Shown here: positions 1 to 64,000 of the stretch, in pieces
How positions within the stretch are numbered: position 1 is the stretch's first letter
How the letters are laid out: the number at the start of each line of letters is the position of its first letter
NCBI GenBank assembly: GCA_945870185.1
Contig: CAMBRK010000017.1
Location: 1 to 64,000 of the forward strand
From: Aureispira sp. CCB-QB1
Lineage (GTDB): Bacteria > Bacteroidota > Bacteroidia > Chitinophagales > Saprospiraceae
Length of the DNA: 64,000 bases
Direction of reading: 5' to 3'
The notes under the pieces: generated by a model
Seen by the model: the letters and a program-made list of their open reading frames with translations, nothing else
The model's database searches: none
What the model was told of the DNA's origin: nothing
Program-made: the position numbers and the translations under genes

Positions 1-400
1 ACTCAAAAATGAAGGCACTGATCTAAACTTAGATCAGCTAGGTTTATTGTTGTGCATTCCCGACCTACCCATCCCTTTCGGGTTCCTTCACTTCTCGCAT
101 TGTCATGCTCGACCATAATGGATCGTTCAGTCCTGCATTTTTCTATCGCCTTGATTATTAGAGGTTTGTTTTTAATATTCTACAAAGGCGATAGACGCAC
201 TTTTCTTCCCACCCGTTTCACGCCTGCCTGCCGGCAAGGCAGGGTTCACTTCGTCAAAGGCTTTGCCTTTGGTGCTTTGCACTTCAATTCGTTCTTATTT
301 ACTATCGCTTGTTTTTTGAACGATTTCCCAGACCAATAGCCGCCTTTAAATTGAACGATTCTGACTTTTTCAGCAGGCCCTAAATATGCTTTATAGTGCA
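1..400. repeat. Hairpin-rich non-coding region, possible degenerate mobile element
   Basis: No convincing gene lies here. The stretch is richer in GC than the neighbouring spacers and packed with inverted repeats. A 9-bp-arm palindrome with a 2-nt centre lies at 18-37. CTATCGCCTT (143-152) is matched by AAGGCGATAG (185-194). A palindromic unit at 223-243 has arms CCTGCCT and AGGCAGG around GCCGGC. CAAAGGC-ttt-GCCTTTG lies at 255-271. The string TTTTTCAGCAGGCCCT near 367-382, read on the other strand, resembles the terminal inverted repeat of some insertion sequences, but no transposase is present. A 95-codon open frame (52-339) has atypical composition and no recognisable domain, so I do not call it. 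It could be a dispersed palindromic repeat or an insertion-sequence scar. Confidence 0.35.
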
Positions 401-490
401 ATATTTTGATTTAGAGAGGTAAATATTGTAAAACAATTATATTTTTACAAACTTAAATTATTTTGGACTAAATCCATAATTAAATTGGAA

Positions 491-991
491 ATGGAAAAAT
501 ATGTAGCACAATTGCTTGAAGAATTAGAAAAGTTAAAAGCCAATAAACCAGACAAGCCGAATGTTCATGTCTTATATCCCGATCATCCGGCTTTGGATTA
601 TGGTTTGGATTACATAGCAGAATGGGAGTGTGCGCCTATGGTGCCTATGTCCGAACTAATGGGATTTGCTCTTGAAAACCTTCCAGTGGTGGAAAAGCTG
701 ACAGAAAAACAAGCTGCCGCCATTTCAGATAAAATCTTGGATGTATGGCAGGAATTCAATTTTTATGCTGACTTCCCGGATGGGTTGCCTGAACTCACTA
801 AATATAAAATACTAAGGAAAAGATGGGGCGAAGACGTCCAACATGTATCAGAAGGTATGACACACTTTGAGTTTTGTGACTACGAACCAGAAAACTGTCC
901 TTTTGGTATCCAATATTGTAGCTGTCAGGATATAGAACTATTTGACATGGATGATATGAAACCACTCGAAGAAGGCGAATTGCCTTTTTGA
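491..991 (+). CDS. Conserved hypothetical acidic protein with SSB-like C-terminal tail
   Basis: This 166-residue soluble protein has no domain I recognise. I place the start at ATG 491 rather than the in-frame TTG two codons upstream. The N-terminus is a charged helix (LLEELEKLKANK). A Cys cluster lies near residues 130-147 (FCDYEPENCPFGIQYCSC), and the protein ends in a very acidic tail, DMDDMKPLEEGELPF. That ending resembles the acidic tip of single-stranded-DNA-binding protein (DDDIPF type), which recruits repair proteins. cinA follows 32 bp downstream, so the two are probably co-transcribed. Function is unknown; a DNA-metabolism link through the tail is inference only. Confidence 0.7.
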   Translation: MEKYVAQLLEELEKLKANKPDKPNVHVLYPDHPALDYGLDYIAEWECAPMVPMSELMGFALENLPVVEKLTEKQAAAISDKILDVWQEFNFYADFPDGLPELTKYKILRKRWGEDVQHVSEGMTHFEFCDYEPENCPFGIQYCSCQDIELFDMDDMKPLEEGELPF

Positions 992-1023
992 CAAAAAAAT
1001 GTAAATTTATAAAATAAACACTC

Positions 1024-2265
1024 ATGAACGCATCCATAATCACCGTCGGCGACGAAATACTCATAGGTCAGGTTATAGACACGAACTCTGCCTCGCTCGG
1101 TCAACAATTGTCAGATATTGGTATCAGAGTCAAAAAGACCTGGTCGGTAAGTGATGATCATGGTCAGATCATATTGGCGATGCAGCAAGCATTGGATGAA
1201 ACGGATTTTTTATTCATGACGGGTGGCTTGGGTCCAACCAAAGACGATATCACCAAAAAAGCGATTGCAGATTTTTTGGGCGTGGACTTATATTTTGACC
1301 TGCCTACCTTTGAAAGGATTCAAAAGATCTTTGAAAGACATGGACGTGAGATGTCTCCCCATCATCATGATCAATGCCTGATGCCTATTGGTGTGCAAAT
1401 TTTGCGCAATAGCATGGGTACTGCTCCTGGAATGTTGTTTAAGTATAAAAATAAGATGATCATTTCCATGCCAGGCGTACCTTATGAAATGAAGGCCATC
1501 ATGAATGAAGAAGTTTTACCATGGTTGTCACAAAGTTCTGATACACATATTTATCACAAAACTATGCTCACCGCATGTAATGGAGAAACTACCATCGAAA
1601 CCGCAATAGCTGATATCCTGAGTGAAATGCCAGAAAATATCAAAATAGCATATCTACCATCTATAGCCAGTGTCAGATTGCGATTGAGCGGTACGGGAAA
1701 AGAAAAAAGCGTTTTGATCACTGAAGTAGAAAAATATTCAGATAAGATTGTATCAAGACTTGGCGAAATGGTTTTCGGTTTTGGTGAGTCTTCTTTAGAA
1801 AAGGAATTATGGAGCTTATGTGTATCCAAAAATCTTACTGTTTCCACAGCAGAAAGTTGTACCGGTGGAGCCATTGCTGCCAGGCTGGTCACCATTCCAG
1901 GGTCTTCAGCATATTTTATGGGAGGTATAGTGGCTTATGATAATGCTGTAAAAGAAAATATTCTCAAAGTAAAACCTGAAACCTTAATTCAATATGGTGC
2001 CGTAAGTGAGCAAACGGTAATTGAAATGGTAAATGGGGTCACTTCCCTGTTGAAAACGGTTATAGGAGTGTCCATATCCGGTATAGCAGGGCCTGATGGT
2101 GGCACTGATCAAAAACCTGTAGGTACTATTTGGATTGCTGTAGGTCATGAGCATCAACAAATAACTTATTTACTAAAAGCAGGAAAAGATCGGACTAAAA
2201 ATATTGAAACCGCTACTGTTTATGCCCTTGATTTGCTACGAAGATTTATTCAAAAGCATTATTAA
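1024..2265 (+). CDS. cinA: CinA family nicotinamide-nucleotide amidase / competence-damage protein
   Basis: This is a full-length two-domain CinA of 413 residues. The N-terminal half is a MoaB/MogA-like molybdopterin-binding fold, beginning ASIITVGDEILIGQVIDTNS and carrying the loop FMTGGLGPTKDD. The C-terminal half (from about residue 250) is the nicotinamide-nucleotide amidase domain, with the signature STAESCTGG and the segment ISGIAGPDGG. Family members hydrolyse NMN to nicotinate mononucleotide in pyridine nucleotide salvage, and some have ADP-ribose pyrophosphatase activity. ATG 1024 follows the preceding small gene by 32 bp. Nothing unusual is seen. Confidence 0.95.
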   Translation: MNASIITVGDEILIGQVIDTNSASLGQQLSDIGIRVKKTWSVSDDHGQIILAMQQALDETDFLFMTGGLGPTKDDITKKAIADFLGVDLYFDLPTFERIQKIFERHGREMSPHHHDQCLMPIGVQILRNSMGTAPGMLFKYKNKMIISMPGVPYEMKAIMNEEVLPWLSQSSDTHIYHKTMLTACNGETTIETAIADILSEMPENIKIAYLPSIASVRLRLSGTGKEKSVLITEVEKYSDKIVSRLGEMVFGFGESSLEKELWSLCVSKNLTVSTAESCTGGAIAARLVTIPGSSAYFMGGIVAYDNAVKENILKVKPETLIQYGAVSEQTVIEMVNGVTSLLKTVIGVSISGIAGPDGGTDQKPVGTIWIAVGHEHQQITYLLKAGKDRTKNIETATVYALDLLRRFIQKHY

Positions 2266-2322
2266 ACTTCATGTTTGTCTGTATAAAACAAAAAAGATTT
2301 TCGTGCAGACAATAATTATTCG

Positions 2323-2330
2323 TAATTTTG
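2323..2330 (+). promoter_or_regulatory. Bacteroidota -7 box upstream of the E2 gene
   Basis: TAATTTTG matches the Bacteroidota consensus TAnnTTTG. It predicts transcription from about 2335, giving a leader of roughly 29 nt to ATG 2364. No clear -33 TTG is visible at the usual spacing. The box overlaps the upstream TTG that would lengthen the reading frame, which argues for the internal ATG as the start. Confidence 0.4.
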
Positions 2331-2363
2331 CACTTTCCAAACCTAACCAAAATTAGTAAAAGC

Positions 2364-3680
2364 ATGGCAAAAATCGAACTTCTCATGCCCAAAATGGGTG
2401 AAAGTATTATAGAAGCCACCATCCTTAAATGGGTAAAAAAAGTTGGAGACAAGGTATCTGTGGACGATACAATTTTAGAAATCGCAACTGATAAAGTGGA
2501 TTCAGAGATTCCATCGCCTGTAGACGGTATCTTATCCGAAATACTTTTTCCGGAAGATAGCGTCGTAGAAGTAGGTAAAATCATTGCCATAATCGCCACG
2601 GCAGGAGAAGCCGCAAAGCCACTTCCAACACCTTCTGTTAAAGATGAACCAAGTATCGAAATTTCTAAAGTTGCTGAAAAAATAGTAGCCGTGATACCCT
2701 CTGTAGTTTCAGAGTTACCTATTTCTAATAGTGAAGATAGATTTTACTCTCCATTAGTAAAAAGCATTGCCAAAGAAGAAAAAATTACTCAGGAAGAGCT
2801 TAATCATATCAAAGGTACGGGAGCCAACGAGCGTGTTACTAAACAAGATATTCTTGAATACATAGCTAATAGAGCAAGTGCCACACCACAAAAATCTGTA
2901 GAAGCATCTCCAAAAGCTGTGGTATCTAACAATGCTTATGTGTCAAATGCGTCAAGTACATCTTTATCTGGCAACGTAGATATCATAGAGATGGATCGAA
3001 TGCGAAAACTCATTGCCGACCACATGGTGATGTCTAAACAAACATCTCCACATGTTACATCTTTTGTAGAAGCTGATGTGACCAATCTGGTCAAGTGGCG
3101 CGAAGCAAATAAGAAAAAGTTTCAGGAAAAATATGGTACAAATATAACATTTACTCCATTATTTGTAGATGCTGTGGTCAAAGCCATCAAAGATTTTCCA
3201 TTGGTAAATATTTCTGTGGAAGGCACAAAAATCATAGTAAAAAAAGACATCAATATTGGTATGGCTGCAGCATTACCATCGGGTAACCTAATCGTTCCGG
3301 TGATCAAAAATGCAGATATTTACAATTTAGCAGGATTGGCCAAAACAGTAAATGATTTAGCGTCTAGAGCAAGAGAAAACAAACTAAAGCCTGATGAAAT
3401 CAAAGATGGTACATTTACTATTACCAATGTAGGTACTTTTGGTAATTTGATGGGCACTCCCATTATTAATCAACCGCAGGTTGCTATTTTGGCGACAGGA
3501 GCTATAGTGAAAAAGCCTGCAGTTTTAGAAACCGAATATGGTGATGTAATCGCTGTAAGGCACATGATGTTTTTATCACTTTCGTATGATCACAGAGTAG
3601 TAGATGGCGGTTTGGGTGGTGCATTTTTAAAAAGAATTTCAGATTATTTAGAAAAATTTGATAGCAATACTTTAGTTTGA
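2364..3680 (+). CDS. Dihydrolipoamide acyltransferase (E2) of a 2-oxoacid dehydrogenase complex
   Basis: This 438-residue protein transfers acyl groups from the E1-bound intermediate to CoA in a 2-oxoglutarate, pyruvate or branched-chain 2-oxoacid dehydrogenase. A single lipoyl domain occupies residues 1-80, with the lipoylation lysine K44 in the motif TDKVDSE. A Pro/Ala/Val-rich linker follows, then an E3-binding domain (about 130-167; SPLVKSIAKEE, GTGANERVTKQDILEYI). The catalytic domain ends with DHRVVDGGLGG, placing active-site H410 and D414. I chose ATG 2364 because family alignment starts at MAKIELLMPKMGES and the promoter overlaps the upstream extension. No E1 or E3 gene is adjacent, so the substrate is undetermined; a branched-chain type is my leading guess. 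Confidence 0.9.
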   Translation: MAKIELLMPKMGESIIEATILKWVKKVGDKVSVDDTILEIATDKVDSEIPSPVDGILSEILFPEDSVVEVGKIIAIIATAGEAAKPLPTPSVKDEPSIEISKVAEKIVAVIPSVVSELPISNSEDRFYSPLVKSIAKEEKITQEELNHIKGTGANERVTKQDILEYIANRASATPQKSVEASPKAVVSNNAYVSNASSTSLSGNVDIIEMDRMRKLIADHMVMSKQTSPHVTSFVEADVTNLVKWREANKKKFQEKYGTNITFTPLFVDAVVKAIKDFPLVNISVEGTKIIVKKDINIGMAAALPSGNLIVPVIKNADIYNLAGLAKTVNDLASRARENKLKPDEIKDGTFTITNVGTFGNLMGTPIINQPQVAILATGAIVKKPAVLETEYGDVIAVRHMMFLSLSYDHRVVDGGLGGAFLKRISDYLEKFDSNTLV

Positions 3681-5848
3681 TGAAATGGCTTTGTAACAGT
3701 ATCATTATATTTTTTCTATTATTAAATGGAGAAAATGTTTATTCTCAAAAGTCTCACTTAAAAAAGGCTGAGTTATTTTTTGATGCTGGAAAATATGCCC
3801 AAGCACTTTCATCATATCATAACTACAAAAAAGTAAATAAATCAGCTGATTTACTCATAAAAAGAGGTATATGTTATCTATACACTAATCAGCCAGATTT
3901 ATGTATAGAAGATATGTATCAAGCAGAAATCTTAAAATCAATCAATTATAAGCGATTTTTTTATACAGCTAAAGCTTACTTTTTAAAAGGCGAATACGAA
4001 GAAGCGGCAAAATTTTATAAAAGATATCTAAATGTTCTCAAAAGGAGCAATGCAGAGTATGATCTTATTATAAAAGAAATCGAAAGGTGTGGATATGCAA
4101 GAAACCTAAGATATCTTCCGCAAATTGCTTTTACAGAAAACTTAGGAAAGCCCCTGAATTCTGAATTTAATGAACTCAAGCCAAAACAAAGTCCAAACAA
4201 GGCAGAACGATATTATTTTTCTAGTGATAAAAATGATGCAACTGGTGGATTAAGAAATGAAAAGGGAATTACAGATATAGTAAAAGGTAAATTTGCTTAC
4301 GATATCTACTTTTCTGAGTTTTTGGAAGGTAATTGGACATCAGTATCTACTACAAACCAAATGATCAACACATCTCAAAATGAAGTAATTCAGGGATTTA
4401 ATCAGGAGGGTACTATTTTGTATTATTTAAAAAAAAATTTTGATGGTCAAACATTTTTACTAGCTGATACTTTCGGTACTGATAAAAACATCTTACCCAA
4501 ACCCATAAATTCTTTACCATTTAAGGCGGAATTAGGAGATCAAGATTTATTGATGTTTAATGATAGTTTGATGGTCTTTTCATCCAAAAGATATTCTAAG
4601 TCTGGAGACTACGATTTATTTTATGCATATGAACATAATAATTTATGGAGCGAACCTATTAATTTTGGACCAAAAGTCAATTCTTCCTTTAATGAAAGAG
4701 CACCGTACTTGATAAGTAATGGTAATACACTTTATTTTTCATCCGACCGATTAGATGGTTTAGGAGGATTTGATGTGTTTAAATCTAACTTTGTAAATGG
4801 ATTTTGGACTGATCACCAAAACTTAGGACCGTCAATTAATTCACCTGCAAATGAAATGGATATTGAGTTTGCAGCTGATGGAACTACTGCTGTATTTAGT
4901 TCAGATCGAATTCAATCTTTTGGTGGATTTGACTTATATATTTCCTACTTTAAAGAATCAGTTTATGGACAATTAGAAATAACTGAATCATTAGGCTTTT
5001 TGGATTTATTCCGAGCAAAAGAGCAGAGTAGCGTTAATACTCCTGTGATGACAAAGGAAAATTCCATTCAACCAAAACAACCAATTAAAACCAAAGAAGT
5101 TATAAGTAAACCTTTTTACTATAATACTGATGATGATATTTTAAGTCCAGGAAATATGGTACAGATCCGAACATTAGCAGATATTCTTACTATATTTCCT
5201 GAAGTCAAAGTCATTTTGCAAGGCCATACCACTCCAGAAATATCGCCAAATGCTGACCTATATTTTTCAGTGAAAAGGGCTGAAAAAGTATTTAATCAAC
5301 TTTTGAAAATGGGTGTCAATAAAGATATGATTCTCATTCAGGGTTTTGGCAGTCACTTCCCGTTAGCTGCTAATACGATAAATGGGGTGTCTTCAACTTT
5401 AGCCAATAAAGTTAACAAAAGAATAGATATTCAATGGATTATAAGTCCAGAAACTCCCTTAAATGTGAAATATGATACTCCTACAGTTTTAAATGAGTTT
5501 AGAGATAATCGATGGGATATGTTTCAGTCCAAAAATTCAAACGTAACATTTAGAATTCAGATAGCATCTACTAATCAAATGCTAAAAAGTGAATGGATGA
5601 GTAATTACAAAGATTTTATAATTGAAAAAGATAGATTGGCAGATAAATATATCTATACATTGGGCAATTTTCTGATGTATCAGGAAGCTGTAGATCTAAT
5701 GAAACAGGTTGAATCTCAATTTTTAATCTCTAACTTAAAAGTTTATCTATACTTAAAGAGTTCCAGGTTGAACAAAACGGAAATACAAACTTACAGCGAT
5801 ACTTTTCCTGAGCTAATGAATTACATAAAAGCACAGGATGGATTTTGA
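3680..5848 (+). CDS. PorE-like TPR/PD40/OmpA family periplasmic protein
   Basis: This 722-residue exported protein has a signal peptide (MKWLCNSIIIFFLLLNGENVYSQ). TPR-like helices follow (about 25-135; AELFFDAGKYAQALSSYHNY). Next come WD40-like PD40 repeats (about 160-430; YYFSSDKNDATGG, FSSDRLDGLGGFDVF, FSSDRIQSFGGFDLY). An OmpA-like peptidoglycan-binding domain follows (about 480-590; ILQGHTTPEISPN, NKRIDIQW). The last 120 residues are SPOR-like (FRIQIASTNQM, YTLGNFLMYQEA). The TPR-PD40-OmpA order resembles PorE, which anchors the type IX secretion machinery to peptidoglycan, and many gliding/T9SS paralogues. ATG 3680 overlaps the E2 stop codon (ATGA), implying translational coupling. PorE itself versus a paralogue cannot be decided here. 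Confidence 0.8.
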   Translation: MKWLCNSIIIFFLLLNGENVYSQKSHLKKAELFFDAGKYAQALSSYHNYKKVNKSADLLIKRGICYLYTNQPDLCIEDMYQAEILKSINYKRFFYTAKAYFLKGEYEEAAKFYKRYLNVLKRSNAEYDLIIKEIERCGYARNLRYLPQIAFTENLGKPLNSEFNELKPKQSPNKAERYYFSSDKNDATGGLRNEKGITDIVKGKFAYDIYFSEFLEGNWTSVSTTNQMINTSQNEVIQGFNQEGTILYYLKKNFDGQTFLLADTFGTDKNILPKPINSLPFKAELGDQDLLMFNDSLMVFSSKRYSKSGDYDLFYAYEHNNLWSEPINFGPKVNSSFNERAPYLISNGNTLYFSSDRLDGLGGFDVFKSNFVNGFWTDHQNLGPSINSPANEMDIEFAADGTTAVFSSDRIQSFGGFDLYISYFKESVYGQLEITESLGFLDLFRAKEQSSVNTPVMTKENSIQPKQPIKTKEVISKPFYYNTDDDILSPGNMVQIRTLADILTIFPEVKVILQGHTTPEISPNADLYFSVKRAEKVFNQLLKMGVNKDMILIQGFGSHFPLAANTINGVSSTLANKVNKRIDIQWIISPETPLNVKYDTPTVLNEFRDNRWDMFQSKNSNVTFRIQIASTNQMLKSEWMSNYKDFIIEKDRLADKYIYTLGNFLMYQEAVDLMKQVESQFLISNLKVYLYLKSSRLNKTEIQTYSDTFPELMNYIKAQDGF

Positions 5849-6067
5849 CAAGGATTAGCTGACTTTTTCACAACCAAACATTGTTTAAAATTAATAAAAG
5901 TAAGTTTTGAAATAGTCAAATAATGACACCCTATTCATCCATGCCCAAAACAAAAACAAAATCAAGAAGAACCATATAACAAGCTTAAACTTCTTATAGA
6001 ATATTTTGAGGTAATCTTGTCTTGTCCGGTACCTCTTTATTTTTCTATATGCCATCTTTTAGCAATA

Positions 6068-6448
6068 TTAAAAGGGTAGGTCATCAAAATCAGCTGGAAG
6101 GCCACTTCCCATATCTTGATTTTCTTCAAAAACCGGTGGTAGGTTAGGCATAGTGGCTGCATTTTGGATTTCTGCACTGGTACCAGATACTTTTTCAACT
6201 TTCCAAGCATTGAGGTTGGTGAAGTATTTTCCTTGCCATTCTCTTCCTCTGAGATCAAAGTATACTTTGACTTTTTCACCTTCATTGCAAGGATCTATGA
6301 CGCCACATTTATCTTGGGTGAGTTGGAACTTTACAAATTGTGGGTATGTCCCATCAGTAGTAATGACAAACTCTCGAGTTTGAAATGATGCTGATTTACT
6401 TTCTATTTCGTATTTTTTGTGAAGGATACCTTCTGTTTCAAATGACAT
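6068..6448 (-). CDS. DUF3127 domain protein
   Basis: This 126-residue protein matches the DUF3127 family, common in Bacteroidota. The first 90 residues form an OB-like beta barrel (SFETEGILHKKYEIESKS, REFVITTD, KFQLTQDKCGVID, GEKVKVYFDLRGREW). A short linker follows, and the protein ends in DFDDLPF, closely resembling the SSB C-terminal acidic tip. A single-strand nucleic-acid-binding role is plausible but not shown. It lies 31 bp downstream of proS on the same strand, so both are probably one transcript. Similar acidic-LPF tails end this protein and the 491-991 protein. Confidence 0.85.
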   Translation of the reverse strand: MSFETEGILHKKYEIESKSASFQTREFVITTDGTYPQFVKFQLTQDKCGVIDPCNEGEKVKVYFDLRGREWQGKYFTNLNAWKVEKVSGTSAEIQNAATMPNLPPVFEENQDMGSGLPADFDDLPF

Positions 6449-6479
6449 ATTTTTTTAGTTATAAGATTGATAAAATGAT

Positions 6480-7949
6480 TTAATAGGCTTTTGCAAAAAT
6501 GACTCTTCTTGATGACGGTTTTCCAGAATATATACATACCCCAGCTTCCGCTATAGCATCTATTGGAATGCATCTAATAGTGGCTTTTGTTTCTTCTTTA
6601 ATCTTTTCTTCAGTTTCTGAGGTACCATCCCAGTGTGCTGAAATGAAGCCACCTTTGGACTCAAGCACATTTTTAAATTCTGAAAAATCGTTGACTTCTG
6701 TAATGTGATTATTTCTAAAGGCCAAGGCTCTGTTATAAAGATTGTTTTGTATGTCTTCAAGCAATTGTTCTACATAAGGAACCACTACATCCAGACCAAT
6801 CGACATTTTTTCTTTAGTATCTCGTCTAGCTACTTCTATAGTGTTGTTTTCGATATCCCTTTTACCTAGACCAAGTCTAACGGGTACACCTTTCAGTTCG
6901 TAATCAGCAAACTTAAAACCAGGTCTTTTGGTTTCATCGGTATCTATTTTTACACTGATGCCCAATCCTTTTAAGGCATCTGCTATTTCTTCTGCTTTTT
7001 CGAGTAGTTCGGCATCTGGTTTAGGTATAGGTATAATAACTACTTGTATGGGAGCTAGTTTAGGAGGTAATACCAACCCTTCATCATCTGAATGTGTCAT
7101 GATCAAACCGCCTATCAATCTAGTTGATACGCCCCATGAAGTGGCCCATACAAATTCATTTTCATTCTTATCATTACTGAAGGTCACATTAAAAGCTTTG
7201 GCAAAGTTTTGACCCAAAAAGTGTGAAGTTCCTGCTTGAAGCGCCTTACCATCTTGCATCAATGCTTCTATCGTAAATGTATCGTCAGCTCCGGCAAATC
7301 TTTCATTTTCACTTTTAAAACCTTTAATAACGGGCATAGCCATAAATGTCTCCGCAAAAGTGGCATAAACGTCGTGTATCAACTTAGTTTCTTGAATAGC
7401 TTCTGCTTTTGTACTATGAGCAGTATGACCTTCCTGCCATAAAAACTCTGCTGTTCGGAGAAAAGGTCTAGTTCGCATCTCCCATCTAACTACATTGGCC
7501 CATTGATTGATAAGAATAGGTAAATCTCTGTAGGACTGAATCCAATCCCTGTAAGTATTCCAAATAATGGCTTCGCTTGTAGGTCTCACGATAAGCTCTT
7601 CTTCAAGTTTTGCTTCAGGATCCACTATGAGTTTACCTTTATTATTTGGATCGGCTTTTAACCTATAATGGGTAACTATGGCACATTCTTTTGCAAAGCC
7701 TTCAGCATTTTTTTCTTCTGCTTCAAACAATGATTTGGGAACAAACAATGGAAAATAAGCATTTACATGTCCGGTTTCTTTAAACATCTTGTCCAGCTGA
7801 TCTCTCATCTTCTCCCATATAGCATAACCATAGGGTTTAATAACCATGCATCCTCTTACTGCAGAGTTATCTGCTAAACCAGCCTTTTTAACAATGTCAT
7901 TATACCACTGAGAATAATTCTCTTCTCTACTTGCGATTTCTTTTGCCAT
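6480..7949 (-). CDS. proS: Prolyl-tRNA synthetase (eukaryote/archaeal type)
   Basis: This class II aminoacyl-tRNA synthetase of 489 residues charges tRNA-Pro. It is the short form without the bacterial editing insertion. Class II motif 1 lies near residue 40-60 ([23 protein letters not shown]), motif 2 near 130-155 ([34 protein letters not shown]) and motif 3 near 275 ([13 protein letters not shown]). The anticodon-binding domain follows, and then the zinc-binding-like C-terminal domain typical of this type, ending in AKAY. DUF3127 lies immediately downstream. A possible minus-strand -7 box (TACTTTTG, 8149 to 8142) sits about 190 bp upstream. Confidence 0.96.
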
Positions 7950-8221
7950 TTTACTTTATTGTACCTTGTAACAAGAAATTAGTTAAAATAAATAAAAGAA
8001 CCATAATTATGGAACTTTTGAACAAGATTTAGCGTCTTAACTGTACTTAGAGTATTCATTTAGAAGATGTCTTGAGATTAAAAATAAACTTTAACACCTG
8101 ATAAATAAAACTTTAAGTCAATATTAACGAAATAATCGGTGCAAAAGTAATAAATTGCACTCGATTTTAAGGTAAAGACTTATTTATTGCGATCAAAATA
8201 TAATTTTTAAAAAATAAAATC

Positions 8222-9442
8222 ATGAAAACCAGGTATTTTACTTTCAGTTTTTTAACCATTTTCCTACTTTCAGGCACCTACGCAAGTGCGCAGTTTGATG
8301 ATTTGTATTATGATTACAAAAAAGACAAACAAGTTACTAATCTCACTACCTCATCTCAGTCTAATGTCAGACATGAAGAAGATGTTTATGAAGACGAAAA
8401 CGGTTATGACAATAATGAATACGAAAATTATGATGAATATTCCTACTCTAGTAGAATTAGGAGATTCCATAGACCAGTAGTAATCAACCAATATAGTTCT
8501 TTTGATAATTGGTGGTATGATGACTTCAACGATCCGTTTTTTGCGGGCAATGGTGTAAATGTCTTTATAGGCAACGGTTGGGGTATGAACTCATGGAATA
8601 GTCCTTGGGGCTGGAACTCATGGAACAGACCTTTTGGATGGAACGCTAACTTTGGCTGGGGTATGAATCAATGGAATAGTCCTTGGGGCTGGAACTCATG
8701 GAATAGTCCTTGGGGTATGAATTCTTGGAACAACCCTTGGGGCTGGAACTCATGGAATGGCTGTCCAAATATGGGTTGGGGTAACAACTGGAACAATAAT
8801 AACTGGAATAACAACAATTGGAATAATGACTGGAACAACGGCGGAAACAATAGCAACAATACAGTATATGGAAGCCGTAAAGGAGGATCTCTTGCCACAT
8901 CGACAAAAGGTCGTGACGCATCTCCAAGACGTATAGTATCTGGAGGCAATGTTACTGACACCAATACAAGAAGAGTGGAAGATGGCACCAAAACAGAAGA
9001 TGGTACTACTTCATCAAGAAGCAACTCCACAAGATCTTATAGAGGTGACATTCCTAAAACTGAAAATGGTACAGATACCAGAAGAAGTGGTTCAAAATCG
9101 AGAATATATAATAATGATAGAACTAGAGCTACAGAAGGTACTGATACTCGATCCTCAGGTTCTTCACCAAGAATGGGTAGTGAAAATAGAAGAAGTGAAT
9201 CTGTAAGACCAGAAAGAAGTAATTCTCAAAATAATAGTTCAAGATCTGAAAGAACTCCTACTAGATCATGGGATGATAATGGTAGTTCAAGATCTTCATC
9301 TGGCAGCTTTGATAGTGGAAGATCATCTGGCTCATCCGGCAGAAGTTATGATTCGGGCTCAAGCAGAAGTAGCAGTGGCTCGGGATCTTCTTCAGGTGGT
9401 TCATCAAGAAGTGGTGGTGGTAGTTCAAGAAGAGGTGGCTAA
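8222..9442 (+). CDS. Secreted low-complexity protein with Trp/Asn/Gly nonapeptide repeats and Ser/Arg tail
   Basis: This 406-residue exported protein has a clear signal peptide (MKTRYFTFSFLTIFLLSGTY, ending ASAQ). An acidic Tyr/Asp/Glu/Asn region follows (about 25-80). Residues about 120-200 contain tandem nonapeptides of the type WNSPWGWNS, with variants WNRPFGWNA, WNSPWGMNS and WNNPWGWNS, running into WNNNNWNNNNW. The last 190 residues are Ser/Arg/Gly/Thr-rich and strongly basic. At DNA level the repeat is a near-identical 27-bp unit, best seen around 8594-8760. No enzymatic domain is present. A surface, cell-envelope or matrix role is likely. A rho-independent terminator follows directly, so it is probably transcribed alone. 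Confidence 0.75.
   Translation: MKTRYFTFSFLTIFLLSGTYASAQFDDLYYDYKKDKQVTNLTTSSQSNVRHEEDVYEDENGYDNNEYENYDEYSYSSRIRRFHRPVVINQYSSFDNWWYDDFNDPFFAGNGVNVFIGNGWGMNSWNSPWGWNSWNRPFGWNANFGWGMNQWNSPWGWNSWNSPWGMNSWNNPWGWNSWNGCPNMGWGNNWNNNNWNNNNWNNDWNNGGNNSNNTVYGSRKGGSLATSTKGRDASPRRIVSGGNVTDTNTRRVEDGTKTEDGTTSSRSNSTRSYRGDIPKTENGTDTRRSGSKSRIYNNDRTRATEGTDTRSSGSSPRMGSENRRSESVRPERSNSQNNSSRSERTPTRSWDDNGSSRSSSGSFDSGRSSGSSGRSYDSGSSRSSSGSGSSSGGSSRSGGGSSRRGG
8593..8770 (+). repeat. 27-bp tandem repeats encoding WNSPWGWNS-type nonapeptides
   Basis: Units such as TGGAATAGTCCTTGGGGCTG plus AACTCA recur with few changes at about 8594, 8671 and 8698, with diverged units between and after. The near identity at synonymous positions suggests recent expansion or gene conversion, and copy number may vary between strains. 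Confidence 0.8.
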
Positions 9443-9474
9443 TAAATAGCTAGACTTCATGTAAAATTATAATC

Positions 9475-9511
9475 AGGGCTGATCGAATATCTATTTATCA
9501 GCCCTTTTTTA
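9475..9511 (+). terminator. Rho-independent terminator after the Trp/Asn repeat protein
   Basis: The stem AGGGCTGAT (9475-9483) pairs with ATCAGCCCT (9497-9505), 9 bp perfect, followed by a run of six T residues. It lies 33 bp after the stop codon of the upstream gene. Confidence 0.85.
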
Positions 9512-9576
9512 TAAATTAAATTCAAATCCAGCTTGTATGGGGTAAAATTTATTATTTATCTAAAAATAAACATACC

Positions 9577-11061
9577 ATGAGAAGTTTATATCAAATAATC
9601 ATCATATCTATTTTAACCATATCTTCTGCAATCGCCCAGAATGTTTCAGATGTAGTGAGATGGTCATCAATCGACTATGTAGGCACAGCACGGACTCTGG
9701 GAGTAGGAAGTGCTTTTGGGTCTATGGGTGGAGATTTTTCTGTGATCAACATCAACCCTGCGGGTATAGCAGATTACAGAGTATCTGAATTTACTTTTAC
9801 ACCATCATTAAGAGGTAGTAAAACGACATCTTGGTTTAAAAAAGATTCCTTAAATAGAGAACTTTCAAAATCAAATAGGTTTGGCATCGATAATATAGGT
9901 TTTGTATTTGCCAGTAAACCAGGGTCATCATTAACGAGTTCGAACTTTGCTATTGGATTTTCCAGAATTGCTGATTTCAATCGCAATGCGACTATAAGCG
10001 GTACTATCCCTGGATCTATTACTACCTATTTTGCAGAACAAGCCAATGGAAATTCGGTGGATGAGTTAGATGATTTTATTACCTATCCTGCCTATGAAAC
10101 AGGGGCTATTTTTGATTTTGATAAAGATAAATTTTATGAAACAGATTTTTCGTCACCTTCCCAAAAAGTGAAAAGATCACAACAAATAACACAAAGAGGA
10201 GGTATTAATGAGTTGGCACTAGGATGGGCTGGCGAGTATGAAAATCAGTTTAATATGGGATTTAGTATGGGAGTCCCATTTGCCACATTTGAAGAGTTAA
10301 AAGTGTACGAAGAAATTGACCCTACGGACGAAATTGGTGTATTTGACAATCTTTCATACACAGAAGTTTTAAATACATCAGGCGTGGGTATAAACTTTAA
10401 AGCTGGAGTTACGTACAAGATAGAAAATACCGTAAGAATAGCTGGAGCATTTCACTCTCCTACATGGTATAAATTTACTGATGACTACAGCACTAGCATG
10501 TTGTATGCCTTTACAGATGGCAATGGAAGACAAAGGTATGAGCTTGATTCTCCGGATGGCAGTTTTGAATATCGTATTACTACACCATGGCGAGCAGTCG
10601 GCAGTCTAGGTACAACATTAAGACTTGGAGATATCAGGGGATTTATTAATGGAGATATCGAGTATGTAGATTATTCCAATGCAAATTACAACGGAACTGC
10701 ATTTCTTGATACTCCTGATGAACAACGATGGACTAATGAAGTCAATAGAAATATTATCAATAAACTGGGTAGTGCAACTAATGTAAGATTGGGTAGCGAG
10801 TTTGGTTACAAACATCTAAGGCTGAGGGCTGGATATAGCATAGAAAGGTCTGCTTTTATTGCGGATGATTTTTACAACAATAAAGTATCATTTGGTTTTG
10901 GATTCAGGACTGACAAGTTTTTTATGGACATGGGATTTCGAGTGGCTCAGTATGTTGAAGGGTACAACCCGTACGTGGTTTTGGATTCCAACCAAGATCC
11001 TTTAGCCAATATAGAAACTAGTAGAACTCGTGGAAATCTCACTTTAGGATTTAAATTTTAG
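9577..11061 (+). CDS. OmpP1/FadL-family outer membrane transport protein
   Basis: This 494-residue outer membrane beta-barrel has a signal peptide (MRSLYQIIIISILTISSAIAQ). The N-terminal signature of the Bacteroidota OmpP1/FadL/TodX group follows: YVGTARTLGVGSAFGSMGGD, then INPAGIADYR. The rest is alternating amphipathic strands ending in an aromatic residue (RGNLTLGFKF), as expected for barrel assembly. Relatives carry hydrophobic compounds across the outer membrane, but the substrate cannot be read from sequence. Database entries sometimes call such proteins hemin receptors without good support. It ends in TAG, showing that TAG acts as a normal stop in this genome. Confidence 0.85.
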   Translation: MRSLYQIIIISILTISSAIAQNVSDVVRWSSIDYVGTARTLGVGSAFGSMGGDFSVININPAGIADYRVSEFTFTPSLRGSKTTSWFKKDSLNRELSKSNRFGIDNIGFVFASKPGSSLTSSNFAIGFSRIADFNRNATISGTIPGSITTYFAEQANGNSVDELDDFITYPAYETGAIFDFDKDKFYETDFSSPSQKVKRSQQITQRGGINELALGWAGEYENQFNMGFSMGVPFATFEELKVYEEIDPTDEIGVFDNLSYTEVLNTSGVGINFKAGVTYKIENTVRIAGAFHSPTWYKFTDDYSTSMLYAFTDGNGRQRYELDSPDGSFEYRITTPWRAVGSLGTTLRLGDIRGFINGDIEYVDYSNANYNGTAFLDTPDEQRWTNEVNRNIINKLGSATNVRLGSEFGYKHLRLRAGYSIERSAFIADDFYNNKVSFGFGFRTDKFFMDMGFRVAQYVEGYNPYVVLDSNQDPLANIETSRTRGNLTLGFKF

Positions 11062-11105
11062 GTGTTTTAGCGCTTTTAGGTTATTCTTTTTATCTAAGAT
11101 AATAA

Positions 11106-11146
11106 CAAAAGGCATCGTTTCTTAAAAAAATCGATGCCTTTTGCAT
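11106..11146 (+). terminator. Rho-independent terminator after the FadL-like gene
   Basis: CAAAAGGCATCG (11106-11117) pairs with CGATGCCTTTTG (11132-11143), a 12-bp perfect stem. The T-rich right arm and the A-rich left arm could make it work in both directions. Confidence 0.8.
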
Positions 11147-11185
11147 TTTGTAATAGATTTTTTTTAGCCTTACAACAATTACACT

Positions 11186-11316
11186 TACCTTTGCGTTAGA
11201 TATTTTTAACAGTTTCCCTCCTTTACCAAAATTCAAATATTCGAGAGATTATTTGTAAACTGAATATAATTCATAATACACAATTCAACATATTATGATT
11301 TTTTTTCATACTTTTG
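11186..11316 (+). promoter_or_regulatory. Two candidate -7 boxes upstream of the giant adhesin
   Basis: TACCTTTG (11186-11193) and TACTTTTG (11309-11316) both fit TAnnTTTG. The nearer one would give a leader of about 40 nt to ATG 11360. No good -33 TTG sits 19-21 bp upstream of either. The surrounding spacer (11144-11359) is AT-rich and holds nothing else I can identify. Confidence 0.35.
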
Positions 11317-11359
11317 CGTTTTTTTTAGATTCCATTTACATTCCTTATAATTAGTAAAT

Positions 11360-14300
11360 ATGATACTTAGGAAATCTACATTGTTAGGTATTTTTTTATG
11401 GCTTTTAAGCCAAAGTATAGTGTCTGGGCAGCCTTTGCCTTTGGTTCAGTTTACTGTGTCCAGTGGACAAGGGCTACAAGGTTCAAAAATTTGTTTAGAT
11501 GTGACCGTCAAAGACTTTATCAATGTTGAGTCTATACAGTTTAATTTGTCATACAATGCTTCATTGATTATACCTGATTCGATAGACTTTACTAAGTCCG
11601 CATTAGGAGTAGGTAATATAGATATTTCCAATTTTAACACATTAAATAAAACTAATGGGTTTATAAACTTTGTTTGGACAAATAATCCGACTACATTACC
11701 AGATAATGCATTGTTGTTTTCTGTTTGTTTTACTCTTATAGGAAATCCTGGAAATATTTCCCCCATTTATTTTAATGGACAGCTTTTGGATGTAGAAGTA
11801 TGCCAGGTTCAAAACAACGGCACAGGCACTTGTACCGACGAAATTATTTCAAATACAGGCACTATTAAAATCATTTCCAATACGCTTGATGCATTTGTAA
11901 ACAAATGTGATGCTGACACTAATAATATTCCTGCAGGTGGAAGTGTTACATTTTATGCTACTGGAGGCACACCTCCATACAACTATACGATCAATCCTGG
12001 AGGTTATAACGGTCTTATTAATTTGGATGGACAGAGAGTTACAATTCCCAATCTACCGCCAGGTAATTATACGCTTAATGTTTCAGATTCAGGAGGTTCT
12101 CCCTTGGCCATAAAATCATTTAATATATCAGACAATTTGCCCATAACTATAGATAGTAGTACAATTCAAAAACCTACGTGTTTTAACCGGAGAAATGGAT
12201 CAGTAGATTTATTTGTTTCTGGTGGACAAGCTCCATATAAGTATGAATGGTCTAATCTTATAAGTGGATTGAAAAAGATAGATGATTTGCCTCCTGCTAA
12301 GTATGCGGTTACCATCACCGATGTCAGTGGTTGTCAAATAATAAGAAATTATGACTTAGAGGTGGATACATTAAAATTTGATGTGGCTATAAAAGATACC
12401 GCATCTTGTCTGAATATTCGAAACGGAATCATAACAATATCGAATGTATCTGGCGAAAATCCGTGGACTGGATTATTTAACTACACGTATACTATTAATA
12501 ATATCGGTAATCCTAAGCAGTTTTTAAACACTGTGGATGTAGAGAATATAGGGTCAGGAAATGTTCGGGTCACGGTACAAGATAGATTAGGGTGTAATGT
12601 AGAAAAAACACTTTTTATGCCATTTAAGAAGACCGTGAGTATTGATACTTTATTGATAAAGGATATCAGTTGTTTTGGCAGACAAGATGGAGAAATTCGG
12701 CTTAGAGCTAAGCCTGGTGTCGGATATAGTTATGCAGTCAATCCTTTTATAATAGGCGGCACTTTAGGAGGAGTATTTATTTTAGATGATATGGCTAAAG
12801 GAACCTATCAGGTAACTGCCAGAGATGGTGCTGGGTGTACGGGAGTGGCATCTTTCGAAATCAAAGAACCAAACCCAATCGAGCTAAACCCTACTGTGGT
12901 CCAGCCGGATTGTGTCAACCCCGGATCTATAACGCTCAATCCTACAGGTGGTACAGGCACTTACACATATACCTGGAATCCTCCTGCGACAGGAAACACA
13001 AATGCACTCACAGGTCTTTCAGGAGGTAGTTATACTGTTTCTGTCACCGATGCCAACAATTGTACAGCATCGCCATTTAGCGTTCAATTGAATCCGCAAG
13101 GAGCGCTGGAGATAACGACTATTATAAAGCAACCAGTATCTTGTGTAGGTAAAAATGATGCTGTAGTACAAGTGATAATACAATCGCTAAATGGTCCCTT
13201 TAATGTAACTTGGAGAGATGCTTCAAATACAACGATCTCAATCATGGCACAAGTTAGTAACTTAGGCCCTGGAGTGTATACCGTAGAAGTTTCCGACAAA
13301 AACAATTGTTCCAATAGTAAAACGGTAACTATAGACCCTGGAAATGACTTTACCCTTACCACTACCCAATCTAAAGCCCCTTGTTTTAACCAAAACGGAA
13401 AAGTAGAAGCATCCGTAAGTGGAAATAGCACGGGATTTAAGTACGAATGGCGCATCAGAGGACAAACAGTAATTATTGACAATGACAATATCCTGGATGC
13501 TAAGGCTGGTACGTATACGGTCAAAGCTATCAGTCCTGCAGGATGTGAAAAGGAGGCAGATGTAACAATCACGGAAGCCAACCAAGTAATACTAAATCAG
13601 CCAGATATAATAAATAATGAGCATTGCAAAGGAGCAAGCAGGGGAAGTGCCGTTTATCTGAATATATCAGGAGATTACAAATTGACTTGGTCAAATCAAA
13701 GTTCTGATAGATTTATTCTTGGGCCTGATGGTCAATATTGGGTATTTGCAACGGATACCTTAAGTGGTTGTAAATCAGATACAGTTAAATTTACCATTGG
13801 TATAAATCCGCCTTTAGTATTAAATTCGAATAAAACACAAATAGTTAATCCAACTTGCTTTGGGGATAATAACGGTTCAATATTTGTTGAAGCAACGGGA
13901 GGTGCCAATGATGGTTTTAAATATGATTGGAATAATGGTTCTACTTTACAAACGATTGCAAATTTATCTGCTGGACTGTATATTATCACTATTTCTGATA
14001 TTCACAATTGTACCCAAACTGATACTTTTAGACTTACTCAACCTGATGAACTAGTTGCAGGCCTCGACAAATCCAAATCCGTAGAGCTCGACTGTAATAA
14101 TCAAGTAGGAGGGAAACTAGCACTGATGACTACGGGAGGAAATCCAGGTATCAAAACGATTACTTGGCAAGCTGGAGTGTCTAATAGCGGAAATATAGCT
14201 ATAGACTTAAACCCAGGCACATATTGTGCCACTATTTCTGATAATTTTGGATGTAGAGATACTTTCTGTTATTCCCTTATTGCACCAGCTCCTCTAGTTG

Positions 14301-15100
14301 GTGAGCTCGATATACCAGTAGAACCAAAATGTTTTGGTGATAAAACCTGTATTTCTGTCAAAAGCATTTCAGGTGGAACAGGAAATAAATATACCTTTCA
14401 GATCGTGACTGGTGGCATCAGGTATCCTATAGATTCTTGTGTTTCAGTATTCGCAGGAAAGTATAATGTGATCCTTATTGACTCAGCTGGATGTGATATC
14501 AGAAAAGAAATCACCATAGGCCAACCCAATCCTATCACAGTAGAACTGGGTGATGATGTAGAAATACAGCTAGGACTTCCTACTCCTACGATCTCTGCAT
14601 CCATTACTGATAATGTTGGAGTTACTCAGTTGGTTTGGACTCCTGCGGAAGGAATTACTTGTTTAACCACTGATTGTGAGGACATAGAAGCCAATCCAAC
14701 AGAAACCACAACTTACCTGCTCACCGTGACTGATCAAAATGGATGTACAGGCACTGACAGAGTCACCGTTAATGTTAAAAATTTACGAAATGTATATTTT
14801 GCCAATGCTTTTTCACCTAATGATGACGGTTTTAATGACCATTTTCAAGCCGTTATAGGTCCAGGGGTTGAAAAAATATTAACGTTTACAATATACGATA
14901 GATGGGGCGGACAGGTATTTCTTAAGGAGAATTACGTTCCAGATCCTGCGCTTACAGATGGATGGAATGGAACTTTTGGGAATACTGGTAGAAAACTAGA
15001 TCCAGGCGTTTTTGTATACTTTGCGGTTGCGAGATTCATAGATGGTAAGGAGATAGAGTACACCGGTACGGTAACCCTGATGGATAAGACCAGGAATTAA
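11360..15100 (+). CDS. Giant SprB-repeat surface protein with T9SS type B sorting domain
   Basis: This 1246-residue secreted adhesin-like protein has a signal peptide (ILRKSTLLGIFLWLLSQSIV). A cohesin-like beta-sandwich follows (about 28-170; FTVSSGQGLQGSKICLDVTV, FNLSYNASLI). About ten SprB-type repeats follow, each with a variant of C-F-G-D/N-x-x-G, G-G-x-x-P-Y-x-Y-x-W-S/N, L-x-x-G-x-Y-x-V-x-V-x-D and G-C. Clear copies are PTCFNRRNGSVDLFVSGGQ and PTCFGDNNGSIFVEATGG. The C-terminus is a gliding-motility-associated type B sorting domain (about 1150-1246; NAFSPNDDGFNDHF, YDRWGGQVF, GWNGTF, DPGVFVYFA). It is therefore probably exported by T9SS and held on the surface. SprB relatives drive gliding or adhesion; which applies here is unknown. 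Confidence 0.9.
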   Translation: MILRKSTLLGIFLWLLSQSIVSGQPLPLVQFTVSSGQGLQGSKICLDVTVKDFINVESIQFNLSYNASLIIPDSIDFTKSALGVGNIDISNFNTLNKTNGFINFVWTNNPTTLPDNALLFSVCFTLIGNPGNISPIYFNGQLLDVEVCQVQNNGTGTCTDEIISNTGTIKIISNTLDAFVNKCDADTNNIPAGGSVTFYATGGTPPYNYTINPGGYNGLINLDGQRVTIPNLPPGNYTLNVSDSGGSPLAIKSFNISDNLPITIDSSTIQKPTCFNRRNGSVDLFVSGGQAPYKYEWSNLISGLKKIDDLPPAKYAVTITDVSGCQIIRNYDLEVDTLKFDVAIKDTASCLNIRNGIITISNVSGENPWTGLFNYTYTINNIGNPKQFLNTVDVENIGSGNVRVTVQDRLGCNVEKTLFMPFKKTVSIDTLLIKDISCFGRQDGEIRLRAKPGVGYSYAVNPFIIGGTLGGVFILDDMAKGTYQVTARDGAGCTGVASFEIKEPNPIELNPTVVQPDCVNPGSITLNPTGGTGTYTYTWNPPATGNTNALTGLSGGSYTVSVTDANNCTASPFSVQLNPQGALEITTIIKQPVSCVGKNDAVVQVIIQSLNGPFNVTWRDASNTTISIMAQVSNLGPGVYTVEVSDKNNCSNSKTVTIDPGNDFTLTTTQSKAPCFNQNGKVEASVSGNSTGFKYEWRIRGQTVIIDNDNILDAKAGTYTVKAISPAGCEKEADVTITEANQVILNQPDIINNEHCKGASRGSAVYLNISGDYKLTWSNQSSDRFILGPDGQYWVFATDTLSGCKSDTVKFTIGINPPLVLNSNKTQIVNPTCFGDNNGSIFVEATGGANDGFKYDWNNGSTLQTIANLSAGLYIITISDIHNCTQTDTFRLTQPDELVAGLDKSKSVELDCNNQVGGKLALMTTGGNPGIKTITWQAGVSNSGNIAIDLNPGTYCATISDNFGCRDTFCYSLIAPAPLVGELDIPVEPKCFGDKTCISVKSISGGTGNKYTFQIVTGGIRYPIDSCVSVFAGKYNVILIDSAGCDIRKEITIGQPNPITVELGDDVEIQLGLPTPTISASITDNVGVTQLVWTPAEGITCLTTDCEDIEANPTETTTYLLTVTDQNGCTGTDRVTVNVKNLRNVYFANAFSPNDDGFNDHFQAVIGPGVEKILTFTIYDRWGGQVFLKENYVPDPALTDGWNGTFGNTGRKLDPGVFVYFAVARFIDGKEIEYTGTVTLMDKTRN

Positions 15101-15216
15101 AACATCATTTTTTACGTCTAGTGGGTACAGTTTTTTGTTTATAACTATTTTTGAGTATGTGCCATAATAAGTTTACTTTATTTAGGAGAAATCTTCTATA
15201 TAAATAACTCATTATC

Positions 15217-15247
15217 TTGCATTTTACAGGATTTATGTGTATCTTTG
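15217..15247 (+). promoter_or_regulatory. gyrB promoter (Bacteroidota type)
   Basis: TTG at 15217-15219 and TATCTTTG at 15240-15247 are separated by 20 bp, matching the -33 TTG / -7 TAnnTTTG consensus. The predicted transcription start is near 15252, leaving about 37 nt of leader before ATG 15289. Confidence 0.65.
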
Positions 15248-15264
15248 CAGCCCTATAAAAATAG

Positions 15265-17250
<1,986 letters not shown>

Positions 17251-17296
17251 ACTTAGGTCAACTTATTTGTAAATTTCTTGTTCTAAAAAGTAATAT

Positions 17297-17370
17297 TTTC
17301 ACTTTATATGGGTTCAGGGTATGACACCCTAGTCCAATATAAGTGTAAACAATGATTACTAAAAGTGAAA
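17297..17370 (+). promoter_or_regulatory. Structured leader between gyrB and the small membrane protein
   Basis: TTTCACTTT (17297-17305) can pair perfectly with AAAGTGAAA (17362-17370). Inside lie a second imperfect arm pair (CACTTTATATGGG with CCAATATAAGTG) and a hairpin AGGGT-ATGAC-ACCCT. The right outer arm covers the purine-rich GAAAGG just upstream of ATG 17375, so the fold would hide the ribosome binding site. It may couple or regulate translation of the downstream genes. It is not a riboswitch class I recognise. Confidence 0.4.
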
Positions 17371-17374
17371 GGTC

Positions 17375-17701
17375 ATGTTAAAAATTGGATTTGGTAACAG
17401 AGCAAAGCCTAAGGATTTTGGCTTTATCCCTAGATATTACGACCCTGTAAAAGAAGAGTTGGAAGAAAGGGTAAAAAAATTTAGGGAACCTACAGACCAA
17501 CAAGAAGATATAGAAAATACAAAAGACCGGATCAGATCAGGTTTAAGAATGAAACATTATGGTGACCCCAATTTTAGATCTGCACAAGTCAGACAATCCA
17601 ATATCAGACTAATATATATTATCTTAGTTTTGCTTTTGGCTGGATATGTCTTACTTAGCTCCAATAAGGTTATAGGATTAATTGAAGCATTAGGAAATTA
17701 A
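17375..17701 (+). CDS. Conserved small single-pass membrane protein upstream of mutL
   Basis: This 108-residue protein has a basic soluble N-terminal region (KIGFGNRAKPKDFGFIPRYY, then DPVKEELEERVKKF) and one C-terminal membrane helix (LIYIILVLLLAGYVLLSS). The KPxxFxFxPRYYDP motif belongs to a small Bacteroidota family, sometimes mislabelled riboflavin synthase subunit beta; nothing here supports that name. It sits 13 bp before mutL in what appears to be one operon running through the rhomboids. Function is unknown. Confidence 0.75.
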   Translation: MLKIGFGNRAKPKDFGFIPRYYDPVKEELEERVKKFREPTDQQEDIENTKDRIRSGLRMKHYGDPNFRSAQVRQSNIRLIYIILVLLLAGYVLLSSNKVIGLIEALGN

Positions 17702-17714
17702 AACATAGTCCTTT

Positions 17715-19568
17715 ATGCCAGATATCATACAGTTATTGCCTGATAGTATTGCCAACCAGATAGCTGCGGGAGAAGTTATTCAGCGTCCTGCTTCTGTGGT
17801 AAAAGAACTATTGGAAAATGCCTTAGATGCAGGCAGTACCCAAATAAAATTAATTATAAAAGATTCGGGAAAGACTAGCATTCAGGTTATTGATGATGGT
17901 AAAGGTATGTCAGAAACCGATGCCCGTATGGCTTTTGAGAGGCATGCAACTTCAAAAATTTCAAGTGCTAATGATCTTTTTTGTATCAAAACAATGGGTT
18001 TCAGAGGAGAGGCTATGGCGTCTATTGCTGCGATCGCACATGTGGAAATGATTACCAAACAACACCATGAAGACGTAGCTCATCGGATTGTCATAGAAGG
18101 CTCTATTGTCACTAAATCTGAAAAAGTACAAGCCATGTCGGGTACTAGTGTCACAGTCAAAAATCTGTTTTACAATGTGCCAGCCCGTAGAAAATTTCTA
18201 AAGTCTGATCCTGTGGAATTAAAACATATATTGGATGAATTCCATAGGGTAAGTCTAGCTAACCCCGAAATCCATTTTACTTTTCACCATAATGGAAATG
18301 AAGTATATCATTTGCCCAAAGGAAGTTTAAAGCAACGGATAGTAGGAGTCTTGGGAAAGCATTATAATGAAAAGCTTGTCCCGATAAATGAAGAAACAGA
18401 AGTGGCTAATTTTAGTGGTTTCATTGCTAAACCAGAAGCTGCGAAAAAAACACAGGGCGATCAATACATTTTTGTCAATAATAGATTTATAAAAAGCCAT
18501 TACCTCAATCATGCCATAAGAGCTGCCTATGACGAGTTAATCACTAAAGAAGTCTTTCCGGCCTATTTCTTATTTCTTGATGTAGATCCAGCCAATATTG
18601 ATATCAATGTGCATCCTACTAAAACAGAAATAAAGTTTGAAGATGAGAGATTGATATACAATTATCTTAGAGTGACATTAAAACATAGTTTGGGTCAGTA
18701 TAGTATCAGTCCTGCTCTTGATTTTAACGCCGATCACAATTTTGTATCAAAGTTTTCAAAGGCAATACCTAAAGACTTAGAGCAAACACACTACAGGTCA
18801 GGGCAAAAATCATTTTTCTTTCCAGAAAATGAAGCTAGATTGCGCCCAGGAAACGAAAAAGCTCAAGGTTGGGAAGATATCTACAAAGGTATGCATGAAG
18901 TCAAAGTTCCAGACCATGCCATGGGGATTTTAGAAATAGAGACGCTAGAGAGTGAAGCATTTCGCATGACTGGAAGTGAAGATTTGGGCATGAAACCCAA
19001 AGAGCAAAAGGAGCCGTACCAGATTCATAATCAATATGTATTACACCAAGTAAAATCTGGTCTGATGGTTATAGATTATCAGGCAGCACATGAACGCATC
19101 CTTTACGAAAGATATCTCGATTATCTCAAAAATGGGAAATCATCAACACAAAAAGAACTTTTCCCACGTACAATAGATTTGGATCCTGCCAAGGGTGAAG
19201 TCTTGAAAAATCTTCTTGAAAAAGTCAATGGATTGGGATTTGAAATGGAAGATTTTGGCCATAATACTTTTATCATACATGGGACACCATCAGGACTTGA
19301 TGCACATGCAGATCTCAATCAGTTGATTCAGCAGTTGATTCATAATTATGTCGATAATATAGAATTTGAGCTCGGAGTTGAAGATAATTTGGCTCGCTCT
19401 ATGGCTATTTCATCAGGGCTAAAAAAAGGAAAAAGACTTGAAAAAGAAGAAATGATCTCCTTGATCGACCAATTGTTTGGCTGTGAGATGCCTTATAAAA
19501 GTCCTTCAGGAAAGAAAACTTACGTAATCATAGAACATGATGAACTATTTAAGCGTTTTAATAACTAA
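17715..19568 (+). CDS. mutL: DNA mismatch repair protein MutL
   Basis: This 617-residue GHKL ATPase couples MutS mismatch recognition to downstream repair. The N-terminal ATPase motifs are intact: ELLENALDAGSTQIKL (about 30), DDGKGM, and GFRGEAMASIAAIAHV (about 95), followed by the transducer segment NNRFIKSHYLNHAIR. The C-terminal dimerisation domain begins near residue 425. The segment matching the endonuclease motif DQHA(X)2E(X)4E reads DYQAAHERILYE, keeping Asp, Ala and both Glu but changing the Gln-His pair. The C-terminal metal motif reads CEMPYKSPSGKKTY. Nicking activity is therefore uncertain. Genes for a small membrane protein and two rhomboids flank it. Confidence 0.95.
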   Translation: MPDIIQLLPDSIANQIAAGEVIQRPASVVKELLENALDAGSTQIKLIIKDSGKTSIQVIDDGKGMSETDARMAFERHATSKISSANDLFCIKTMGFRGEAMASIAAIAHVEMITKQHHEDVAHRIVIEGSIVTKSEKVQAMSGTSVTVKNLFYNVPARRKFLKSDPVELKHILDEFHRVSLANPEIHFTFHHNGNEVYHLPKGSLKQRIVGVLGKHYNEKLVPINEETEVANFSGFIAKPEAAKKTQGDQYIFVNNRFIKSHYLNHAIRAAYDELITKEVFPAYFLFLDVDPANIDINVHPTKTEIKFEDERLIYNYLRVTLKHSLGQYSISPALDFNADHNFVSKFSKAIPKDLEQTHYRSGQKSFFFPENEARLRPGNEKAQGWEDIYKGMHEVKVPDHAMGILEIETLESEAFRMTGSEDLGMKPKEQKEPYQIHNQYVLHQVKSGLMVIDYQAAHERILYERYLDYLKNGKSSTQKELFPRTIDLDPAKGEVLKNLLEKVNGLGFEMEDFGHNTFIIHGTPSGLDAHADLNQLIQQLIHNYVDNIEFELGVEDNLARSMAISSGLKKGKRLEKEEMISLIDQLFGCEMPYKSPSGKKTYVIIEHDELFKRFNN

Positions 19569-19627
19569 TTTTACAATTTGATTTATCATCTTTTTGTAAA
19601 AACGCATCATTAAATCATTTTTTAATG

Positions 19628-19635
19628 TAATTTTG
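19628..19635 (+). promoter_or_regulatory. -7 box directly abutting the first rhomboid gene (possible leaderless start)
   Basis: TAATTTTG ends 5 nt before ATG 19640. If the last G is at about -5, transcription would start on the A of the start codon. No -33 TTG is seen, so this may be chance. A weak hairpin (TTTTACAA 19569-19576 with TTGTAAAA 19594-19601) lies just upstream, after mutL. Confidence 0.3.
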
Positions 19636-19639
19636 GATA

Positions 19640-20239
19640 ATGTTTAGAATAACTGAGGTTGTAAAAAACCTGATCATCATAAATGTCATTGTATTTTTTG
19701 CAGTCAAATACTTGATTCCCATCCCAGGCTTTGATAGATTTTTTAGTCTTATTACGCCTGGAATGGAATATATGATAGGAGGTATTGTTTATAAATTTGA
19801 ACCCGTTCAATTGATCACTCATATGTTTATGCATGGTGATGAAAGGCATTTGATATTCAATATGTTAGGCTTATATTTTTTGGGTCCGATGGTAGAGTCA
19901 AGTCTTGGACCAAAAAGATTTTTAATCATGTATCTTTCTTGTGGTTTTTTTGCATCATTCGTACAGTTGCTCATTACTCAAGGAGCAGTTTTGGGAGCAT
20001 CGGGAGCAACTTATGGAGTTTTAGCTGCATTTGCTACTATGTTTCCCAATATGGAATTAATGCTATTGTTTCCCCCTATACCGATAAAAGCAAAATATAT
20101 GGCATTGGGTTTAATACTGATAGGCTTGTATAGTGGAGTTAGCGGTGCCCAATCAGGTATAGCACATTTTGCTCATATCGGTGGTGCGATATTGGGATTT
20201 GTATTAGTTAAATACTGGAAAAAGGATAATTTACGTTAA
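19640..20239 (+). CDS. Rhomboid family intramembrane serine protease (first copy)
   Basis: This 199-residue polytopic membrane protein is the minimal six-helix rhomboid core. It shows the oxyanion asparagine in HLIFNMLGL (N74), the catalytic serine in GASGATYG (S121) and the catalytic histidine in FAHIGGAILG (H179). Rhomboids cleave single-pass membrane proteins within the bilayer. It lies after mutL and 10 bp before a second rhomboid, an arrangement I believe is conserved in Bacteroidota. The natural substrate is unknown; the single-pass protein at 17375 is a speculative candidate. Confidence 0.92.
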   Translation: MFRITEVVKNLIIINVIVFFAVKYLIPIPGFDRFFSLITPGMEYMIGGIVYKFEPVQLITHMFMHGDERHLIFNMLGLYFLGPMVESSLGPKRFLIMYLSCGFFASFVQLLITQGAVLGASGATYGVLAAFATMFPNMELMLLFPPIPIKAKYMALGLILIGLYSGVSGAQSGIAHFAHIGGAILGFVLVKYWKKDNLR

Positions 20240-20249
20240 TCATACTCAT

Positions 20250-21107
20250 ATGTTCAGATCTATAGCAGAAGATGTAAAGTCCGCCTTTGATTATGGCAAC
20301 ATGTTGGTAAAACTCATAATCATCAATATTGGTGTGTTTGTAGTCACTGCACTAATGAACGCATTTTTACCAGAAATATATACTTCAAACATCTTACCTT
20401 ACTTAGCACTTCCCGGAGAGCTTAATGTTTTGCTTTATAGACCGTGGACACTTCTGACGCACATGTTTCTACATCAGGGTATGTGGCATCTAATCGGAAA
20501 TATGATTACCCTTTTTTGGTTTGGAAATATTGCAGGTGACTTACTAGGAGATCGTAAGATTTTACCTGTTTATTTATTAGGGGGATTGATGGGTGCTCTT
20601 TTTTATATAGTATCTTATCAATTGCTTCCCCAAATAGGAATTTATGCATTAGGTGCATCAGCAGCGTGTTTGGCTATAGTGTTTACGGCTGTGGCCACAG
20701 CACCTGATTATGTAGTGCACTTAATCCTAGTTGGTCCAGTGCGTATAAAGTATATTGGTTTATTTATCTTTTTTTTGGATATCATCGGTACTGCCGGTAA
20801 TTCCAATACAGGAGGACACTTAGCACATATAGGAGGGATGCTTTTTGGTTTTCTTTTTGTATGGTTGCTTCGCAATGGTACCGACATTTCATCATGGTTT
20901 TACATACAAAATAAACCCAAACGAAAGCCAGTATCTAGACTAAAAGTTGCCCATAAAGCGGAAATATTAAACGGTAAAAAATCACAGGAAAATAGAACTG
21001 GACTTTCTAATCGCGTAGATGAGATATTGGAAAAAATAAAATCAAAAGGTTATAGCAGCCTTACCGATGAAGAAAAAGAAGTATTGTATCAGGCAAGTAA
21101 AGAGTAA
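20250..21107 (+). CDS. Rhomboid family intramembrane serine protease (second copy)
   Basis: This 285-residue rhomboid has a six-helix core and a basic cytosolic tail of about 75 residues. Motifs visible are HLIGNMITLFWFG (N84), ALGASAACLAIVF (catalytic S137) and GGHLAHIGGMLFG (H193). The catalytic loop reads GASAA instead of GASGA, a normal variant of this subgroup. The tail ends in an amphipathic helix (VDEILEKIKSKGYSSLTDEE), a motif often found at the C-terminus of Bacteroidota rhomboids. Start ATG 20250 lies 10 bp after the first copy. The two are paralogues rather than a recent duplication, as overall identity is low. Confidence 0.92.
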   Translation: MFRSIAEDVKSAFDYGNMLVKLIIINIGVFVVTALMNAFLPEIYTSNILPYLALPGELNVLLYRPWTLLTHMFLHQGMWHLIGNMITLFWFGNIAGDLLGDRKILPVYLLGGLMGALFYIVSYQLLPQIGIYALGASAACLAIVFTAVATAPDYVVHLILVGPVRIKYIGLFIFFLDIIGTAGNSNTGGHLAHIGGMLFGFLFVWLLRNGTDISSWFYIQNKPKRKPVSRLKVAHKAEILNGKKSQENRTGLSNRVDEILEKIKSKGYSSLTDEEKEVLYQASKE

Positions 21108-21110
21108 AAG

Positions 21111-22190
21111 GTGAAATTTTTTGACAGGACCATATTATTAATCAATCTGGGAGTAGTGCTAGCTACATTTCTGGCTTATCTGGCGCCTGTCGTAGACCCT
21201 GAACTGACTTGGGTAATATCATTTTTTGGTCTGTTCTTTCCCATTCTATTGATCACTAATTTTTTGTTTATCATCTATTGGATATACAAAAAGCCAAAGT
21301 ATCTTATCGTTTCTGCCATTTGTTTGATGATAGGTTGGAATCATATCAAAGGTTTCATTTCCTTTAATACTCCTAAAGCAGAGTCAGGAGCAGATAGTGT
21401 TACCTTAATGTCTTTTAACATCAGTAACGCATCATTTGGATATGATAAGGATAAAGAAAATAGGGTGGCAAAAAAGGAAGCTTTCATCGAATTCTTGGAG
21501 CAATACAAAGATATAGAGATATTTTGTATTCAGGAAGTAGGCGATTATGCATATGATATACTGAAAAAGACCTTTCCAAATCACAACATTTACTACAAAG
21601 AAAAAGGAGCCGTCATACTATCCAAGTATCCTTTTAAAGAAAAGGGTGAAATCGATTTTGGTACCAAAACCAATTCTTGTCTTTGGGCAGATATAAAACT
21701 AGATCATGATATAGTCAGAGTGTATAGTTATCATCTACAATCCAACAGGATAAGCCGGGACGCCGAAAAGCTTGCCAATCAATCCGATATTGATCAAAAA
21801 CAAGCTTGGTATGATATCAAGGGTATGCTCAGGAAATTTAGAAACAGCCACCTGCAAAGAAGTCGCCAAGTAGAAAAAATTGCTACACATGTTAAAAATA
21901 GTAAGAATAAAATCATTTTAGCAGGAGACTTAAACGATCCTCCACAGTCATATACTTATCATGTTTTTTCTGAGTTGGGACAGGATGCCTTCAGAAAGAG
22001 AGGCATGGGATTGGGCACAACATATGCTGGTAAAATTCCGCTTTTGCGTATTGATTATATTTTTGCTGATCAAGACCTAGAAGTAGCATCATTTGATATA
22101 GTGAAGGATCACTTTTCTGATCATTATGCGGTAATAAGTATTATAGAGTGGCCCAATGCGGAGGATCTAAAAAATTCTGAAAACAAATAA
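21111..22190 (+). CDS. Membrane-anchored endonuclease/exonuclease/phosphatase family protein
   Basis: This 359-residue protein starts at GTG 21111, three bases after the rhomboid stop. Two or three N-terminal membrane helices (residues 7-85) precede a DNase I-like metal-dependent phosphoesterase domain. Visible motifs are VTLMSFNIS (metal-site Asn), FCIQEVGD (Glu), RVYSYHLQSN (His), LAGDLNDPP (Asp/Asn) and the terminal DHFSDHYAV (catalytic His). The family includes nucleases and phospholipid or sugar phosphate phosphatases, so the substrate is open. The anchor suggests action at the membrane. It closes the mutL-rhomboid operon; nadA follows 24 bp later. Confidence 0.87.
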   Translation: MKFFDRTILLINLGVVLATFLAYLAPVVDPELTWVISFFGLFFPILLITNFLFIIYWIYKKPKYLIVSAICLMIGWNHIKGFISFNTPKAESGADSVTLMSFNISNASFGYDKDKENRVAKKEAFIEFLEQYKDIEIFCIQEVGDYAYDILKKTFPNHNIYYKEKGAVILSKYPFKEKGEIDFGTKTNSCLWADIKLDHDIVRVYSYHLQSNRISRDAEKLANQSDIDQKQAWYDIKGMLRKFRNSHLQRSRQVEKIATHVKNSKNKIILAGDLNDPPQSYTYHVFSELGQDAFRKRGMGLGTTYAGKIPLLRIDYIFADQDLEVASFDIVKDHFSDHYAVISIIEWPNAEDLKNSENK

Positions 22191-22214
22191 ATTATTTGAA
22201 TTAAATAAATAGAA

Positions 22215-23234
22215 ATGGATATGTTTCAGGAATTACAAATGGCAAAGGACACCTTGGAACTCAAGGGATATCTGGATTTGGAAATAGATCCGACGCTCGA
22301 TCTTATAGCGGAAATCAATAAGCTCAAGAAGGAAAAGAATGCCATCATTCTGGCTCATTATTATCAAGATTCCGATATTCAAGATGTAGCGGATTATATT
22401 GGGGATAGTCTTGGCTTGTCTCAAAAGGCTGAAAGTACCGATGCTGATATCATTGTTTTTGCAGGTGTGCATTTCATGGCAGAAACTGCTAAAATGCTCA
22501 ACCCAAATAAAAAAGTGGTGCTTCCTGATTTAAAAGCAGGTTGTTCATTGGCGGATAGTTGTCCTGCTCCTTTGTTTAAAAAATTTAAAGAGAAGTATCC
22601 TGACCATGTAGTAGTGAGCTATATCAATTGTACTGCTGAACTCAAGACACTTACCGATATCTGCTGTACATCATCCAATGCTGTAGCGATCATCAATAGT
22701 ATACCAGCAGAAAAAGGTATCATCTTCGCTCCTGATAAAAACCTTGGAGCCTATTTGATTAAGAAAACGGGTAGAGATATGATCTTGTGGGATGGTGCCT
22801 GTATGGTGCATGAGATATTTTCAAGAGAAAAAATCACAAAGCTAATGCATAGATATCCTGATGCTAAGTTTATTGCTCATCCTGAGTGTGAAGCTCATAT
22901 CCTTGACATGGCCGATTTTATAGGTTCTACTTCACAGATGCTTAAGTTTACACAACAAGATGAGGCCAATTCATTTATAGTAGGTACGGAGTCAGGCATT
23001 ATTCATCAAATGGAATTGGCTTCACCTGACAAAACTTTTATTCCTGCTCCACCCGAGACCAATTGTGCTTGTAACGAATGTCCTCACATGAGACTGAACA
23101 CTTTGGAAAAACTGTATCTCAGTATGAAATATGAGTTGCCTGAAATTATTTTAGAAGATTGGGTGGTGGAGAAAGGTAGAAAATGTATAGATGCTATGTT
23201 GGATGTGAGTAAGGCAGCTGGATTTAAGATGTAA
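22215..23234 (+). CDS. nadA: Quinolinate synthase
   Basis: This 339-residue [4Fe-4S] enzyme condenses iminoaspartate (from NadB) with dihydroxyacetone phosphate to form quinolinate in de novo NAD synthesis. Visible motifs are [20 protein letters not shown], the substrate-binding [14 protein letters not shown], and three conserved cluster-region cysteines: [23 protein letters not shown] and the middle one in the ICCTSSNAV segment. ATG 22215 is used; ATG 22221 is also possible. nadB and nadC are not in the window. It converges on xerD with only 3 bp between stop codons. Confidence 0.96.
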
Positions 23235-23237
23235 GTT

Positions 23238-24152
23238 TTATGTTTGTTTATGACTCAGCGGATGATATTTAACCATCGTATCTCTGAGATATTGACGGTC
23301 CACGTGGGTGTATATTTCAGTAGTGAGGATAGATTCATGACCCAGCATCTCTTGTACGGCCCTGAGATCAGCACCTCCTTCCACCAGATGGGTAGCAAAT
23401 GAGTGTCGAAAAGTATGAGGACTTATCGTCTTCTGTATACCTACTTTAGCAACATAGTTTTTTATAAGCAAGAAAATCATGACTCGAGTAAGACCTTTGC
23501 CACGTCTATTGAGAAAAAGAGTGTCTTCTGCTTCTTTGGCTATGTGTGATAAATGATTGCGGTCGGTTTCTATGTACAGATTGATGTGTTTTATGGCCGA
23601 TGACCCGATAGGAACAAGCCTTTCTTTATTGTTTTTACCGATGACTTTTATAAACCCTTCTTCAGGAAAATAATTGCTAAGTTTAAGAGTGATCAACTCA
23701 GTAACACGCAAGCCACATGCATAAAGTGTTTCTAGCATGGCTCTGTTTCGCTGGCTATGCGGCTCAGAAAGATCTATACCAGCCAAAATAAGATCAATTT
23801 CTTCGTAACTGAGCACGTCAGGAAGCGTTCTTTGTAGTTTGGGACTTTCCAAGAGCTCTGAAGGATCAACGTGTATTACATCTTCCATGATGAGATACTT
23901 GTAAAATGCCCTGATACCAGAAATAATTCGCGCTTGACTCTTGGCCTCTAGTCCCAAATCATTGATATAATAAACAAATGAAGTTAAATCATCACGGGAT
24001 AGTTTATCAGGAGTTTGATCTATTTTTTGAATCAATACAAATTCCAATAACTTGCCTACATCTCTAAGATAGGCATCAATAGAGTGATCAGAGAGTGATT
24101 TTTCCAATAAAAGATAAGCCTTAAATCCCTTGATGCTACTATTCCAATCCAT
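23238..24152 (-). CDS. xerD: Tyrosine recombinase XerD/XerC type
   Basis: This 304-residue site-specific recombinase resolves chromosome dimers at dif with a partner. It has an N-terminal SAM-like core-binding domain (1-105) and a C-terminal catalytic domain. The full catalytic set is visible: R149 (CGLRVTE), K173 (GKNNKE), H246 and R249 (HTFRH), H272 (LGHES) and nucleophile Y281 (IYTHVD). The length and fit suit the housekeeping XerD rather than an integron or phage integrase, and no attachment-site duplication is seen. It lies 53 bp downstream of dnaE on the same strand but also has its own -7-like box right at the start codon. Confidence 0.93.
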   Translation of the reverse strand: MDWNSSIKGFKAYLLLEKSLSDHSIDAYLRDVGKLLEFVLIQKIDQTPDKLSRDDLTSFVYYINDLGLEAKSQARIISGIRAFYKYLIMEDVIHVDPSELLESPKLQRTLPDVLSYEEIDLILAGIDLSEPHSQRNRAMLETLYACGLRVTELITLKLSNYFPEEGFIKVIGKNNKERLVPIGSSAIKHINLYIETDRNHLSHIAKEAEDTLFLNRRGKGLTRVMIFLLIKNYVAKVGIQKTISPHTFRHSFATHLVEGGADLRAVQEMLGHESILTTEIYTHVDRQYLRDTMVKYHPLSHKQT

Positions 24153-24156
24153 ATGG

Positions 24157-24164
24157 CAAAGATA
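24157..24164 (-). promoter_or_regulatory. -7 box directly abutting xerD (possible leaderless start)
   Basis: On the minus strand TATCTTTG is followed by CCAT and then the xerD ATG. The final G lies exactly 5 nt before the start codon, the same geometry as at 19628-19640. No -33 TTG is seen. xerD could also simply be read through from dnaE, 53 bp upstream. Confidence 0.3.
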
Positions 24165-24205
24165 GGGTAAAATACCACTTAAAATTTAATTTCTACCAAA
24201 TCCCA

Positions 24206-27200
24206 TCAATTCAACTTATAAGCCAGTCCTAGCATTTCCAACTCCTTGACAAACTGATAATCAGCTGTTACTTTGAGTGAAGTAGCTACTAGGTCGATAC
24301 CTATTTCGTCACCTTCATCCACAACTTTGAGTTTCAAGGTGTGCGGTCCTACTTTTTCTAGACAGAGATGTTCTAGTTCGTGAACTAATTTTTCGTCAAT
24401 GCTTTGCAAAGGTAACTTGATGGTCACTGATTTAGTCATATTTTTACCAATGGTATCCAGCATTCGGATATCTTTCACATTGAAGAAAAAACGATCTTGA
24501 GAATATCCCTTTTCATTGCTTCCTTCTATGTATAGTACCTGTCCTTTAGTGATGAGATGTTTATAGGATTCAAATTTTTCGTTATAAAGATTGATTTGAA
24601 AACTTCCAGTAAAGTCTTGCATGGTAAAGCGAGCATATCCCGTACCCTTCTGAGTGGTTCCGAAACTAGCTTCGGTAACGATACCTCCCATTTTCAGTAA
24701 TTTTCCTTGAATTTGCTCAGCCTTCTCCAGTGGACAGTTGATAAAATGTTGAAATTCAAGGTGATAGTCATCTAAAGGGTGTCCACTGATGTAAATGCCT
24801 GTAACTTCTTTTTCTTTTTCTAATTTTTCTATTTGATTCCATTCAGGTACAATGGGTGGTTTGGGACTATCAATATAGCTCGTCATGGCATCTCCAAAGA
24901 GGGACATTTGATTGCTTTCTTTCTGGGCTTGATAATTGGCTCCGTATTTAAGTAATGACTCTATGAAAGATTCACTACGATCTCCTGAAATCTCAAAATA
25001 TTGTGCTCGATTATACACGCCAAAGGAGTCTAAAGCACCACCGAGGACGAGGCTATCCATACATTTTTTATTCACTGATCGTAGATTGAGTCTTCGCATC
25101 ATGTCGTGTACATCTTCGAAATGTCCATTTTCTTTTCGTTCTTTGACAATTTCTTCTACTGGACCTTCGCCTACACCTTTGAGTGCTGACAATCCAAAAC
25201 GAACTTGACCCTTTACGTTTACGGCAAATTTTATATTACTTTCATTAATATCAGGACCTAGAACATCGATTTTCATCCTTTTGGTTTCTTGCAAAAAGAA
25301 GTTGATCTTGGAGATGTCACTTTTATTATGATTGAGCACCGAGGCCATAAAAGCTGCGGGATAATGTGCTTTGAGATACGCCGTTTGAAATGCGATGTAT
25401 GCATAACAAGTAGAATGAGACTTATTGAAAGCATAAGATGCAAAAGCTTCCCAGTCAGTCCATATTTTTTTGACCACATCTTCAGGATGTCCATTAGCGG
25501 TACAACCTTCCACAAATTTTGGAAACATCTTATCGAGCACTGCTTTTTGCTTTTTACCCATCGCTTTACGCAACATATCGGCATCACCTTTACTAAAACC
25601 TGCTAGTTTTTGTGAAAGGAGCATTACTTGCTCCTGGTACACGGTAATGCCATAGGTCTCAGCAAGATACTCTTCCATATCAGGCAAATCAAATTTGATT
25701 TCTTGTTTACCATTTTTCCGGGCTATAAAATCAGGTATATATTGAAGTGGCCCAGGTCTGTACAAGGCATTCATGGCTATCAAATCTTCAAATCTAGTCG
25801 GGATAAGGTCCCTAAGATGCTTTTGCATCCCAGGAGATTCGTACTGAAAAATTCCAACCATATCGCCTCGTTGGAAAAGCTTGAAGGTTTCTTCATCTTC
25901 AAGAGATATTGCGTCTATATCTAGTGCTGTACCATACCGATCTTTGATGATTTCAAGGGCGTCTTTAATGATGGTCAGCGTCTTTAAGCCCAAAAAGTCC
26001 ATTTTGAGCAATCCTGCTTCTTCTGCCACGGAGTTATCGTATTGGGAGACTAGAAGTTCAGAGTCTTTAGCAACGGATACTGGTACAAAATTGGTAATAT
26101 CATCGGGAGTGATGATGACTCCACAAGCATGAATTCCTGTATTTCTTACCGAACCTTCCAGTTTTTTTGCTGTACGAATCATCTCGCCTATTTCTGATTT
26201 CTCTTCAGACATTTTACGAAATTCGTAAGCTTTTTCTTTATCTTCATTGGTGAAAACATCTTTTTGCTTAGCTTCAATGTCTTTCTCTGCCAAAACACCC
26301 GCAAGGGTAGCTGTTAGATGAGAAGGGAATATCTTGGCAACTCTATCTACTTCATTGAGCGGAATATTCATGACTCGGCCTACATCCCTTAGTGAAGACC
26401 TTGCAGCCATCGTACCATACGTTACAATCTGCGCTACTTGATTTTTTCCATATTTATCGATCACATAATTGATAACTTTTTCGCGGCCATCATCATCAAA
26501 ATCTATATCTATATCGGGCATTGAAACCCTTTCTGGATTTAAAAAACGCTCAAAAAGTAAGTCATACTTTATCGGGTCTATATTGGTAATACCTAAACTG
26601 TATGCGACACAAGAACCCGCCGCAGATCCTCGGCCGGGACCTACTGATACACCCATTTGCCGAGCTACTGTGGTAAAATCCTGAACAATAAGAAAATAGC
26701 CTGAATACCCGGACTTGGTGATGACATCTAGCTCAAAATTGAGTCGATCTTCTACTACCGGTGTGATAGTACCATATTTGCGACGGGCACCTTCAAATGA
26801 CAAATGTCTTAAAAAAAGTTCTTGGGTATCAAATCCGGCAGGCAATGGAAAAGCTGGTAATAATATGTCTCTTGCTAGCTTAATATCGTCTATTTTTGAT
26901 GCGATTTCCATCGTGTTTTCTACTGCTTCTTTCACATCACCGAAAAGCGTATTCATTTCCGCTTTGGTCTTGAAATAAAAGTCAGAGCTTGGAAATTTAA
27001 ACCTCTCCTTATCCTCTAGTAGTGACCCTGTATTTACACAAAGTAAGACGTCATGAGGTGCAAAATCTTCTTGCTCTACATAATGCGAATCATTCGTGAC
27101 AATGGTCTTGACGTTATATTTTTTGGCAAACCCAAGTAATATTTGATTAATATCTTCTTGACTCATGCCGGAATCGTCTATCTTCTCAAGGCCTCGGTGT

Positions 27201-27739
27201 CTTTGCAATTCGATATAGTAATCTTCTCCAAATAATTCTAGCCACCATTTGAGCCTTTCTTCTGCTAAGGCTATATTCCCTGTTAAGATGGTTTGGGGTA
27301 TTTCAGCACCTATGCAACATGAAGTAGCAATAATACCTTTATGATACTTTAATATAAGTTCTTTATCTATCCTTGGGTACTTTCCATAAAGCCCTTCGGT
27401 ATATCCTAGCGAACACAGTTTTGTTAAATTATGATACCCTTCAGTATTTTTGGCTAACATCAACTGGTGGTATCTGACATCCTTTTGGCCACGACCCTTC
27501 TCGAAATGCTTGATGTGTCTATCTTCTGTCACATAAAATTCGCACCCGATGATTGGTTTGATGCCCTGATTGTTGGCTTCTTTGACAAATTTAAATACGC
27601 CAAACATGTTGCCATGATCAGTAATCGCAACTGCTGATTGCCCGTCAGCCTTGGCTTTTTTCATCAAAGTATTAATATCTGACGCACCGTCTAACAGTGA
27701 ATATTGAGTATGAGAGTGTAAGTGACAAAAATCGATCAC
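24206..27739 (-). CDS. dnaE: DNA polymerase III subunit alpha
   Basis: This is the 1177-residue replicative polymerase catalytic subunit (DnaE type). The PHP domain is N-terminal (CHLHSHTQYSLLDGASDI; AITDHGNMFGVF). The polymerase palm contains VGPGRGSAAGSCVAYSLGI and the catalytic aspartates in PDIDIDFDDDGR (about 405). The fingers and tandem helix-hairpin-helix region follow (SYAFNKSHSTCYAYIAFQTA; FGLSALKGVGEGPVEEIV). An OB fold near 990-1075 (GIVTEASFGTTQKGTGYARF) is followed by a short C-terminal domain. It lacks the DEDD exonuclease of PolC, so proofreading must come from another subunit. The length is normal. Nothing looks damaged. Confidence 0.97.
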   Translation of the reverse strand: MIDFCHLHSHTQYSLLDGASDINTLMKKAKADGQSAVAITDHGNMFGVFKFVKEANNQGIKPIIGCEFYVTEDRHIKHFEKGRGQKDVRYHQLMLAKNTEGYHNLTKLCSLGYTEGLYGKYPRIDKELILKYHKGIIATSCCIGAEIPQTILTGNIALAEERLKWWLELFGEDYYIELQRHRGLEKIDDSGMSQEDINQILLGFAKKYNVKTIVTNDSHYVEQEDFAPHDVLLCVNTGSLLEDKERFKFPSSDFYFKTKAEMNTLFGDVKEAVENTMEIASKIDDIKLARDILLPAFPLPAGFDTQELFLRHLSFEGARRKYGTITPVVEDRLNFELDVITKSGYSGYFLIVQDFTTVARQMGVSVGPGRGSAAGSCVAYSLGITNIDPIKYDLLFERFLNPERVSMPDIDIDFDDDGREKVINYVIDKYGKNQVAQIVTYGTMAARSSLRDVGRVMNIPLNEVDRVAKIFPSHLTATLAGVLAEKDIEAKQKDVFTNEDKEKAYEFRKMSEEKSEIGEMIRTAKKLEGSVRNTGIHACGVIITPDDITNFVPVSVAKDSELLVSQYDNSVAEEAGLLKMDFLGLKTLTIIKDALEIIKDRYGTALDIDAISLEDEETFKLFQRGDMVGIFQYESPGMQKHLRDLIPTRFEDLIAMNALYRPGPLQYIPDFIARKNGKQEIKFDLPDMEEYLAETYGITVYQEQVMLLSQKLAGFSKGDADMLRKAMGKKQKAVLDKMFPKFVEGCTANGHPEDVVKKIWTDWEAFASYAFNKSHSTCYAYIAFQTAYLKAHYPAAFMASVLNHNKSDISKINFFLQETKRMKIDVLGPDINESNIKFAVNVKGQVRFGLSALKGVGEGPVEEIVKERKENGHFEDVHDMMRRLNLRSVNKKCMDSLVLGGALDSFGVYNRAQYFEISGDRSESFIESLLKYGANYQAQKESNQMSLFGDAMTSYIDSPKPPIVPEWNQIEKLEKEKEVTGIYISGHPLDDYHLEFQHFINCPLEKAEQIQGKLLKMGGIVTEASFGTTQKGTGYARFTMQDFTGSFQINLYNEKFESYKHLITKGQVLYIEGSNEKGYSQDRFFFNVKDIRMLDTIGKNMTKSVTIKLPLQSIDEKLVHELEHLCLEKVGPHTLKLKVVDEGDEIGIDLVATSLKVTADYQFVKELEMLGLAYKLN

Positions 27740-27770
27740 GAAGAAATAAATTATTAAATAAAGTAAAATG

Positions 27771-27778
27771 CAAAAATA
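27771..27778 (-). promoter_or_regulatory. -7 box upstream of dnaE
   Basis: On the minus strand TATTTTTG (27778 to 27771) fits TAnnTTTG. It predicts a start near 27766 and a 27-nt leader to the dnaE ATG at 27739. The upstream TTG sits at an unfavourable 14-bp spacing. Confidence 0.35.
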
Positions 27779-27954
27779 ATTAAATTATTCTACAATCATG
27801 CTATAAGTCTTAAGGCTTTAAAATACTAACACATAAATAATGAAATCTACTGGCAACACCAGATACAATCCATTTTTTTTCTTATAAAGCTCGGATAAAT
27901 TTATAATTACGCGTATATATTGTAATTTATTTTACAAAACATCACTTTTATTAT

Positions 27955-27992
27955 TTCCGAATATTCGGAATTGAGAAAATATCATACTTTTG
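27955..27992 (+). promoter_or_regulatory. Perfect 16-bp palindrome and -7 box upstream of the first haloperoxidase
   Basis: TTCCGAATATTCGGAA (27955-27970) is a perfect dyad lying where the -33 element should be relative to TACTTTTG (27985-27992). It looks like a repressor operator. The predicted transcript has a long AT-rich leader of about 170 nt before ATG 28168, in which I see no known riboswitch. The rest of the 27740-28167 spacer is AT-rich with no gene. Confidence 0.4.
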
Positions 27993-28167
27993 CCGTATAA
28001 TTCATATTTTATTGTTAATCATAATAATTTTATATAACAAGAATTTGTAATTTTTATTCAAATAACCCCATTATTTTAACCAAAGATGGCATATTCCATA
28101 ATTTCGGCATAAATTTTGTACTAAATATATTGATATTATTTAATATGTAATTTTAAATTATTTTCAA

Positions 28168-29541
28168 ATGTTTTCGATAGCTAATTCCCCAAAGTATTTC
28201 TTCAAATTATTAATATTATTGGTAGTAGTAGGATTCATCCAGTCATGCTCAAAAGACCAACCATTGCCAGAGAGTCTTGAAACAGAAACCTACTCTGCAA
28301 AACATCTCACAGATTACTACACTTTAGTATGTAAAGTTACTAAAAATACCGCAGGTTTCTTTCCACCACAAGCCGCTAGAGCTTATGGATATATCTCCAT
28401 AGCCAACTATGAGGCAGTCAGAAATGGTATTGAGGGTGCTGTAAGTCTTCAGTCACAGCTCAATGGTTTTTCTCAGTATTCGCTTCCAACTTTACAACTT
28501 GGAGTGTCTTACAACTGGGCCATTGCATCCAATGCTGCTGTTGCCAAAATGATGGTATTGATGTATGACAAGAATCTCAAAAATGAAGACAAATTAAAAA
28601 TCCAAGATTTGGAGTCTTCAAACCTGAATGAATTGTCATCTACGGAAGCTGCTGATGTAGTTACTAGATCTGTGGCTTATGGTCAAGCTGTAGCTGACGT
28701 TATATACAATTACTCCAAAGCAGATGGTGGCCATGAATCTTATTTGGCTCCATTTCAGTTACCATACACCGTGCCTAGCGATGCGCATTGTTGGGTCCCT
28801 ACAGGTGCAGCACAAAATCCATTGAGTCCTAGATGGGGAAGCAATAGACCATTCCTAGTAAATAACGTAACAAAAGTACAGCCTAGAATGCCAGTAGCAT
28901 TTTCAAGTGATAAAGATTCAGAATTTCACAAAGAGGCCATGTTTGTATACAATACCGTACAAAACAACAGTAGCGAGCAGATCGAAATCGCAAAATACTG
29001 GGCTGACGATCCATTCGCTACATGTACACCTGCAGGACATACTTTTGCAATTTTAACTCAAATACTTCAAGAAGAAAGGGTTACTCTTTCCAAAGCTAGT
29101 GTAGCGTTTGCTAGAATGGGTATTGCTGAAAATGACGCTTTCATAGCATGCTGGAAAGGAAAGTATGATTATGTACTGATAAGACCTGTTTCGTACATAC
29201 AGAGATATATAGATCCTAGCTTCAAAACCGTGATAGGTACTCCACCTTTTCCTGCTTATACATCGGGTCACTCTTGTGAAATAGGAGCTGGGTCAAGAAT
29301 ACTGACTGATATGTTTACAGATGGAAGTGGTTATTACCCTTTCACAGATTATAGTCAGTTGCAGTTTGGTTTTGCGGCTAGAAGTTTCCAAAATTTCAAT
29401 CAAATGGCAGATGAGTGTGCGAATAGTAGATTATATGGAGGAATTCACTACACTTTTGATAATGATAAAGGCTTGCAAGTAGGAAAAGCCATTGGTGACA
29501 ATGTAAATAAAGAAATCAAATGGCCAGCTTTCATAAGATAA
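28168..29541 (+). CDS. PAP2-superfamily / vanadium-dependent haloperoxidase-like lipoprotein (first copy)
   Basis: This 457-residue exported lipoprotein has a membrane segment and lipobox (FIQSC, Cys 27). The C-terminal third carries the three phosphate/vanadate-binding motifs of the acid phosphatase/haloperoxidase superfamily: KGKYDYVLIRP (K-x6-RP), PAYTSGHSCE (PSGH equivalent) and SRLYGGIHYTFDND (SR-x5-H-x3-D). The length and the YGGIH signature favour the vanadium chloro/bromoperoxidase-like branch, but phosphatase activity is possible. A second homologue lies at 33018-34553 and a fragment of a third at 34663. The stop overlaps the next small lipoprotein gene by 22 bp, so the pair is translationally coupled. 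Confidence 0.88.
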   Translation: MFSIANSPKYFFKLLILLVVVGFIQSCSKDQPLPESLETETYSAKHLTDYYTLVCKVTKNTAGFFPPQAARAYGYISIANYEAVRNGIEGAVSLQSQLNGFSQYSLPTLQLGVSYNWAIASNAAVAKMMVLMYDKNLKNEDKLKIQDLESSNLNELSSTEAADVVTRSVAYGQAVADVIYNYSKADGGHESYLAPFQLPYTVPSDAHCWVPTGAAQNPLSPRWGSNRPFLVNNVTKVQPRMPVAFSSDKDSEFHKEAMFVYNTVQNNSSEQIEIAKYWADDPFATCTPAGHTFAILTQILQEERVTLSKASVAFARMGIAENDAFIACWKGKYDYVLIRPVSYIQRYIDPSFKTVIGTPPFPAYTSGHSCEIGAGSRILTDMFTDGSGYYPFTDYSQLQFGFAARSFQNFNQMADECANSRLYGGIHYTFDNDKGLQVGKAIGDNVNKEIKWPAFIR

Positions 29542-29894
29542 TCATTTTGGCGGTAGTCATCATGGCATCTTGCAAGGATAACCGTCAAAATATAGAAAAT
29601 GGGATAGCTTCCTTTTCAGATATCCAGTGTCGTGCAGCTCAACTCAATGAGAGAAGGTTTGAACTTTTCGATCAGATCAGAATACTGGAAGCTGATACTA
29701 TAGCGAATAAAAAAGCTATAGATTCATTAAAGACAGAAGCCGACCTTGTTAAAAAGCAAAGTTTGGAAAGTGCGGATACTTTACGAGTCAAATTAGCTGA
29801 CTTTTTAAGTACTCAGAAGTTTTCAACCGAAGATAGAAAGTATTTTGATGATCAGATTAATGCATTAGTTGCTAAGTGTAAATCTAAAAAATAA
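29520..29894 (+). CDS. Small coiled-coil lipoprotein overlapping the haloperoxidase gene
   Basis: This 124-residue predicted lipoprotein has a short hydrophobic signal and lipobox (VVIMASCKDN, Cys 18). The rest is almost entirely helical and charged (LNERRFELFDQIRILEADTI, then DSLKTEADLVKKQSLESAD), suggesting a coiled coil. No family is recognised. ATG 29520 lies inside the last codons of the preceding gene, making it a likely partner or accessory of that enzyme. A strong terminator follows. Confidence 0.7.
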   Translation: MASFHKIIILAVVIMASCKDNRQNIENGIASFSDIQCRAAQLNERRFELFDQIRILEADTIANKKAIDSLKTEADLVKKQSLESADTLRVKLADFLSTQKFSTEDRKYFDDQINALVAKCKSKK

Positions 29895-29910
29895 AGTTTA
29901 AAAAAGTTTA

Positions 29911-29947
29911 AAAAGCATTAAGATTCAGTTCTTAATGCTTTTTTTAT
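29911..29947 (+). terminator. Rho-independent terminator
   Basis: AAAAGCATTAAG (29911-29922) pairs with CTTAATGCTTTT (29931-29942), a 12-bp perfect stem ending in T residues. Located between convergent genes, it can serve both the haloperoxidase operon and the minus-strand permease gene. Confidence 0.85.
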
Positions 29948-29948
29948 T

Positions 29949-30926
29949 TTAATTTTTTTCAATTCTCTTGTTTTGGTATATAAAATAAAAGAGTGAGCAC
30001 GAAGCCAAAATAACCAACAGAGATAATAATGATAAATATAAGTTGGGCCTAATCACGTAAATAGCGCCTAAATACTGTACTATGAAGATAAGGTATAGGA
30101 AATTGGAAAAAGTTTTGTTTGATATTTTACTTAAAATATAGGTACCTAAAGGAGCAAAAAAGATTACAATAGGAATACATGAAAGCCACATATGATAAGT
30201 AGATGTACTGAAATCTTTAATGATCAATGCGTGTAATAAAAATCCAATAATAGTTTCAATAGTCATAATAATGATACTAGATTTTGCTGCTATTTTTTCA
30301 TCTAAGCCATAGTATATTACTATAAAACAAAAGGAAAAAATATTGATACCTGTCCCAAAGACAGAAGAAATAAACCCACCTACCAGACCTAGTAATAATA
30401 GGATGCCTATATCATGAGATCGAAGTAATGTTATTTTATTTTTAGTGTTTGTTATTTTCTTAAAATTTAGATAATAAAGAATCATTCCGAATGATAGCCA
30501 TATGGACACAAAAGAAAGTTTTGCTAGTTTGGGCGCAATAAATGGCACTAAATAATATGTACCTATGATCAGGCCTATGATTCCCCCTAGGGTCACATAT
30601 TTTACATAATTTCTTTCAAAAGGTAGTTTCTTGTTCAAAATGAAAATAGTGGCAGACGTCATACCTATAGATTGTATGGCAAATGCAAAGTTTCTTGCAG
30701 AATCGGGTTCAATTCCCAAATATAATGTGAAAATGGGATAAGCAACGGATGCAGAACCTTCAGGACTTGATCCAGCTATAAAGGAACCAAAAATCATAGT
30801 AATCATAGCCGCAATATGCTGTCCCATGATATGAAAAAGTTCATTTGACGTCATGTACCAGAACCAAGTGATCAGAACGATTGCCAAATAGCAGAAAAAA
30901 TACATAGGATATTTCTTGAAACTCAA
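29949..30926 (-). CDS. TauE/SafE family permease
   Basis: This 325-residue membrane protein has about eight helices and belongs to the TauE/SafE (DUF81) family of sulfite, sulfoacetate or other organic anion exporters. The first repeat carries the family hallmark GSFIAGSSPEGSASVAYPIF. The second has LLLGLVGGFISSVFGTGINIF, the usual glycine-rich inverted counterpart. Nearby genes give no clue to the substrate. It ends beside the shared terminator and its start is 76 bp from the divergent coiled-coil gene. Confidence 0.85.
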   Translation of the reverse strand: MSFKKYPMYFFCYLAIVLITWFWYMTSNELFHIMGQHIAAMITMIFGSFIAGSSPEGSASVAYPIFTLYLGIEPDSARNFAFAIQSIGMTSATIFILNKKLPFERNYVKYVTLGGIIGLIIGTYYLVPFIAPKLAKLSFVSIWLSFGMILYYLNFKKITNTKNKITLLRSHDIGILLLLGLVGGFISSVFGTGINIFSFCFIVIYYGLDEKIAAKSSIIIMTIETIIGFLLHALIIKDFSTSTYHMWLSCIPIVIFFAPLGTYILSKISNKTFSNFLYLIFIVQYLGAIYVIRPNLYLSLLSLLVILASCSLFYFIYQNKRIEKN

Positions 30927-31002
30927 TATTTTGTTGTTGACTTAATAAAAAAAACTAATTTTACATCAAATTTTATAAACTCAATTATCCGCTACAAAAG
31001 AC

Positions 31003-31410
31003 ATGGATCAGCAAGCAAAAATAAACGAAAGTCTAAAATCTGAACAAGAATACATTAGAAATATTCAAGTAAGCCTTTATGAAAATTTCAATATCTTACT
31101 CGAAAACCAAAAAAATAAGGTCGAGAATCAAGATATTGTCGTCCAAAATCAAAGCCTTATCATAAGAAACCAAGACGTCATTGTCAATAATCAGATCAAT
31201 ATCATTAAAAACCAAAAGCAGATAGTCGAAAATCAGGTGACACTATCTGCCATCCTAAAAACGCAGGCAAAATTACTCTATTTAATGGAAAATTTGTCTG
31301 GAAATAAAAAATCACAAGCGGATGTTAACCATTCAGTGTCGGAAATTTTTGCTGAATGTAAAGAGCAGTTTGAAAGCGGAATTTTAGATATGTCAAATCT
31401 TAATGGCTAA
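31003..31410 (+). CDS. Small coiled-coil protein with seven consecutive Asn-Gln heptads
   Basis: This 135-residue protein has no signal peptide and no family I recognise. NQ recurs every seven residues at 35, 42, 49, 56, 63, 70 and 77. The position three residues before each Asn is L32, K39, V46, I53, I60, I67 and I74. In heptad notation that is a = Ile/Val and d = Asn, with e = Gln. N@d layers are known from trimeric autotransporter stalks, where Asn rings hold anions. A hydrophobic helix (VTLSAILKTQAKLLYLMENL) and a polar tail follow. It converges on the XRE regulator with 33 bp between the genes, so a functional pairing is possible. The role is unknown. Confidence 0.7.
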   Translation: MDQQAKINESLKSEQEYIRNIQVSLYENFNILLENQKNKVENQDIVVQNQSLIIRNQDVIVNNQINIIKNQKQIVENQVTLSAILKTQAKLLYLMENLSGNKKSQADVNHSVSEIFAECKEQFESGILDMSNLNG

Positions 31411-31443
31411 AAATATGCTGTATTCTGTTTAAAACCAGATAAA

Positions 31444-31914
31444 TCATTTAAATTTATTTTGTTGCTCTTCTAGTAATTTAATATTTATTTTCAACGTCTT
31501 ATTTTCTGCTTCCCTACTTTCGAGTAGCTGTTTTAACATTTGGATCTGAACTTGAGTACTTTCAAGTTTTTGGGATAGTAGTTTTATATTAAACATATAT
31601 TTCTCATTCTCTAGCTCTACATTTTTTATCTTTTCTAAAGAATCATTTCTTTTCCTTGACAAAATCCCTCCATCGTTTTTAAATAATTCCGCAATATCGG
31701 AATTGTATAAATCGTCTATAGCCGAATCAAAGAAAGAACTAAATTTTTTTACTACATCTAAACTAGGCAAAGTTTTACCAACTTCATAGTCAGATATAGC
31801 ACTTTTGCTGATTTTTAGCGTTTCGCTAAGTTCTAAAAGCGTCATTTTCTTAGATTTTCTCAGAAATCTCAAATTTTTTCCAAAAAAATATTCCGCTTTA
31901 TTGGAAATTTCCAT
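31444..31914 (-). CDS. XRE-family transcriptional regulator with C-terminal coiled coil
   Basis: The N-terminal helix-turn-helix covers residues about 8-65 (LRFLRKSKKMTLLELSETLK, then ISKSAISDYEVGKTLPSLDV), a typical Cro/C1 fold. The final 75 residues form a heptad-rich coiled coil (LENEKYMFNIKLLSQKLEST), probably for dimerisation. I prefer ATG 31914; an in-frame TTG at 31944 would add ten residues. A minus-strand -7 box, TACATTTG, lies at 31964-31957. It is divergent from the outer membrane/haloperoxidase operon and likely regulates it or itself. A dyad at 31891-31906 lies over its first codons. Confidence 0.85.
   Translation of the reverse strand: MEISNKAEYFFGKNLRFLRKSKKMTLLELSETLKISKSAISDYEVGKTLPSLDVVKKFSSFFDSAIDDLYNSDIAELFKNDGGILSRKRNDSLEKIKNVELENEKYMFNIKLLSQKLESTQVQIQMLKQLLESREAENKTLKINIKLLEEQQNKFK
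31687..31702. promoter_or_regulatory. TTCCG-N6-CGGAA dyad inside the XRE gene
   Basis: TTCCGCAATATCGGAA has the same 5-6-5 layout as the palindrome at 27955-27970, and the repeat extends to 7-bp arms (AATTCCG and CGGAATT, 31685-31704). It lies within the coding sequence, so chance is possible. A related 16-mer, TTCCGCTTTATTGGAA, covers the start of the same gene at 31891-31906. Confidence 0.3.
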
Positions 31915-31938
31915 TGTTTCACTACTTTTGTCTTGCCA

Positions 31939-32004
31939 AATCAATATTTAAAGAAGCAAATGTAGCTTTTATAGCTCATTTTTCATAAGAATTTAATATT
32001 GATT
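31939..32004. promoter_or_regulatory. Inverted repeat flanking the XRE/barrel divergent spacer
   Basis: AATCAATATT (31939-31948) and AATATTGATT (31995-32004) are perfect 10-bp inverted copies separated by 46 bp, extending imperfectly inward. They bracket the divergent promoter region between the XRE regulator and the outer membrane protein gene, a layout suited to looping by one regulator. Confidence 0.35.
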
Positions 32005-32036
32005 ATTTCTTAAACCAACCAGTACAAAGTTAATTT

Positions 32037-32996
32037 ATGCCTTCAGTTATACCCAAACTATCGAATTTCATTGGCTTATTTATTTTAATTTTTGTTGTTT
32101 TATGGGCTGCTTCTCCAAGAATTCAAGCCCAAACTCCATCAGATGCATTAATGATGAAAAAAAGCGAAATGTGTGTGGCAACTTTTTATCAGCATGATAC
32201 TTGGGATGAATATTGGGAAGGTACCTTATTGAGGAATAATCTCAATATAGGTACACTGACTAGGACAAATATTATGCCTATGCTAGCTTACGGCATCACC
32301 GATAAATTGAATGTTTTCATATCACTTCCTTACATATCCACGTCAGCATCTGGCGGTCAAATGGCAGGTGTATCAGGCTTTCAGGATTTTAGCGTTTTTG
32401 CCAAGTACAAAATTATAAATCTAGAAAAAACTAGTGGTTCATTTCAGACATTCGGAACCGTGGGTTATAGCCTACCTGCCACGTCATATTTATCGGATTA
32501 TATGCCATTAAATTTGGGGCTTGGAACCAATGAGCTTTCTGCAAGAGTGATTATTAAATATGAACACAAATCGGGTCTCTATCTACGAGGTAGTTTTGCT
32601 TACCTATACAGAACGACTACTGAAGCAGAGAGAGATTTTTATTATGCAGATAAAGGCATATATACAAGTACCATGGATGTACCCAATACGACTACAGTAG
32701 ATGGTGCTTTGGGTGCTTGGTTATTCGATCGAAGCATCCAATTAGAAGTCGGTGCAGTAAAGAATACAGCACAATCTGGAGATGATATCAGAAGACAAAA
32801 TGCACCTCAACCCACCAATAAAATGGATATGACCCATCTAAACGCAGGGATAAGATTTTTTCCAAAATTTCTGAAGGGTTTTAGCATCATAGCAGGCTAT
32901 ACTCAAGTTGTTGCAGGAAGGAATGTGGGTAAATCTACGATTTTGACTGGAGGACTCACATACCAATTCAGTACAAAAAAGCAAAAAGCCCAATAA
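32037..32996 (+). CDS. Outer membrane beta-barrel protein (phenol-degradation MetA-like)
   Basis: This 319-residue exported protein has a signal sequence (residues 1-32, ending RIQAQ). The body consists of amphipathic strands with alternating aromatic residues (RTNIMPMLAYGITDKLNVFI, FQDFSVFAKYKI, LSARVIIKYEHKSGLYLRGSF) and ends in LTGGLTYQFSTKK. It resembles the transporter/MetA-pathway outer membrane family of unknown substrate. The second haloperoxidase lipoprotein begins 21 bp downstream, so the two are likely one operon and may act on the same compound at the outer membrane. Confidence 0.78.
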   Translation: MPSVIPKLSNFIGLFILIFVVLWAASPRIQAQTPSDALMMKKSEMCVATFYQHDTWDEYWEGTLLRNNLNIGTLTRTNIMPMLAYGITDKLNVFISLPYISTSASGGQMAGVSGFQDFSVFAKYKIINLEKTSGSFQTFGTVGYSLPATSYLSDYMPLNLGLGTNELSARVIIKYEHKSGLYLRGSFAYLYRTTTEAERDFYYADKGIYTSTMDVPNTTTVDGALGAWLFDRSIQLEVGAVKNTAQSGDDIRRQNAPQPTNKMDMTHLNAGIRFFPKFLKGFSIIAGYTQVVAGRNVGKSTILTGGLTYQFSTKKQKAQ

Positions 32997-33017
32997 TCTA
33001 AAAATCAATATCAAAAA

Positions 33018-34553
33018 ATGAAGACATTAAAATATACCATCTTTCTGATTACATTATTGACTATAATATTTGTTTCTTGTTCAAAAGACTACCCAACTGG
33101 TAGTGAATTTGCCCCATACTCATTTAGTGGTATAGATCAAAATGGGGGAAACTGGAAACCCATTTTACTTACCAGTAGCGAGCAGATTGTTATTGATGCA
33201 CCTATGAGTACTACATCAGATACATATAAAGCTGAATTTGAAGCTATGAAATCCATGATTGTTAATGGTGAAGATCAAGAAGCAGTAGCATACTGGGGCA
33301 ATAACCCAATAATAAGATGGAATGAAATAGCCAGAGACTTAGCTGCAAAATATAACCTTACCCCAGCTCCTAATGCTGATGGGACCTATCCAAGCCCAAA
33401 TGCCGCAAACCCAAATATATATCCTTACTTTCCATTTGCGCATCCACCTTATGCATGTAGAGCTTTTGCATATCTCAGCACTGCTCAATTGGATGGAATG
33501 ATAGCTGCATGGCATTACAAGTATAAGTATAATAGACCTGCAGTTTATATCACTGATAAAACGATACAAGCGGCATACCCCACAAATGACATTCCATCTT
33601 ATCCATCAGATGGTGCGGTAATTGCTGCCGTATCTAGAGATATATTGTCTTCTCTTTTCCCTCTAGAAAAACAATTTTTAAAGGAGAAAGCTGATGAAAT
33701 GAATAGAACTTTATTAGCTGCGAGAATACATGTAGAAAGTGACATCGTAGCAGGAGACTCTTTAGGGCGTGGTATCGCAAAAATATTTCTTAAACGTGCA
33801 TCAACAGATGGAATGTCCAAAGCTCAGGTATCCAAGAAGGTATCAGACTCATTGAGAGCGGAGGCTTTGGCAAGATTTGGCTGGGAATGGTCCAATCAAG
33901 AATCACCACAAAGACCTGTAGGTATAGCACCGTTATATGGAAAACTAAAATTATGGTCAGTACCCAATGTAGAATCTGTGAGGCCGCTTCCTCCGCCAGC
34001 TCCGGGTTCTGCTGAGTTTAATAAAGCAGCAGACGAATTACGTTCATATGAAGGAAATCTAACTAATGAGCAGAGAAGAATTGCCAATTGGTGGTCAGAT
34101 GGATTAGGCACATACACACCTCCTGGACATTGGAATAGATTTGCTACAGATAACATCATAAAATATAAAATGAACCCTCTAAGATCTGCTAGAGTCTATG
34201 CCTATCTCAATATGGCCATCCAAGATGCAGGTATAAGTTGCTGGGATGCTAAATATTATTACCACTACCCAAGACCGATCCAAGTTATGAATGGCTTCAA
34301 AACCATCTTGGGCACTCCAAATTTTCCTGCCTATACTTCTGGACATAGCACCTTCTCTGCGGCTGCAGCGACATTATTATCACATATATTTCCTGCAGAA
34401 AAAACTCAATTTGACAAAATGGCTCACGAAGCTTCAGAATCAAGAATATATGGGGGCATACACTTCAGATTCGATTGTGAAGCTGGATTAGAATCAGGTA
34501 CAAAAGTAGGTGAATTTACTATCCAAAAAGCCATAGCTGATGGTGCGAAATAA
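33018..34553 (+). CDS. PAP2-superfamily / vanadium-dependent haloperoxidase-like lipoprotein (second copy)
   Basis: This 511-residue lipoprotein has lipobox FVSC (Cys 21). It is homologous to the 28168 gene, with the same C-terminal catalytic set: WDAKYYYHYPRPIQ (K-x6-RP), PAYTSGHSTFS and SRIYGGIHFRFDCE. The central region also has a PAP2-like arrangement (KYKYNRPAVY, IPSYPSDGAV, AARIHVESD), as expected of the two-domain organisation of this branch. It is co-transcribed with the barrel upstream. A terminator follows, and beyond it lies a decayed fragment of a further copy. Confidence 0.88.
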   Translation: MKTLKYTIFLITLLTIIFVSCSKDYPTGSEFAPYSFSGIDQNGGNWKPILLTSSEQIVIDAPMSTTSDTYKAEFEAMKSMIVNGEDQEAVAYWGNNPIIRWNEIARDLAAKYNLTPAPNADGTYPSPNAANPNIYPYFPFAHPPYACRAFAYLSTAQLDGMIAAWHYKYKYNRPAVYITDKTIQAAYPTNDIPSYPSDGAVIAAVSRDILSSLFPLEKQFLKEKADEMNRTLLAARIHVESDIVAGDSLGRGIAKIFLKRASTDGMSKAQVSKKVSDSLRAEALARFGWEWSNQESPQRPVGIAPLYGKLKLWSVPNVESVRPLPPPAPGSAEFNKAADELRSYEGNLTNEQRRIANWWSDGLGTYTPPGHWNRFATDNIIKYKMNPLRSARVYAYLNMAIQDAGISCWDAKYYYHYPRPIQVMNGFKTILGTPNFPAYTSGHSTFSAAAATLLSHIFPAEKTQFDKMAHEASESRIYGGIHFRFDCEAGLESGTKVGEFTIQKAIADGAK

Positions 34554-34610
34554 AATTGATTTTGGTTAATGATGTTTAAAGTTAGTTAATAAACATTTCG
34601 ATATTTACTA

Positions 34611-34639
34611 AGGGTAGTGTGGCTTCACTGCCCTTTTTT
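34611..34639 (+). terminator. Rho-independent terminator after the second haloperoxidase gene
   Basis: AGGGTAGTG (34611-34619) pairs with CACTGCCCT (34626-34634), eight pairs plus one G-T wobble, followed by six T residues. Confidence 0.8.
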
Positions 34640-34662
34640 ATTTCCAATTCAATATAACCGAA

Positions 34663-34746
34663 CATTGGAATAGGTTTGCTTCAGATCAAATCATCAAAAA
34701 TAAAATGAATTCATTGAGATCTGCAAGGTTGGATGGTGCCAACTGA
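34663..34746 (+). pseudogene. Remnant of a duplicated haloperoxidase gene
   Basis: This stretch translates to HWNRFASDQIIKNKMN followed by SLRSARL and then a stop. It matches HWNRFATDNIIKYKMN, PLRSARV of the intact gene (34130 onwards), with clear nucleotide similarity over about 66 bp. Nothing else of the gene survives on either side. It lies downstream of the terminator, so it is a relic of a tandem duplication followed by deletion. The rest of the 34747-34903 spacer is AT-rich with only a promoter box. Confidence 0.8.
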
Positions 34747-34874
34747 TAATTTTTTTTCATTTTTTACATAATCAATAATGTAAGACTTGCTAAAAAATAA
34801 TGAATAATCGTAAAAATATCAAGATCATAAGATTTTTTTATGCTTATAATTTAATAAATTGATGATTATTAAAC

Positions 34875-34882
34875 TATCTTTG
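34875..34882 (+). promoter_or_regulatory. -7 box upstream of the small exported protein
   Basis: TATCTTTG fits TAnnTTTG and predicts a 17-nt leader to ATG 34904. A TTG lies upstream but only 13 bp away, so the -33 element is unclear. Confidence 0.4.
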
Positions 34883-34903
34883 AGCTCCTACTGTTAACAT
34901 AGT

Positions 34904-35209
34904 ATGTTTCGAAGAGTCGCAGTTTCTATCTTATTATTTATTATGGTGCATGGCATCGTATATACTGCTTTGTCTCAGTGCAAAGGGATACAAATGATTA
35001 TAGAAATAGTGGAGGAAGAAACTAATCATTCGGAAAATACTTCAAAGTTAAATGAAAATTCACTTGAATTCCTATACCAAGATCATGCAGGATTTTTTTA
35101 CTTCCAAGTAGAAAAAAAATTTCCTTATACTGAAAAATTTGACTATTATAAACAACACTATAAAACCATACCGGTAAAATCACTTTTAGATAACCCACCT
35201 GAAGTTTAA
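34904..35209 (+). CDS. Small exported protein of unknown function next to sulP
   Basis: This 101-residue protein has an N-terminal signal or membrane segment (VAVSILLFIMVHGIVYTALS) and an acidic body (IEIVEEETNHSENTS, FFYFQVEKKFPYTEKFDYY). No family is recognised. It has its own -7 box and precedes sulP by 150 bp. A second small acidic exported protein (44148-44525) occupies the equivalent position before the sulP-dabA-dabB operon. The two may be related accessory proteins, but I cannot align them convincingly. Confidence 0.6.
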   Translation: MFRRVAVSILLFIMVHGIVYTALSQCKGIQMIIEIVEEETNHSENTSKLNENSLEFLYQDHAGFFYFQVEKKFPYTEKFDYYKQHYKTIPVKSLLDNPPEV

Positions 35210-35359
35210 TTTAGCTATATAAATGTGTCTTTGTGTTTCTTCAACATAAAGATGTAAATTTTTACCTTATCATTTGTAAGTCTTGATCTCTTATTTCAAA
35301 AAAGAGGACAGATGAGATGTTCAATGGTATATTTTATATAAATTATATTAAACTTAAAA

Positions 35360-36955
35360 ATGGAAAACAAATTTTTAACAACAAAACACTTAAAATCAGA
35401 TTTTGCTTCTGGGCTAGTTGTGTTTCTGGTCGCTTTGCCGTTATGTTTAGGTATAGCATTAGCTTCTGGAGCGCCTTTGTTTTCAGGTATTATAGCGGGA
35501 ATCATAGGTGGCTTAGTAATAGGTGTATTAAGCGGTTCACACGTAAGTGTGAGTGGACCTGCAGCAGGATTGACCGCTATAGTTCTGTCATCGATTAGTT
35601 CTTTAGGGTCATTTGAGTTGTTTTTACTGGCAGTGGTTTTATCAGGAGTCATTCAATTGATTTTAGGTTTTTTAAAAGCAGGAAGTATCTCTAACTATTT
35701 TCCCAATAATGTTATAGAAGGTATGCTCGCAGGTATTGGAGTCATCATCTTTTTAAAACAAATACCGCATGCTGTTGGATATGACAAGGATGTAGAAGGC
35801 GATGAGTCATTTATGGAACAGTCAGGAGGAAATACATTCACCACATTACTAGAGTCTTTTGATCATATCAGTTTAGGAGCAACATTAATCACTTTTGTAT
35901 CTTTGATAATATTAATTATTTGGGATAAAGTTCCAGCACTAAAAAAGATAAAACTTATGCCTGCCGCACTTGTAGCTGTGATCACAGGCATCATTTTAAA
36001 TGAGATTTTTATCAGAACAGGATTAACTATGGCCCTGGATGCATCACATCTGGTTACACTTCCTGTTTTAAGCAGTATAACAGAGATTGGTACCTTGTTC
36101 ACCCTACCAGATTTTAGTGGATTTACCAATAAAACTGTTTGGATGGTGGCTATAACACTAGCAGTGGTGGCATCGATAGAAACCTTATTGTGTATAGAAG
36201 CTGGTGACAGATTGGATCATTACAAGAGATATAGTAGCACCAATACTGAACTCAAAGCTCAAGGTATTGGGAATATATTAAGTGGTTTGATCGGTGGATT
36301 ACCTATGACTTCAGTAGTAGTGCGAACAACAGCCAATATCAATGCAGGGGCTAGAACCAAATTGTCGGCAATCATTCACGGAGCTTTTTTATTGGTTAGT
36401 GTATTAACTATACCGTCTTATCTTAATAAAATCCCTTTAGCAACATTAGCAGCCATACTTCTTTTGATTGGTTACAAATTAGCACATCCGGATAAGATCA
36501 AGAAATTCTGGAATCAAGGAAAATTTCAGTTTATTCCTTTTATTGTTACTTTATTAGCAGTGGTATTTACTGATTTATTGACAGGTGTGGCTATAGGAAT
36601 GTTTATCAGTGTATTGTTTGTTTTACACGGCAATCTGAAGCGCGCTTACTATTTCAGAAAGGAAACCTATCATACTGGAGATGTTATACACATTGACTTG
36701 GCTCAAGAAGTATCTTTTTTAAACAAAGCTGCTATCAAACTTACCTTAGGTCACCTTCCTGAAAACAGCAAAGTCGTCATCAATGCTGCTCAGTCAGAGT
36801 ATATAGCTCATGATGTACTCGACCTGATCAAAGAATTTAAAGAAGTAGGGGGACCGGAAAAAGGGATCGAAGTGGAGTTAGTCGGCTTTAAAGAAAAATA
36901 TAAGCTCGAAAACACCCTTGAAGAAAACAAACATACCTATGTACAAAATAAATAA
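35360..36955 (+). CDS. SulP family inorganic anion transporter (probable bicarbonate), first copy
   Basis: This 531-residue SLC26/SulP transporter has the family fold of two inverted repeats. Visible signatures are SGLVVFLVALPLCLGIALAS, VSGPAAGLTAIVLSSI and IGGLPMTSVVVRTTANINAG, then IPLATLAAILLLIGYKLAHP. About 100 C-terminal residues form a divergent STAS-like domain (VIHIDLAQEVSFLNKAAIK, VELVGFKEKYK). SulP proteins move sulfate, bicarbonate or chloride. A beta-carbonic anhydrase lies 84 bp downstream, and a second SulP with DabA/DabB is nearby, making bicarbonate the likely substrate (inference). Confidence 0.93.
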   Translation: MENKFLTTKHLKSDFASGLVVFLVALPLCLGIALASGAPLFSGIIAGIIGGLVIGVLSGSHVSVSGPAAGLTAIVLSSISSLGSFELFLLAVVLSGVIQLILGFLKAGSISNYFPNNVIEGMLAGIGVIIFLKQIPHAVGYDKDVEGDESFMEQSGGNTFTTLLESFDHISLGATLITFVSLIILIIWDKVPALKKIKLMPAALVAVITGIILNEIFIRTGLTMALDASHLVTLPVLSSITEIGTLFTLPDFSGFTNKTVWMVAITLAVVASIETLLCIEAGDRLDHYKRYSSTNTELKAQGIGNILSGLIGGLPMTSVVVRTTANINAGARTKLSAIIHGAFLLVSVLTIPSYLNKIPLATLAAILLLIGYKLAHPDKIKKFWNQGKFQFIPFIVTLLAVVFTDLLTGVAIGMFISVLFVLHGNLKRAYYFRKETYHTGDVIHIDLAQEVSFLNKAAIKLTLGHLPENSKVVINAAQSEYIAHDVLDLIKEFKEVGGPEKGIEVELVGFKEKYKLENTLEENKHTYVQNK

Positions 36956-37039
36956 TCCATATTTAACGAATTTTGAATGACATTTTTCATCAACAATTCT
37001 ATAAAACGCTTAAATTAAAAAATCATTAAATTAAAAAAT

Positions 37040-37660
37040 ATGAAAGCACATAGCGCAGAATCACAATTAACTGTAAGTCCTGAAAAAGCGCTCCAGTTTT
37101 TAAAGGACGGAAACAACCGTTTTGTCAATAACCTAAAGGTTAATAGAAATCTTTTAGAACAAGTCAACGATACCCGTGAGGGTCAATGGCCATTTGCCAT
37201 AATACTGAGTTGTATCGATAGTAGGACATCAGCAGAGTTGGTTTTTGATCAAGGATTAGGAGATATATTTAGTGTTCGTATAGCTGGAAATGTATTAAAT
37301 GAAGATATCCTGGGCAGTATGGAATTTGCCACGAAAGTAGTGGGATCTAAGATCATTGTAGTATTAGGACATTCCAAATGTGGAGCCATCAAAGGTGCAT
37401 GTGATCACGTAGAAATGGGTAACCTCACCACATTGCTTAATAAGATTCAACCGGCTTTAAACGCAGAGCAAACTACCATAGAAAATAGGACAAGTAAAAA
37501 CGACTTATTTGTAGAAAAAGTAGCTAGTTTAAACGTGAAACTTACCATGGAACGCATCAGAAGGGAAAGTGATATCATCAGAGAAATGGAAGAAGAAGGT
37601 GCCATAAAAATAGTAGGTGGTATGTATGATGTAGAAACAGGTGTAGTGGATTTCTATTGA
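37040..37660 (+). CDS. Beta-class carbonic anhydrase
   Basis: This 206-residue zinc enzyme interconverts CO2 and bicarbonate. The zinc ligands and catalytic dyad are all visible: C58, D60 and R62 in SCIDSR, and H111 and C114 in GHSKCGA. There is no signal peptide, so it acts in the cytoplasm. Its placement directly after a SulP transporter suggests it feeds or uses imported bicarbonate. A very strong terminator follows. Confidence 0.95.
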   Translation: MKAHSAESQLTVSPEKALQFLKDGNNRFVNNLKVNRNLLEQVNDTREGQWPFAIILSCIDSRTSAELVFDQGLGDIFSVRIAGNVLNEDILGSMEFATKVVGSKIIVVLGHSKCGAIKGACDHVEMGNLTTLLNKIQPALNAEQTTIENRTSKNDLFVEKVASLNVKLTMERIRRESDIIREMEEEGAIKIVGGMYDVETGVVDFY

Positions 37661-37686
37661 TGTTACTAATCTTCAAAATCTAATAA

Positions 37687-37724
37687 ACACAAAAGCCAGA
37701 AATATCTCTGGCTTTTGTGTTTTG
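37687..37724 (+). terminator. Rho-independent terminator after carbonic anhydrase
   Basis: ACACAAAAGCCAGA (37687-37700) pairs perfectly with TCTGGCTTTTGTGT (37707-37720), a 14-bp stem with a 6-nt loop, followed by TTTG. Confidence 0.9.
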
Positions 37725-37803
37725 TGTATAGATGGTTCTTCCTTCTTCCGACTATGCTCCTAATATCTCAGCATATTGTCATAAGGTTGTCATAGGGTTT
37801 AGC

Positions 37804-37845
37804 TAGGGTTGTCATATGTGATTTATATGACAACCCTATTTTTTT
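37804..37845. terminator. Second strong hairpin between convergent inorganic-carbon operons
   Basis: TAGGGTTGTCATAT (37804-37817) pairs perfectly with ATATGACAACCCTA (37825-37838), followed by seven T residues on the plus strand. A partial direct copy of the left arm (AAGGTTGTCATAGGGTT) lies just upstream at 37783-37799. The remaining spacer to 38067 holds only a 40-codon open stretch of uncertain meaning. It backs up the terminator at 37687 or terminates the minus-strand dab operon. Confidence 0.7.
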
Positions 37846-38067
37846 ACTATAAATATCCTATAAATTCTATTCTTAAAGGTAATAGCGTGGTGCTAGCAAA
37901 CATATACTATCGTAGGAACATCACTTTATGATTTCTAAGTAATAATTTAATCTACTCCGTGAAAAACTAGGTTCTGAAATACATGAATTTAGCGCCCATC
38001 AAAATATTACAGATACTCATCCCATACATCGTTTTGTATATTCTGAAACAAAGATTATACTAAACAT

Positions 38068-39936
38068 CTAAGATGCTCTTAAAGCTTGTGGGTGATCTGA
38101 ACGGATATGTGGTCCTAAAAATATTCTGGCATACATTCTGATGGCTGCGATACCTGATACTACATATCCCAAAGCCATAAAAAATGCTAAAAACACCTGA
38201 TCATATGCGATGTGGGCAAACAATAGGTCTTCACCTACAAAGGTACTGGTGATAGGAAAACCTGCTATACCTAGGCATGCAAAAAGGAAAATACCAGCCA
38301 ACTTCGGGTGTTTATACACATGACCTTGAAAACTATTCAGATTTAAATCAGGCTCTTCTTTACTTAATCTGTACAAGACCCAATATCCTAATGGTCCTGC
38401 AATGACCAAGCCTCCAAGATAAAACAACATTTCACTGGAAGAAAGCTCATCATTGAAGGAAATGGCTAACAATACCCATAAATGATTTAAAATAAGTAAG
38501 GACCACACCACAAATACGTATCTTCTTCCTGCGTATGCCCTAAATACCAACATCAATCCTATAAAAGCAAAGATCTCAGGCAATATATCTGATATAAAAC
38601 CAGGGAAATGATAACTGTCTATTTTTAACCAAACACCCAATAGTAAGGACGGTACCGTGACTATAAAAATATTTCGGGCATTAATAAACCTCAGTGTATT
38701 GCCCAAATTTTTAATGGGTTTCCATAACCATTTATCCAATAACATGTCCATATTCCACTCTCTGAGGCTCAAAAGAAAAAGTGTGTATTCTAGTTTTTTA
38801 GAAAAATGCGTTTCAATGTTTTCATGCTTGGCTTCAAAATTGTAAAATTGTTGTCTGATCAGATAGCTCACAATAGAAGGCGAAACCAAAAGCTGATAGG
38901 TACGTAAAAATGCATTTCCTACAAAATGTACCAAGGCAAAAGTTTTCCACCCTAATGCAAGCTCGATAAACATCAAACCAATCTGAGCAGCTGAAGCATA
39001 AGCAATCTGACTCTTTACTGAAGACTGTACTCTACCTGCAGATGCACTGATCAAGGCTGTAAATAGACCTACCATTCCTATAGCTACACGCGCCAGAATT
39101 TGTTCATGCCAAAAGGGCATGGTCCTGATCATCAAAAATAAACCCAAGTGTACTGACAAGCTTCCATAAAAAATGGCACTCGATGGCGTAGGTCCTTCCA
39201 TCGCTCTGGGAAGCCACGATGTAAATGGAAATTGTGCAGATTTGGCACTGGCTGCTATTAACAACATGATGGATATAAACAAACCAAAAAGGGTATGCCC
39301 CTCCAAATGGTGGTGGACCAGGTCAGCATTCAGGAGTTTGTGAAAGGTAATATTTTCATGCCACAGATGGTGACTTGCCCACATAGCCAAAATAATTCCT
39401 ACATCGCCTATTCTGTATATAGAAAAAACCTTAAAAGCATTTTTGACAGGAAGATACCGCTCTCGATAGAAGGCTACCAGCAAAAATGATGTCAAGCCCA
39501 ATACTTCCCACCCTGTAAATAAAGTCTCCATATTTCCTGAAAATACGGTGAGGGTGTACCCAAAATAAAACACAAGGATGGTATTAAAATATCTTTTATA
39601 ACCACTTTCACGGTGCAAATAGATACGACTGTAGTAGGTCACCAGAAAAATCAAAAACGACCCAACCAAACTAAATACTGCGGTAGTAGCATCGTAGTAT
39701 AAGTCAATGAAAAAATTCATTTTGTGACTGCTATAAATAGAAAACTCCACAATATTTAATGGTAATCCACCATCATAAAGCCATTTAAAGAGCCATAAAA
39801 AGTTGGTCAACAGGTGTAGCGATACTGCAAAAAACGCAAAGGATGATAAGGCTTTTTCATTGGTCCGCGGTATGATCAGTGAAATGATGAATGACACAAA
39901 AGGCCAAATGATAATGAACTCTATAATATTTTTCAT
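38068..39936 (-). CDS. dabB: DabB: NuoL-like proton-conducting subunit of the inorganic carbon pump
   Basis: This 622-residue polytopic protein is homologous to NuoL/MrpA antiporter-like subunits (proton-conducting Proton_antipo_M domain). Visible features are FSGNMETLFTGWEVLGLTSF, AKSAQFPFTSWLPRAMEGP with TPSSAIFYGSLSVHLG, and HFVGNAFLRTYQLLVSP. No other complex I genes are present. It overlaps dabA by 4 bp (39933-39936), the hallmark dabB partner arrangement. In DAB complexes this subunit couples cation flow to CO2 hydration by DabA. The order here is dabA first, dabB second. Confidence 0.92.
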   Translation of the reverse strand: MKNIIEFIIIWPFVSFIISLIIPRTNEKALSSFAFFAVSLHLLTNFLWLFKWLYDGGLPLNIVEFSIYSSHKMNFFIDLYYDATTAVFSLVGSFLIFLVTYYSRIYLHRESGYKRYFNTILVFYFGYTLTVFSGNMETLFTGWEVLGLTSFLLVAFYRERYLPVKNAFKVFSIYRIGDVGIILAMWASHHLWHENITFHKLLNADLVHHHLEGHTLFGLFISIMLLIAASAKSAQFPFTSWLPRAMEGPTPSSAIFYGSLSVHLGLFLMIRTMPFWHEQILARVAIGMVGLFTALISASAGRVQSSVKSQIAYASAAQIGLMFIELALGWKTFALVHFVGNAFLRTYQLLVSPSIVSYLIRQQFYNFEAKHENIETHFSKKLEYTLFLLSLREWNMDMLLDKWLWKPIKNLGNTLRFINARNIFIVTVPSLLLGVWLKIDSYHFPGFISDILPEIFAFIGLMLVFRAYAGRRYVFVVWSLLILNHLWVLLAISFNDELSSSEMLFYLGGLVIAGPLGYWVLYRLSKEEPDLNLNSFQGHVYKHPKLAGIFLFACLGIAGFPITSTFVGEDLLFAHIAYDQVFLAFFMALGYVVSGIAAIRMYARIFLGPHIRSDHPQALRAS

Positions 39937-42434
39937 TGCACGATTTTTGATGGTGAAAATTCAAAAACGGATATATTCTCTTCTTCATTACGGATCCAAT
40001 CGCTGTACTGCGACATCTGTTGCGGGCTGTAATTTGGATGGTATGGCACAAAACTACCTTCAACAAAACGAGACATTTCATACGTTTCAGGATGTACCGA
40101 CACCAAATGTACCCATTCATTGATATACCATTCATACAGTGATTGATTTCTTTGTATGGTTTGCAGTATGATCTGTGGCTTTTGTTGTACTACGATCAAT
40201 ATCCTTAGTGGGTCGTGTACCTCTACCATTTGGTACGGTAGGCCCGGACGAAGATCGCCATCAATACCATTGGCTACCCCTATGAGTCCCATGACGTTAT
40301 GAGGTAGTTTGGTCCCGGCGCCGAGTTTTTGATTATCTACTCGGGAGAAATAATATTCTAAGTTGATACCACCACATACTACGGTAGCTGCCGACAATAT
40401 CTTGAATAAAATATCACCATCGGCATCAATATTAGGGTCATATGAATTGAGAAAAGCTCTGCGATCCAAAAACAAATGGTCCGTCATGGTTCGATCTCCT
40501 ACGATGCACAGTGAATTAGTAGCATGATTGAGCTCGGGCCTTGGCTCAAAAAGAGATACCGACCTTCTTTTTACTTTTTCATGAATGTCAGGTAAATCAC
40601 CACTTTTATTTACCGTAGCAAACCTTCGGGCTCTTTCATTTGCATTTTTAACAAGTGCCTTCTGGAAGGTCAAAATATTTTTCTGATGCTGGTGAAGATG
40701 ATATTCGTCTTTGAAATTTTCATCATAAAACATGATCTCATCTCGCGTAGTATCATGTAGAGCACCGAGAAAGATGGTACTATCCGGAATTTCTATCCTT
40801 CTTTGCAGTAGCAATTCCCTAACCTGCGGATGATTGGCCATGTGTGCGATCACTCTAGCATTGACAGAACCCGGACGACCTGAACAGGCACCACAGTCAT
40901 ATCCTGCGTAATGTGTATTGTTGACACTGCTAGCCCCGTGACCTACAGCATACACAAATGGAGCAAAATTTTGGATTAAGCCGATACTTTTTAGCAAACC
41001 TTCTACCCGATCAGCCATCTCTGAAACCGTAAAGCCCACTTGCAATCCATCTTTAGTTACCTCGCCGGGAACATTTTCGATGGTTAACGTGGCATTTTTG
41101 TCCATATGCTTAAATGAATGGGTAGTAGCTGCACTTAATTTAGGATTAAAAATATTGATCAATAATTTTATACCTGACCAAAGCCCCAAAGTATGCGTAA
41201 TCAGCCATCCAATGACCAAAGAATGGGTATAGTCTGCAAAATGAATATCTTTTTTAATATCTTTTACATCAGATTGCTCTTTGATAATGTATTTGGGTGT
41301 GACTGGTGCAGGACAAACCTTCATGGCATGTCGGCTATCCTTGGCCTGAAAGAAAAATTCTACTCCAAAAAAACCGGGCGTACCATAAGTGACTGCATGG
41401 CGGTCTTCGGTCTCCACATACCTACGAATAGAACCTTCCCGATCGTCAATACAAAATAAAGCTTGAAAACTTGGAGTCTGGTGGACTTCGCTCTTTCTAT
41501 GGGACTTTTGTATACTCCCCAAAACCTGATCAAAATAGGACCACTCATAGGCTTCCTGCCAAATACCGATGATATCGTGGTACGCTGTTTTTTCTACTTT
41601 TCTAAATAGTGGCTGGACTTCTTTTCCTCCTTTCAATCCCAAGGGCATCCATATCTCCCCATATCTTTGGTCCAATGCATCAATTTCCAACAACAATTCA
41701 AATATAATCCAGTCTTCAAGTGTGATACGGCGGCTATCCAACAAATTTTGAGGATTATCTTCTATCGCAGACACTATTCCTGACCAACCGGGATGTGCAA
41801 ATTGCTGATCAAAAAGATAGTGCTCATACATCATTTCATCGCCTACCAGGATTTTTAGTAAATCGCTGATTTCTATCCTTTGATTCAAAAGTAAGGACTT
41901 GGCTCTTGGCGTTTTGAAAAAGCTCGAAAAGGTATTTTTTTCCATCTCCCTTATGGTGGTCAAAAAACCCTTATTCCACACCGGAAAGCGCCAAATAGAG
42001 ATACCTTGATCCAGATAACTGCCCAAAAACCGAAATAAAAATGGGTGAATTTCTAGATTCAGGTCCAAGCTGTAATGTTTTTTCCAAAGACTGCGGAAGG
42101 CGCCAATGCGCCCACTGAAATCTTCAATATAATCAAATGACAAGAGCATTTCTTTCCACACTTCCCACAATAAACCTTTACCTTCAATGATGTTTTGAAG
42201 TATGGATGTGTCTATCTTTTGGTCCCTATAAAGCTTTCTATATTCTTCTAAAGATAACGTAGTAGCATATCCAAAAATAGTATTGGCTTCTGCTAAGGCG
42301 TCAAAAAAATTTCTATCCTGAAAAGCATGCAAGGTATTGTGATGAATAAAGTCCTTAAGAGCAGACTGAGCAGGCAGATAATGCTTGAGATGGTGAATGA
42401 CATTGTGCTGTCTAAATGTATTATGGGTATCCAT
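39933..42434 (-). CDS. dabA: DabA: DUF2309 carbonic-anhydrase-like inorganic carbon transporter subunit
   Basis: This 833-residue protein matches DUF2309/DabA. The beta-carbonic-anhydrase-like zinc site is visible: Cys and Asp in FCIDDREGS (about residue 327-329), His in VGHGASSVNN, and Cys in YDCGACSGRPG (about 495-516). The N-terminal segment (FIHHNTLHAFQDRNFFDA) is also family-typical. Family members hydrate CO2 vectorially, driven by DabB, to accumulate bicarbonate. It lies between sulP (3 bp upstream) and dabB (4-bp overlap), forming a tight operon. Confidence 0.95.
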   Translation of the reverse strand: MDTHNTFRQHNVIHHLKHYLPAQSALKDFIHHNTLHAFQDRNFFDALAEANTIFGYATTLSLEEYRKLYRDQKIDTSILQNIIEGKGLLWEVWKEMLLSFDYIEDFSGRIGAFRSLWKKHYSLDLNLEIHPFLFRFLGSYLDQGISIWRFPVWNKGFLTTIREMEKNTFSSFFKTPRAKSLLLNQRIEISDLLKILVGDEMMYEHYLFDQQFAHPGWSGIVSAIEDNPQNLLDSRRITLEDWIIFELLLEIDALDQRYGEIWMPLGLKGGKEVQPLFRKVEKTAYHDIIGIWQEAYEWSYFDQVLGSIQKSHRKSEVHQTPSFQALFCIDDREGSIRRYVETEDRHAVTYGTPGFFGVEFFFQAKDSRHAMKVCPAPVTPKYIIKEQSDVKDIKKDIHFADYTHSLVIGWLITHTLGLWSGIKLLINIFNPKLSAATTHSFKHMDKNATLTIENVPGEVTKDGLQVGFTVSEMADRVEGLLKSIGLIQNFAPFVYAVGHGASSVNNTHYAGYDCGACSGRPGSVNARVIAHMANHPQVRELLLQRRIEIPDSTIFLGALHDTTRDEIMFYDENFKDEYHLHQHQKNILTFQKALVKNANERARRFATVNKSGDLPDIHEKVKRRSVSLFEPRPELNHATNSLCIVGDRTMTDHLFLDRRAFLNSYDPNIDADGDILFKILSAATVVCGGINLEYYFSRVDNQKLGAGTKLPHNVMGLIGVANGIDGDLRPGLPYQMVEVHDPLRILIVVQQKPQIILQTIQRNQSLYEWYINEWVHLVSVHPETYEMSRFVEGSFVPYHPNYSPQQMSQYSDWIRNEEENISVFEFSPSKIVQ

Positions 42435-42437
42435 TTT

Positions 42438-44027
42438 TTAATGTTGTTTTAATTTTCTAGCAGAAAGATGATGGTCCGATAGTGGCTTGTGATGATCCAA
42501 TCCGATGATTTCGACCTTTCCACCTGAAGATTCATAATCGTGTTTGAAGTGTTCCAGATTTTCTAAAACGGTATGATCAGTGAGCTTGGTTTTTTCCAGA
42601 TCAATAGTCACATTGAACCCGGAAGGAATAGAATCCAATCTTGATTTTATGGCCAGATAATTAGTAAAAAGAGCGGATTTCTCTATCACTACCAAATACT
42701 GATCATCATTAAATGAAATTTCTACCGGTACTTTAAACAAAGATTTTACAGATGCCCCGTTAAACAAATGGATGATGATTTTGAGCAACATACCTGCAGC
42801 GATACCGATGAGCAAGTCTTCTAGTAAGGTCACGATGATGGTCACCAAAAAGATCGCCAATTGTTCTTTTCCGATATGAAATGTATGTACAAACTCCTTA
42901 GGATGTGCCAATTTAATACCCACAGCTATAAGCATCGCTGCCAAAGCCGCATTGGGAATCATTTCGATATATTTGGATGCTACCAAAACAAAAACCAAAA
43001 TGAAAAAGCCATGAAAAAAATTGGCCCATCTCGTCTTTGTTCCGTTATTGACATTAGCCGAACTTCTGGCTACTTCTGATATCATAGGCAATCCACCCAA
43101 AACAGAGGTGATCACATTGCCAATACCTACAGCAATGAGGTCGCGGTTGTTGTCAGATTTGCGTTTGTATGGGTCTGCAAGATCGATAGCTTTGACCGTC
43201 AGTAAGGACTCCAATGAGCCCACCAAGGCAAACATAATGACGTATTTTATAAAGGTACCGGGCTGTGCGATACCACCAAAGTCCACATTTAAGTGAAGGT
43301 TTTCCACCAAATTGCCAATGTGTACCAGTGCATAATCTGGTTCCGTATGCGAAAAATCCATGATGATTTCAGCAGGAATAGCGATCAATAAAACCACTAA
43401 AGGAGCGGGCACTTTTCCGATGCCCTTATTTTTGAGATATGGCCATGCCATCATGATGAAAAGACTGACTATGCCTATCATAGCGCCACGTGGATCTGCA
43501 TTGGCTATAGCGTTGGGTACAAAACCTAATAACTCTATGGGTCCTTTGCCTGCTGTGAGTGCAGGATTCACATTGAGCATCACCGGTATTTGTTTGGAAA
43601 TAATGATAATCCCTATGGCAGCCAACATTCCGTGTATGGCCGATAATGGAAAAAAATCTGCCAACTTCCCAAATTTTAATATTCCAAAGGCTATTTGCAT
43701 CAACGCTGCCATAAACATGGCTCCCAACGCAAGATGCCAACCGGTTTCACCACCACCAAAATCGGTGACCGAACCCGCAACGATGACAATCAGACCTGCT
43801 GCAGGCCCCTTGATGGTAAGCTTACTGCCAGCTATGAGACTTACTACCATACCACCTATAATGGCGGTAATTAATCCCATGATGGCCGGAAAGTCTGACG
43901 CCTTGGCTATACCCAAACTCAATGGTAATGCCAATAAAAATACTATAAATCCAGATATAGCATCAGCCTTGTAATGATCTTTTAACCCCTGAATACCTTC
44001 AGCAGGTAGTATATGGTTTGATTTCAT
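42438..44027 (-). CDS. SulP family inorganic anion transporter (probable bicarbonate), second copy
   Basis: This 529-residue SulP protein has the core motifs SGFIVFLLALPLSLGIAKAS, IKGPAAGLIVIVAGSV, GGLPMISEVARSSANVNNG and IPNAALAAMLIAVGIKLAHP. A STAS-like tail follows (VTIDLEKTKLTDHTVLENLE, KVEIIGLDHH). It is paralogous to the SulP at 35360. dabA starts 3 bp after its stop, so the two are co-translated, and bicarbonate or a co-ion of the DAB reaction is the likely substrate. Its leader contains the hairpin at 44062-44081. Confidence 0.93.
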   Translation of the reverse strand: MKSNHILPAEGIQGLKDHYKADAISGFIVFLLALPLSLGIAKASDFPAIMGLITAIIGGMVVSLIAGSKLTIKGPAAGLIVIVAGSVTDFGGGETGWHLALGAMFMAALMQIAFGILKFGKLADFFPLSAIHGMLAAIGIIIISKQIPVMLNVNPALTAGKGPIELLGFVPNAIANADPRGAMIGIVSLFIMMAWPYLKNKGIGKVPAPLVVLLIAIPAEIIMDFSHTEPDYALVHIGNLVENLHLNVDFGGIAQPGTFIKYVIMFALVGSLESLLTVKAIDLADPYKRKSDNNRDLIAVGIGNVITSVLGGLPMISEVARSSANVNNGTKTRWANFFHGFFILVFVLVASKYIEMIPNAALAAMLIAVGIKLAHPKEFVHTFHIGKEQLAIFLVTIIVTLLEDLLIGIAAGMLLKIIIHLFNGASVKSLFKVPVEISFNDDQYLVVIEKSALFTNYLAIKSRLDSIPSGFNVTIDLEKTKLTDHTVLENLEHFKHDYESSGGKVEIIGLDHHKPLSDHHLSARKLKQH

Positions 44028-44061
44028 TTTTTTAGAATAATCGAATTAAAAAAGAATTACC

Positions 44062-44081
44062 AAGGTTTTCGGGTGAAAACC
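44062..44081 (-). other. Leader hairpin upstream of sulP-dabA-dabB
   Basis: AGGTTTTC-GGGT-GAAAACCT forms an 8-bp perfect stem with a 4-nt loop in the 120-bp gap between the small exported protein gene and sulP. On the minus strand a TTTTTT run follows only after about ten bases, so it may be a weak terminator or attenuator separating the first gene from the rest. Confidence 0.35.
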
Positions 44082-44147
44082 TGTAAACTATCAAGCATAA
44101 TAAGTAAGAAGGAGGATGTTATAAATCCTTATCCAACCTATACTTTT

Positions 44148-44525
44148 TTAATTCAAAAATGGAATTTTAATACAATGGAATAAAATGTATTTGGCACATT
44201 TTTGTACAATGCCATCTATAAGCTTAAAACTTTGTGGGTTGTCTAGAATAGATTCACTACCCTCAAAAAAGGATAACGGCGTGGTTAAGGAATGAAGGTT
44301 TTCTACATTATCTTCTTCTGATGATTCTATGATTTCTAGGGTTTCGCATACTGAAAAAATATCAGCAGCAAAGGGCTTGATGTCGTTATTTTTCTCAAAT
44401 TTGGACGAGATTCTATCATAGATATAAGAACCCTGAGATGGGTCAATAACATCTGAATGAAAAGCGCTTAACGCCATCATCTCAAATATTATTATCATCA
44501 AAAAGTATCTCACAAACATTGACAT
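44148..44525 (-). CDS. Small exported acidic protein of unknown function before sulP-dabA-dabB
   Basis: This 125-residue protein has an N-terminal signal-like hydrophobic helix (MFVRYFLMIIIFEMMALSAF) and an acidic Glu/Asp/Ser-rich middle (LEIIESSEEDNVENLHSL). It ends in a hydrophobic segment (IVQKCAKYILFHCIKIPFL). No family is recognised. A -7 box (TACATTTG, minus strand, 44561 to 44554) predicts a 24-nt leader. Its position before the dab operon parallels the small exported gene before the other sulP arm. Confidence 0.6.
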   Translation of the reverse strand: MSMFVRYFLMIIIFEMMALSAFHSDVIDPSQGSYIYDRISSKFEKNNDIKPFAADIFSVCETLEIIESSEEDNVENLHSLTTPLSFFEGSESILDNPQSFKLIDGIVQKCAKYILFHCIKIPFLN

Positions 44526-44553
44526 ACGCTAGCTAAAGTACCTATTTAAAGGA

Positions 44554-44561
44554 CAAATGTA
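44554..44561 (-). promoter_or_regulatory. -7 box upstream of the dab-operon leading gene
   Basis: TACATTTG on the minus strand fits TAnnTTTG, 24 nt of leader before ATG 44525. A TTG-equivalent lies 27 bp further upstream, longer than ideal. Confidence 0.35.
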
Positions 44562-44645
44562 AGGTTTTTAAGTGGATACGGTGTTAATCAATTGTCAATA
44601 AAATAGCTTTTGAGTTTTTTGGTCCTGAAAATTTAATAATATAAC

Positions 44646-44703
44646 TTGATTGTTGGAGCCTTTAAACTATATTTGTTCGTTTAAGCTTTACCACTTATAT
44701 TTG
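44646..44703 (+). promoter_or_regulatory. Tandem overlapping promoters upstream of the small barrel gene
   Basis: TTG (44646-44648), a 19-bp gap and TATATTTG (44668-44675) form one complete promoter. The TTG of that -7 box (44673-44675) then sits 20 bp upstream of an identical TATATTTG (44696-44703), forming a second. The leader to ATG 44820 would be about 110-140 nt. Confidence 0.55.
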
Positions 44704-44819
44704 CAATATCAATGAAAGATTAAAGGCAAAACATCCTATGTTTTGTTCATCATTTCTTAGTGATGTATCGATTTGCTACTTGTGATTGAAACATTTAAAT
44801 TTTTAAATTAAGTATAAAT

Positions 44820-45494
44820 ATGAGTAAGTACACTTTGTTAATTTCTTTGTTTTTTATGGCGAATAATTATGGAAGATCGCAAAGTAAATTTAATATTTCA
44901 TTTGAGTGCGGTACAACCAAAATCATTCCAATATTTTATAAGGGGTTTAACGCATCGTCAAATGATGAAAATATTGTAGAAAGCAAGTTAGGATTAATTA
45001 GTTCTATTCACACTAAATGGTATTACACTAAAAATAGTTTTCTTTGCTTAGGGGCTGTTTATGAATCCACTTCTATAAACATAACAAATTATTTTAAATT
45101 CCCAAATGATTTATTTGCTCCAAATAAATCTTATGAGTATTCTAATTTTAATGTTCATCATTTAGGACTAAGATTAAGTTTTGGTAATTCCTTGGGTGAA
45201 AAAATAAAAATAAATACAGGATTTCAGCTAGGTTTTCCTTTAAATGATCATTTTGGTTACTTATATTTTGCTTCAACAGACAAAATAGAAAGGAACTATG
45301 ATTATGAGACCAAGAAGTCATTTTCTATATTTACTAATCTTGAATACCGATGGTATAAAACGAAAAGGATTGAATTTACTTTAGTGCCTGAATTTTCTTA
45401 CAATCTGCAAAAGGATTTTAAAACATACATTCATGAAAATCAAATAAGAAAGATGAATTTTGCGTTAAGGGTTGGAGTTGCATTATTGAAGTGA
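44820..45494 (+). CDS. Small outer membrane beta-barrel protein
   Basis: This 224-residue exported protein has a signal peptide (YTLLISLFFMANNYGRSQ). Strand-rich sequence follows with alternating hydrophobic residues (FLCLGAVYESTSINITNYF, HHLGLRLSFGNS, IKINTGFQLGFPLNDHFGYL, FALRVGVALLK). It looks like a small 8-10-strand porin-family barrel. No specific family is recognised. It is followed after 13 bp by a LamG lipoprotein gene, probably the same operon. Confidence 0.7.
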   Translation: MSKYTLLISLFFMANNYGRSQSKFNISFECGTTKIIPIFYKGFNASSNDENIVESKLGLISSIHTKWYYTKNSFLCLGAVYESTSINITNYFKFPNDLFAPNKSYEYSNFNVHHLGLRLSFGNSLGEKIKINTGFQLGFPLNDHFGYLYFASTDKIERNYDYETKKSFSIFTNLEYRWYKTKRIEFTLVPEFSYNLQKDFKTYIHENQIRKMNFALRVGVALLK

Positions 45495-45507
45495 AAAATG
45501 ATTAAAA

Positions 45508-46287
45508 ATGAAATACAAATTTTTTTTATTAATTTTATTGTTACTTAACTCGTGTGGAGGTGGACCAGATATACCATGTATATCAGATAAATTCTCAGAT
45601 CACGTCCTAGCTTTTTATCCATTTAGCAACCAATCATTAAATGATTTGTCGGGAAATAACCCTTCACTATTGAATGTTGGAAGTGTAAAATCTGTCAGTG
45701 ACAGAAATGGGAACACTAATTGTGCCTTTAGATTTAATGGAGACTCTTCTCAATATTTGACCAGAAACGGATCGTTCTTAAATGGTATAAAATCTAAATC
45801 ATTTTCTATATCTATGTGGTATCGTCCACTTGATGGAGAAAATAGTCGTCAGTTCCTTTTTATTAAAGGTGAAGCAGGCAAAACAAATTGTGATGTAGAT
45901 TCAAAAGAAGAATGGTTTATTGGATTGCATGATTGTGAAAGACTTTCATTCACTATAAATAAAAAAGTTAGAATAGAAAATTTTCCCTTGTTATGGCAGG
46001 ACAATAGTATTAAACAAAAATGTAAGGAAGAAATCAATTTGTATAATGACAAGTGGCACCATATAGTTTTTACTTATGACAATACTAATTTAAACATATA
46101 TAGGAATGGTAAAAAATCTGAGAGAGATACTCAAAATACAAGTTGCGGTTCATTATTAGATGATCAAGGAAATCTTTACCTAGGCAGGTATTACATTGGA
46201 GATATAGATGATTTAATTATTTTTGACAAAGTATTAAATCAGTCAGATGTTGACGCATTATATAGTACTCTTGGATGCTGTTTATAA
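45508..46287 (+). CDS. LamG-like jellyroll lipoprotein
   Basis: This 259-residue lipoprotein has lipobox LLNSC (Cys 16) followed by GGGPD, resembling a Bacteroidota surface-lipoprotein export signal. The body is a concanavalin A-like/LamG domain (VLAFYPFSNQSLNDLSGNNP, FSISMWYRP, WHHIVFTYDNTNLNIYRNGK, LYLGRYYIGDIDDLIIFDKV). Such domains bind glycans or act as structural modules. The ending DVDALYS is the usual close of this fold. Ligand unknown. Confidence 0.85.
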   Translation: MKYKFFLLILLLLNSCGGGPDIPCISDKFSDHVLAFYPFSNQSLNDLSGNNPSLLNVGSVKSVSDRNGNTNCAFRFNGDSSQYLTRNGSFLNGIKSKSFSISMWYRPLDGENSRQFLFIKGEAGKTNCDVDSKEEWFIGLHDCERLSFTINKKVRIENFPLLWQDNSIKQKCKEEINLYNDKWHHIVFTYDNTNLNIYRNGKKSERDTQNTSCGSLLDDQGNLYLGRYYIGDIDDLIIFDKVLNQSDVDALYSTLGCCL

Positions 46288-46349
46288 AAATATGATATAA
46301 TTGATTTTTAAATTTTTGCATTAGGTCGATAAGAAACTCAAATTCTAAA

Positions 46350-47690
46350 CTAATTATCAGGAACAGGGGAATCACCTGAATCATAGCTCTTTATAAACAC
46401 TTCATAGACAAACACTGTATAAACCACCACATACTCCAAAGCTATCCAACCCATGTTTTCTTTAACCGGACTCACACTGTACGCACTATAACTTAGTATG
46501 ATCAAAAAACTCCAAAATATCGGAAATCTGTACTTGGAAAATAGGCTCAGCAACACTACATTGATAATATACCAAGGGTGGATGGTGGTAGAAATAAAAA
46601 AGTATATCGTCAGTACTAATAAGCCATATCTCAGTAGGGATGCAATGGTATGGTTTTTTTTGACCGATGAAAAGTAGAGCACCGTAAAAATGGTAATCCA
46701 TGGCGTCATCCTTCCAAATATCTGTATGATATTGTAGCCCAAAGTCTGAAAACCTAGCTCCCGGATCAAATAGTACAAACTAGCATTAAACTCAAAATTG
46801 GTAAACCACAGCGCTATCGTTTTGGTGTAATTATGCCATAAGGCTTCGCTCACAAAAGGAATAAAAAGCAATACATTGATACCCCCGATGATCGCGTAAA
46901 AAACGACTCTTTTTCTTAGACCTAAATATTGAAAAAATAAAGGTAGTAGCAATAAAGGTAGCAACTTGGTAGAAATAGAAAGACCAATCAAAAGGCCCGC
47001 CAATAGGATTCGATTTACCGTAAGGAAATACATGCCCGCAATAAAGAAAAATAGCATCACACCTTCAAAATGTAGGTTTCCGGTCAGCTCTGTGATCACT
47101 AGTGGATTTAGAAAATACCAAAATATATTTTTAGTATTGATCTTTAAGTAGGTTAGTATTTTTCTTCCGTAATGATAAATTCCTATGTCGGCCAGTATGA
47201 TCGTGATACGTAAGGCTATAGTGCTTAATAAAATGGATTTGCCACCGATAAACGCTGCAATAAGAAAGAAAAATTGATTAAGCGGAGGGTAATTGGAAAA
47301 ATGTCCGGCACTCAAGCTGCCCATTTTTTGGTGCAGGAAGGCTGCATTGGGCAACGTAGTTACGTTTTGGATGATTTCATCCGGGCGAAACAAATAGGGA
47401 TTGAGTCCCAATATGGAAATATGGCCATCCCAAATAAAACGATAAAAATCCTGTGATAATACCGGAGTAGAAAAGATCAATATAGCCCGAAAAAATATAC
47501 CTGCTTGGTACCAAGTATTTTCTGAAACATCACTTCGGAGCATCAAAACCATACTGGAAAATGATATGGCAAAAATAGTCACCAACATGACAAAATCAGC
47601 CCGTTGGACAAAATATCCAAGCCCTGCATAAGCTAAAGCACTGACCAAAACCAAGGTCACTAAGGTATATTTTGAAGAAAAGGCTTTCAC
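46350..47690 (-). CDS. GT-C type polyprenyl-phosphate-dependent mannosyltransferase-like protein
   Basis: This 446-residue membrane protein has about ten to twelve helices. The early luminal loop carries SQDFYRFIWDGHISILGLNP, typical of the MptA/MptB-like and DUF2029 GT-C glycosyltransferases that use polyprenyl-phosphate sugars. Later segments include STKLLPLLLLPLFFQYLGLR and STTIHPWYIINVV. It is the last gene of a three-gene operon (spacings 1 bp) whose first gene resembles a polyprenyl-phosphate sugar synthase, which would supply its donor. The acceptor glycan or lipid is unknown. Confidence 0.8.
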   Translation of the reverse strand: MKAFSSKYTLVTLVLVSALAYAGLGYFVQRADFVMLVTIFAISFSSMVLMLRSDVSENTWYQAGIFFRAILIFSTPVLSQDFYRFIWDGHISILGLNPYLFRPDEIIQNVTTLPNAAFLHQKMGSLSAGHFSNYPPLNQFFFLIAAFIGGKSILLSTIALRITIILADIGIYHYGRKILTYLKINTKNIFWYFLNPLVITELTGNLHFEGVMLFFFIAGMYFLTVNRILLAGLLIGLSISTKLLPLLLLPLFFQYLGLRKRVVFYAIIGGINVLLFIPFVSEALWHNYTKTIALWFTNFEFNASLYYLIRELGFQTLGYNIIQIFGRMTPWITIFTVLYFSSVKKNHTIASLLRYGLLVLTIYFFISTTIHPWYIINVVLLSLFSKYRFPIFWSFLIILSYSAYSVSPVKENMGWIALEYVVVYTVFVYEVFIKSYDSGDSPVPDN

Positions 47691-47691
47691 G

Positions 47692-49173
47692 TTAGTTGGG
47701 CTTTACAGACTGATAGGTCACATAACCAAACCCTGCAAATAACAGCACATGAAATGGAAAGAATGAAAAATTGTCCAGCCAAAAGGCACTGAAAACGGCA
47801 AAACCATAATACAAAAACAAAACGCCTTCCATCAGTGCGTACTTAGAGATGTCCTTAGATATGTAGATATTTTCTTTCCACCGATCCTTGAGCGCTTCGA
47901 TATTCAATTTGGGTGTGCGAACAAATTCACTTTTTTTACCCAGAAATCCTTCTAGGACAGCTATGGTATTTTGGTACGAAAGACCCAATGCTATGGACAT
48001 AAACCCAAAGAATAGCACAAAATAGGTAAAGAAATTTTTGATGGAAAAGCCCTGAATATTTTTGTACGGCACCCAATACGTAAAAAAGTAAATGATCGTC
48101 GTAATGAAAAAAAAGATCATCAATCCAAAGTATGGATCAAAGGCGTCATAATGATGTTTGATATACAGTACCGGGACGCTCAGGATAGACATTACAAAAA
48201 TGCATAAAAACAAGGAACTATTCAATAAATGAAGGATGCCGTGTATCTTGGTTTTTGCAGATATCGTATCCGCAGCAACGACTCTGGAAGCCATTTTTAC
48301 AAAGTTCTGTGCGCCACCTTTGTTCCATCTAAACTGTTGAGTACGGGCGGCACTCAATATGGCAGGTAACTCAGCAGGTGTAGCCACATCTTCGAGGTAG
48401 ACAAATTTCCATTTTTTTAATTGCGCTCGATAGCTGAGGTCCAGGTCTTCAGTCAGGGTGTCGCTTTCCCAATTGCCGGCATCAAAGATACAGGATTTGC
48501 GCCAGGCTCCTGCCGTACCATTAAAATTGATAAAATGATGATGCGTATTGCGACCTGTCTGCTCCAAGGTAAAGTGGGCATCCAATGCTAAGGCTTGCAC
48601 TTGGGTCAGTATAGAATGATCGCGATTGATATGTCCCCATCGGGTCTGTATCACACCCACCTTAGGATCTTTAAAGTGTGGAATGGTCTGATACAACCAA
48701 TCTTTTTCTGGTAAAAAGTCCGCATCAAATATGACGATATAGTCACCTTTGGCTGTATTAAGCCCTTCCTTGAGTGCTCCTGCTTTAAATCCCTGTCTAT
48801 TTCTTCTTCTGATATAATGTATGTCAAATCCGGCATCAGCATACTTTTGCACGAGCGAATGGGTCAGTAAAATACTGTCATCTGTGCTATCGTCCAGGAC
48901 TTGGATATCGAGTTTGTGTTTGGGGTAGTTCAGATGAGTTACCGCTTCCAACAGACGCTCTACCACATATTTTTCATTGTACAAAGGCAATTGTATGGTC
49001 ACCTGTGGTATTTCGTCCACATTGCAAAAATCAAACGTTTCCATTTTTACTTGTTTCCTCTTGCTGAGCAGGTAATTGACTAGCAGATTTAATTGTGCTA
49101 AGCTGTAGAGAAAAATCAATACAACTACCAGAAAATAAAGACCTATGATGACACAGGATATGATGAAAAGCAT
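47692..49173 (-). CDS. Processive-type family 2 glycosyltransferase (cellulose synthase-like)
   Basis: This 493-residue membrane glycosyltransferase has an N-terminal helix. Its GT2 domain carries QVLDDSTDDS, the DxD-type metal site FDADFLPEKDW, the TED base motif TEDLDLSYRAQLKKW and the product-gating QQFRWNKGG (QxxRW). Four C-terminal helices follow. It resembles the cellulose synthase/ceramide glucosyltransferase-like group (BcsA/CgtB-like), without a PilZ domain. It is the middle gene of the glycosyltransferase operon. Product unknown. Confidence 0.88.
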   Translation of the reverse strand: MLFIISCVIIGLYFLVVVLIFLYSLAQLNLLVNYLLSKRKQVKMETFDFCNVDEIPQVTIQLPLYNEKYVVERLLEAVTHLNYPKHKLDIQVLDDSTDDSILLTHSLVQKYADAGFDIHYIRRRNRQGFKAGALKEGLNTAKGDYIVIFDADFLPEKDWLYQTIPHFKDPKVGVIQTRWGHINRDHSILTQVQALALDAHFTLEQTGRNTHHHFINFNGTAGAWRKSCIFDAGNWESDTLTEDLDLSYRAQLKKWKFVYLEDVATPAELPAILSAARTQQFRWNKGGAQNFVKMASRVVAADTISAKTKIHGILHLLNSSLFLCIFVMSILSVPVLYIKHHYDAFDPYFGLMIFFFITTIIYFFTYWVPYKNIQGFSIKNFFTYFVLFFGFMSIALGLSYQNTIAVLEGFLGKKSEFVRTPKLNIEALKDRWKENIYISKDISKYALMEGVLFLYYGFAVFSAFWLDNFSFFPFHVLLFAGFGYVTYQSVKPN

Positions 49174-49174
49174 A

Positions 49175-49867
49175 CTATTTTTTTATAGAGTATTTGATGA
49201 TCCAACCAATAATTTTTATACCTGCCATGACAGACCCTTTTACAGTACCAGATACTTTAGAAACGCCTATTCTGTTTTTATATGGCACGAGCACCTCTAC
49301 ATACTTTAGATGATGCTTCAATGCTTTGAGCTGCATCTCTACAGTCCAGCCATAAGTGGTATCTTTCATCTTAAGTTGTAAAAACTTGTTGTATTTTATA
49401 GCTCTGAAAGGTCCCAAATCGGTGTATTTAGCGCCAAACAACATGTTCATTAAAGAAGTAGCTAGCCAGTTACCAAAAATTTGAGCTGAAGTCATAGAGC
49501 CTGGCTCTCGTAATGACTCTACTCTAGCACCAATCACAAAATCGACATCATCTTTTAATATGGGAGCAATAATATTTGTCAATTCTGCTGGATAATCAGA
49601 ATAATCTCCATCTAAAAACACAATGATATCTGGCTTGACTTCCAGACTAGCCACGTATTCAAGTCCTTTTAAGCATGCATAGCCGTAACCCTTCCTAGTT
49701 TCTTTGAGTACCGTAGCGCCTGCATTTTGGGCCACAGTGGCAGTGAGGTCGGTAGAGTTATTGTCCACCACAATGATTTCTTGCACCATGGAAGGTATTT
49801 CGGCGATCACTTTAGCTATAGCGTCGGCTTCATTATAAGCAGGTATGATGACTTTTATGTGATGCAT
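49175..49867 (-). CDS. Family 2 glycosyltransferase, polyprenyl-phosphate sugar synthase-like
   Basis: This 230-residue soluble GT2 enzyme has IPAYNEADAIAKVIAEIP, VVDNNSTDLT and the DxD site FLDGDYSDYPAEL, the pattern of dolichol-phosphate mannose synthase-like proteins. The C-terminal part has the conserved GPFRAIKYNKF and YGWTVEMQLKAL. It lacks the extra C-terminal membrane helices of some relatives. First gene of the operon, it probably charges a lipid carrier with a nucleotide sugar for the GT-C enzyme encoded last. Confidence 0.88.
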   Translation of the reverse strand: MHHIKVIIPAYNEADAIAKVIAEIPSMVQEIIVVDNNSTDLTATVAQNAGATVLKETRKGYGYACLKGLEYVASLEVKPDIIVFLDGDYSDYPAELTNIIAPILKDDVDFVIGARVESLREPGSMTSAQIFGNWLATSLMNMLFGAKYTDLGPFRAIKYNKFLQLKMKDTTYGWTVEMQLKALKHHLKYVEVLVPYKNRIGVSKVSGTVKGSVMAGIKIIGWIIKYSIKK

Positions 49868-50248
49868 GGTCCCGTTATGATTTAAAAGTCAAGGCCCCTA
49901 AAAGGACATTTTTTATGACCAATTCTGAAACAATGCAGGAAAATACGCGTGCATACTGTCTCGTGCAGGTAAGTAAATGATTCAGACTTTTTATAGGAAA
50001 CCAAAATATAATCATCCTTGGAGATATACAAATTGCAAAATTTGGAACGAAGCGCAAATATAAAGAAAGGAATTTAAAACTAAGGTTAAATTTTGGAATC
50101 GAAGAGAGAAGTGATGGGAATGGGCAAATACCTATGCAGTATATTTTATTTTGTACAGTCTAGGCCTTGACTTATCAAACAATGATAGGAATACCTCATG
50201 ATATGAAAAAACTTACAATCACACATTTATTCTACCAAAATTTCAGGA
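49868..50248. other. Spacer with a -7 box for the glycosyltransferase operon
   Basis: No gene is supported here. On the minus strand TATATTTG (50062 to 50055) is a good TAnnTTTG box and would give the operon a leader of about 180 nt. I see no known riboswitch or strong terminator in it. The remainder, to 50248, is AT-rich without notable structure. Confidence 0.4.
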
Positions 50249-50686
50249 TCATTGACTAATCTTAGATATACACATCCCTACAGCCTTTGTAGGTTTACTC
50301 ATCTCTCGAATGGCCAATCGTATAGCTTCTTTTACTAAATTTTCCACATCAGAAATACGATAATCTGCTGCACACTGCACATCGATATGTCTGATGAGCT
50401 TTCCCGTACCCGTTAGCAATTTTTGGGGATTGGGTAGCAACGCACCTTTGTTAAAACCAAAATTCATATGGTTAGTATATATCGGCAACATACAAAATGC
50501 ATCAGAAAGCTTTTCAGAAATTGAAAAAACTGATGTTAAAGCATGAGTGTGATAAAGCAATTCGTTGCTTTCAGGATACATATCCAAAATAAACTGGCGT
50601 GCATCCGTAAATAGTGACATGACCTCCTGAGATTTAAAATCCAGCAAGGCTTGGAAGTCGGGATGTATGGGTCTGCTTGTATTCAT
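50249..50686 (-). CDS. DUF1801 domain protein
   Basis: This 145-residue soluble protein matches DUF1801/YdhG-like proteins (LFTDARQFILDMYPESNELL, NHMNFGFNKGALLPNP, LLTGTGKLIRHIDV). The family is widespread with no settled function, and has a fold related to frataxin-like proteins. It has no evident operon partner; the glycerate kinase gene is divergent. Confidence 0.8.
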   Translation of the reverse strand: MNTSRPIHPDFQALLDFKSQEVMSLFTDARQFILDMYPESNELLYHTHALTSVFSISEKLSDAFCMLPIYTNHMNFGFNKGALLPNPQKLLTGTGKLIRHIDVQCAADYRISDVENLVKEAIRLAIREMSKPTKAVGMCISKISQ

Positions 50687-50765
50687 GGATGAGCTTTACA
50701 TAGATTAAAAACCAAATAGGTTATAGTTTAGTTTATTACATTGTACAATTACTGAAACCAAAAAT

Positions 50766-51896
50766 TTGAAAATACTCATAGCCGCAGATAGTTTTAAAGA
50801 TGCATTGGATTCTTTTGGAGTCTGTGATGCTATTGCCAAAGGTTTGCTTCGTGGTGATCCGAGCTTAAACATCCAAAAATTTCCACTATCAGATGGTGGA
50901 GAAGGCAGCACTGAAGTATTAGCTTTTCACACAGGTGGCAGCGTCAAACAGGTGCAGGTACATGACCCGCTGATGCGAAAGATCACTGCAAGCTATCTGA
51001 TATCCACTGATCAGGGAACTGCTTTTATAGAAATGGCCAAGGCTTGCGGCCTAGAATTGTTGACCATAGATGAGCGCACTCCTATGCTGACGACCACTTT
51101 TGGATTGGGAGAGCTGATCCTGGATGCAATTGCAGAAGGCGTTCGAGAGATCTTTATTTCTATTGGCGGCAGTGCGACCAACGATGCGGGAATGGGTATG
51201 GCTACAGCTTTGGGGTACGTGTTTTATGATAAACACCAAAACCTCCTCGATGGAAAGGGCTGCAACTTGGTATTGGTTGAGTCTGTAGAAGTAGCTGATC
51301 TAATTAAAGCCCAATTGTCCCAAATCAAATTTACAACACTTTGTGACGTGACCAATCCGCTTTATGGTAGCCAAGGATCAGCTCGCGTTTTTGCAAAACA
51401 AAAAGGAGCCGATGATAACGAAATAGCCTTTTTAGATCAAGGGTTACAACACTTTGCCAAAATTATGGATAAGACGCATCTGAATAATGTCAAAGGTGCT
51501 GGTGCAGCAGGAGGATTGGGATATGGAACTATGGTATTTCTAAATGCAAGACTGAGTAGTGGTATCACTCAAATGATGGAAATGACCCGCTTTGAAGATG
51601 AAGTCAAAGCAGCGGATATCATCATCACTGGAGAAGGAAAAATAGATAATCAGACGACTAGTGGCAAGCTGATTCAGGGTATCGCCAACATGGCCGCAAA
51701 GTATCATAAGCCGGTAATCGCGTTGTGTGGAAAATTATTGGCTACGCCGGAAGACATCCAAAATCTGGGTTTAAAGGAAGTGTATCCCATTTCTCAAGTG
51801 TATGAGCCTTTAGAAGTCATGCTCCAAAAAACAGCTATAAATCTGGAACAAACAGCTTATGATTTGACTCCAAAGTTGGGAACCTATATGGAGTAA
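50766..51896 (+). CDS. Glycerate kinase (GlxK/GarK type)
   Basis: This 376-residue protein phosphorylates D-glycerate, most likely to 2-phosphoglycerate. Motifs are the N-terminal KILIAADSFKDALDS, LSDGGEGSTEVL, FISIGGSATNDAGMGMATAL and the C-terminal TGEGKIDNQTTSGK. The start is a TTG at 50766, chosen because the family begins precisely at M-K-I-L-I-A-x-D-S-F and no ATG precedes it in frame. It is apparently monocistronic; the convergent VOC gene starts from the other end. Confidence 0.93.
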   Translation: MKILIAADSFKDALDSFGVCDAIAKGLLRGDPSLNIQKFPLSDGGEGSTEVLAFHTGGSVKQVQVHDPLMRKITASYLISTDQGTAFIEMAKACGLELLTIDERTPMLTTTFGLGELILDAIAEGVREIFISIGGSATNDAGMGMATALGYVFYDKHQNLLDGKGCNLVLVESVEVADLIKAQLSQIKFTTLCDVTNPLYGSQGSARVFAKQKGADDNEIAFLDQGLQHFAKIMDKTHLNNVKGAGAAGGLGYGTMVFLNARLSSGITQMMEMTRFEDEVKAADIIITGEGKIDNQTTSGKLIQGIANMAAKYHKPVIALCGKLLATPEDIQNLGLKEVYPISQVYEPLEVMLQKTAINLEQTAYDLTPKLGTYME

Positions 51897-51916
51897 ATCA
51901 CGGAAAGATTTTTATC

Positions 51917-52324
51917 CTACATAGACATTTGAGCCATATCAGTAAACAACACTTCCCATTGGTGTCCATCGAGATCAGCAAAACTGTCGTAATACATCCA
52001 TCCGTGGTCAGCGCTTTCGCGATATCGAGTAGCCCCATTTTCGATAGCTAATCGTACAATCTGATCTACTTCTGCTCTGCTTTCTACTTCCAAAGCAGTC
52101 AGGACTTGTGTAGTAGAGCCGTCTGCTATAGGCTTATGGGTAAAAGTGCTAAACATCTCATGTGAGATCAGCATAGAGTACATCAGCCCATCATTTATGA
52201 CAAGGCAAAGTGCTTTGTCATCCGAATATTGCTCGTTAAATGCAAAGCCAAGATTGGTCCAAAAAGTCCTTGTTCGATGAATATCTTTGATGGGTAGGTT
52301 GATGTATATGGATTTTACTTTCAT
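51917..52324 (-). CDS. VOC family (glyoxalase/bleomycin resistance-like) protein
   Basis: This 135-residue protein has two beta-alpha-beta-beta-beta modules (KSIYINLPIKDIHRTRTFW and the C-terminal DGHQWEVLFTDM). It resembles the extradiol dioxygenase/glyoxalase-like group, in which metal sites vary. No substrate can be assigned. A minus-strand -7 box lies within the dyad at 52341-52375 just upstream. Confidence 0.85.
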   Translation of the reverse strand: MKVKSIYINLPIKDIHRTRTFWTNLGFAFNEQYSDDKALCLVINDGLMYSMLISHEMFSTFTHKPIADGSTTQVLTALEVESRAEVDQIVRLAIENGATRYRESADHGWMYYDSFADLDGHQWEVLFTDMAQMSM

Positions 52325-52340
52325 GAATAAGATTATATTT

Positions 52341-52375
52341 TATTACTTTTGAATTTTAACACAACAAAAGTAATA
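52341..52375. promoter_or_regulatory. Dyad containing -7 boxes on both strands upstream of the VOC gene
   Basis: TATTACTTTTG (52341-52351) and CAAAAGTAATA (52365-52375) are perfect inverted copies. Each contains TACTTTTG in its own direction; the minus-strand one predicts a leader of about 36 nt for the VOC gene. It may be a promoter-overlapping operator or a bidirectional promoter. Confidence 0.35.
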
Positions 52376-52448
52376 ATTCTATTCATTTAAAAATTGGTTA
52401 TTACAACTTCAACACTTTTCCTGACTAAACAATAAATATAATCCATGC

Positions 52449-54746
52449 TTACATTTTTGTAAAAGAAGTTGTGTATGTTTGGGATTCCGTGGTTAAAGTT
52501 ATAAGATAAAAGCCTGGATTTAAAAAAGATATATCTATTTCTTCATTATTAAGCAGATTAGAATATCTGTGACAACCATCAGAAGAAAATATATTGACAT
52601 TTGTTTCTTTATTGCTTTCATAACTACGTACCATAAGTGTATTGGTAGCTGGATTGGGAAATACACTAAAACGATTTGCATCGAGTAAGTCTTGAGTCTT
52701 AGAAATTTTAGAAATTTTAAAATCATCCAACAATATGGCATCAGAGTTTTCTAATGATAATTCATCAAATTCACCAACACCTTCATAATTGAACATGGAC
52801 AACCTTACTTCCCCTTTAAAGTTGGCTGGGATATTAAATTCGTGATATACACGCTTGCCCTCAGGGCTATCATAAATATAATGAGTCGTTGTTTTATCCT
52901 TATCCATCATTTCTACTTTTAAAATAGATGTCAATTTAGATAAATCTTCATCATTCAAAAAATCAAATTTAGAAGATCTAAATTGTACCAAGTCAAAAGA
53001 TAGCTTATGTGCGGTTTCTGCTGATAAATCGACACAAGCCCCAATTACAGAAGAGTTATATGGATCTAGAATATTGGGGAAATTTCTATTTAAATCAAAA
53101 CATGGTATATTCCCAAAACTAAAGTCTTCGCCCATGTTGGCTAAATATGTATCATTTTGATATTCTGCAACTTCAAAATCTCCAAATAGATTTATATTAT
53201 TTTCTAGTTCGCTCATATCATCAAAGGTCAAATGTAATGGTACTTGAGTTTCTTTTGAGTTAGAGTGCAACACGTAGGTAAAATTATTTTCGATATATGC
53301 TTCATTTTTGAGTTGACCCGTAATTTCCATAAATCCGTTTGGGAGTTCTGCTTTAATGGTAGCTATATAAGGTAAACCAGGTAATATTTCTGTTTCAGTA
53401 ATTAATTTAATTTTTTTAACCAAGTCCCCGTTGGAAGTAATTTCTACGTCAATGGAAGTGTTAGCGGGTATTGTAGTACAAGTAGGATTTTCAAAATAAA
53501 CAATTAAGGTTGACATTTTTTCAAAACACTGATTTTGTTCTGTTGTAACATAAGCTATTTGAATTTCATTTTCAAGAGGTAGGTAGTTTTCTATATAAAA
53601 TGCATATATATTATTCGATTCATTATCATCTTCGACGTTTAATTTAAATTCCAAATACTCAAATGTATATTCATCAAAATAAAGAAAATCCTCAATCTCG
53701 AATTCATAAAACCCTCCAGGTTCTAAAGAATTTGGTAGTTTGATTTCCTTCCTATAGCTAGAAAAATCTTCATCAATTTCAAATGTAGAATTAGCAGGTA
53801 TCTGTTGATTACCAAAATTTTTTAACTTAAATTTTAATGGATAAAAGCCTTCAGCAATACACGATGTTTCTACTGTAACTGATGTCTCAAAACCTATATC
53901 CATGATGTCACCTGAGTTGAAGAAAGGAAGCCCAACAGCATGCCAAGCTTCTGTCATACTTCTGAATTGCTTTGAATTTTGACCAAACAATTCTTCACAG
54001 GCGTTCATTGTTTGGATATACATATCATTATAATCGCTATTAGGACTTAAGTAAGATGTTTGTGCTAAAAATAGTACCTGAAGAATATCCATCATACTTA
54101 ATTTTTCAATGCTGTATGGTGTTCCTTCATTTTCGCTGGATCCACCTTGCATCAATAAATAAAACCAATAATTTAAAACGCCACTATTAGTATGAACATC
54201 TGCATTGTCTTCCCAAAGGTTTCCTTGATACTTTTTAGGTTGGTCGTAATCATTAGGGTTTGAAAACGATCGAAAAAGCATGCCGTATTTAGAAAGGACT
54301 ATTGTTGAGTCCATCAACCAGCTATACCCTTGTTGAGTATTTGCAAATTCAAGGGCTTTACCAAAAATATCACTGTAAGACTCATTAATCGCGCCGGACT
54401 CATCAGAGTATATCAAATCAGCATTAGCCTGTGTAATACCATGAAAAAACTCGTGCCCTACAATAGAGTATGTAGTCAATGGTCCCGTATGACAATCTCC
54501 AGAACCAAAGTATGCGTATTGCCCGTCCCAAAATGCATTTATAAAGTCTTCTTCACCTAGAGCGTACAATACAGGATTCATAGATTGGCCTAAACCATCG
54601 ATACCACTGTAATCAAAATTTTCCAGCATAAAATCATAAAAAGAGGCCGTACAATGGTGAGCATCTATGGCTACCATATGGTTTGCTTCTGCATCATCCC
54701 AAATATTATCAGCATCATCAAATAATGTTAATGACCCTGTTTTCAT
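52449..54746 (-). CDS. M4 (thermolysin-like) metallopeptidase, catalytic and C-terminal part (split gene)
   Basis: This is the downstream part of an M4 peptidase split by an in-frame stop. It carries the zinc site HEFFHGIT with the second zinc Glu in GAINESYSDIFGKALEF (about residues 103-140). Ordered immunoglobulin-like and CARDB-like beta domains follow, and a type A T9SS sorting domain closes the protein (FSVFPNPATNTLMV, NPGFYLITLTT). ATG 54746 is only the first formal start; the natural domain begins upstream, directly after the TAG, reading ILRDNSRGNGITTRS in the same frame. Without its signal peptide and propeptide this part would not be secreted. Confidence 0.9.
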   Translation of the reverse strand: MKTGSLTLFDDADNIWDDAEANHMVAIDAHHCTASFYDFMLENFDYSGIDGLGQSMNPVLYALGEEDFINAFWDGQYAYFGSGDCHTGPLTTYSIVGHEFFHGITQANADLIYSDESGAINESYSDIFGKALEFANTQQGYSWLMDSTIVLSKYGMLFRSFSNPNDYDQPKKYQGNLWEDNADVHTNSGVLNYWFYLLMQGGSSENEGTPYSIEKLSMMDILQVLFLAQTSYLSPNSDYNDMYIQTMNACEELFGQNSKQFRSMTEAWHAVGLPFFNSGDIMDIGFETSVTVETSCIAEGFYPLKFKLKNFGNQQIPANSTFEIDEDFSSYRKEIKLPNSLEPGGFYEFEIEDFLYFDEYTFEYLEFKLNVEDDNESNNIYAFYIENYLPLENEIQIAYVTTEQNQCFEKMSTLIVYFENPTCTTIPANTSIDVEITSNGDLVKKIKLITETEILPGLPYIATIKAELPNGFMEITGQLKNEAYIENNFTYVLHSNSKETQVPLHLTFDDMSELENNINLFGDFEVAEYQNDTYLANMGEDFSFGNIPCFDLNRNFPNILDPYNSSVIGACVDLSAETAHKLSFDLVQFRSSKFDFLNDEDLSKLTSILKVEMMDKDKTTTHYIYDSPEGKRVYHEFNIPANFKGEVRLSMFNYEGVGEFDELSLENSDAILLDDFKISKISKTQDLLDANRFSVFPNPATNTLMVRSYESNKETNVNIFSSDGCHRYSNLLNNEEIDISFLNPGFYLITLTTESQTYTTSFTKM

Positions 54747-54791
54747 GGATCGCGTTGTGATGCCATTTCCCCTGCTATTGTCTCTTAATAT

Positions 54792-54794
54792 CTA
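54792..54794 (-). other. In-frame TAG interrupting the M4 peptidase gene
   Basis: Both halves are in the same frame with no insertion or deletion (55469 to 54746 is a multiple of three). Fifteen sense codons separate the TAG from the next ATG. TAG ends other genes in the window (for example the FadL-like gene at 11059-11061), so it is not reassigned genome-wide. A recent Tyr (TAT or TAC) to TAG mutation, an assembly error or readthrough are the options. Confidence 0.85.
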
Positions 54795-55469
54795 TTTGTT
54801 TGGAGATATAGAATCAGTCTTTATCATTTTATTTCCATAGTAGAATGTTTTCCCAATGCCATCAGCATTTCCTTGTCTGATCAGACTTTGCGAAAAAACA
54901 ACCTTACCTTCTGGCAATGCAATGATGACTTCATATTTTCTGGTGAGCTTTTCAGATGTCACAATCCATTTTTCTGCCAATGTGTACTGACCGGAAAAAT
55001 TAGGATAGGATTTGTCTATTATGACTCTATCAATAAATTTTTGCTGCAATTTTTCATCTTTTATGTTGTATTTTTTTTGAACATATTTGACTGGGAGCGA
55101 TAACGATCTATGGGTTCTTTTATGTTTTTCATTAAGATTAATATCAATATTAGTCAAAATATTTCCTGTTATTCTGTTTACTTTTTCATCTTTACAGTGT
55201 AGGATAATAAATGTTTTATAAACGTCCAATCCTTTGTATGTTTGTTTAAATTTTTTATGAACCATGCCCGATTTAAATATACGGTCATTGACTGATAAAA
55301 AATTTATACCTTCTGAAATTCCTAAGTCTTTTCTAAATGTGTCAAAAGCTTGACTAATTTCAACGCTCTTTTCAGGCTTAATATTTACTTTTCCATTTTG
55401 GACAGATTGGGCTTGGTAGACAAAAGGTAATAATAATATACCAATAGTTAGAATTTTTTTTAACATCAT
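54792..55469 (-). CDS. M4 metallopeptidase N-terminal part: signal peptide and FTP/PepSY-like propeptide (split gene)
   Basis: This 225-residue product has a signal peptide (KILTIGILLLPFVYQAQS) and the fungalysin/thermolysin-type propeptide (FRKDLGISEGINFLSVNDRI, HKKFKQTYKGLDVYKTFIIL, then a PepSY-like region). It ends in DSISPNK and a TAG at 54792-54794. In intact relatives the sequence continues Y-x-L-x-D-x-x-R-G, and here the same frame continues I-L-R-D-N-S-R-G after the stop, so the TAG sits where the Tyr belongs. Joined, both parts make a normal secreted M4 protease of about 1005 residues. Confidence 0.88.
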   Translation of the reverse strand: MMLKKILTIGILLLPFVYQAQSVQNGKVNIKPEKSVEISQAFDTFRKDLGISEGINFLSVNDRIFKSGMVHKKFKQTYKGLDVYKTFIILHCKDEKVNRITGNILTNIDINLNEKHKRTHRSLSLPVKYVQKKYNIKDEKLQQKFIDRVIIDKSYPNFSGQYTLAEKWIVTSEKLTRKYEVIIALPEGKVVFSQSLIRQGNADGIGKTFYYGNKMIKTDSISPNK

Positions 55470-55530
55470 GTTTCTTTTTAGTTTTAATTAATAATTGATT
55501 TTTCTGCTTAAATTTTTGCGTAAAAATAAC

Positions 55531-55569
55531 TTTTAATTTTAAGATTCGCCCTATTTCTTAAAATTAAAA
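55531..55569 (-). terminator. AT-rich hairpin after the thioesterase gene
   Basis: TTTTAATTTTAAG (55531-55543) pairs perfectly with CTTAAAATTAAAA (55557-55569). The stem is 13 bp but nearly without GC; it follows the thioesterase stop at 55600 on the minus strand and may terminate it. Confidence 0.45.
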
Positions 55570-55599
55570 AATTGTTAAAGTCAATATTGGTGTTCCATT

Positions 55600-56034
55600 T
55601 TACTTCTCAAAATCTAAAATATGCTGCCTTACCGCTTCTGGCCAGGGTGCTTTCTTGAGTTGCGCATAATCATAGCATACCAATCTGGCCTGGCTGATGG
55701 TAGCTATTTTTTGATGGGCATGACTGAAGATAACCTGTTCTGTCCAAAGGCTGCTTTCATCCATACTTTCAATGATCGTCTTGGTGCCTACCCACAATGT
55801 ATCTGGAAAAGTGACGGGGATTCTATACTTTACATTGACTTCAGCTAGGATGACTCCTAAGTTGTTTTGACCGAATCCAAAATGGATATCTTCCATATAT
55901 TGTATTCTGGCCGACTCAAAATATCTGAGATACATGATATTATTGACATGCTGAGCAGCGTCCATATCGCCCCAAGCCACAGTGACTTGGATGTTGGATT
56001 TGTAAAGTTTAAGGATATCATCTTTGGTTTGCAT
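55600..56034 (-). CDS. Acyl-CoA thioesterase, hot-dog fold (YbgC/4HBT type)
   Basis: This 144-residue hot-dog fold thioesterase shows the catalytic-Asp motif AWGDMDAAQHVNNIMYLRYF and the following FESARIQYM. It hydrolyses acyl-CoA thioesters, with substrate chain unknown. It lies downstream of the sugar isomerase-like gene on the same strand (21 bp), so co-transcription is likely. Length is normal. Confidence 0.9.
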   Translation of the reverse strand: MQTKDDILKLYKSNIQVTVAWGDMDAAQHVNNIMYLRYFESARIQYMEDIHFGFGQNNLGVILAEVNVKYRIPVTFPDTLWVGTKTIIESMDESSLWTEQVIFSHAHQKIATISQARLVCYDYAQLKKAPWPEAVRQHILDFEK

Positions 56035-56054
56035 AGAAAAATATTGGAACCTTA

Positions 56055-56948
56055 TTATAACAATGTCATGAGATTCTTCTTGTAGTATTCAGCACTGGTA
56101 GCTGCACTTTGTAAGGGACTTTGAGCAAAATTACTGCCTTGTTCGATGTAGACATATTCAAGACCCGAATCCTTTGGCTTGGGCATAATCTTGGTATAAT
56201 CTATTGATCCATTACCCAGTTCGGTATAGTCCCTTGATACGGTGTGCATATCTTTTAGATGCCACATGGTATATCGACCTTTATGACTTTCTACCAATTG
56301 CTTGGGTGTTCGCTTGCCTGAATGCATCACCCAATACATATCCATTTGTAACTTGACTAGCTTGGGGTCGGTCTCATTAGCAATCAATTCATAAGCCATC
56401 ACTCCGTCATAGAGATCAAATTCATAACCATGATTGTGATACGCAAATCCAAGGCCTGCTTCATGTACTTGAGCACCTACGATATTGAGTCTTTTGACGA
56501 GAATCTTAAAATTTTCAAGTGTTCTCATTTCTTTAGGTATCAATGGCCAGGTAATATATGGCGAACCCAATGCTTGGGCACCTTTGATACATTGATCCAC
56601 AAAGCGCTTCATTTCATCCATCGGCTTCAATAGGTATGGGGCAAATACATAGTGTCCACTGGTCATTTGGAGATTTAAGTCATCCATGATATGACGCAGT
56701 GACTGCGCATCGATTCCATAATACGAAACTTTAGCGTCATCAAATCCATATATTTCAAAATGCTCAAATCCCATCACTTTGAGCGCCTTAATGGTATTGA
56801 TTGGGTCTTTGATCATGTCTTGCTTGACACTAAATAGCTGATAACCCATCTTATAGTGCTGACTACTCGCCATTGCCATGATGTCTGTTGATAGCAAGGT
56901 AGCAGCACCCCATAAAGCTGATTTAGTAATAAAATCTCTTCTTTCCAT
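56055..56948 (-). CDS. Exported sugar phosphate isomerase/epimerase-like TIM-barrel protein
   Basis: This 297-residue protein belongs to the xylose isomerase-like AP endonuclease 2/TIM-barrel family. It starts with a twin-arginine-like signal (ERRDFITKSALWGAATLLST), so it is probably exported through Tat. I chose ATG 56948 because the signal begins there; an upstream ATG at 57014 would add 22 residues. Metal-site segments include GFAYHNHGYEFD, LQMDMYWVMHSGK, WHLKDMH and YVYIEQGS. Exported members are often linked to carbohydrate catabolism in Bacteroidota; the substrate is unknown. Confidence 0.85.
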   Translation of the reverse strand: MERRDFITKSALWGAATLLSTDIMAMASSQHYKMGYQLFSVKQDMIKDPINTIKALKVMGFEHFEIYGFDDAKVSYYGIDAQSLRHIMDDLNLQMTSGHYVFAPYLLKPMDEMKRFVDQCIKGAQALGSPYITWPLIPKEMRTLENFKILVKRLNIVGAQVHEAGLGFAYHNHGYEFDLYDGVMAYELIANETDPKLVKLQMDMYWVMHSGKRTPKQLVESHKGRYTMWHLKDMHTVSRDYTELGNGSIDYTKIMPKPKDSGLEYVYIEQGSNFAQSPLQSAATSAEYYKKNLMTLL

Positions 56949-57118
56949 GATCGCATGACTATTGATGCTTTTGACAACAGAAAGGATAATATAAATGTTT
57001 TGTAATGTAAACATGCACCACCTTGAAAAGCTAGTACTAAGAACTCATTAAGGATTTGGCTTTCAAATAATGGTAACAGGTACCTACATTTCCAAATTAA
57101 CTCGATAATAATCATCTT

Positions 57119-57151
57119 TATAAAAATATGCAGTTTTTTCTAGCTGCATAT
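57119..57151 (-). terminator. Bidirectional rho-independent terminator
   Basis: ATATGCAG (57126-57133) pairs with CTGCATAT (57144-57151), with T-rich tracts on both sides (TTTTTAT on the minus strand, TTTTCTTTT on the plus). It follows the two-gene operon ending at 57219. Confidence 0.65.
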
Positions 57152-57218
57152 TTTTCTTTTATATTTTTGATACAACATTTTTGATACAAATTTTTAGGAT
57201 TTCGGAAGAAAAAACTAC

Positions 57219-58256
57219 TTACATTTCCACCGCAGCCCATAGCATAAAAAGATCAAACATAGGTTCTTGCTTGAATAAGTAATATTTAGATTGGACTAAG
57301 TTTATTGGAAAAGATATAGAATTGAAAAACGCCCAAGTGATTTTGGAATTTTGGTCACCTAGACTTGCTTGCGTTTTCATATTCATGATGGTAGCTGTGG
57401 CTCCATATCCAAAGAAGACAGGGCCAGAATCATAATCAGAATCATTGGACCCATTTTCATTTTCTTTTACGATTTGGATGCCAAAGTATTGATCTACAAA
57501 GATTTTTTTATACCTATCATTGTATTGAATTACATCTGAATATGATATTTTGCTCATGCAGTAGGTCATCAAAGCACTGGATGAACCTCTAATGATGGAA
57601 TGCTGATCGCCTGCATGATTGATCAATTTGGTTGGGTGGTATGTTCCTGAAAGCTGTTTTTCAAGCCAGAGTCGTCCAATAACGCTATCCTTTATAGAAA
57701 CAATACCTATCAAATTATCTGCAGGCCAATACGAACCCTCATAAGAATCAAGCAATCTTACACTATCTTTTTGTGCTGACAGCAACCTGGATTCAATCGT
57801 TTGAGACGAAGCCAGTATTTCTTTTTGAATTTCTGAAAATTGGAACAGTGAACTTTTGGTATACGAGACCATCACGTGATTTACCCATCCATTGTAAAAC
57901 ATGCCATATGGAGGATTTATATGAGTTGGGAAATTTTTGAGTGAATTTTCAGAAAGTAAACGTTGGATACATTTGTCAACAGTTTTGGAGTATTTAGCAT
58001 TGACGTTTTCTGTTTTATTGCAATGTTCCAAGATAGAAAGTGCCAGCAAAGCATTACTGAAAACTTTGCCTTCGGGATATCTTGATTGAAGATGATCATC
58101 ATAGCCTTGGTCAAGGATGTGAGATAAATAATTTATTTGGTTTTCAGTAGATCTGTGTCTAAGACTTTTATTGAATGGAGTGGCAAAGCATATTATGAAG
58201 TATACTATAATGCACAAGAAAAAATACTTTAAAATGCTCCTTACTTTTGACTTCAT
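57219..58256 (-). CDS. Hypothetical membrane-anchored helical protein
   Basis: This 345-residue protein has a basic N-terminus and one membrane helix (ILKYFFLCIIVYFIICFATP). A long soluble helical region follows, with repeated aromatic and Gly-rich turns (HINPPYGMFYNGWVNHVMVS, SYEGSYWPADNLIGIVSIK, DSGPVFFGYGATATIMN). The spacing suggests an alpha/alpha-toroid like fold, but no family is recognised. I use ATG 58256, four bases after the preceding stop, instead of the far upstream start at 58331 that would overlap the previous gene. It is co-transcribed with the 126-residue protein. Confidence 0.65.
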   Translation of the reverse strand: MKSKVRSILKYFFLCIIVYFIICFATPFNKSLRHRSTENQINYLSHILDQGYDDHLQSRYPEGKVFSNALLALSILEHCNKTENVNAKYSKTVDKCIQRLLSENSLKNFPTHINPPYGMFYNGWVNHVMVSYTKSSLFQFSEIQKEILASSQTIESRLLSAQKDSVRLLDSYEGSYWPADNLIGIVSIKDSVIGRLWLEKQLSGTYHPTKLINHAGDQHSIIRGSSSALMTYCMSKISYSDVIQYNDRYKKIFVDQYFGIQIVKENENGSNDSDYDSGPVFFGYGATATIMNMKTQASLGDQNSKITWAFFNSISFPINLVQSKYYLFKQEPMFDLFMLWAAVEM

Positions 58257-58260
58257 TATA

Positions 58261-58641
58261 TCAATCTTTAAGAGCATTTCTCCTTGCCTCTGATAATTTC
58301 TTTTTTGTGGGATTAAAAGTTGCATACTCATCAGACTCTATCCAATCCAATTTTTGTTTTAACATTTCAATCACATCATCACTTAGATTTGTAGTAATTT
58401 CCTTTTTTAGGAATTCGATAATCCCTGATTCATTTGTTGAACCTTTTTCAACAAGATAATTGTCAATATAGACTCTACCAGGCAATTTATCTATTTCTTC
58501 ATAATATTCTGGAATCATATGTTGCATTAACCAAATCGTTTTTTCTCCCTGACTTAGATGGATAATGGAGATTACTATAGAACCACCATCCATACATACA
58601 CCCACATTCTTAATTTTACAATTGGTAAATTCAATTTTCAT
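58261..58641 (-). CDS. Hypothetical small cytoplasmic protein
   Basis: This 126-residue soluble protein has no family I recognise. It has a beta-rich N-terminal half (IEFTNCKIKNVGVCMDGGSI) and a charged helical C-terminus ending RRNALKD. A -7 box, TACATTTG (58668 to 58661 on the minus strand), predicts a 15-nt leader. It leads the operon with the membrane-anchored protein, with 4 bp between them. Confidence 0.6.
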   Translation of the reverse strand: MKIEFTNCKIKNVGVCMDGGSIVISIIHLSQGEKTIWLMQHMIPEYYEEIDKLPGRVYIDNYLVEKGSTNESGIIEFLKKEITTNLSDDVIEMLKQKLDWIESDEYATFNPTKKKLSEARRNALKD

Positions 58642-58693
58642 ACAAACATTTAAATTTATACAAATGTAATGAAATTTGGAAAAATATAAAAAA

Positions 58694-60049
58694 TCACAAA
58701 CTCTCCAATCTCAAAACACCTCGCGGACACACCGCACTACAGATACCACAACCCACGCATGATGCGCGGACTATGTCTTCTTGACGTTGTGCATAAGCTT
58801 TTACATCGATGCCCATTTCGCAATAAGTCGAGCAATTGCCACATGAGATGCATTGTCCGCCATTGGTGGTAATGCGGAATTTTGACATACGTTTGGCTTC
58901 TTTGTTCCACGGAAGTTTGATGGTAAATCGCTGTAAAATACCGAGATATGCAGCCATCGGACAGCCAAATCTACACCATACCCTACTTCCCAATAAAGGA
59001 TAAAAACCTACACCGACGACGCCAGAAAATGCAGCGCCAATAAGAAATCCATACCAACTACTTAATGTTCCACTATCGATTAAAAATATATTTGTAATCC
59101 CTGTAAATCTCGCTACTAAAACAGCTACAGTCATCAAAGTCACAAAGACCAAAACACTGTGAATCATCCATCGTTCTATCTTCCATGCTTTGAGTGACTT
59201 ATCTGACAAATGTCTGAAAGGGTCTCCTGCCGTCTCCGCCAATCCACCACAGCCACAAACCCAGGAGCAGTACCATCGTTTACCAAAAAAATAGGTCAAT
59301 ACCGGCGTGATCACCAAAAAGGAAAGGATACCCCAAAACAACATAAAATAACCAAAGGTGCCTGCTGCCAACATCGCGTCAATATTCCAGTCAAAAAAGA
59401 AGTAGTAATTGAGTGGCCATATATTTTTGAAATCATAGTATGGCTTATTAAGACTTTGCATGATCTCAGGTAGGATAAAGGCTATCGCTGTCTGGAAAAA
59501 CATAATGGAAATCGTTCTGTACACCTGATATTTGCTGTGACGATATTTGTATATAAATTTGGCACCCATCAATAAAATAGTTAAGGTATAAATGGCACCA
59601 TAAACAAACCATTGGCTGGCAGATTTTCCTTTCAAAAACATACTTAGCGGATCGAAAAGCGCAACCAAACCTGTATTTTTTAATTCTTCATTTCCCTGAC
59701 CCAATAAATGTGGATACCAATAAAGCAGCACATAAAACCCTGTCAAAAATATCGCCAATGTCCATGCCAACGCTCCTCGGGATGAGAGCGAAGCAAACCA
59801 AATATGGTTGTTTTTGATACCTGGTAATGTATTTTTATATTGTCCAGCGGTATACCATAACGATCCAACCGTAACCAATCCTATAGATGACCAGAGCCAT
59901 AATCCTGCCCCTTCTGATCGAAAACTGAGCCAAAATACCATCTGAAGTAAGAAGCCAATCCCAACAAGAGACAAAGCCAATTTCTGGCCTACCTTTATGG
60001 TTTCAGTATGATGGTGGGCTGAGATGGAGATGGATTTGTATGGTTGCAT
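58694..60049 (-). CDS. Membrane 4Fe-4S polyferredoxin-like protein (NapH/NosR/CcoG-like)
   Basis: This 451-residue membrane protein has about seven helices, a FGKRWYCSWVCGCGG motif (about residue 240) and GSRVWCRFGCP (about 345). Two C-terminal [4Fe-4S] ferredoxin motifs follow: CISCGNCSTYCEMG and CVGCGICSAVCP. This combination is typical of NapH/NosR/RdxA-type electron carriers. It probably moves electrons between a quinone or flavoprotein and a periplasmic or cytoplasmic acceptor. The FAD oxidoreductase gene 600 bp upstream is a plausible partner, although a toxin-antitoxin pair lies between them. Exact role unknown. Confidence 0.85.
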   Translation of the reverse strand: MQPYKSISISAHHHTETIKVGQKLALSLVGIGFLLQMVFWLSFRSEGAGLWLWSSIGLVTVGSLWYTAGQYKNTLPGIKNNHIWFASLSSRGALAWTLAIFLTGFYVLLYWYPHLLGQGNEELKNTGLVALFDPLSMFLKGKSASQWFVYGAIYTLTILLMGAKFIYKYRHSKYQVYRTISIMFFQTAIAFILPEIMQSLNKPYYDFKNIWPLNYYFFFDWNIDAMLAAGTFGYFMLFWGILSFLVITPVLTYFFGKRWYCSWVCGCGGLAETAGDPFRHLSDKSLKAWKIERWMIHSVLVFVTLMTVAVLVARFTGITNIFLIDSGTLSSWYGFLIGAAFSGVVGVGFYPLLGSRVWCRFGCPMAAYLGILQRFTIKLPWNKEAKRMSKFRITTNGGQCISCGNCSTYCEMGIDVKAYAQRQEDIVRASCVGCGICSAVCPRGVLRLESL

Positions 60050-60075
60050 GATTGAATTCTTAAAATATGATGTTA

Positions 60076-60342
60076 TTATTTTTTATAATGATATCTGCAT
60101 TGTATGATATGGATACGCTCGTCATATACTTTATAAACGATTCTGTGTTCATTATCTATCCTTCTTGAAAAATATCCACTAAAATTAGATTTTAATAATT
60201 CAGGATTTCCAATTCCATTTTGTGGATTTCTCAAAATATCTTTAATTAGAAGATTAATCCTTTTTAAAATAACTTTGTCTGTATTCTGCCAGTATAAATA
60301 ATCTTCCCAAGCTAAAGGATCCCAACTCAGTACACGAATCAT
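60076..60342 (-). CDS. yoeB: YoeB/Txe family toxin, ribosome-dependent mRNA interferase
   Basis: This 88-residue toxin is nearly full match to YoeB in its C-terminal half (GIGNPELLKSNFSGYFSRRI, EHRIVYKV, IIQCRYHY). By comparison with E. coli YoeB (E46, R65, H83, Y84) the catalytic residues are E48, R67, H85 and Y86, all present, so it should be active as a ribosome-dependent endoribonuclease. It overlaps the antitoxin stop by 4 bp (60339-60342), giving tight coupling. Confidence 0.94.
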   Translation of the reverse strand: MIRVLSWDPLAWEDYLYWQNTDKVILKRINLLIKDILRNPQNGIGNPELLKSNFSGYFSRRIDNEHRIVYKVYDERIHIIQCRYHYKK

Positions 60343-60590
60343 TCTTCTAGCAATTCTTTAAATATAAATTCACCCTTTTTTTCTCTATCAATGGCTTCTT
60401 CTAATCTTTTTCTATTAGGTTCACTTTCCATTAGATACATTGTTTCTTTCCAACTATTGTACTCATCTAACGATATAATTACAGCGTTCGAACTTCCTCT
60501 ATTAACAATGTAGGTTTCCTTATCTTCAGATACTTTGTCAAGTACTTCTTTTAGATTGTTTCTTAATATTGAATAATTGATAACTTCCAT
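60339..60590 (-). CDS. yefM: YefM/Phd family antitoxin
   Basis: This 83-residue antitoxin has the Phd/YefM DNA-binding N-terminus (YSILRNNLKEVLDKV) and the typical NRGSSNAVIISLDEYNSWKET. Its acidic and helical C-terminus would cover the toxin. It precedes and overlaps yoeB by 4 bp. An operator lies immediately upstream at 60604-60621. It neutralises YoeB and autoregulates the operon. Confidence 0.93.
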   Translation of the reverse strand: MEVINYSILRNNLKEVLDKVSEDKETYIVNRGSSNAVIISLDEYNSWKETMYLMESEPNRKRLEEAIDREKKGEFIFKELLEE

Positions 60591-60603
60591 GATGACTTAT
60601 TTT

Positions 60604-60621
60604 AGTACTTATAAACGTACG
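60604..60621. promoter_or_regulatory. Candidate YefM-YoeB operator: two GTAC-core palindromes 12 bp apart
   Basis: AGTACT (60604-60609) and CGTACG (60616-60621) carry GTAC cores at 60605-60608 and 60617-60620, centre-to-centre 12 bp. E. coli YefM-YoeB binds paired TGTACA palindromes whose centre spacing of 12 bp is critical for control. The sites lie 14-31 bp before the antitoxin start, as expected for autoregulation. Confidence 0.6.
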
Positions 60622-60657
60622 CTATGTTGATTAAGTTCATACTCATAAATAAAAAAA

Positions 60658-62001
60658 TTACCCAAATAGAAACTGTTCCACCAAACTCAATTTTCTCTTG
60701 GCTTTTAGCTTTATAGACTTCCCATTCTTTTGATTGTACATAGCTACAAAAGTACTCTCGTATTCTTCAAAAAACTCTGGATCAAAATTGGCTATCGAAA
60801 GATTTTCTATTACTGTTTCGATATTGGTTTTATCTGCTATCCACTTCTCACATACAGCATGACGATACCTGATGCCCATCAAGTTAAAACCCGTCACTAC
60901 ACCTGATGCCGTTTCATAATTGATACGAATGGCTTTATTTTCAGTCTGATGTTGCCAATAGAGTGATGTGATATGTTCAGGTGTTTTGGCTGGAATATCT
61001 CCGTATACCTGATACTCGATATCAAAAAACTTGGCAGAGTTGAACCATATTCCTGGATCGTATTTTGTCGGTCCATCGCAAATGGACTTGGCTACTGCTT
61101 TACCCATCAACCTACCTGTATACCATACTGCTTCGATAGGCCTTCTGCCTGGATCGGGTGTAGCAAGTTCCACACAATCACCGAGTGCATATACATCTTT
61201 CGCTGATGTTTCTAGGTATTCATTGGCAATGATGCCGCGATTGGTCGCTATTCCAGATTCTTTTACAAAATCAATATTAGGACTTACTCCTACTGTCAAT
61301 CCCACAAACTCACATGCAATCTCTTCCCCCGAATTTTTACAAATAATAGAAGATACTGTGCCATCTATACCTTTGATTTCCAATAATTCTTCGCTGAGTC
61401 TCAAGTCAATACCGTTTGCTAAGATATGGCGATTGATCATGGCGGATTCCTCAGGAGGTAATACGATATCCCAAAAGCTCTTTTCGCGTACCAACATCGT
61501 CACAGGTATGTGTCTGCTATGAAACATTTCTGCCATCTCTATCCCGATCAGTCCACCACCTACGATTACTGCTTTTTTGATACCTTGTTGAGTGGCGGTT
61601 TCCATACTTTCCAGGTCTTGCAAATGATACAAGCCTTGCACTCCTGTTAGATCTTGTCCTGGCCATCCAAGCTTATTGGGTTTGGAACCCGTTGCAATGA
61701 TCAGTTTATCGTAATCAATTGTTTCACTATTTGATAAAGCAATTATTTTTTGGGAGGTATCAATGTTTTTGACCCATTCTTTGACGATATTAATCCTGTT
61801 TTTAGCCCAAAACCAATCTTCGTAAAGCTTGGTATGCTCAAACTTCATATGACCCATATAAATGTACATCAGTGCAGTGCGAGAAAATGGATATTCTGTC
61901 TCTCCCGATATCATGGTGATCTCGTGATCACTGTTTTTCCTGATATATCTTGCCGCCGTGGAGCCTGCTATACCATTGCCTATGATGATAATTTTGGACA
62001 T
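60658..62001 (-). CDS. FAD-dependent pyridine nucleotide-disulfide-family oxidoreductase
   Basis: This 447-residue flavoprotein has an N-terminal FAD-binding Rossmann fold (IIIGNGIAGSTAARYIR), a central NAD(P)-binding fold (AVIVGGGLIGIEMAEMF) and the second FAD motif ALGDCVEL. It resembles rubredoxin/ferredoxin reductase or nitrite-reductase-large-subunit N-terminal-type proteins. No redox-active disulfide is seen. It probably passes electrons to a ferredoxin-like partner, possibly the polyferredoxin encoded downstream. The stop codon of the secreted Cys-rich gene is only 3 bp upstream. Confidence 0.85.
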   Translation of the reverse strand: MSKIIIIGNGIAGSTAARYIRKNSDHEITMISGETEYPFSRTALMYIYMGHMKFEHTKLYEDWFWAKNRINIVKEWVKNIDTSQKIIALSNSETIDYDKLIIATGSKPNKLGWPGQDLTGVQGLYHLQDLESMETATQQGIKKAVIVGGGLIGIEMAEMFHSRHIPVTMLVREKSFWDIVLPPEESAMINRHILANGIDLRLSEELLEIKGIDGTVSSIICKNSGEEIACEFVGLTVGVSPNIDFVKESGIATNRGIIANEYLETSAKDVYALGDCVELATPDPGRRPIEAVWYTGRLMGKAVAKSICDGPTKYDPGIWFNSAKFFDIEYQVYGDIPAKTPEHITSLYWQHQTENKAIRINYETASGVVTGFNLMGIRYRHAVCEKWIADKTNIETVIENLSIANFDPEFFEEYESTFVAMYNQKNGKSIKLKAKRKLSLVEQFLFG

Positions 62002-62004
62002 ATT

Positions 62005-62670
62005 TTATATTTTTTTAAATTTCAACTTTTTTAATAAAGTTCTTTTCTTCATTTTTTGATTTTCAAAAATAAAATGAAAAGCTGAAATTTTATATTTTTC
62101 TGAAAATAAAGATAAAAAATTATAATAGAGATATTTGAAAGTAAAGTGCTGATTTTTAATACGTCCCACAGCCCAATTTTTATCTACTTTTAATATTACT
62201 TGATCACAAGAAGAAGATGCAACAGTATTATATTTGAATTCAAAAAAGTTGTTCTGACCTGATTTGTAAGAATGGAGTGATTTTTCAGTTAAGATTTCAT
62301 CCATAAATGAACGGTTATTACCTTCATAATAATTTCTTGCAAAATAAGCTTCATCGTTCATTGCTTTTATAATTAACTCTTGACCTTCAGTAAAATTTCC
62401 AATCGTCTGACCACAAAGTGACGGAGAAGAATTGAGATAGAACAAGGTGTCATTAATTTGATCAAATTTTCGACTATTTAATACAACTACTTTTGTCAAC
62501 CCTTCATAATTTCCAGATTGAGCAACGTCATTATAATGTTTTAAAATTTTAATTTGGCATACATAATCATAGTTTAAAACTTTAAGAAAATATAATGGAC
62601 CATCGCAACTACATGCAAAACAATAACCTGAAATCTGCAACAGAAATGCAACAAATACTGATTTTAACAT
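62005..62670 (-). CDS. Secreted Cys-rich protein with mature N-terminal CSC
   Basis: This 221-residue protein has a signal peptide (SVFVAFLLQISGYCFA) followed by CSCDGP. Several later Cys could form disulfides. An N-terminal Cys-x-Cys of a mature secreted protein recalls the TIMP/netrin-like fold, but the similarity is superficial. The basic tail (KKRTLLKKLKFKK) is unusual. No clear family. It lies 3 bp upstream of the FAD oxidoreductase gene and 29 bp downstream of msrBA, so is probably part of one operon. Confidence 0.65.
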   Translation of the reverse strand: MLKSVFVAFLLQISGYCFACSCDGPLYFLKVLNYDYVCQIKILKHYNDVAQSGNYEGLTKVVVLNSRKFDQINDTLFYLNSSPSLCGQTIGNFTEGQELIIKAMNDEAYFARNYYEGNNRSFMDEILTEKSLHSYKSGQNNFFEFKYNTVASSSCDQVILKVDKNWAVGRIKNQHFTFKYLYYNFLSLFSEKYKISAFHFIFENQKMKKRTLLKKLKFKKI

Positions 62671-62699
62671 ACAAGTATTTTAAATTTGAATAGCATTTG

Positions 62700-63749
62700 T
62701 TATTTCACCAAATCCTTTACCTTCGCCAATGTTCTTTCTCGTCTCGGGATACTTTCAGCTCTTACATATCCTTGATTGGGATTGCGTTTTACGAAGTTTT
62801 GATGATACTCTTCTGCTTCATAAAACTTATCAAATTTCACCACTTGCGTAGCTATCGGCTTGGAGTACTCTTTTGCTATTTCTGCAATTTTGGCATCAAT
62901 AATGGCTTTTTCAGAATCATTGGTATAAAACGCTATGGTACGATATTGAGCTCCTCTGTCTGGTCCTTGTCCGTTTACAATTGTTGGGTCGATCGATGCA
63001 AAAAATACCCTTACTAGATCATTGTATGAAATTACATTTGGGTCATAGTAAACCTGAAATGCTTCCGCATGGCTTGTTCTACCGCCTCCAACAGACTCAT
63101 ATGATGGGTTGGTTTCTTTACCACCTGAATATCCAGAAATCACTTCTTGCACACCTTTGATACTTTCAAAAATAGTCTCCGTACACCAAAAACATCCACC
63201 TGCAAACGTGGCTACTGCTAGTTTCCCTTGCTTAGGTACAAATAATAATCCATCACCATCAATACAATATCTGAGCCCTGTAGGCTTCGGACCATCATTG
63301 AAAACATGGCCAAGATGTCCGTCACATCTCTTACAAGTAAGTGCGTCTCGTTGCATTCCTAGACTATTGTCGGCACTTACATTTAGACTTTTTGTGCTAT
63401 ATGGTTTAAAATAACTAGGCCATCCTGTACCCGAATTAAACTTGGAATCAGATCCAAACAGCGGGTTTTTACATCCTGCACATACATAAACTCCTTCTTC
63501 TTTCACTTCATATAGTTCACTGCTGAATGGACGCTCGGTACCATGTTCCCTCAGTATGTAATATTGTTTAGGAGTGAGCGATTTCTTCCATTCAGCATCA
63601 GATTTTACAACTTTTTCTGTCCAAGTGGTATCTAAAGAAACGGATACATCATTATTTTTTGACACATAAGATGATGCTACTTTTTTATTCTGCTGCGCAC
63701 AAGCACTAAAAGCTACAATAAGACAAAGGCTTGAAATTAATTTTATCAT
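62700..63749 (-). CDS. msrBA: Fused methionine sulfoxide reductase MsrB-MsrA lipoprotein
   Basis: This 349-residue protein reduces both methionine-R- and S-sulfoxide. The signal ends in lipobox FSAC (Cys 17), so it works outside the cytoplasmic membrane. The MsrB domain comes first (about 50-165), with zinc CxxC motifs CAGC and CKRC and the catalytic Cys in RYCIDGDG. The MsrA domain follows (about 175-330), starting with GGCFWCTE (catalytic Cys about 185). The MsrB-MsrA order is the reverse of the Neisseria PilB-type fusion. The electron donor is not evident nearby. Confidence 0.95.
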   Translation of the reverse strand: MIKLISSLCLIVAFSACAQQNKKVASSYVSKNNDVSVSLDTTWTEKVVKSDAEWKKSLTPKQYYILREHGTERPFSSELYEVKEEGVYVCAGCKNPLFGSDSKFNSGTGWPSYFKPYSTKSLNVSADNSLGMQRDALTCKRCDGHLGHVFNDGPKPTGLRYCIDGDGLLFVPKQGKLAVATFAGGCFWCTETIFESIKGVQEVISGYSGGKETNPSYESVGGGRTSHAEAFQVYYDPNVISYNDLVRVFFASIDPTIVNGQGPDRGAQYRTIAFYTNDSEKAIIDAKIAEIAKEYSKPIATQVVKFDKFYEAEEYHQNFVKRNPNQGYVRAESIPRRERTLAKVKDLVK

Positions 63750-63756
63750 TTTTTTA

Positions 63757-64000
63757 TTATTTTTTATCGTTTAATAACCAATCATAATCATTGTATGATA
63801 GGGTTGCATTTTTATTTACTTTAGCGGTACTATATTTATTTATAAAGGTCACAATATCAGGAAAATCTACTTTATACCAATCAAAAATTTTAGATAATTT
63901 CATATGGGTTGCGGTAATGGTTTGAAACTTAGAATTATTGATGAACTTTTTGGTGACTGAATCCAATTGTGCATCTAAAGTTTTACTAAAAAAAGCACCA
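63757..64000 (-). CDS. DUF547 domain protein, C-terminal fragment cut by the window edge
   Basis: The reading frame stays open to the window edge and ends with the DUF547 C-terminal signature (LSKIFDWYKVDFPDIV, FINKYS, SYNDYDWLLN). Only about 80 residues are visible, so domains upstream are unknown. A TTG at 63966 could be mistaken for a start; it is internal, as upstream codons continue in family-like sequence (FFSKTLDAQ). It precedes msrBA by 7 bp and is probably in one operon with it. Confidence 0.8.
   Translation of the reverse strand, partial: GAFFSKTLDAQLDSVTKKFINNSKFQTITATHMKLSKIFDWYKVDFPDIVTFINKYSTAKVNKNATLSYNDYDWLLNDKK

Follow-up and report, generated by a model that had tools for sequence, protein, structure and literature searches.

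The window, a stretch of 64,000 nucleotides from Aureispira sp. CCB-QB1, carries at positions 52449-55469 of the reverse strand a single frame of 1006 codons that ends in TAA and has a sole internal TAG, after codon 225. In the assembled sequence, the TAG splits the codons into 225 and 780, without an indel. The upstream open piece (54795..55469, reverse strand; 225 aa) has a Sec-type signal peptide at its start, identified by eye, the FTP propeptide motif, found by profile search, the remaining propeptide, and the beginning (approximately 27 residues) of the catalytic domain of a mature M4 metallopeptidase. The TAG itself occupies 54792..54794 (reverse strand), and the downstream open piece (52449..54791, reverse strand; 780 aa, first ATG at 54746) encodes the remaining M4 catalytic domain, a linker region, and a type IX secretion (T9SS) sorting domain, and has a normal TAA.

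The downstream piece matches Peptidase_M4 (69.5 bits) and Peptidase_M4_C (132 bits), both above the cut-off. The HEFFH motif (54441..54455, reverse strand; H113, E114, and H117 invariant), which has the zinc-binding and catalytic role in the M4 family, is intact, as is the downstream Glu. The sorting domain, Por_Secre_tail (PF18962; 52470..52664, reverse strand), scores 41 bits against a cut-off of 27. The domains, HExxH, and downstream Glu place the gene in the M4 (thermolysin) family, and the C-terminal tail, in a genome rich in such tails, marks the product as a T9SS substrate, whereas the continuous preproenzyme frame is interrupted by the TAG. The gene is an M4 member by its sequence and a broken one by its product. 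A promoter-motif search gave nothing better than two-mismatch matches.

Some further features of the genome and the window can be mentioned here. The genome contains at least 150 Por_Secre_tail domains, as many as were scored, and hence encodes a great many surface or secreted proteins of the T9SS type. In the window, a run of three glycosyltransferase-like genes, one GT87-like and two GT2-like, lies at 46350-49867 (reverse strand), two of the three ending in TAG, and an ORF of 370 aa with no Pfam match lies at 57219-58331, in the orientation of the broken protease gene.

Position of the stop within the M4 protease

When solved structures are aligned with the downstream piece, its second residue past the TAG corresponds to residue 30 of mature thermolysin (chain 1kei), which puts the TAG at approximately residue 28 of that enzyme. 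Consistent with this, the Peptidase_M4 match in the downstream piece begins at profile position 26, with approximately the first 25 positions lying upstream of the TAG. The sequence-only reading had located the TAG exactly at the boundary between the propeptide and the catalytic domain, which is not borne out by these alignments: the stop falls inside the catalytic domain, and thus neither half is a self-contained functional unit.

The catalytic domain, HExxH, and conserved Glu are shared with thermolysin and bacillolysin (MEROPS M4; PDB 1kei, 4b52), which, unlike the window gene, have no T9SS tail and are uninterrupted. The gene is also similar to intact T9SS-targeted M4 metallopeptidases of Saprospiraceae (G007:C25 and G003:C34), which have approximately 1015 aa, a signal peptide, FTP, M4 domains, and a sorting tail, and are colinear with it across the TAG site; in contrast to the window gene, they carry a sense codon there, TTT (Phe), and their gene neighbourhood differs from that of the window.

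Among 34 relatives, the column of the TAG contains 19 Tyr, 13 Phe, one Val, and one Ile, that is, an aromatic residue in 32 cases. The claim that the TAG replaces a Tyr is an inference, as the two nearest relatives have Phe. Codons for Tyr are one base away from TAG, while the Phe codon TTT is two changes away, so that an intermediate or ancestral Tyr codon at this site is likely.

Homologues and conservation of the interrupted gene

The alignment to an intact homologue is gapless through the TAG (SISPNK, the stop, and ILRDNSRG against SLAPNR, F, and VLRDLSRG); together with the translation, it bears out the initial description of one frame without an indel and with the TAG inside an M4 gene. 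In-frame neighbours alone are not rare, as the window has four other same-frame adjacent pairs, which we take to be ordinary consecutive genes; it is the homology running through the TAG that points to a broken gene, beyond chance adjacency of in-frame ORFs.

Nine genomes of the same genus, searched first, yielded two close homologues, both intact: G007:C25, the nearest relative, though too distant for synonymous sites to be compared, with approximately 40% identity to the window protease along its whole length (53% in the catalytic half), and G003:C34, with 51% identity in the catalytic half. When 398 Saprospiraceae genomes were searched, 80 of them yielded approximately 100 homologues, nearly all with frames of 1015-1090 aa, and none of them, besides the window's own, has an internal stop of this kind. 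Shorter frames (672-827 aa) were considered as further broken copies and rejected, as those fetched sit on short contigs or reach contig ends. In a separate genome collection, a first scan with the window protein alone found no relative, while a second scan, with an alignment, retrieved 80 named loci, nearly all from Bacteroidota, with Saprospiraceae MAGs as the best ones; these named relatives are mostly Saprospiraceae metagenome assemblies, which suggests that the window, too, comes from an uncultured member of the family. The proposed check of related genomes revealed no other homologue carrying the stop, and the break is private to the window's genome across all collections searched.

No neighbour gene is common to the window and the loci of the two nearest homologues or a third locus, and hence orthology is assigned from the protein alone. 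A second intact copy was not found in the same genome, the only candidate being a distant paralogue (C65; 29% identical).

Apart from the TAG, the frame of 1006 codons has no second stop and no frameshift. In a sequence with these codons, 4.2% of substitutions made at random would give a stop, and the lack of a second one limits neutral drift to approximately 70 substitutions, or 2.3% of sites (95%). If a column is considered conserved when at least 75% of other homologues agree, the window protease departs from 28 of 154 conserved columns (18.2%), between two intact relatives measured in the same way (28 of 159, or 17.6%, and 31 of 165, or 18.8%). A relative-rate count points mildly the other way: 25 changes are private to the window vs. 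10 to its nearest relative (p = 0.017 in a single uncorrected test), perhaps because of some relaxation, possibly a longer one, or only because the lineage is faster. The statement that the rest of the gene shows no decay is in line with the absence of other lesions, the conservation within the range of intact relatives, and the retained sorting domain. As there is neither an excess of deviations at conserved residues nor a second stop, the change is very young, or else a consensus error; a very recent nonsense mutation, one of the possibilities raised initially, is supported by these data and by the lack of the stop in homologues.

Termination at TAG

The PxT motif of RF1 is involved in the reading of UAG. 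RF1 is encoded full-length in this genome (495 bits, above the cut-off), with the GGQ motif and PxT in the form PKT. A search for a suppressor tRNA(CUA), suggested in the sequence-only reading, gave no CUA anticodon among the 33 tRNA genes found by scoring 150 of 318 first-look candidates, a scope in which an aberrant tRNA could be missed; PylS and the pyrrolysine system were not found in the genome. Four other ORFs of the window end in TAG and have the next in-frame stop 2, 3, 16, and 47 codons on, in agreement with the earlier remark that TAG serves as a normal stop elsewhere in the window. RF1 is normal, and TAG is a stop in this genome.

A separate observation concerns another release-factor-like protein. 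On contig C151 of the same genome (L169:606-1998), an RtcB-like gene is immediately followed by one for a short PrfH-like protein of 233 aa that contains GGQ; this gene pair, named by eye, resembles the known RtcB-PrfH ribosome-repair pair.

Origin and consequences of the interruption

The lesion is absent from homologues and is the only one in the gene, and we consider it probable that the window carries an ordinary, very recent loss-of-function nonsense allele of a secreted T9SS-tailed M4 protease. A single-base nonsense change would have inactivated the gene too recently for other decay to accumulate. Translation would be ended at the TAG by RF1, and the product, an exported propeptide with an enzyme stub, would have neither active site nor sorting tail and would probably be degraded. 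The most that internal starts, e.g., the ATG at 54746, could yield is a cytosolic protein devoid of the signal peptide and of approximately the first 40 residues of the enzyme. Both the true presence of this base in the population and the inactivity of the product are inferred. There is a smaller, though appreciable, chance that the TAG arose as an error of the consensus or of base calling, or that the assembly has fixed a minority variant, with most cells carrying the intact gene: the whole defect is one base, everything else being intact, and the genome (4.9 Mb, 99% complete) is assembled in 168 contigs and is probably metagenomic, like the named relatives. However, the assembly looks clean, with no stops inside 49 ABC_tran matches or 150 Por_Secre_tail matches, which makes widespread error unlikely while saying little about one base, and the base in question lies outside any long homopolymer.

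Programmed or otherwise useful readthrough, also suggested initially, implies that few ribosomes pass the TAG and make the full-length secreted protease, so that its activity is kept low. The intact downstream coding sequence fits this explanation, and so does the base after the TAG, which is A: since bacterial termination tends to be stronger with +4U (PMC5289835), slight basal readthrough at UAG-A is possible. There is published evidence that in-frame stops occur widely in bacterial genes, frequently under purifying selection (PMC7918605), and that readthrough takes place in E. coli, albeit with low average rates in TAG reporters, the mean at each of four temperatures being below 1 percent of the wild-type signal (PMC11126739, figure legend). 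Like the bacterial genes with in-frame stops, the window gene has a single stop and a coding sequence that is otherwise conserved, but the stops kept there are common to two or more species (PMC7918605), whereas the window stop occurs in one genome only and is conserved in no relative. RF1 is canonical, no decoding apparatus was found (no CUA anticodon among the 33 tRNA genes from the 150 candidates scored, and no PylS), and a downstream RNA signal was rejected, as the 141 nt around the TAG fold about as well as shuffled sequences (z = -1.13). Regulated readthrough is thus improbable; the same low probability is assigned to basal or condition-dependent readthrough at UAG-A that would yield a little active secreted protease, in which case the allele would be expressed at a low level instead of being null. 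Even less probable is a split pair, with the propeptide and the protease now encoded by two separate genes. Propeptides of the thermolysin family are able to act in trans, and an ATG lies at 54746, but the cut lies inside the catalytic domain and not at its boundary, the downstream piece has neither a signal peptide nor approximately the first 40 residues, and no relative is split. Finally, reassignment of TAG to a sense codon, for which nothing but the open frame past the TAG speaks, was rejected as very unlikely given RF1, the lack of a CUA anticodon among the 33 tRNA genes from the 150 candidates scored, and the TAG-ended ORFs of the window.

Under the favoured explanation, a recent nonsense allele, the finding is an ordinary one, of a kind already known, and as such matters little, since bacterial genomes commonly contain single nonsense alleles and the assembly may be in error here. 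If readthrough were shown, the gene would offer a natural example of low-expression alleles for a public-good enzyme, and, if true, this would be of interest for studies of translation fidelity and of the loss of secreted enzymes.
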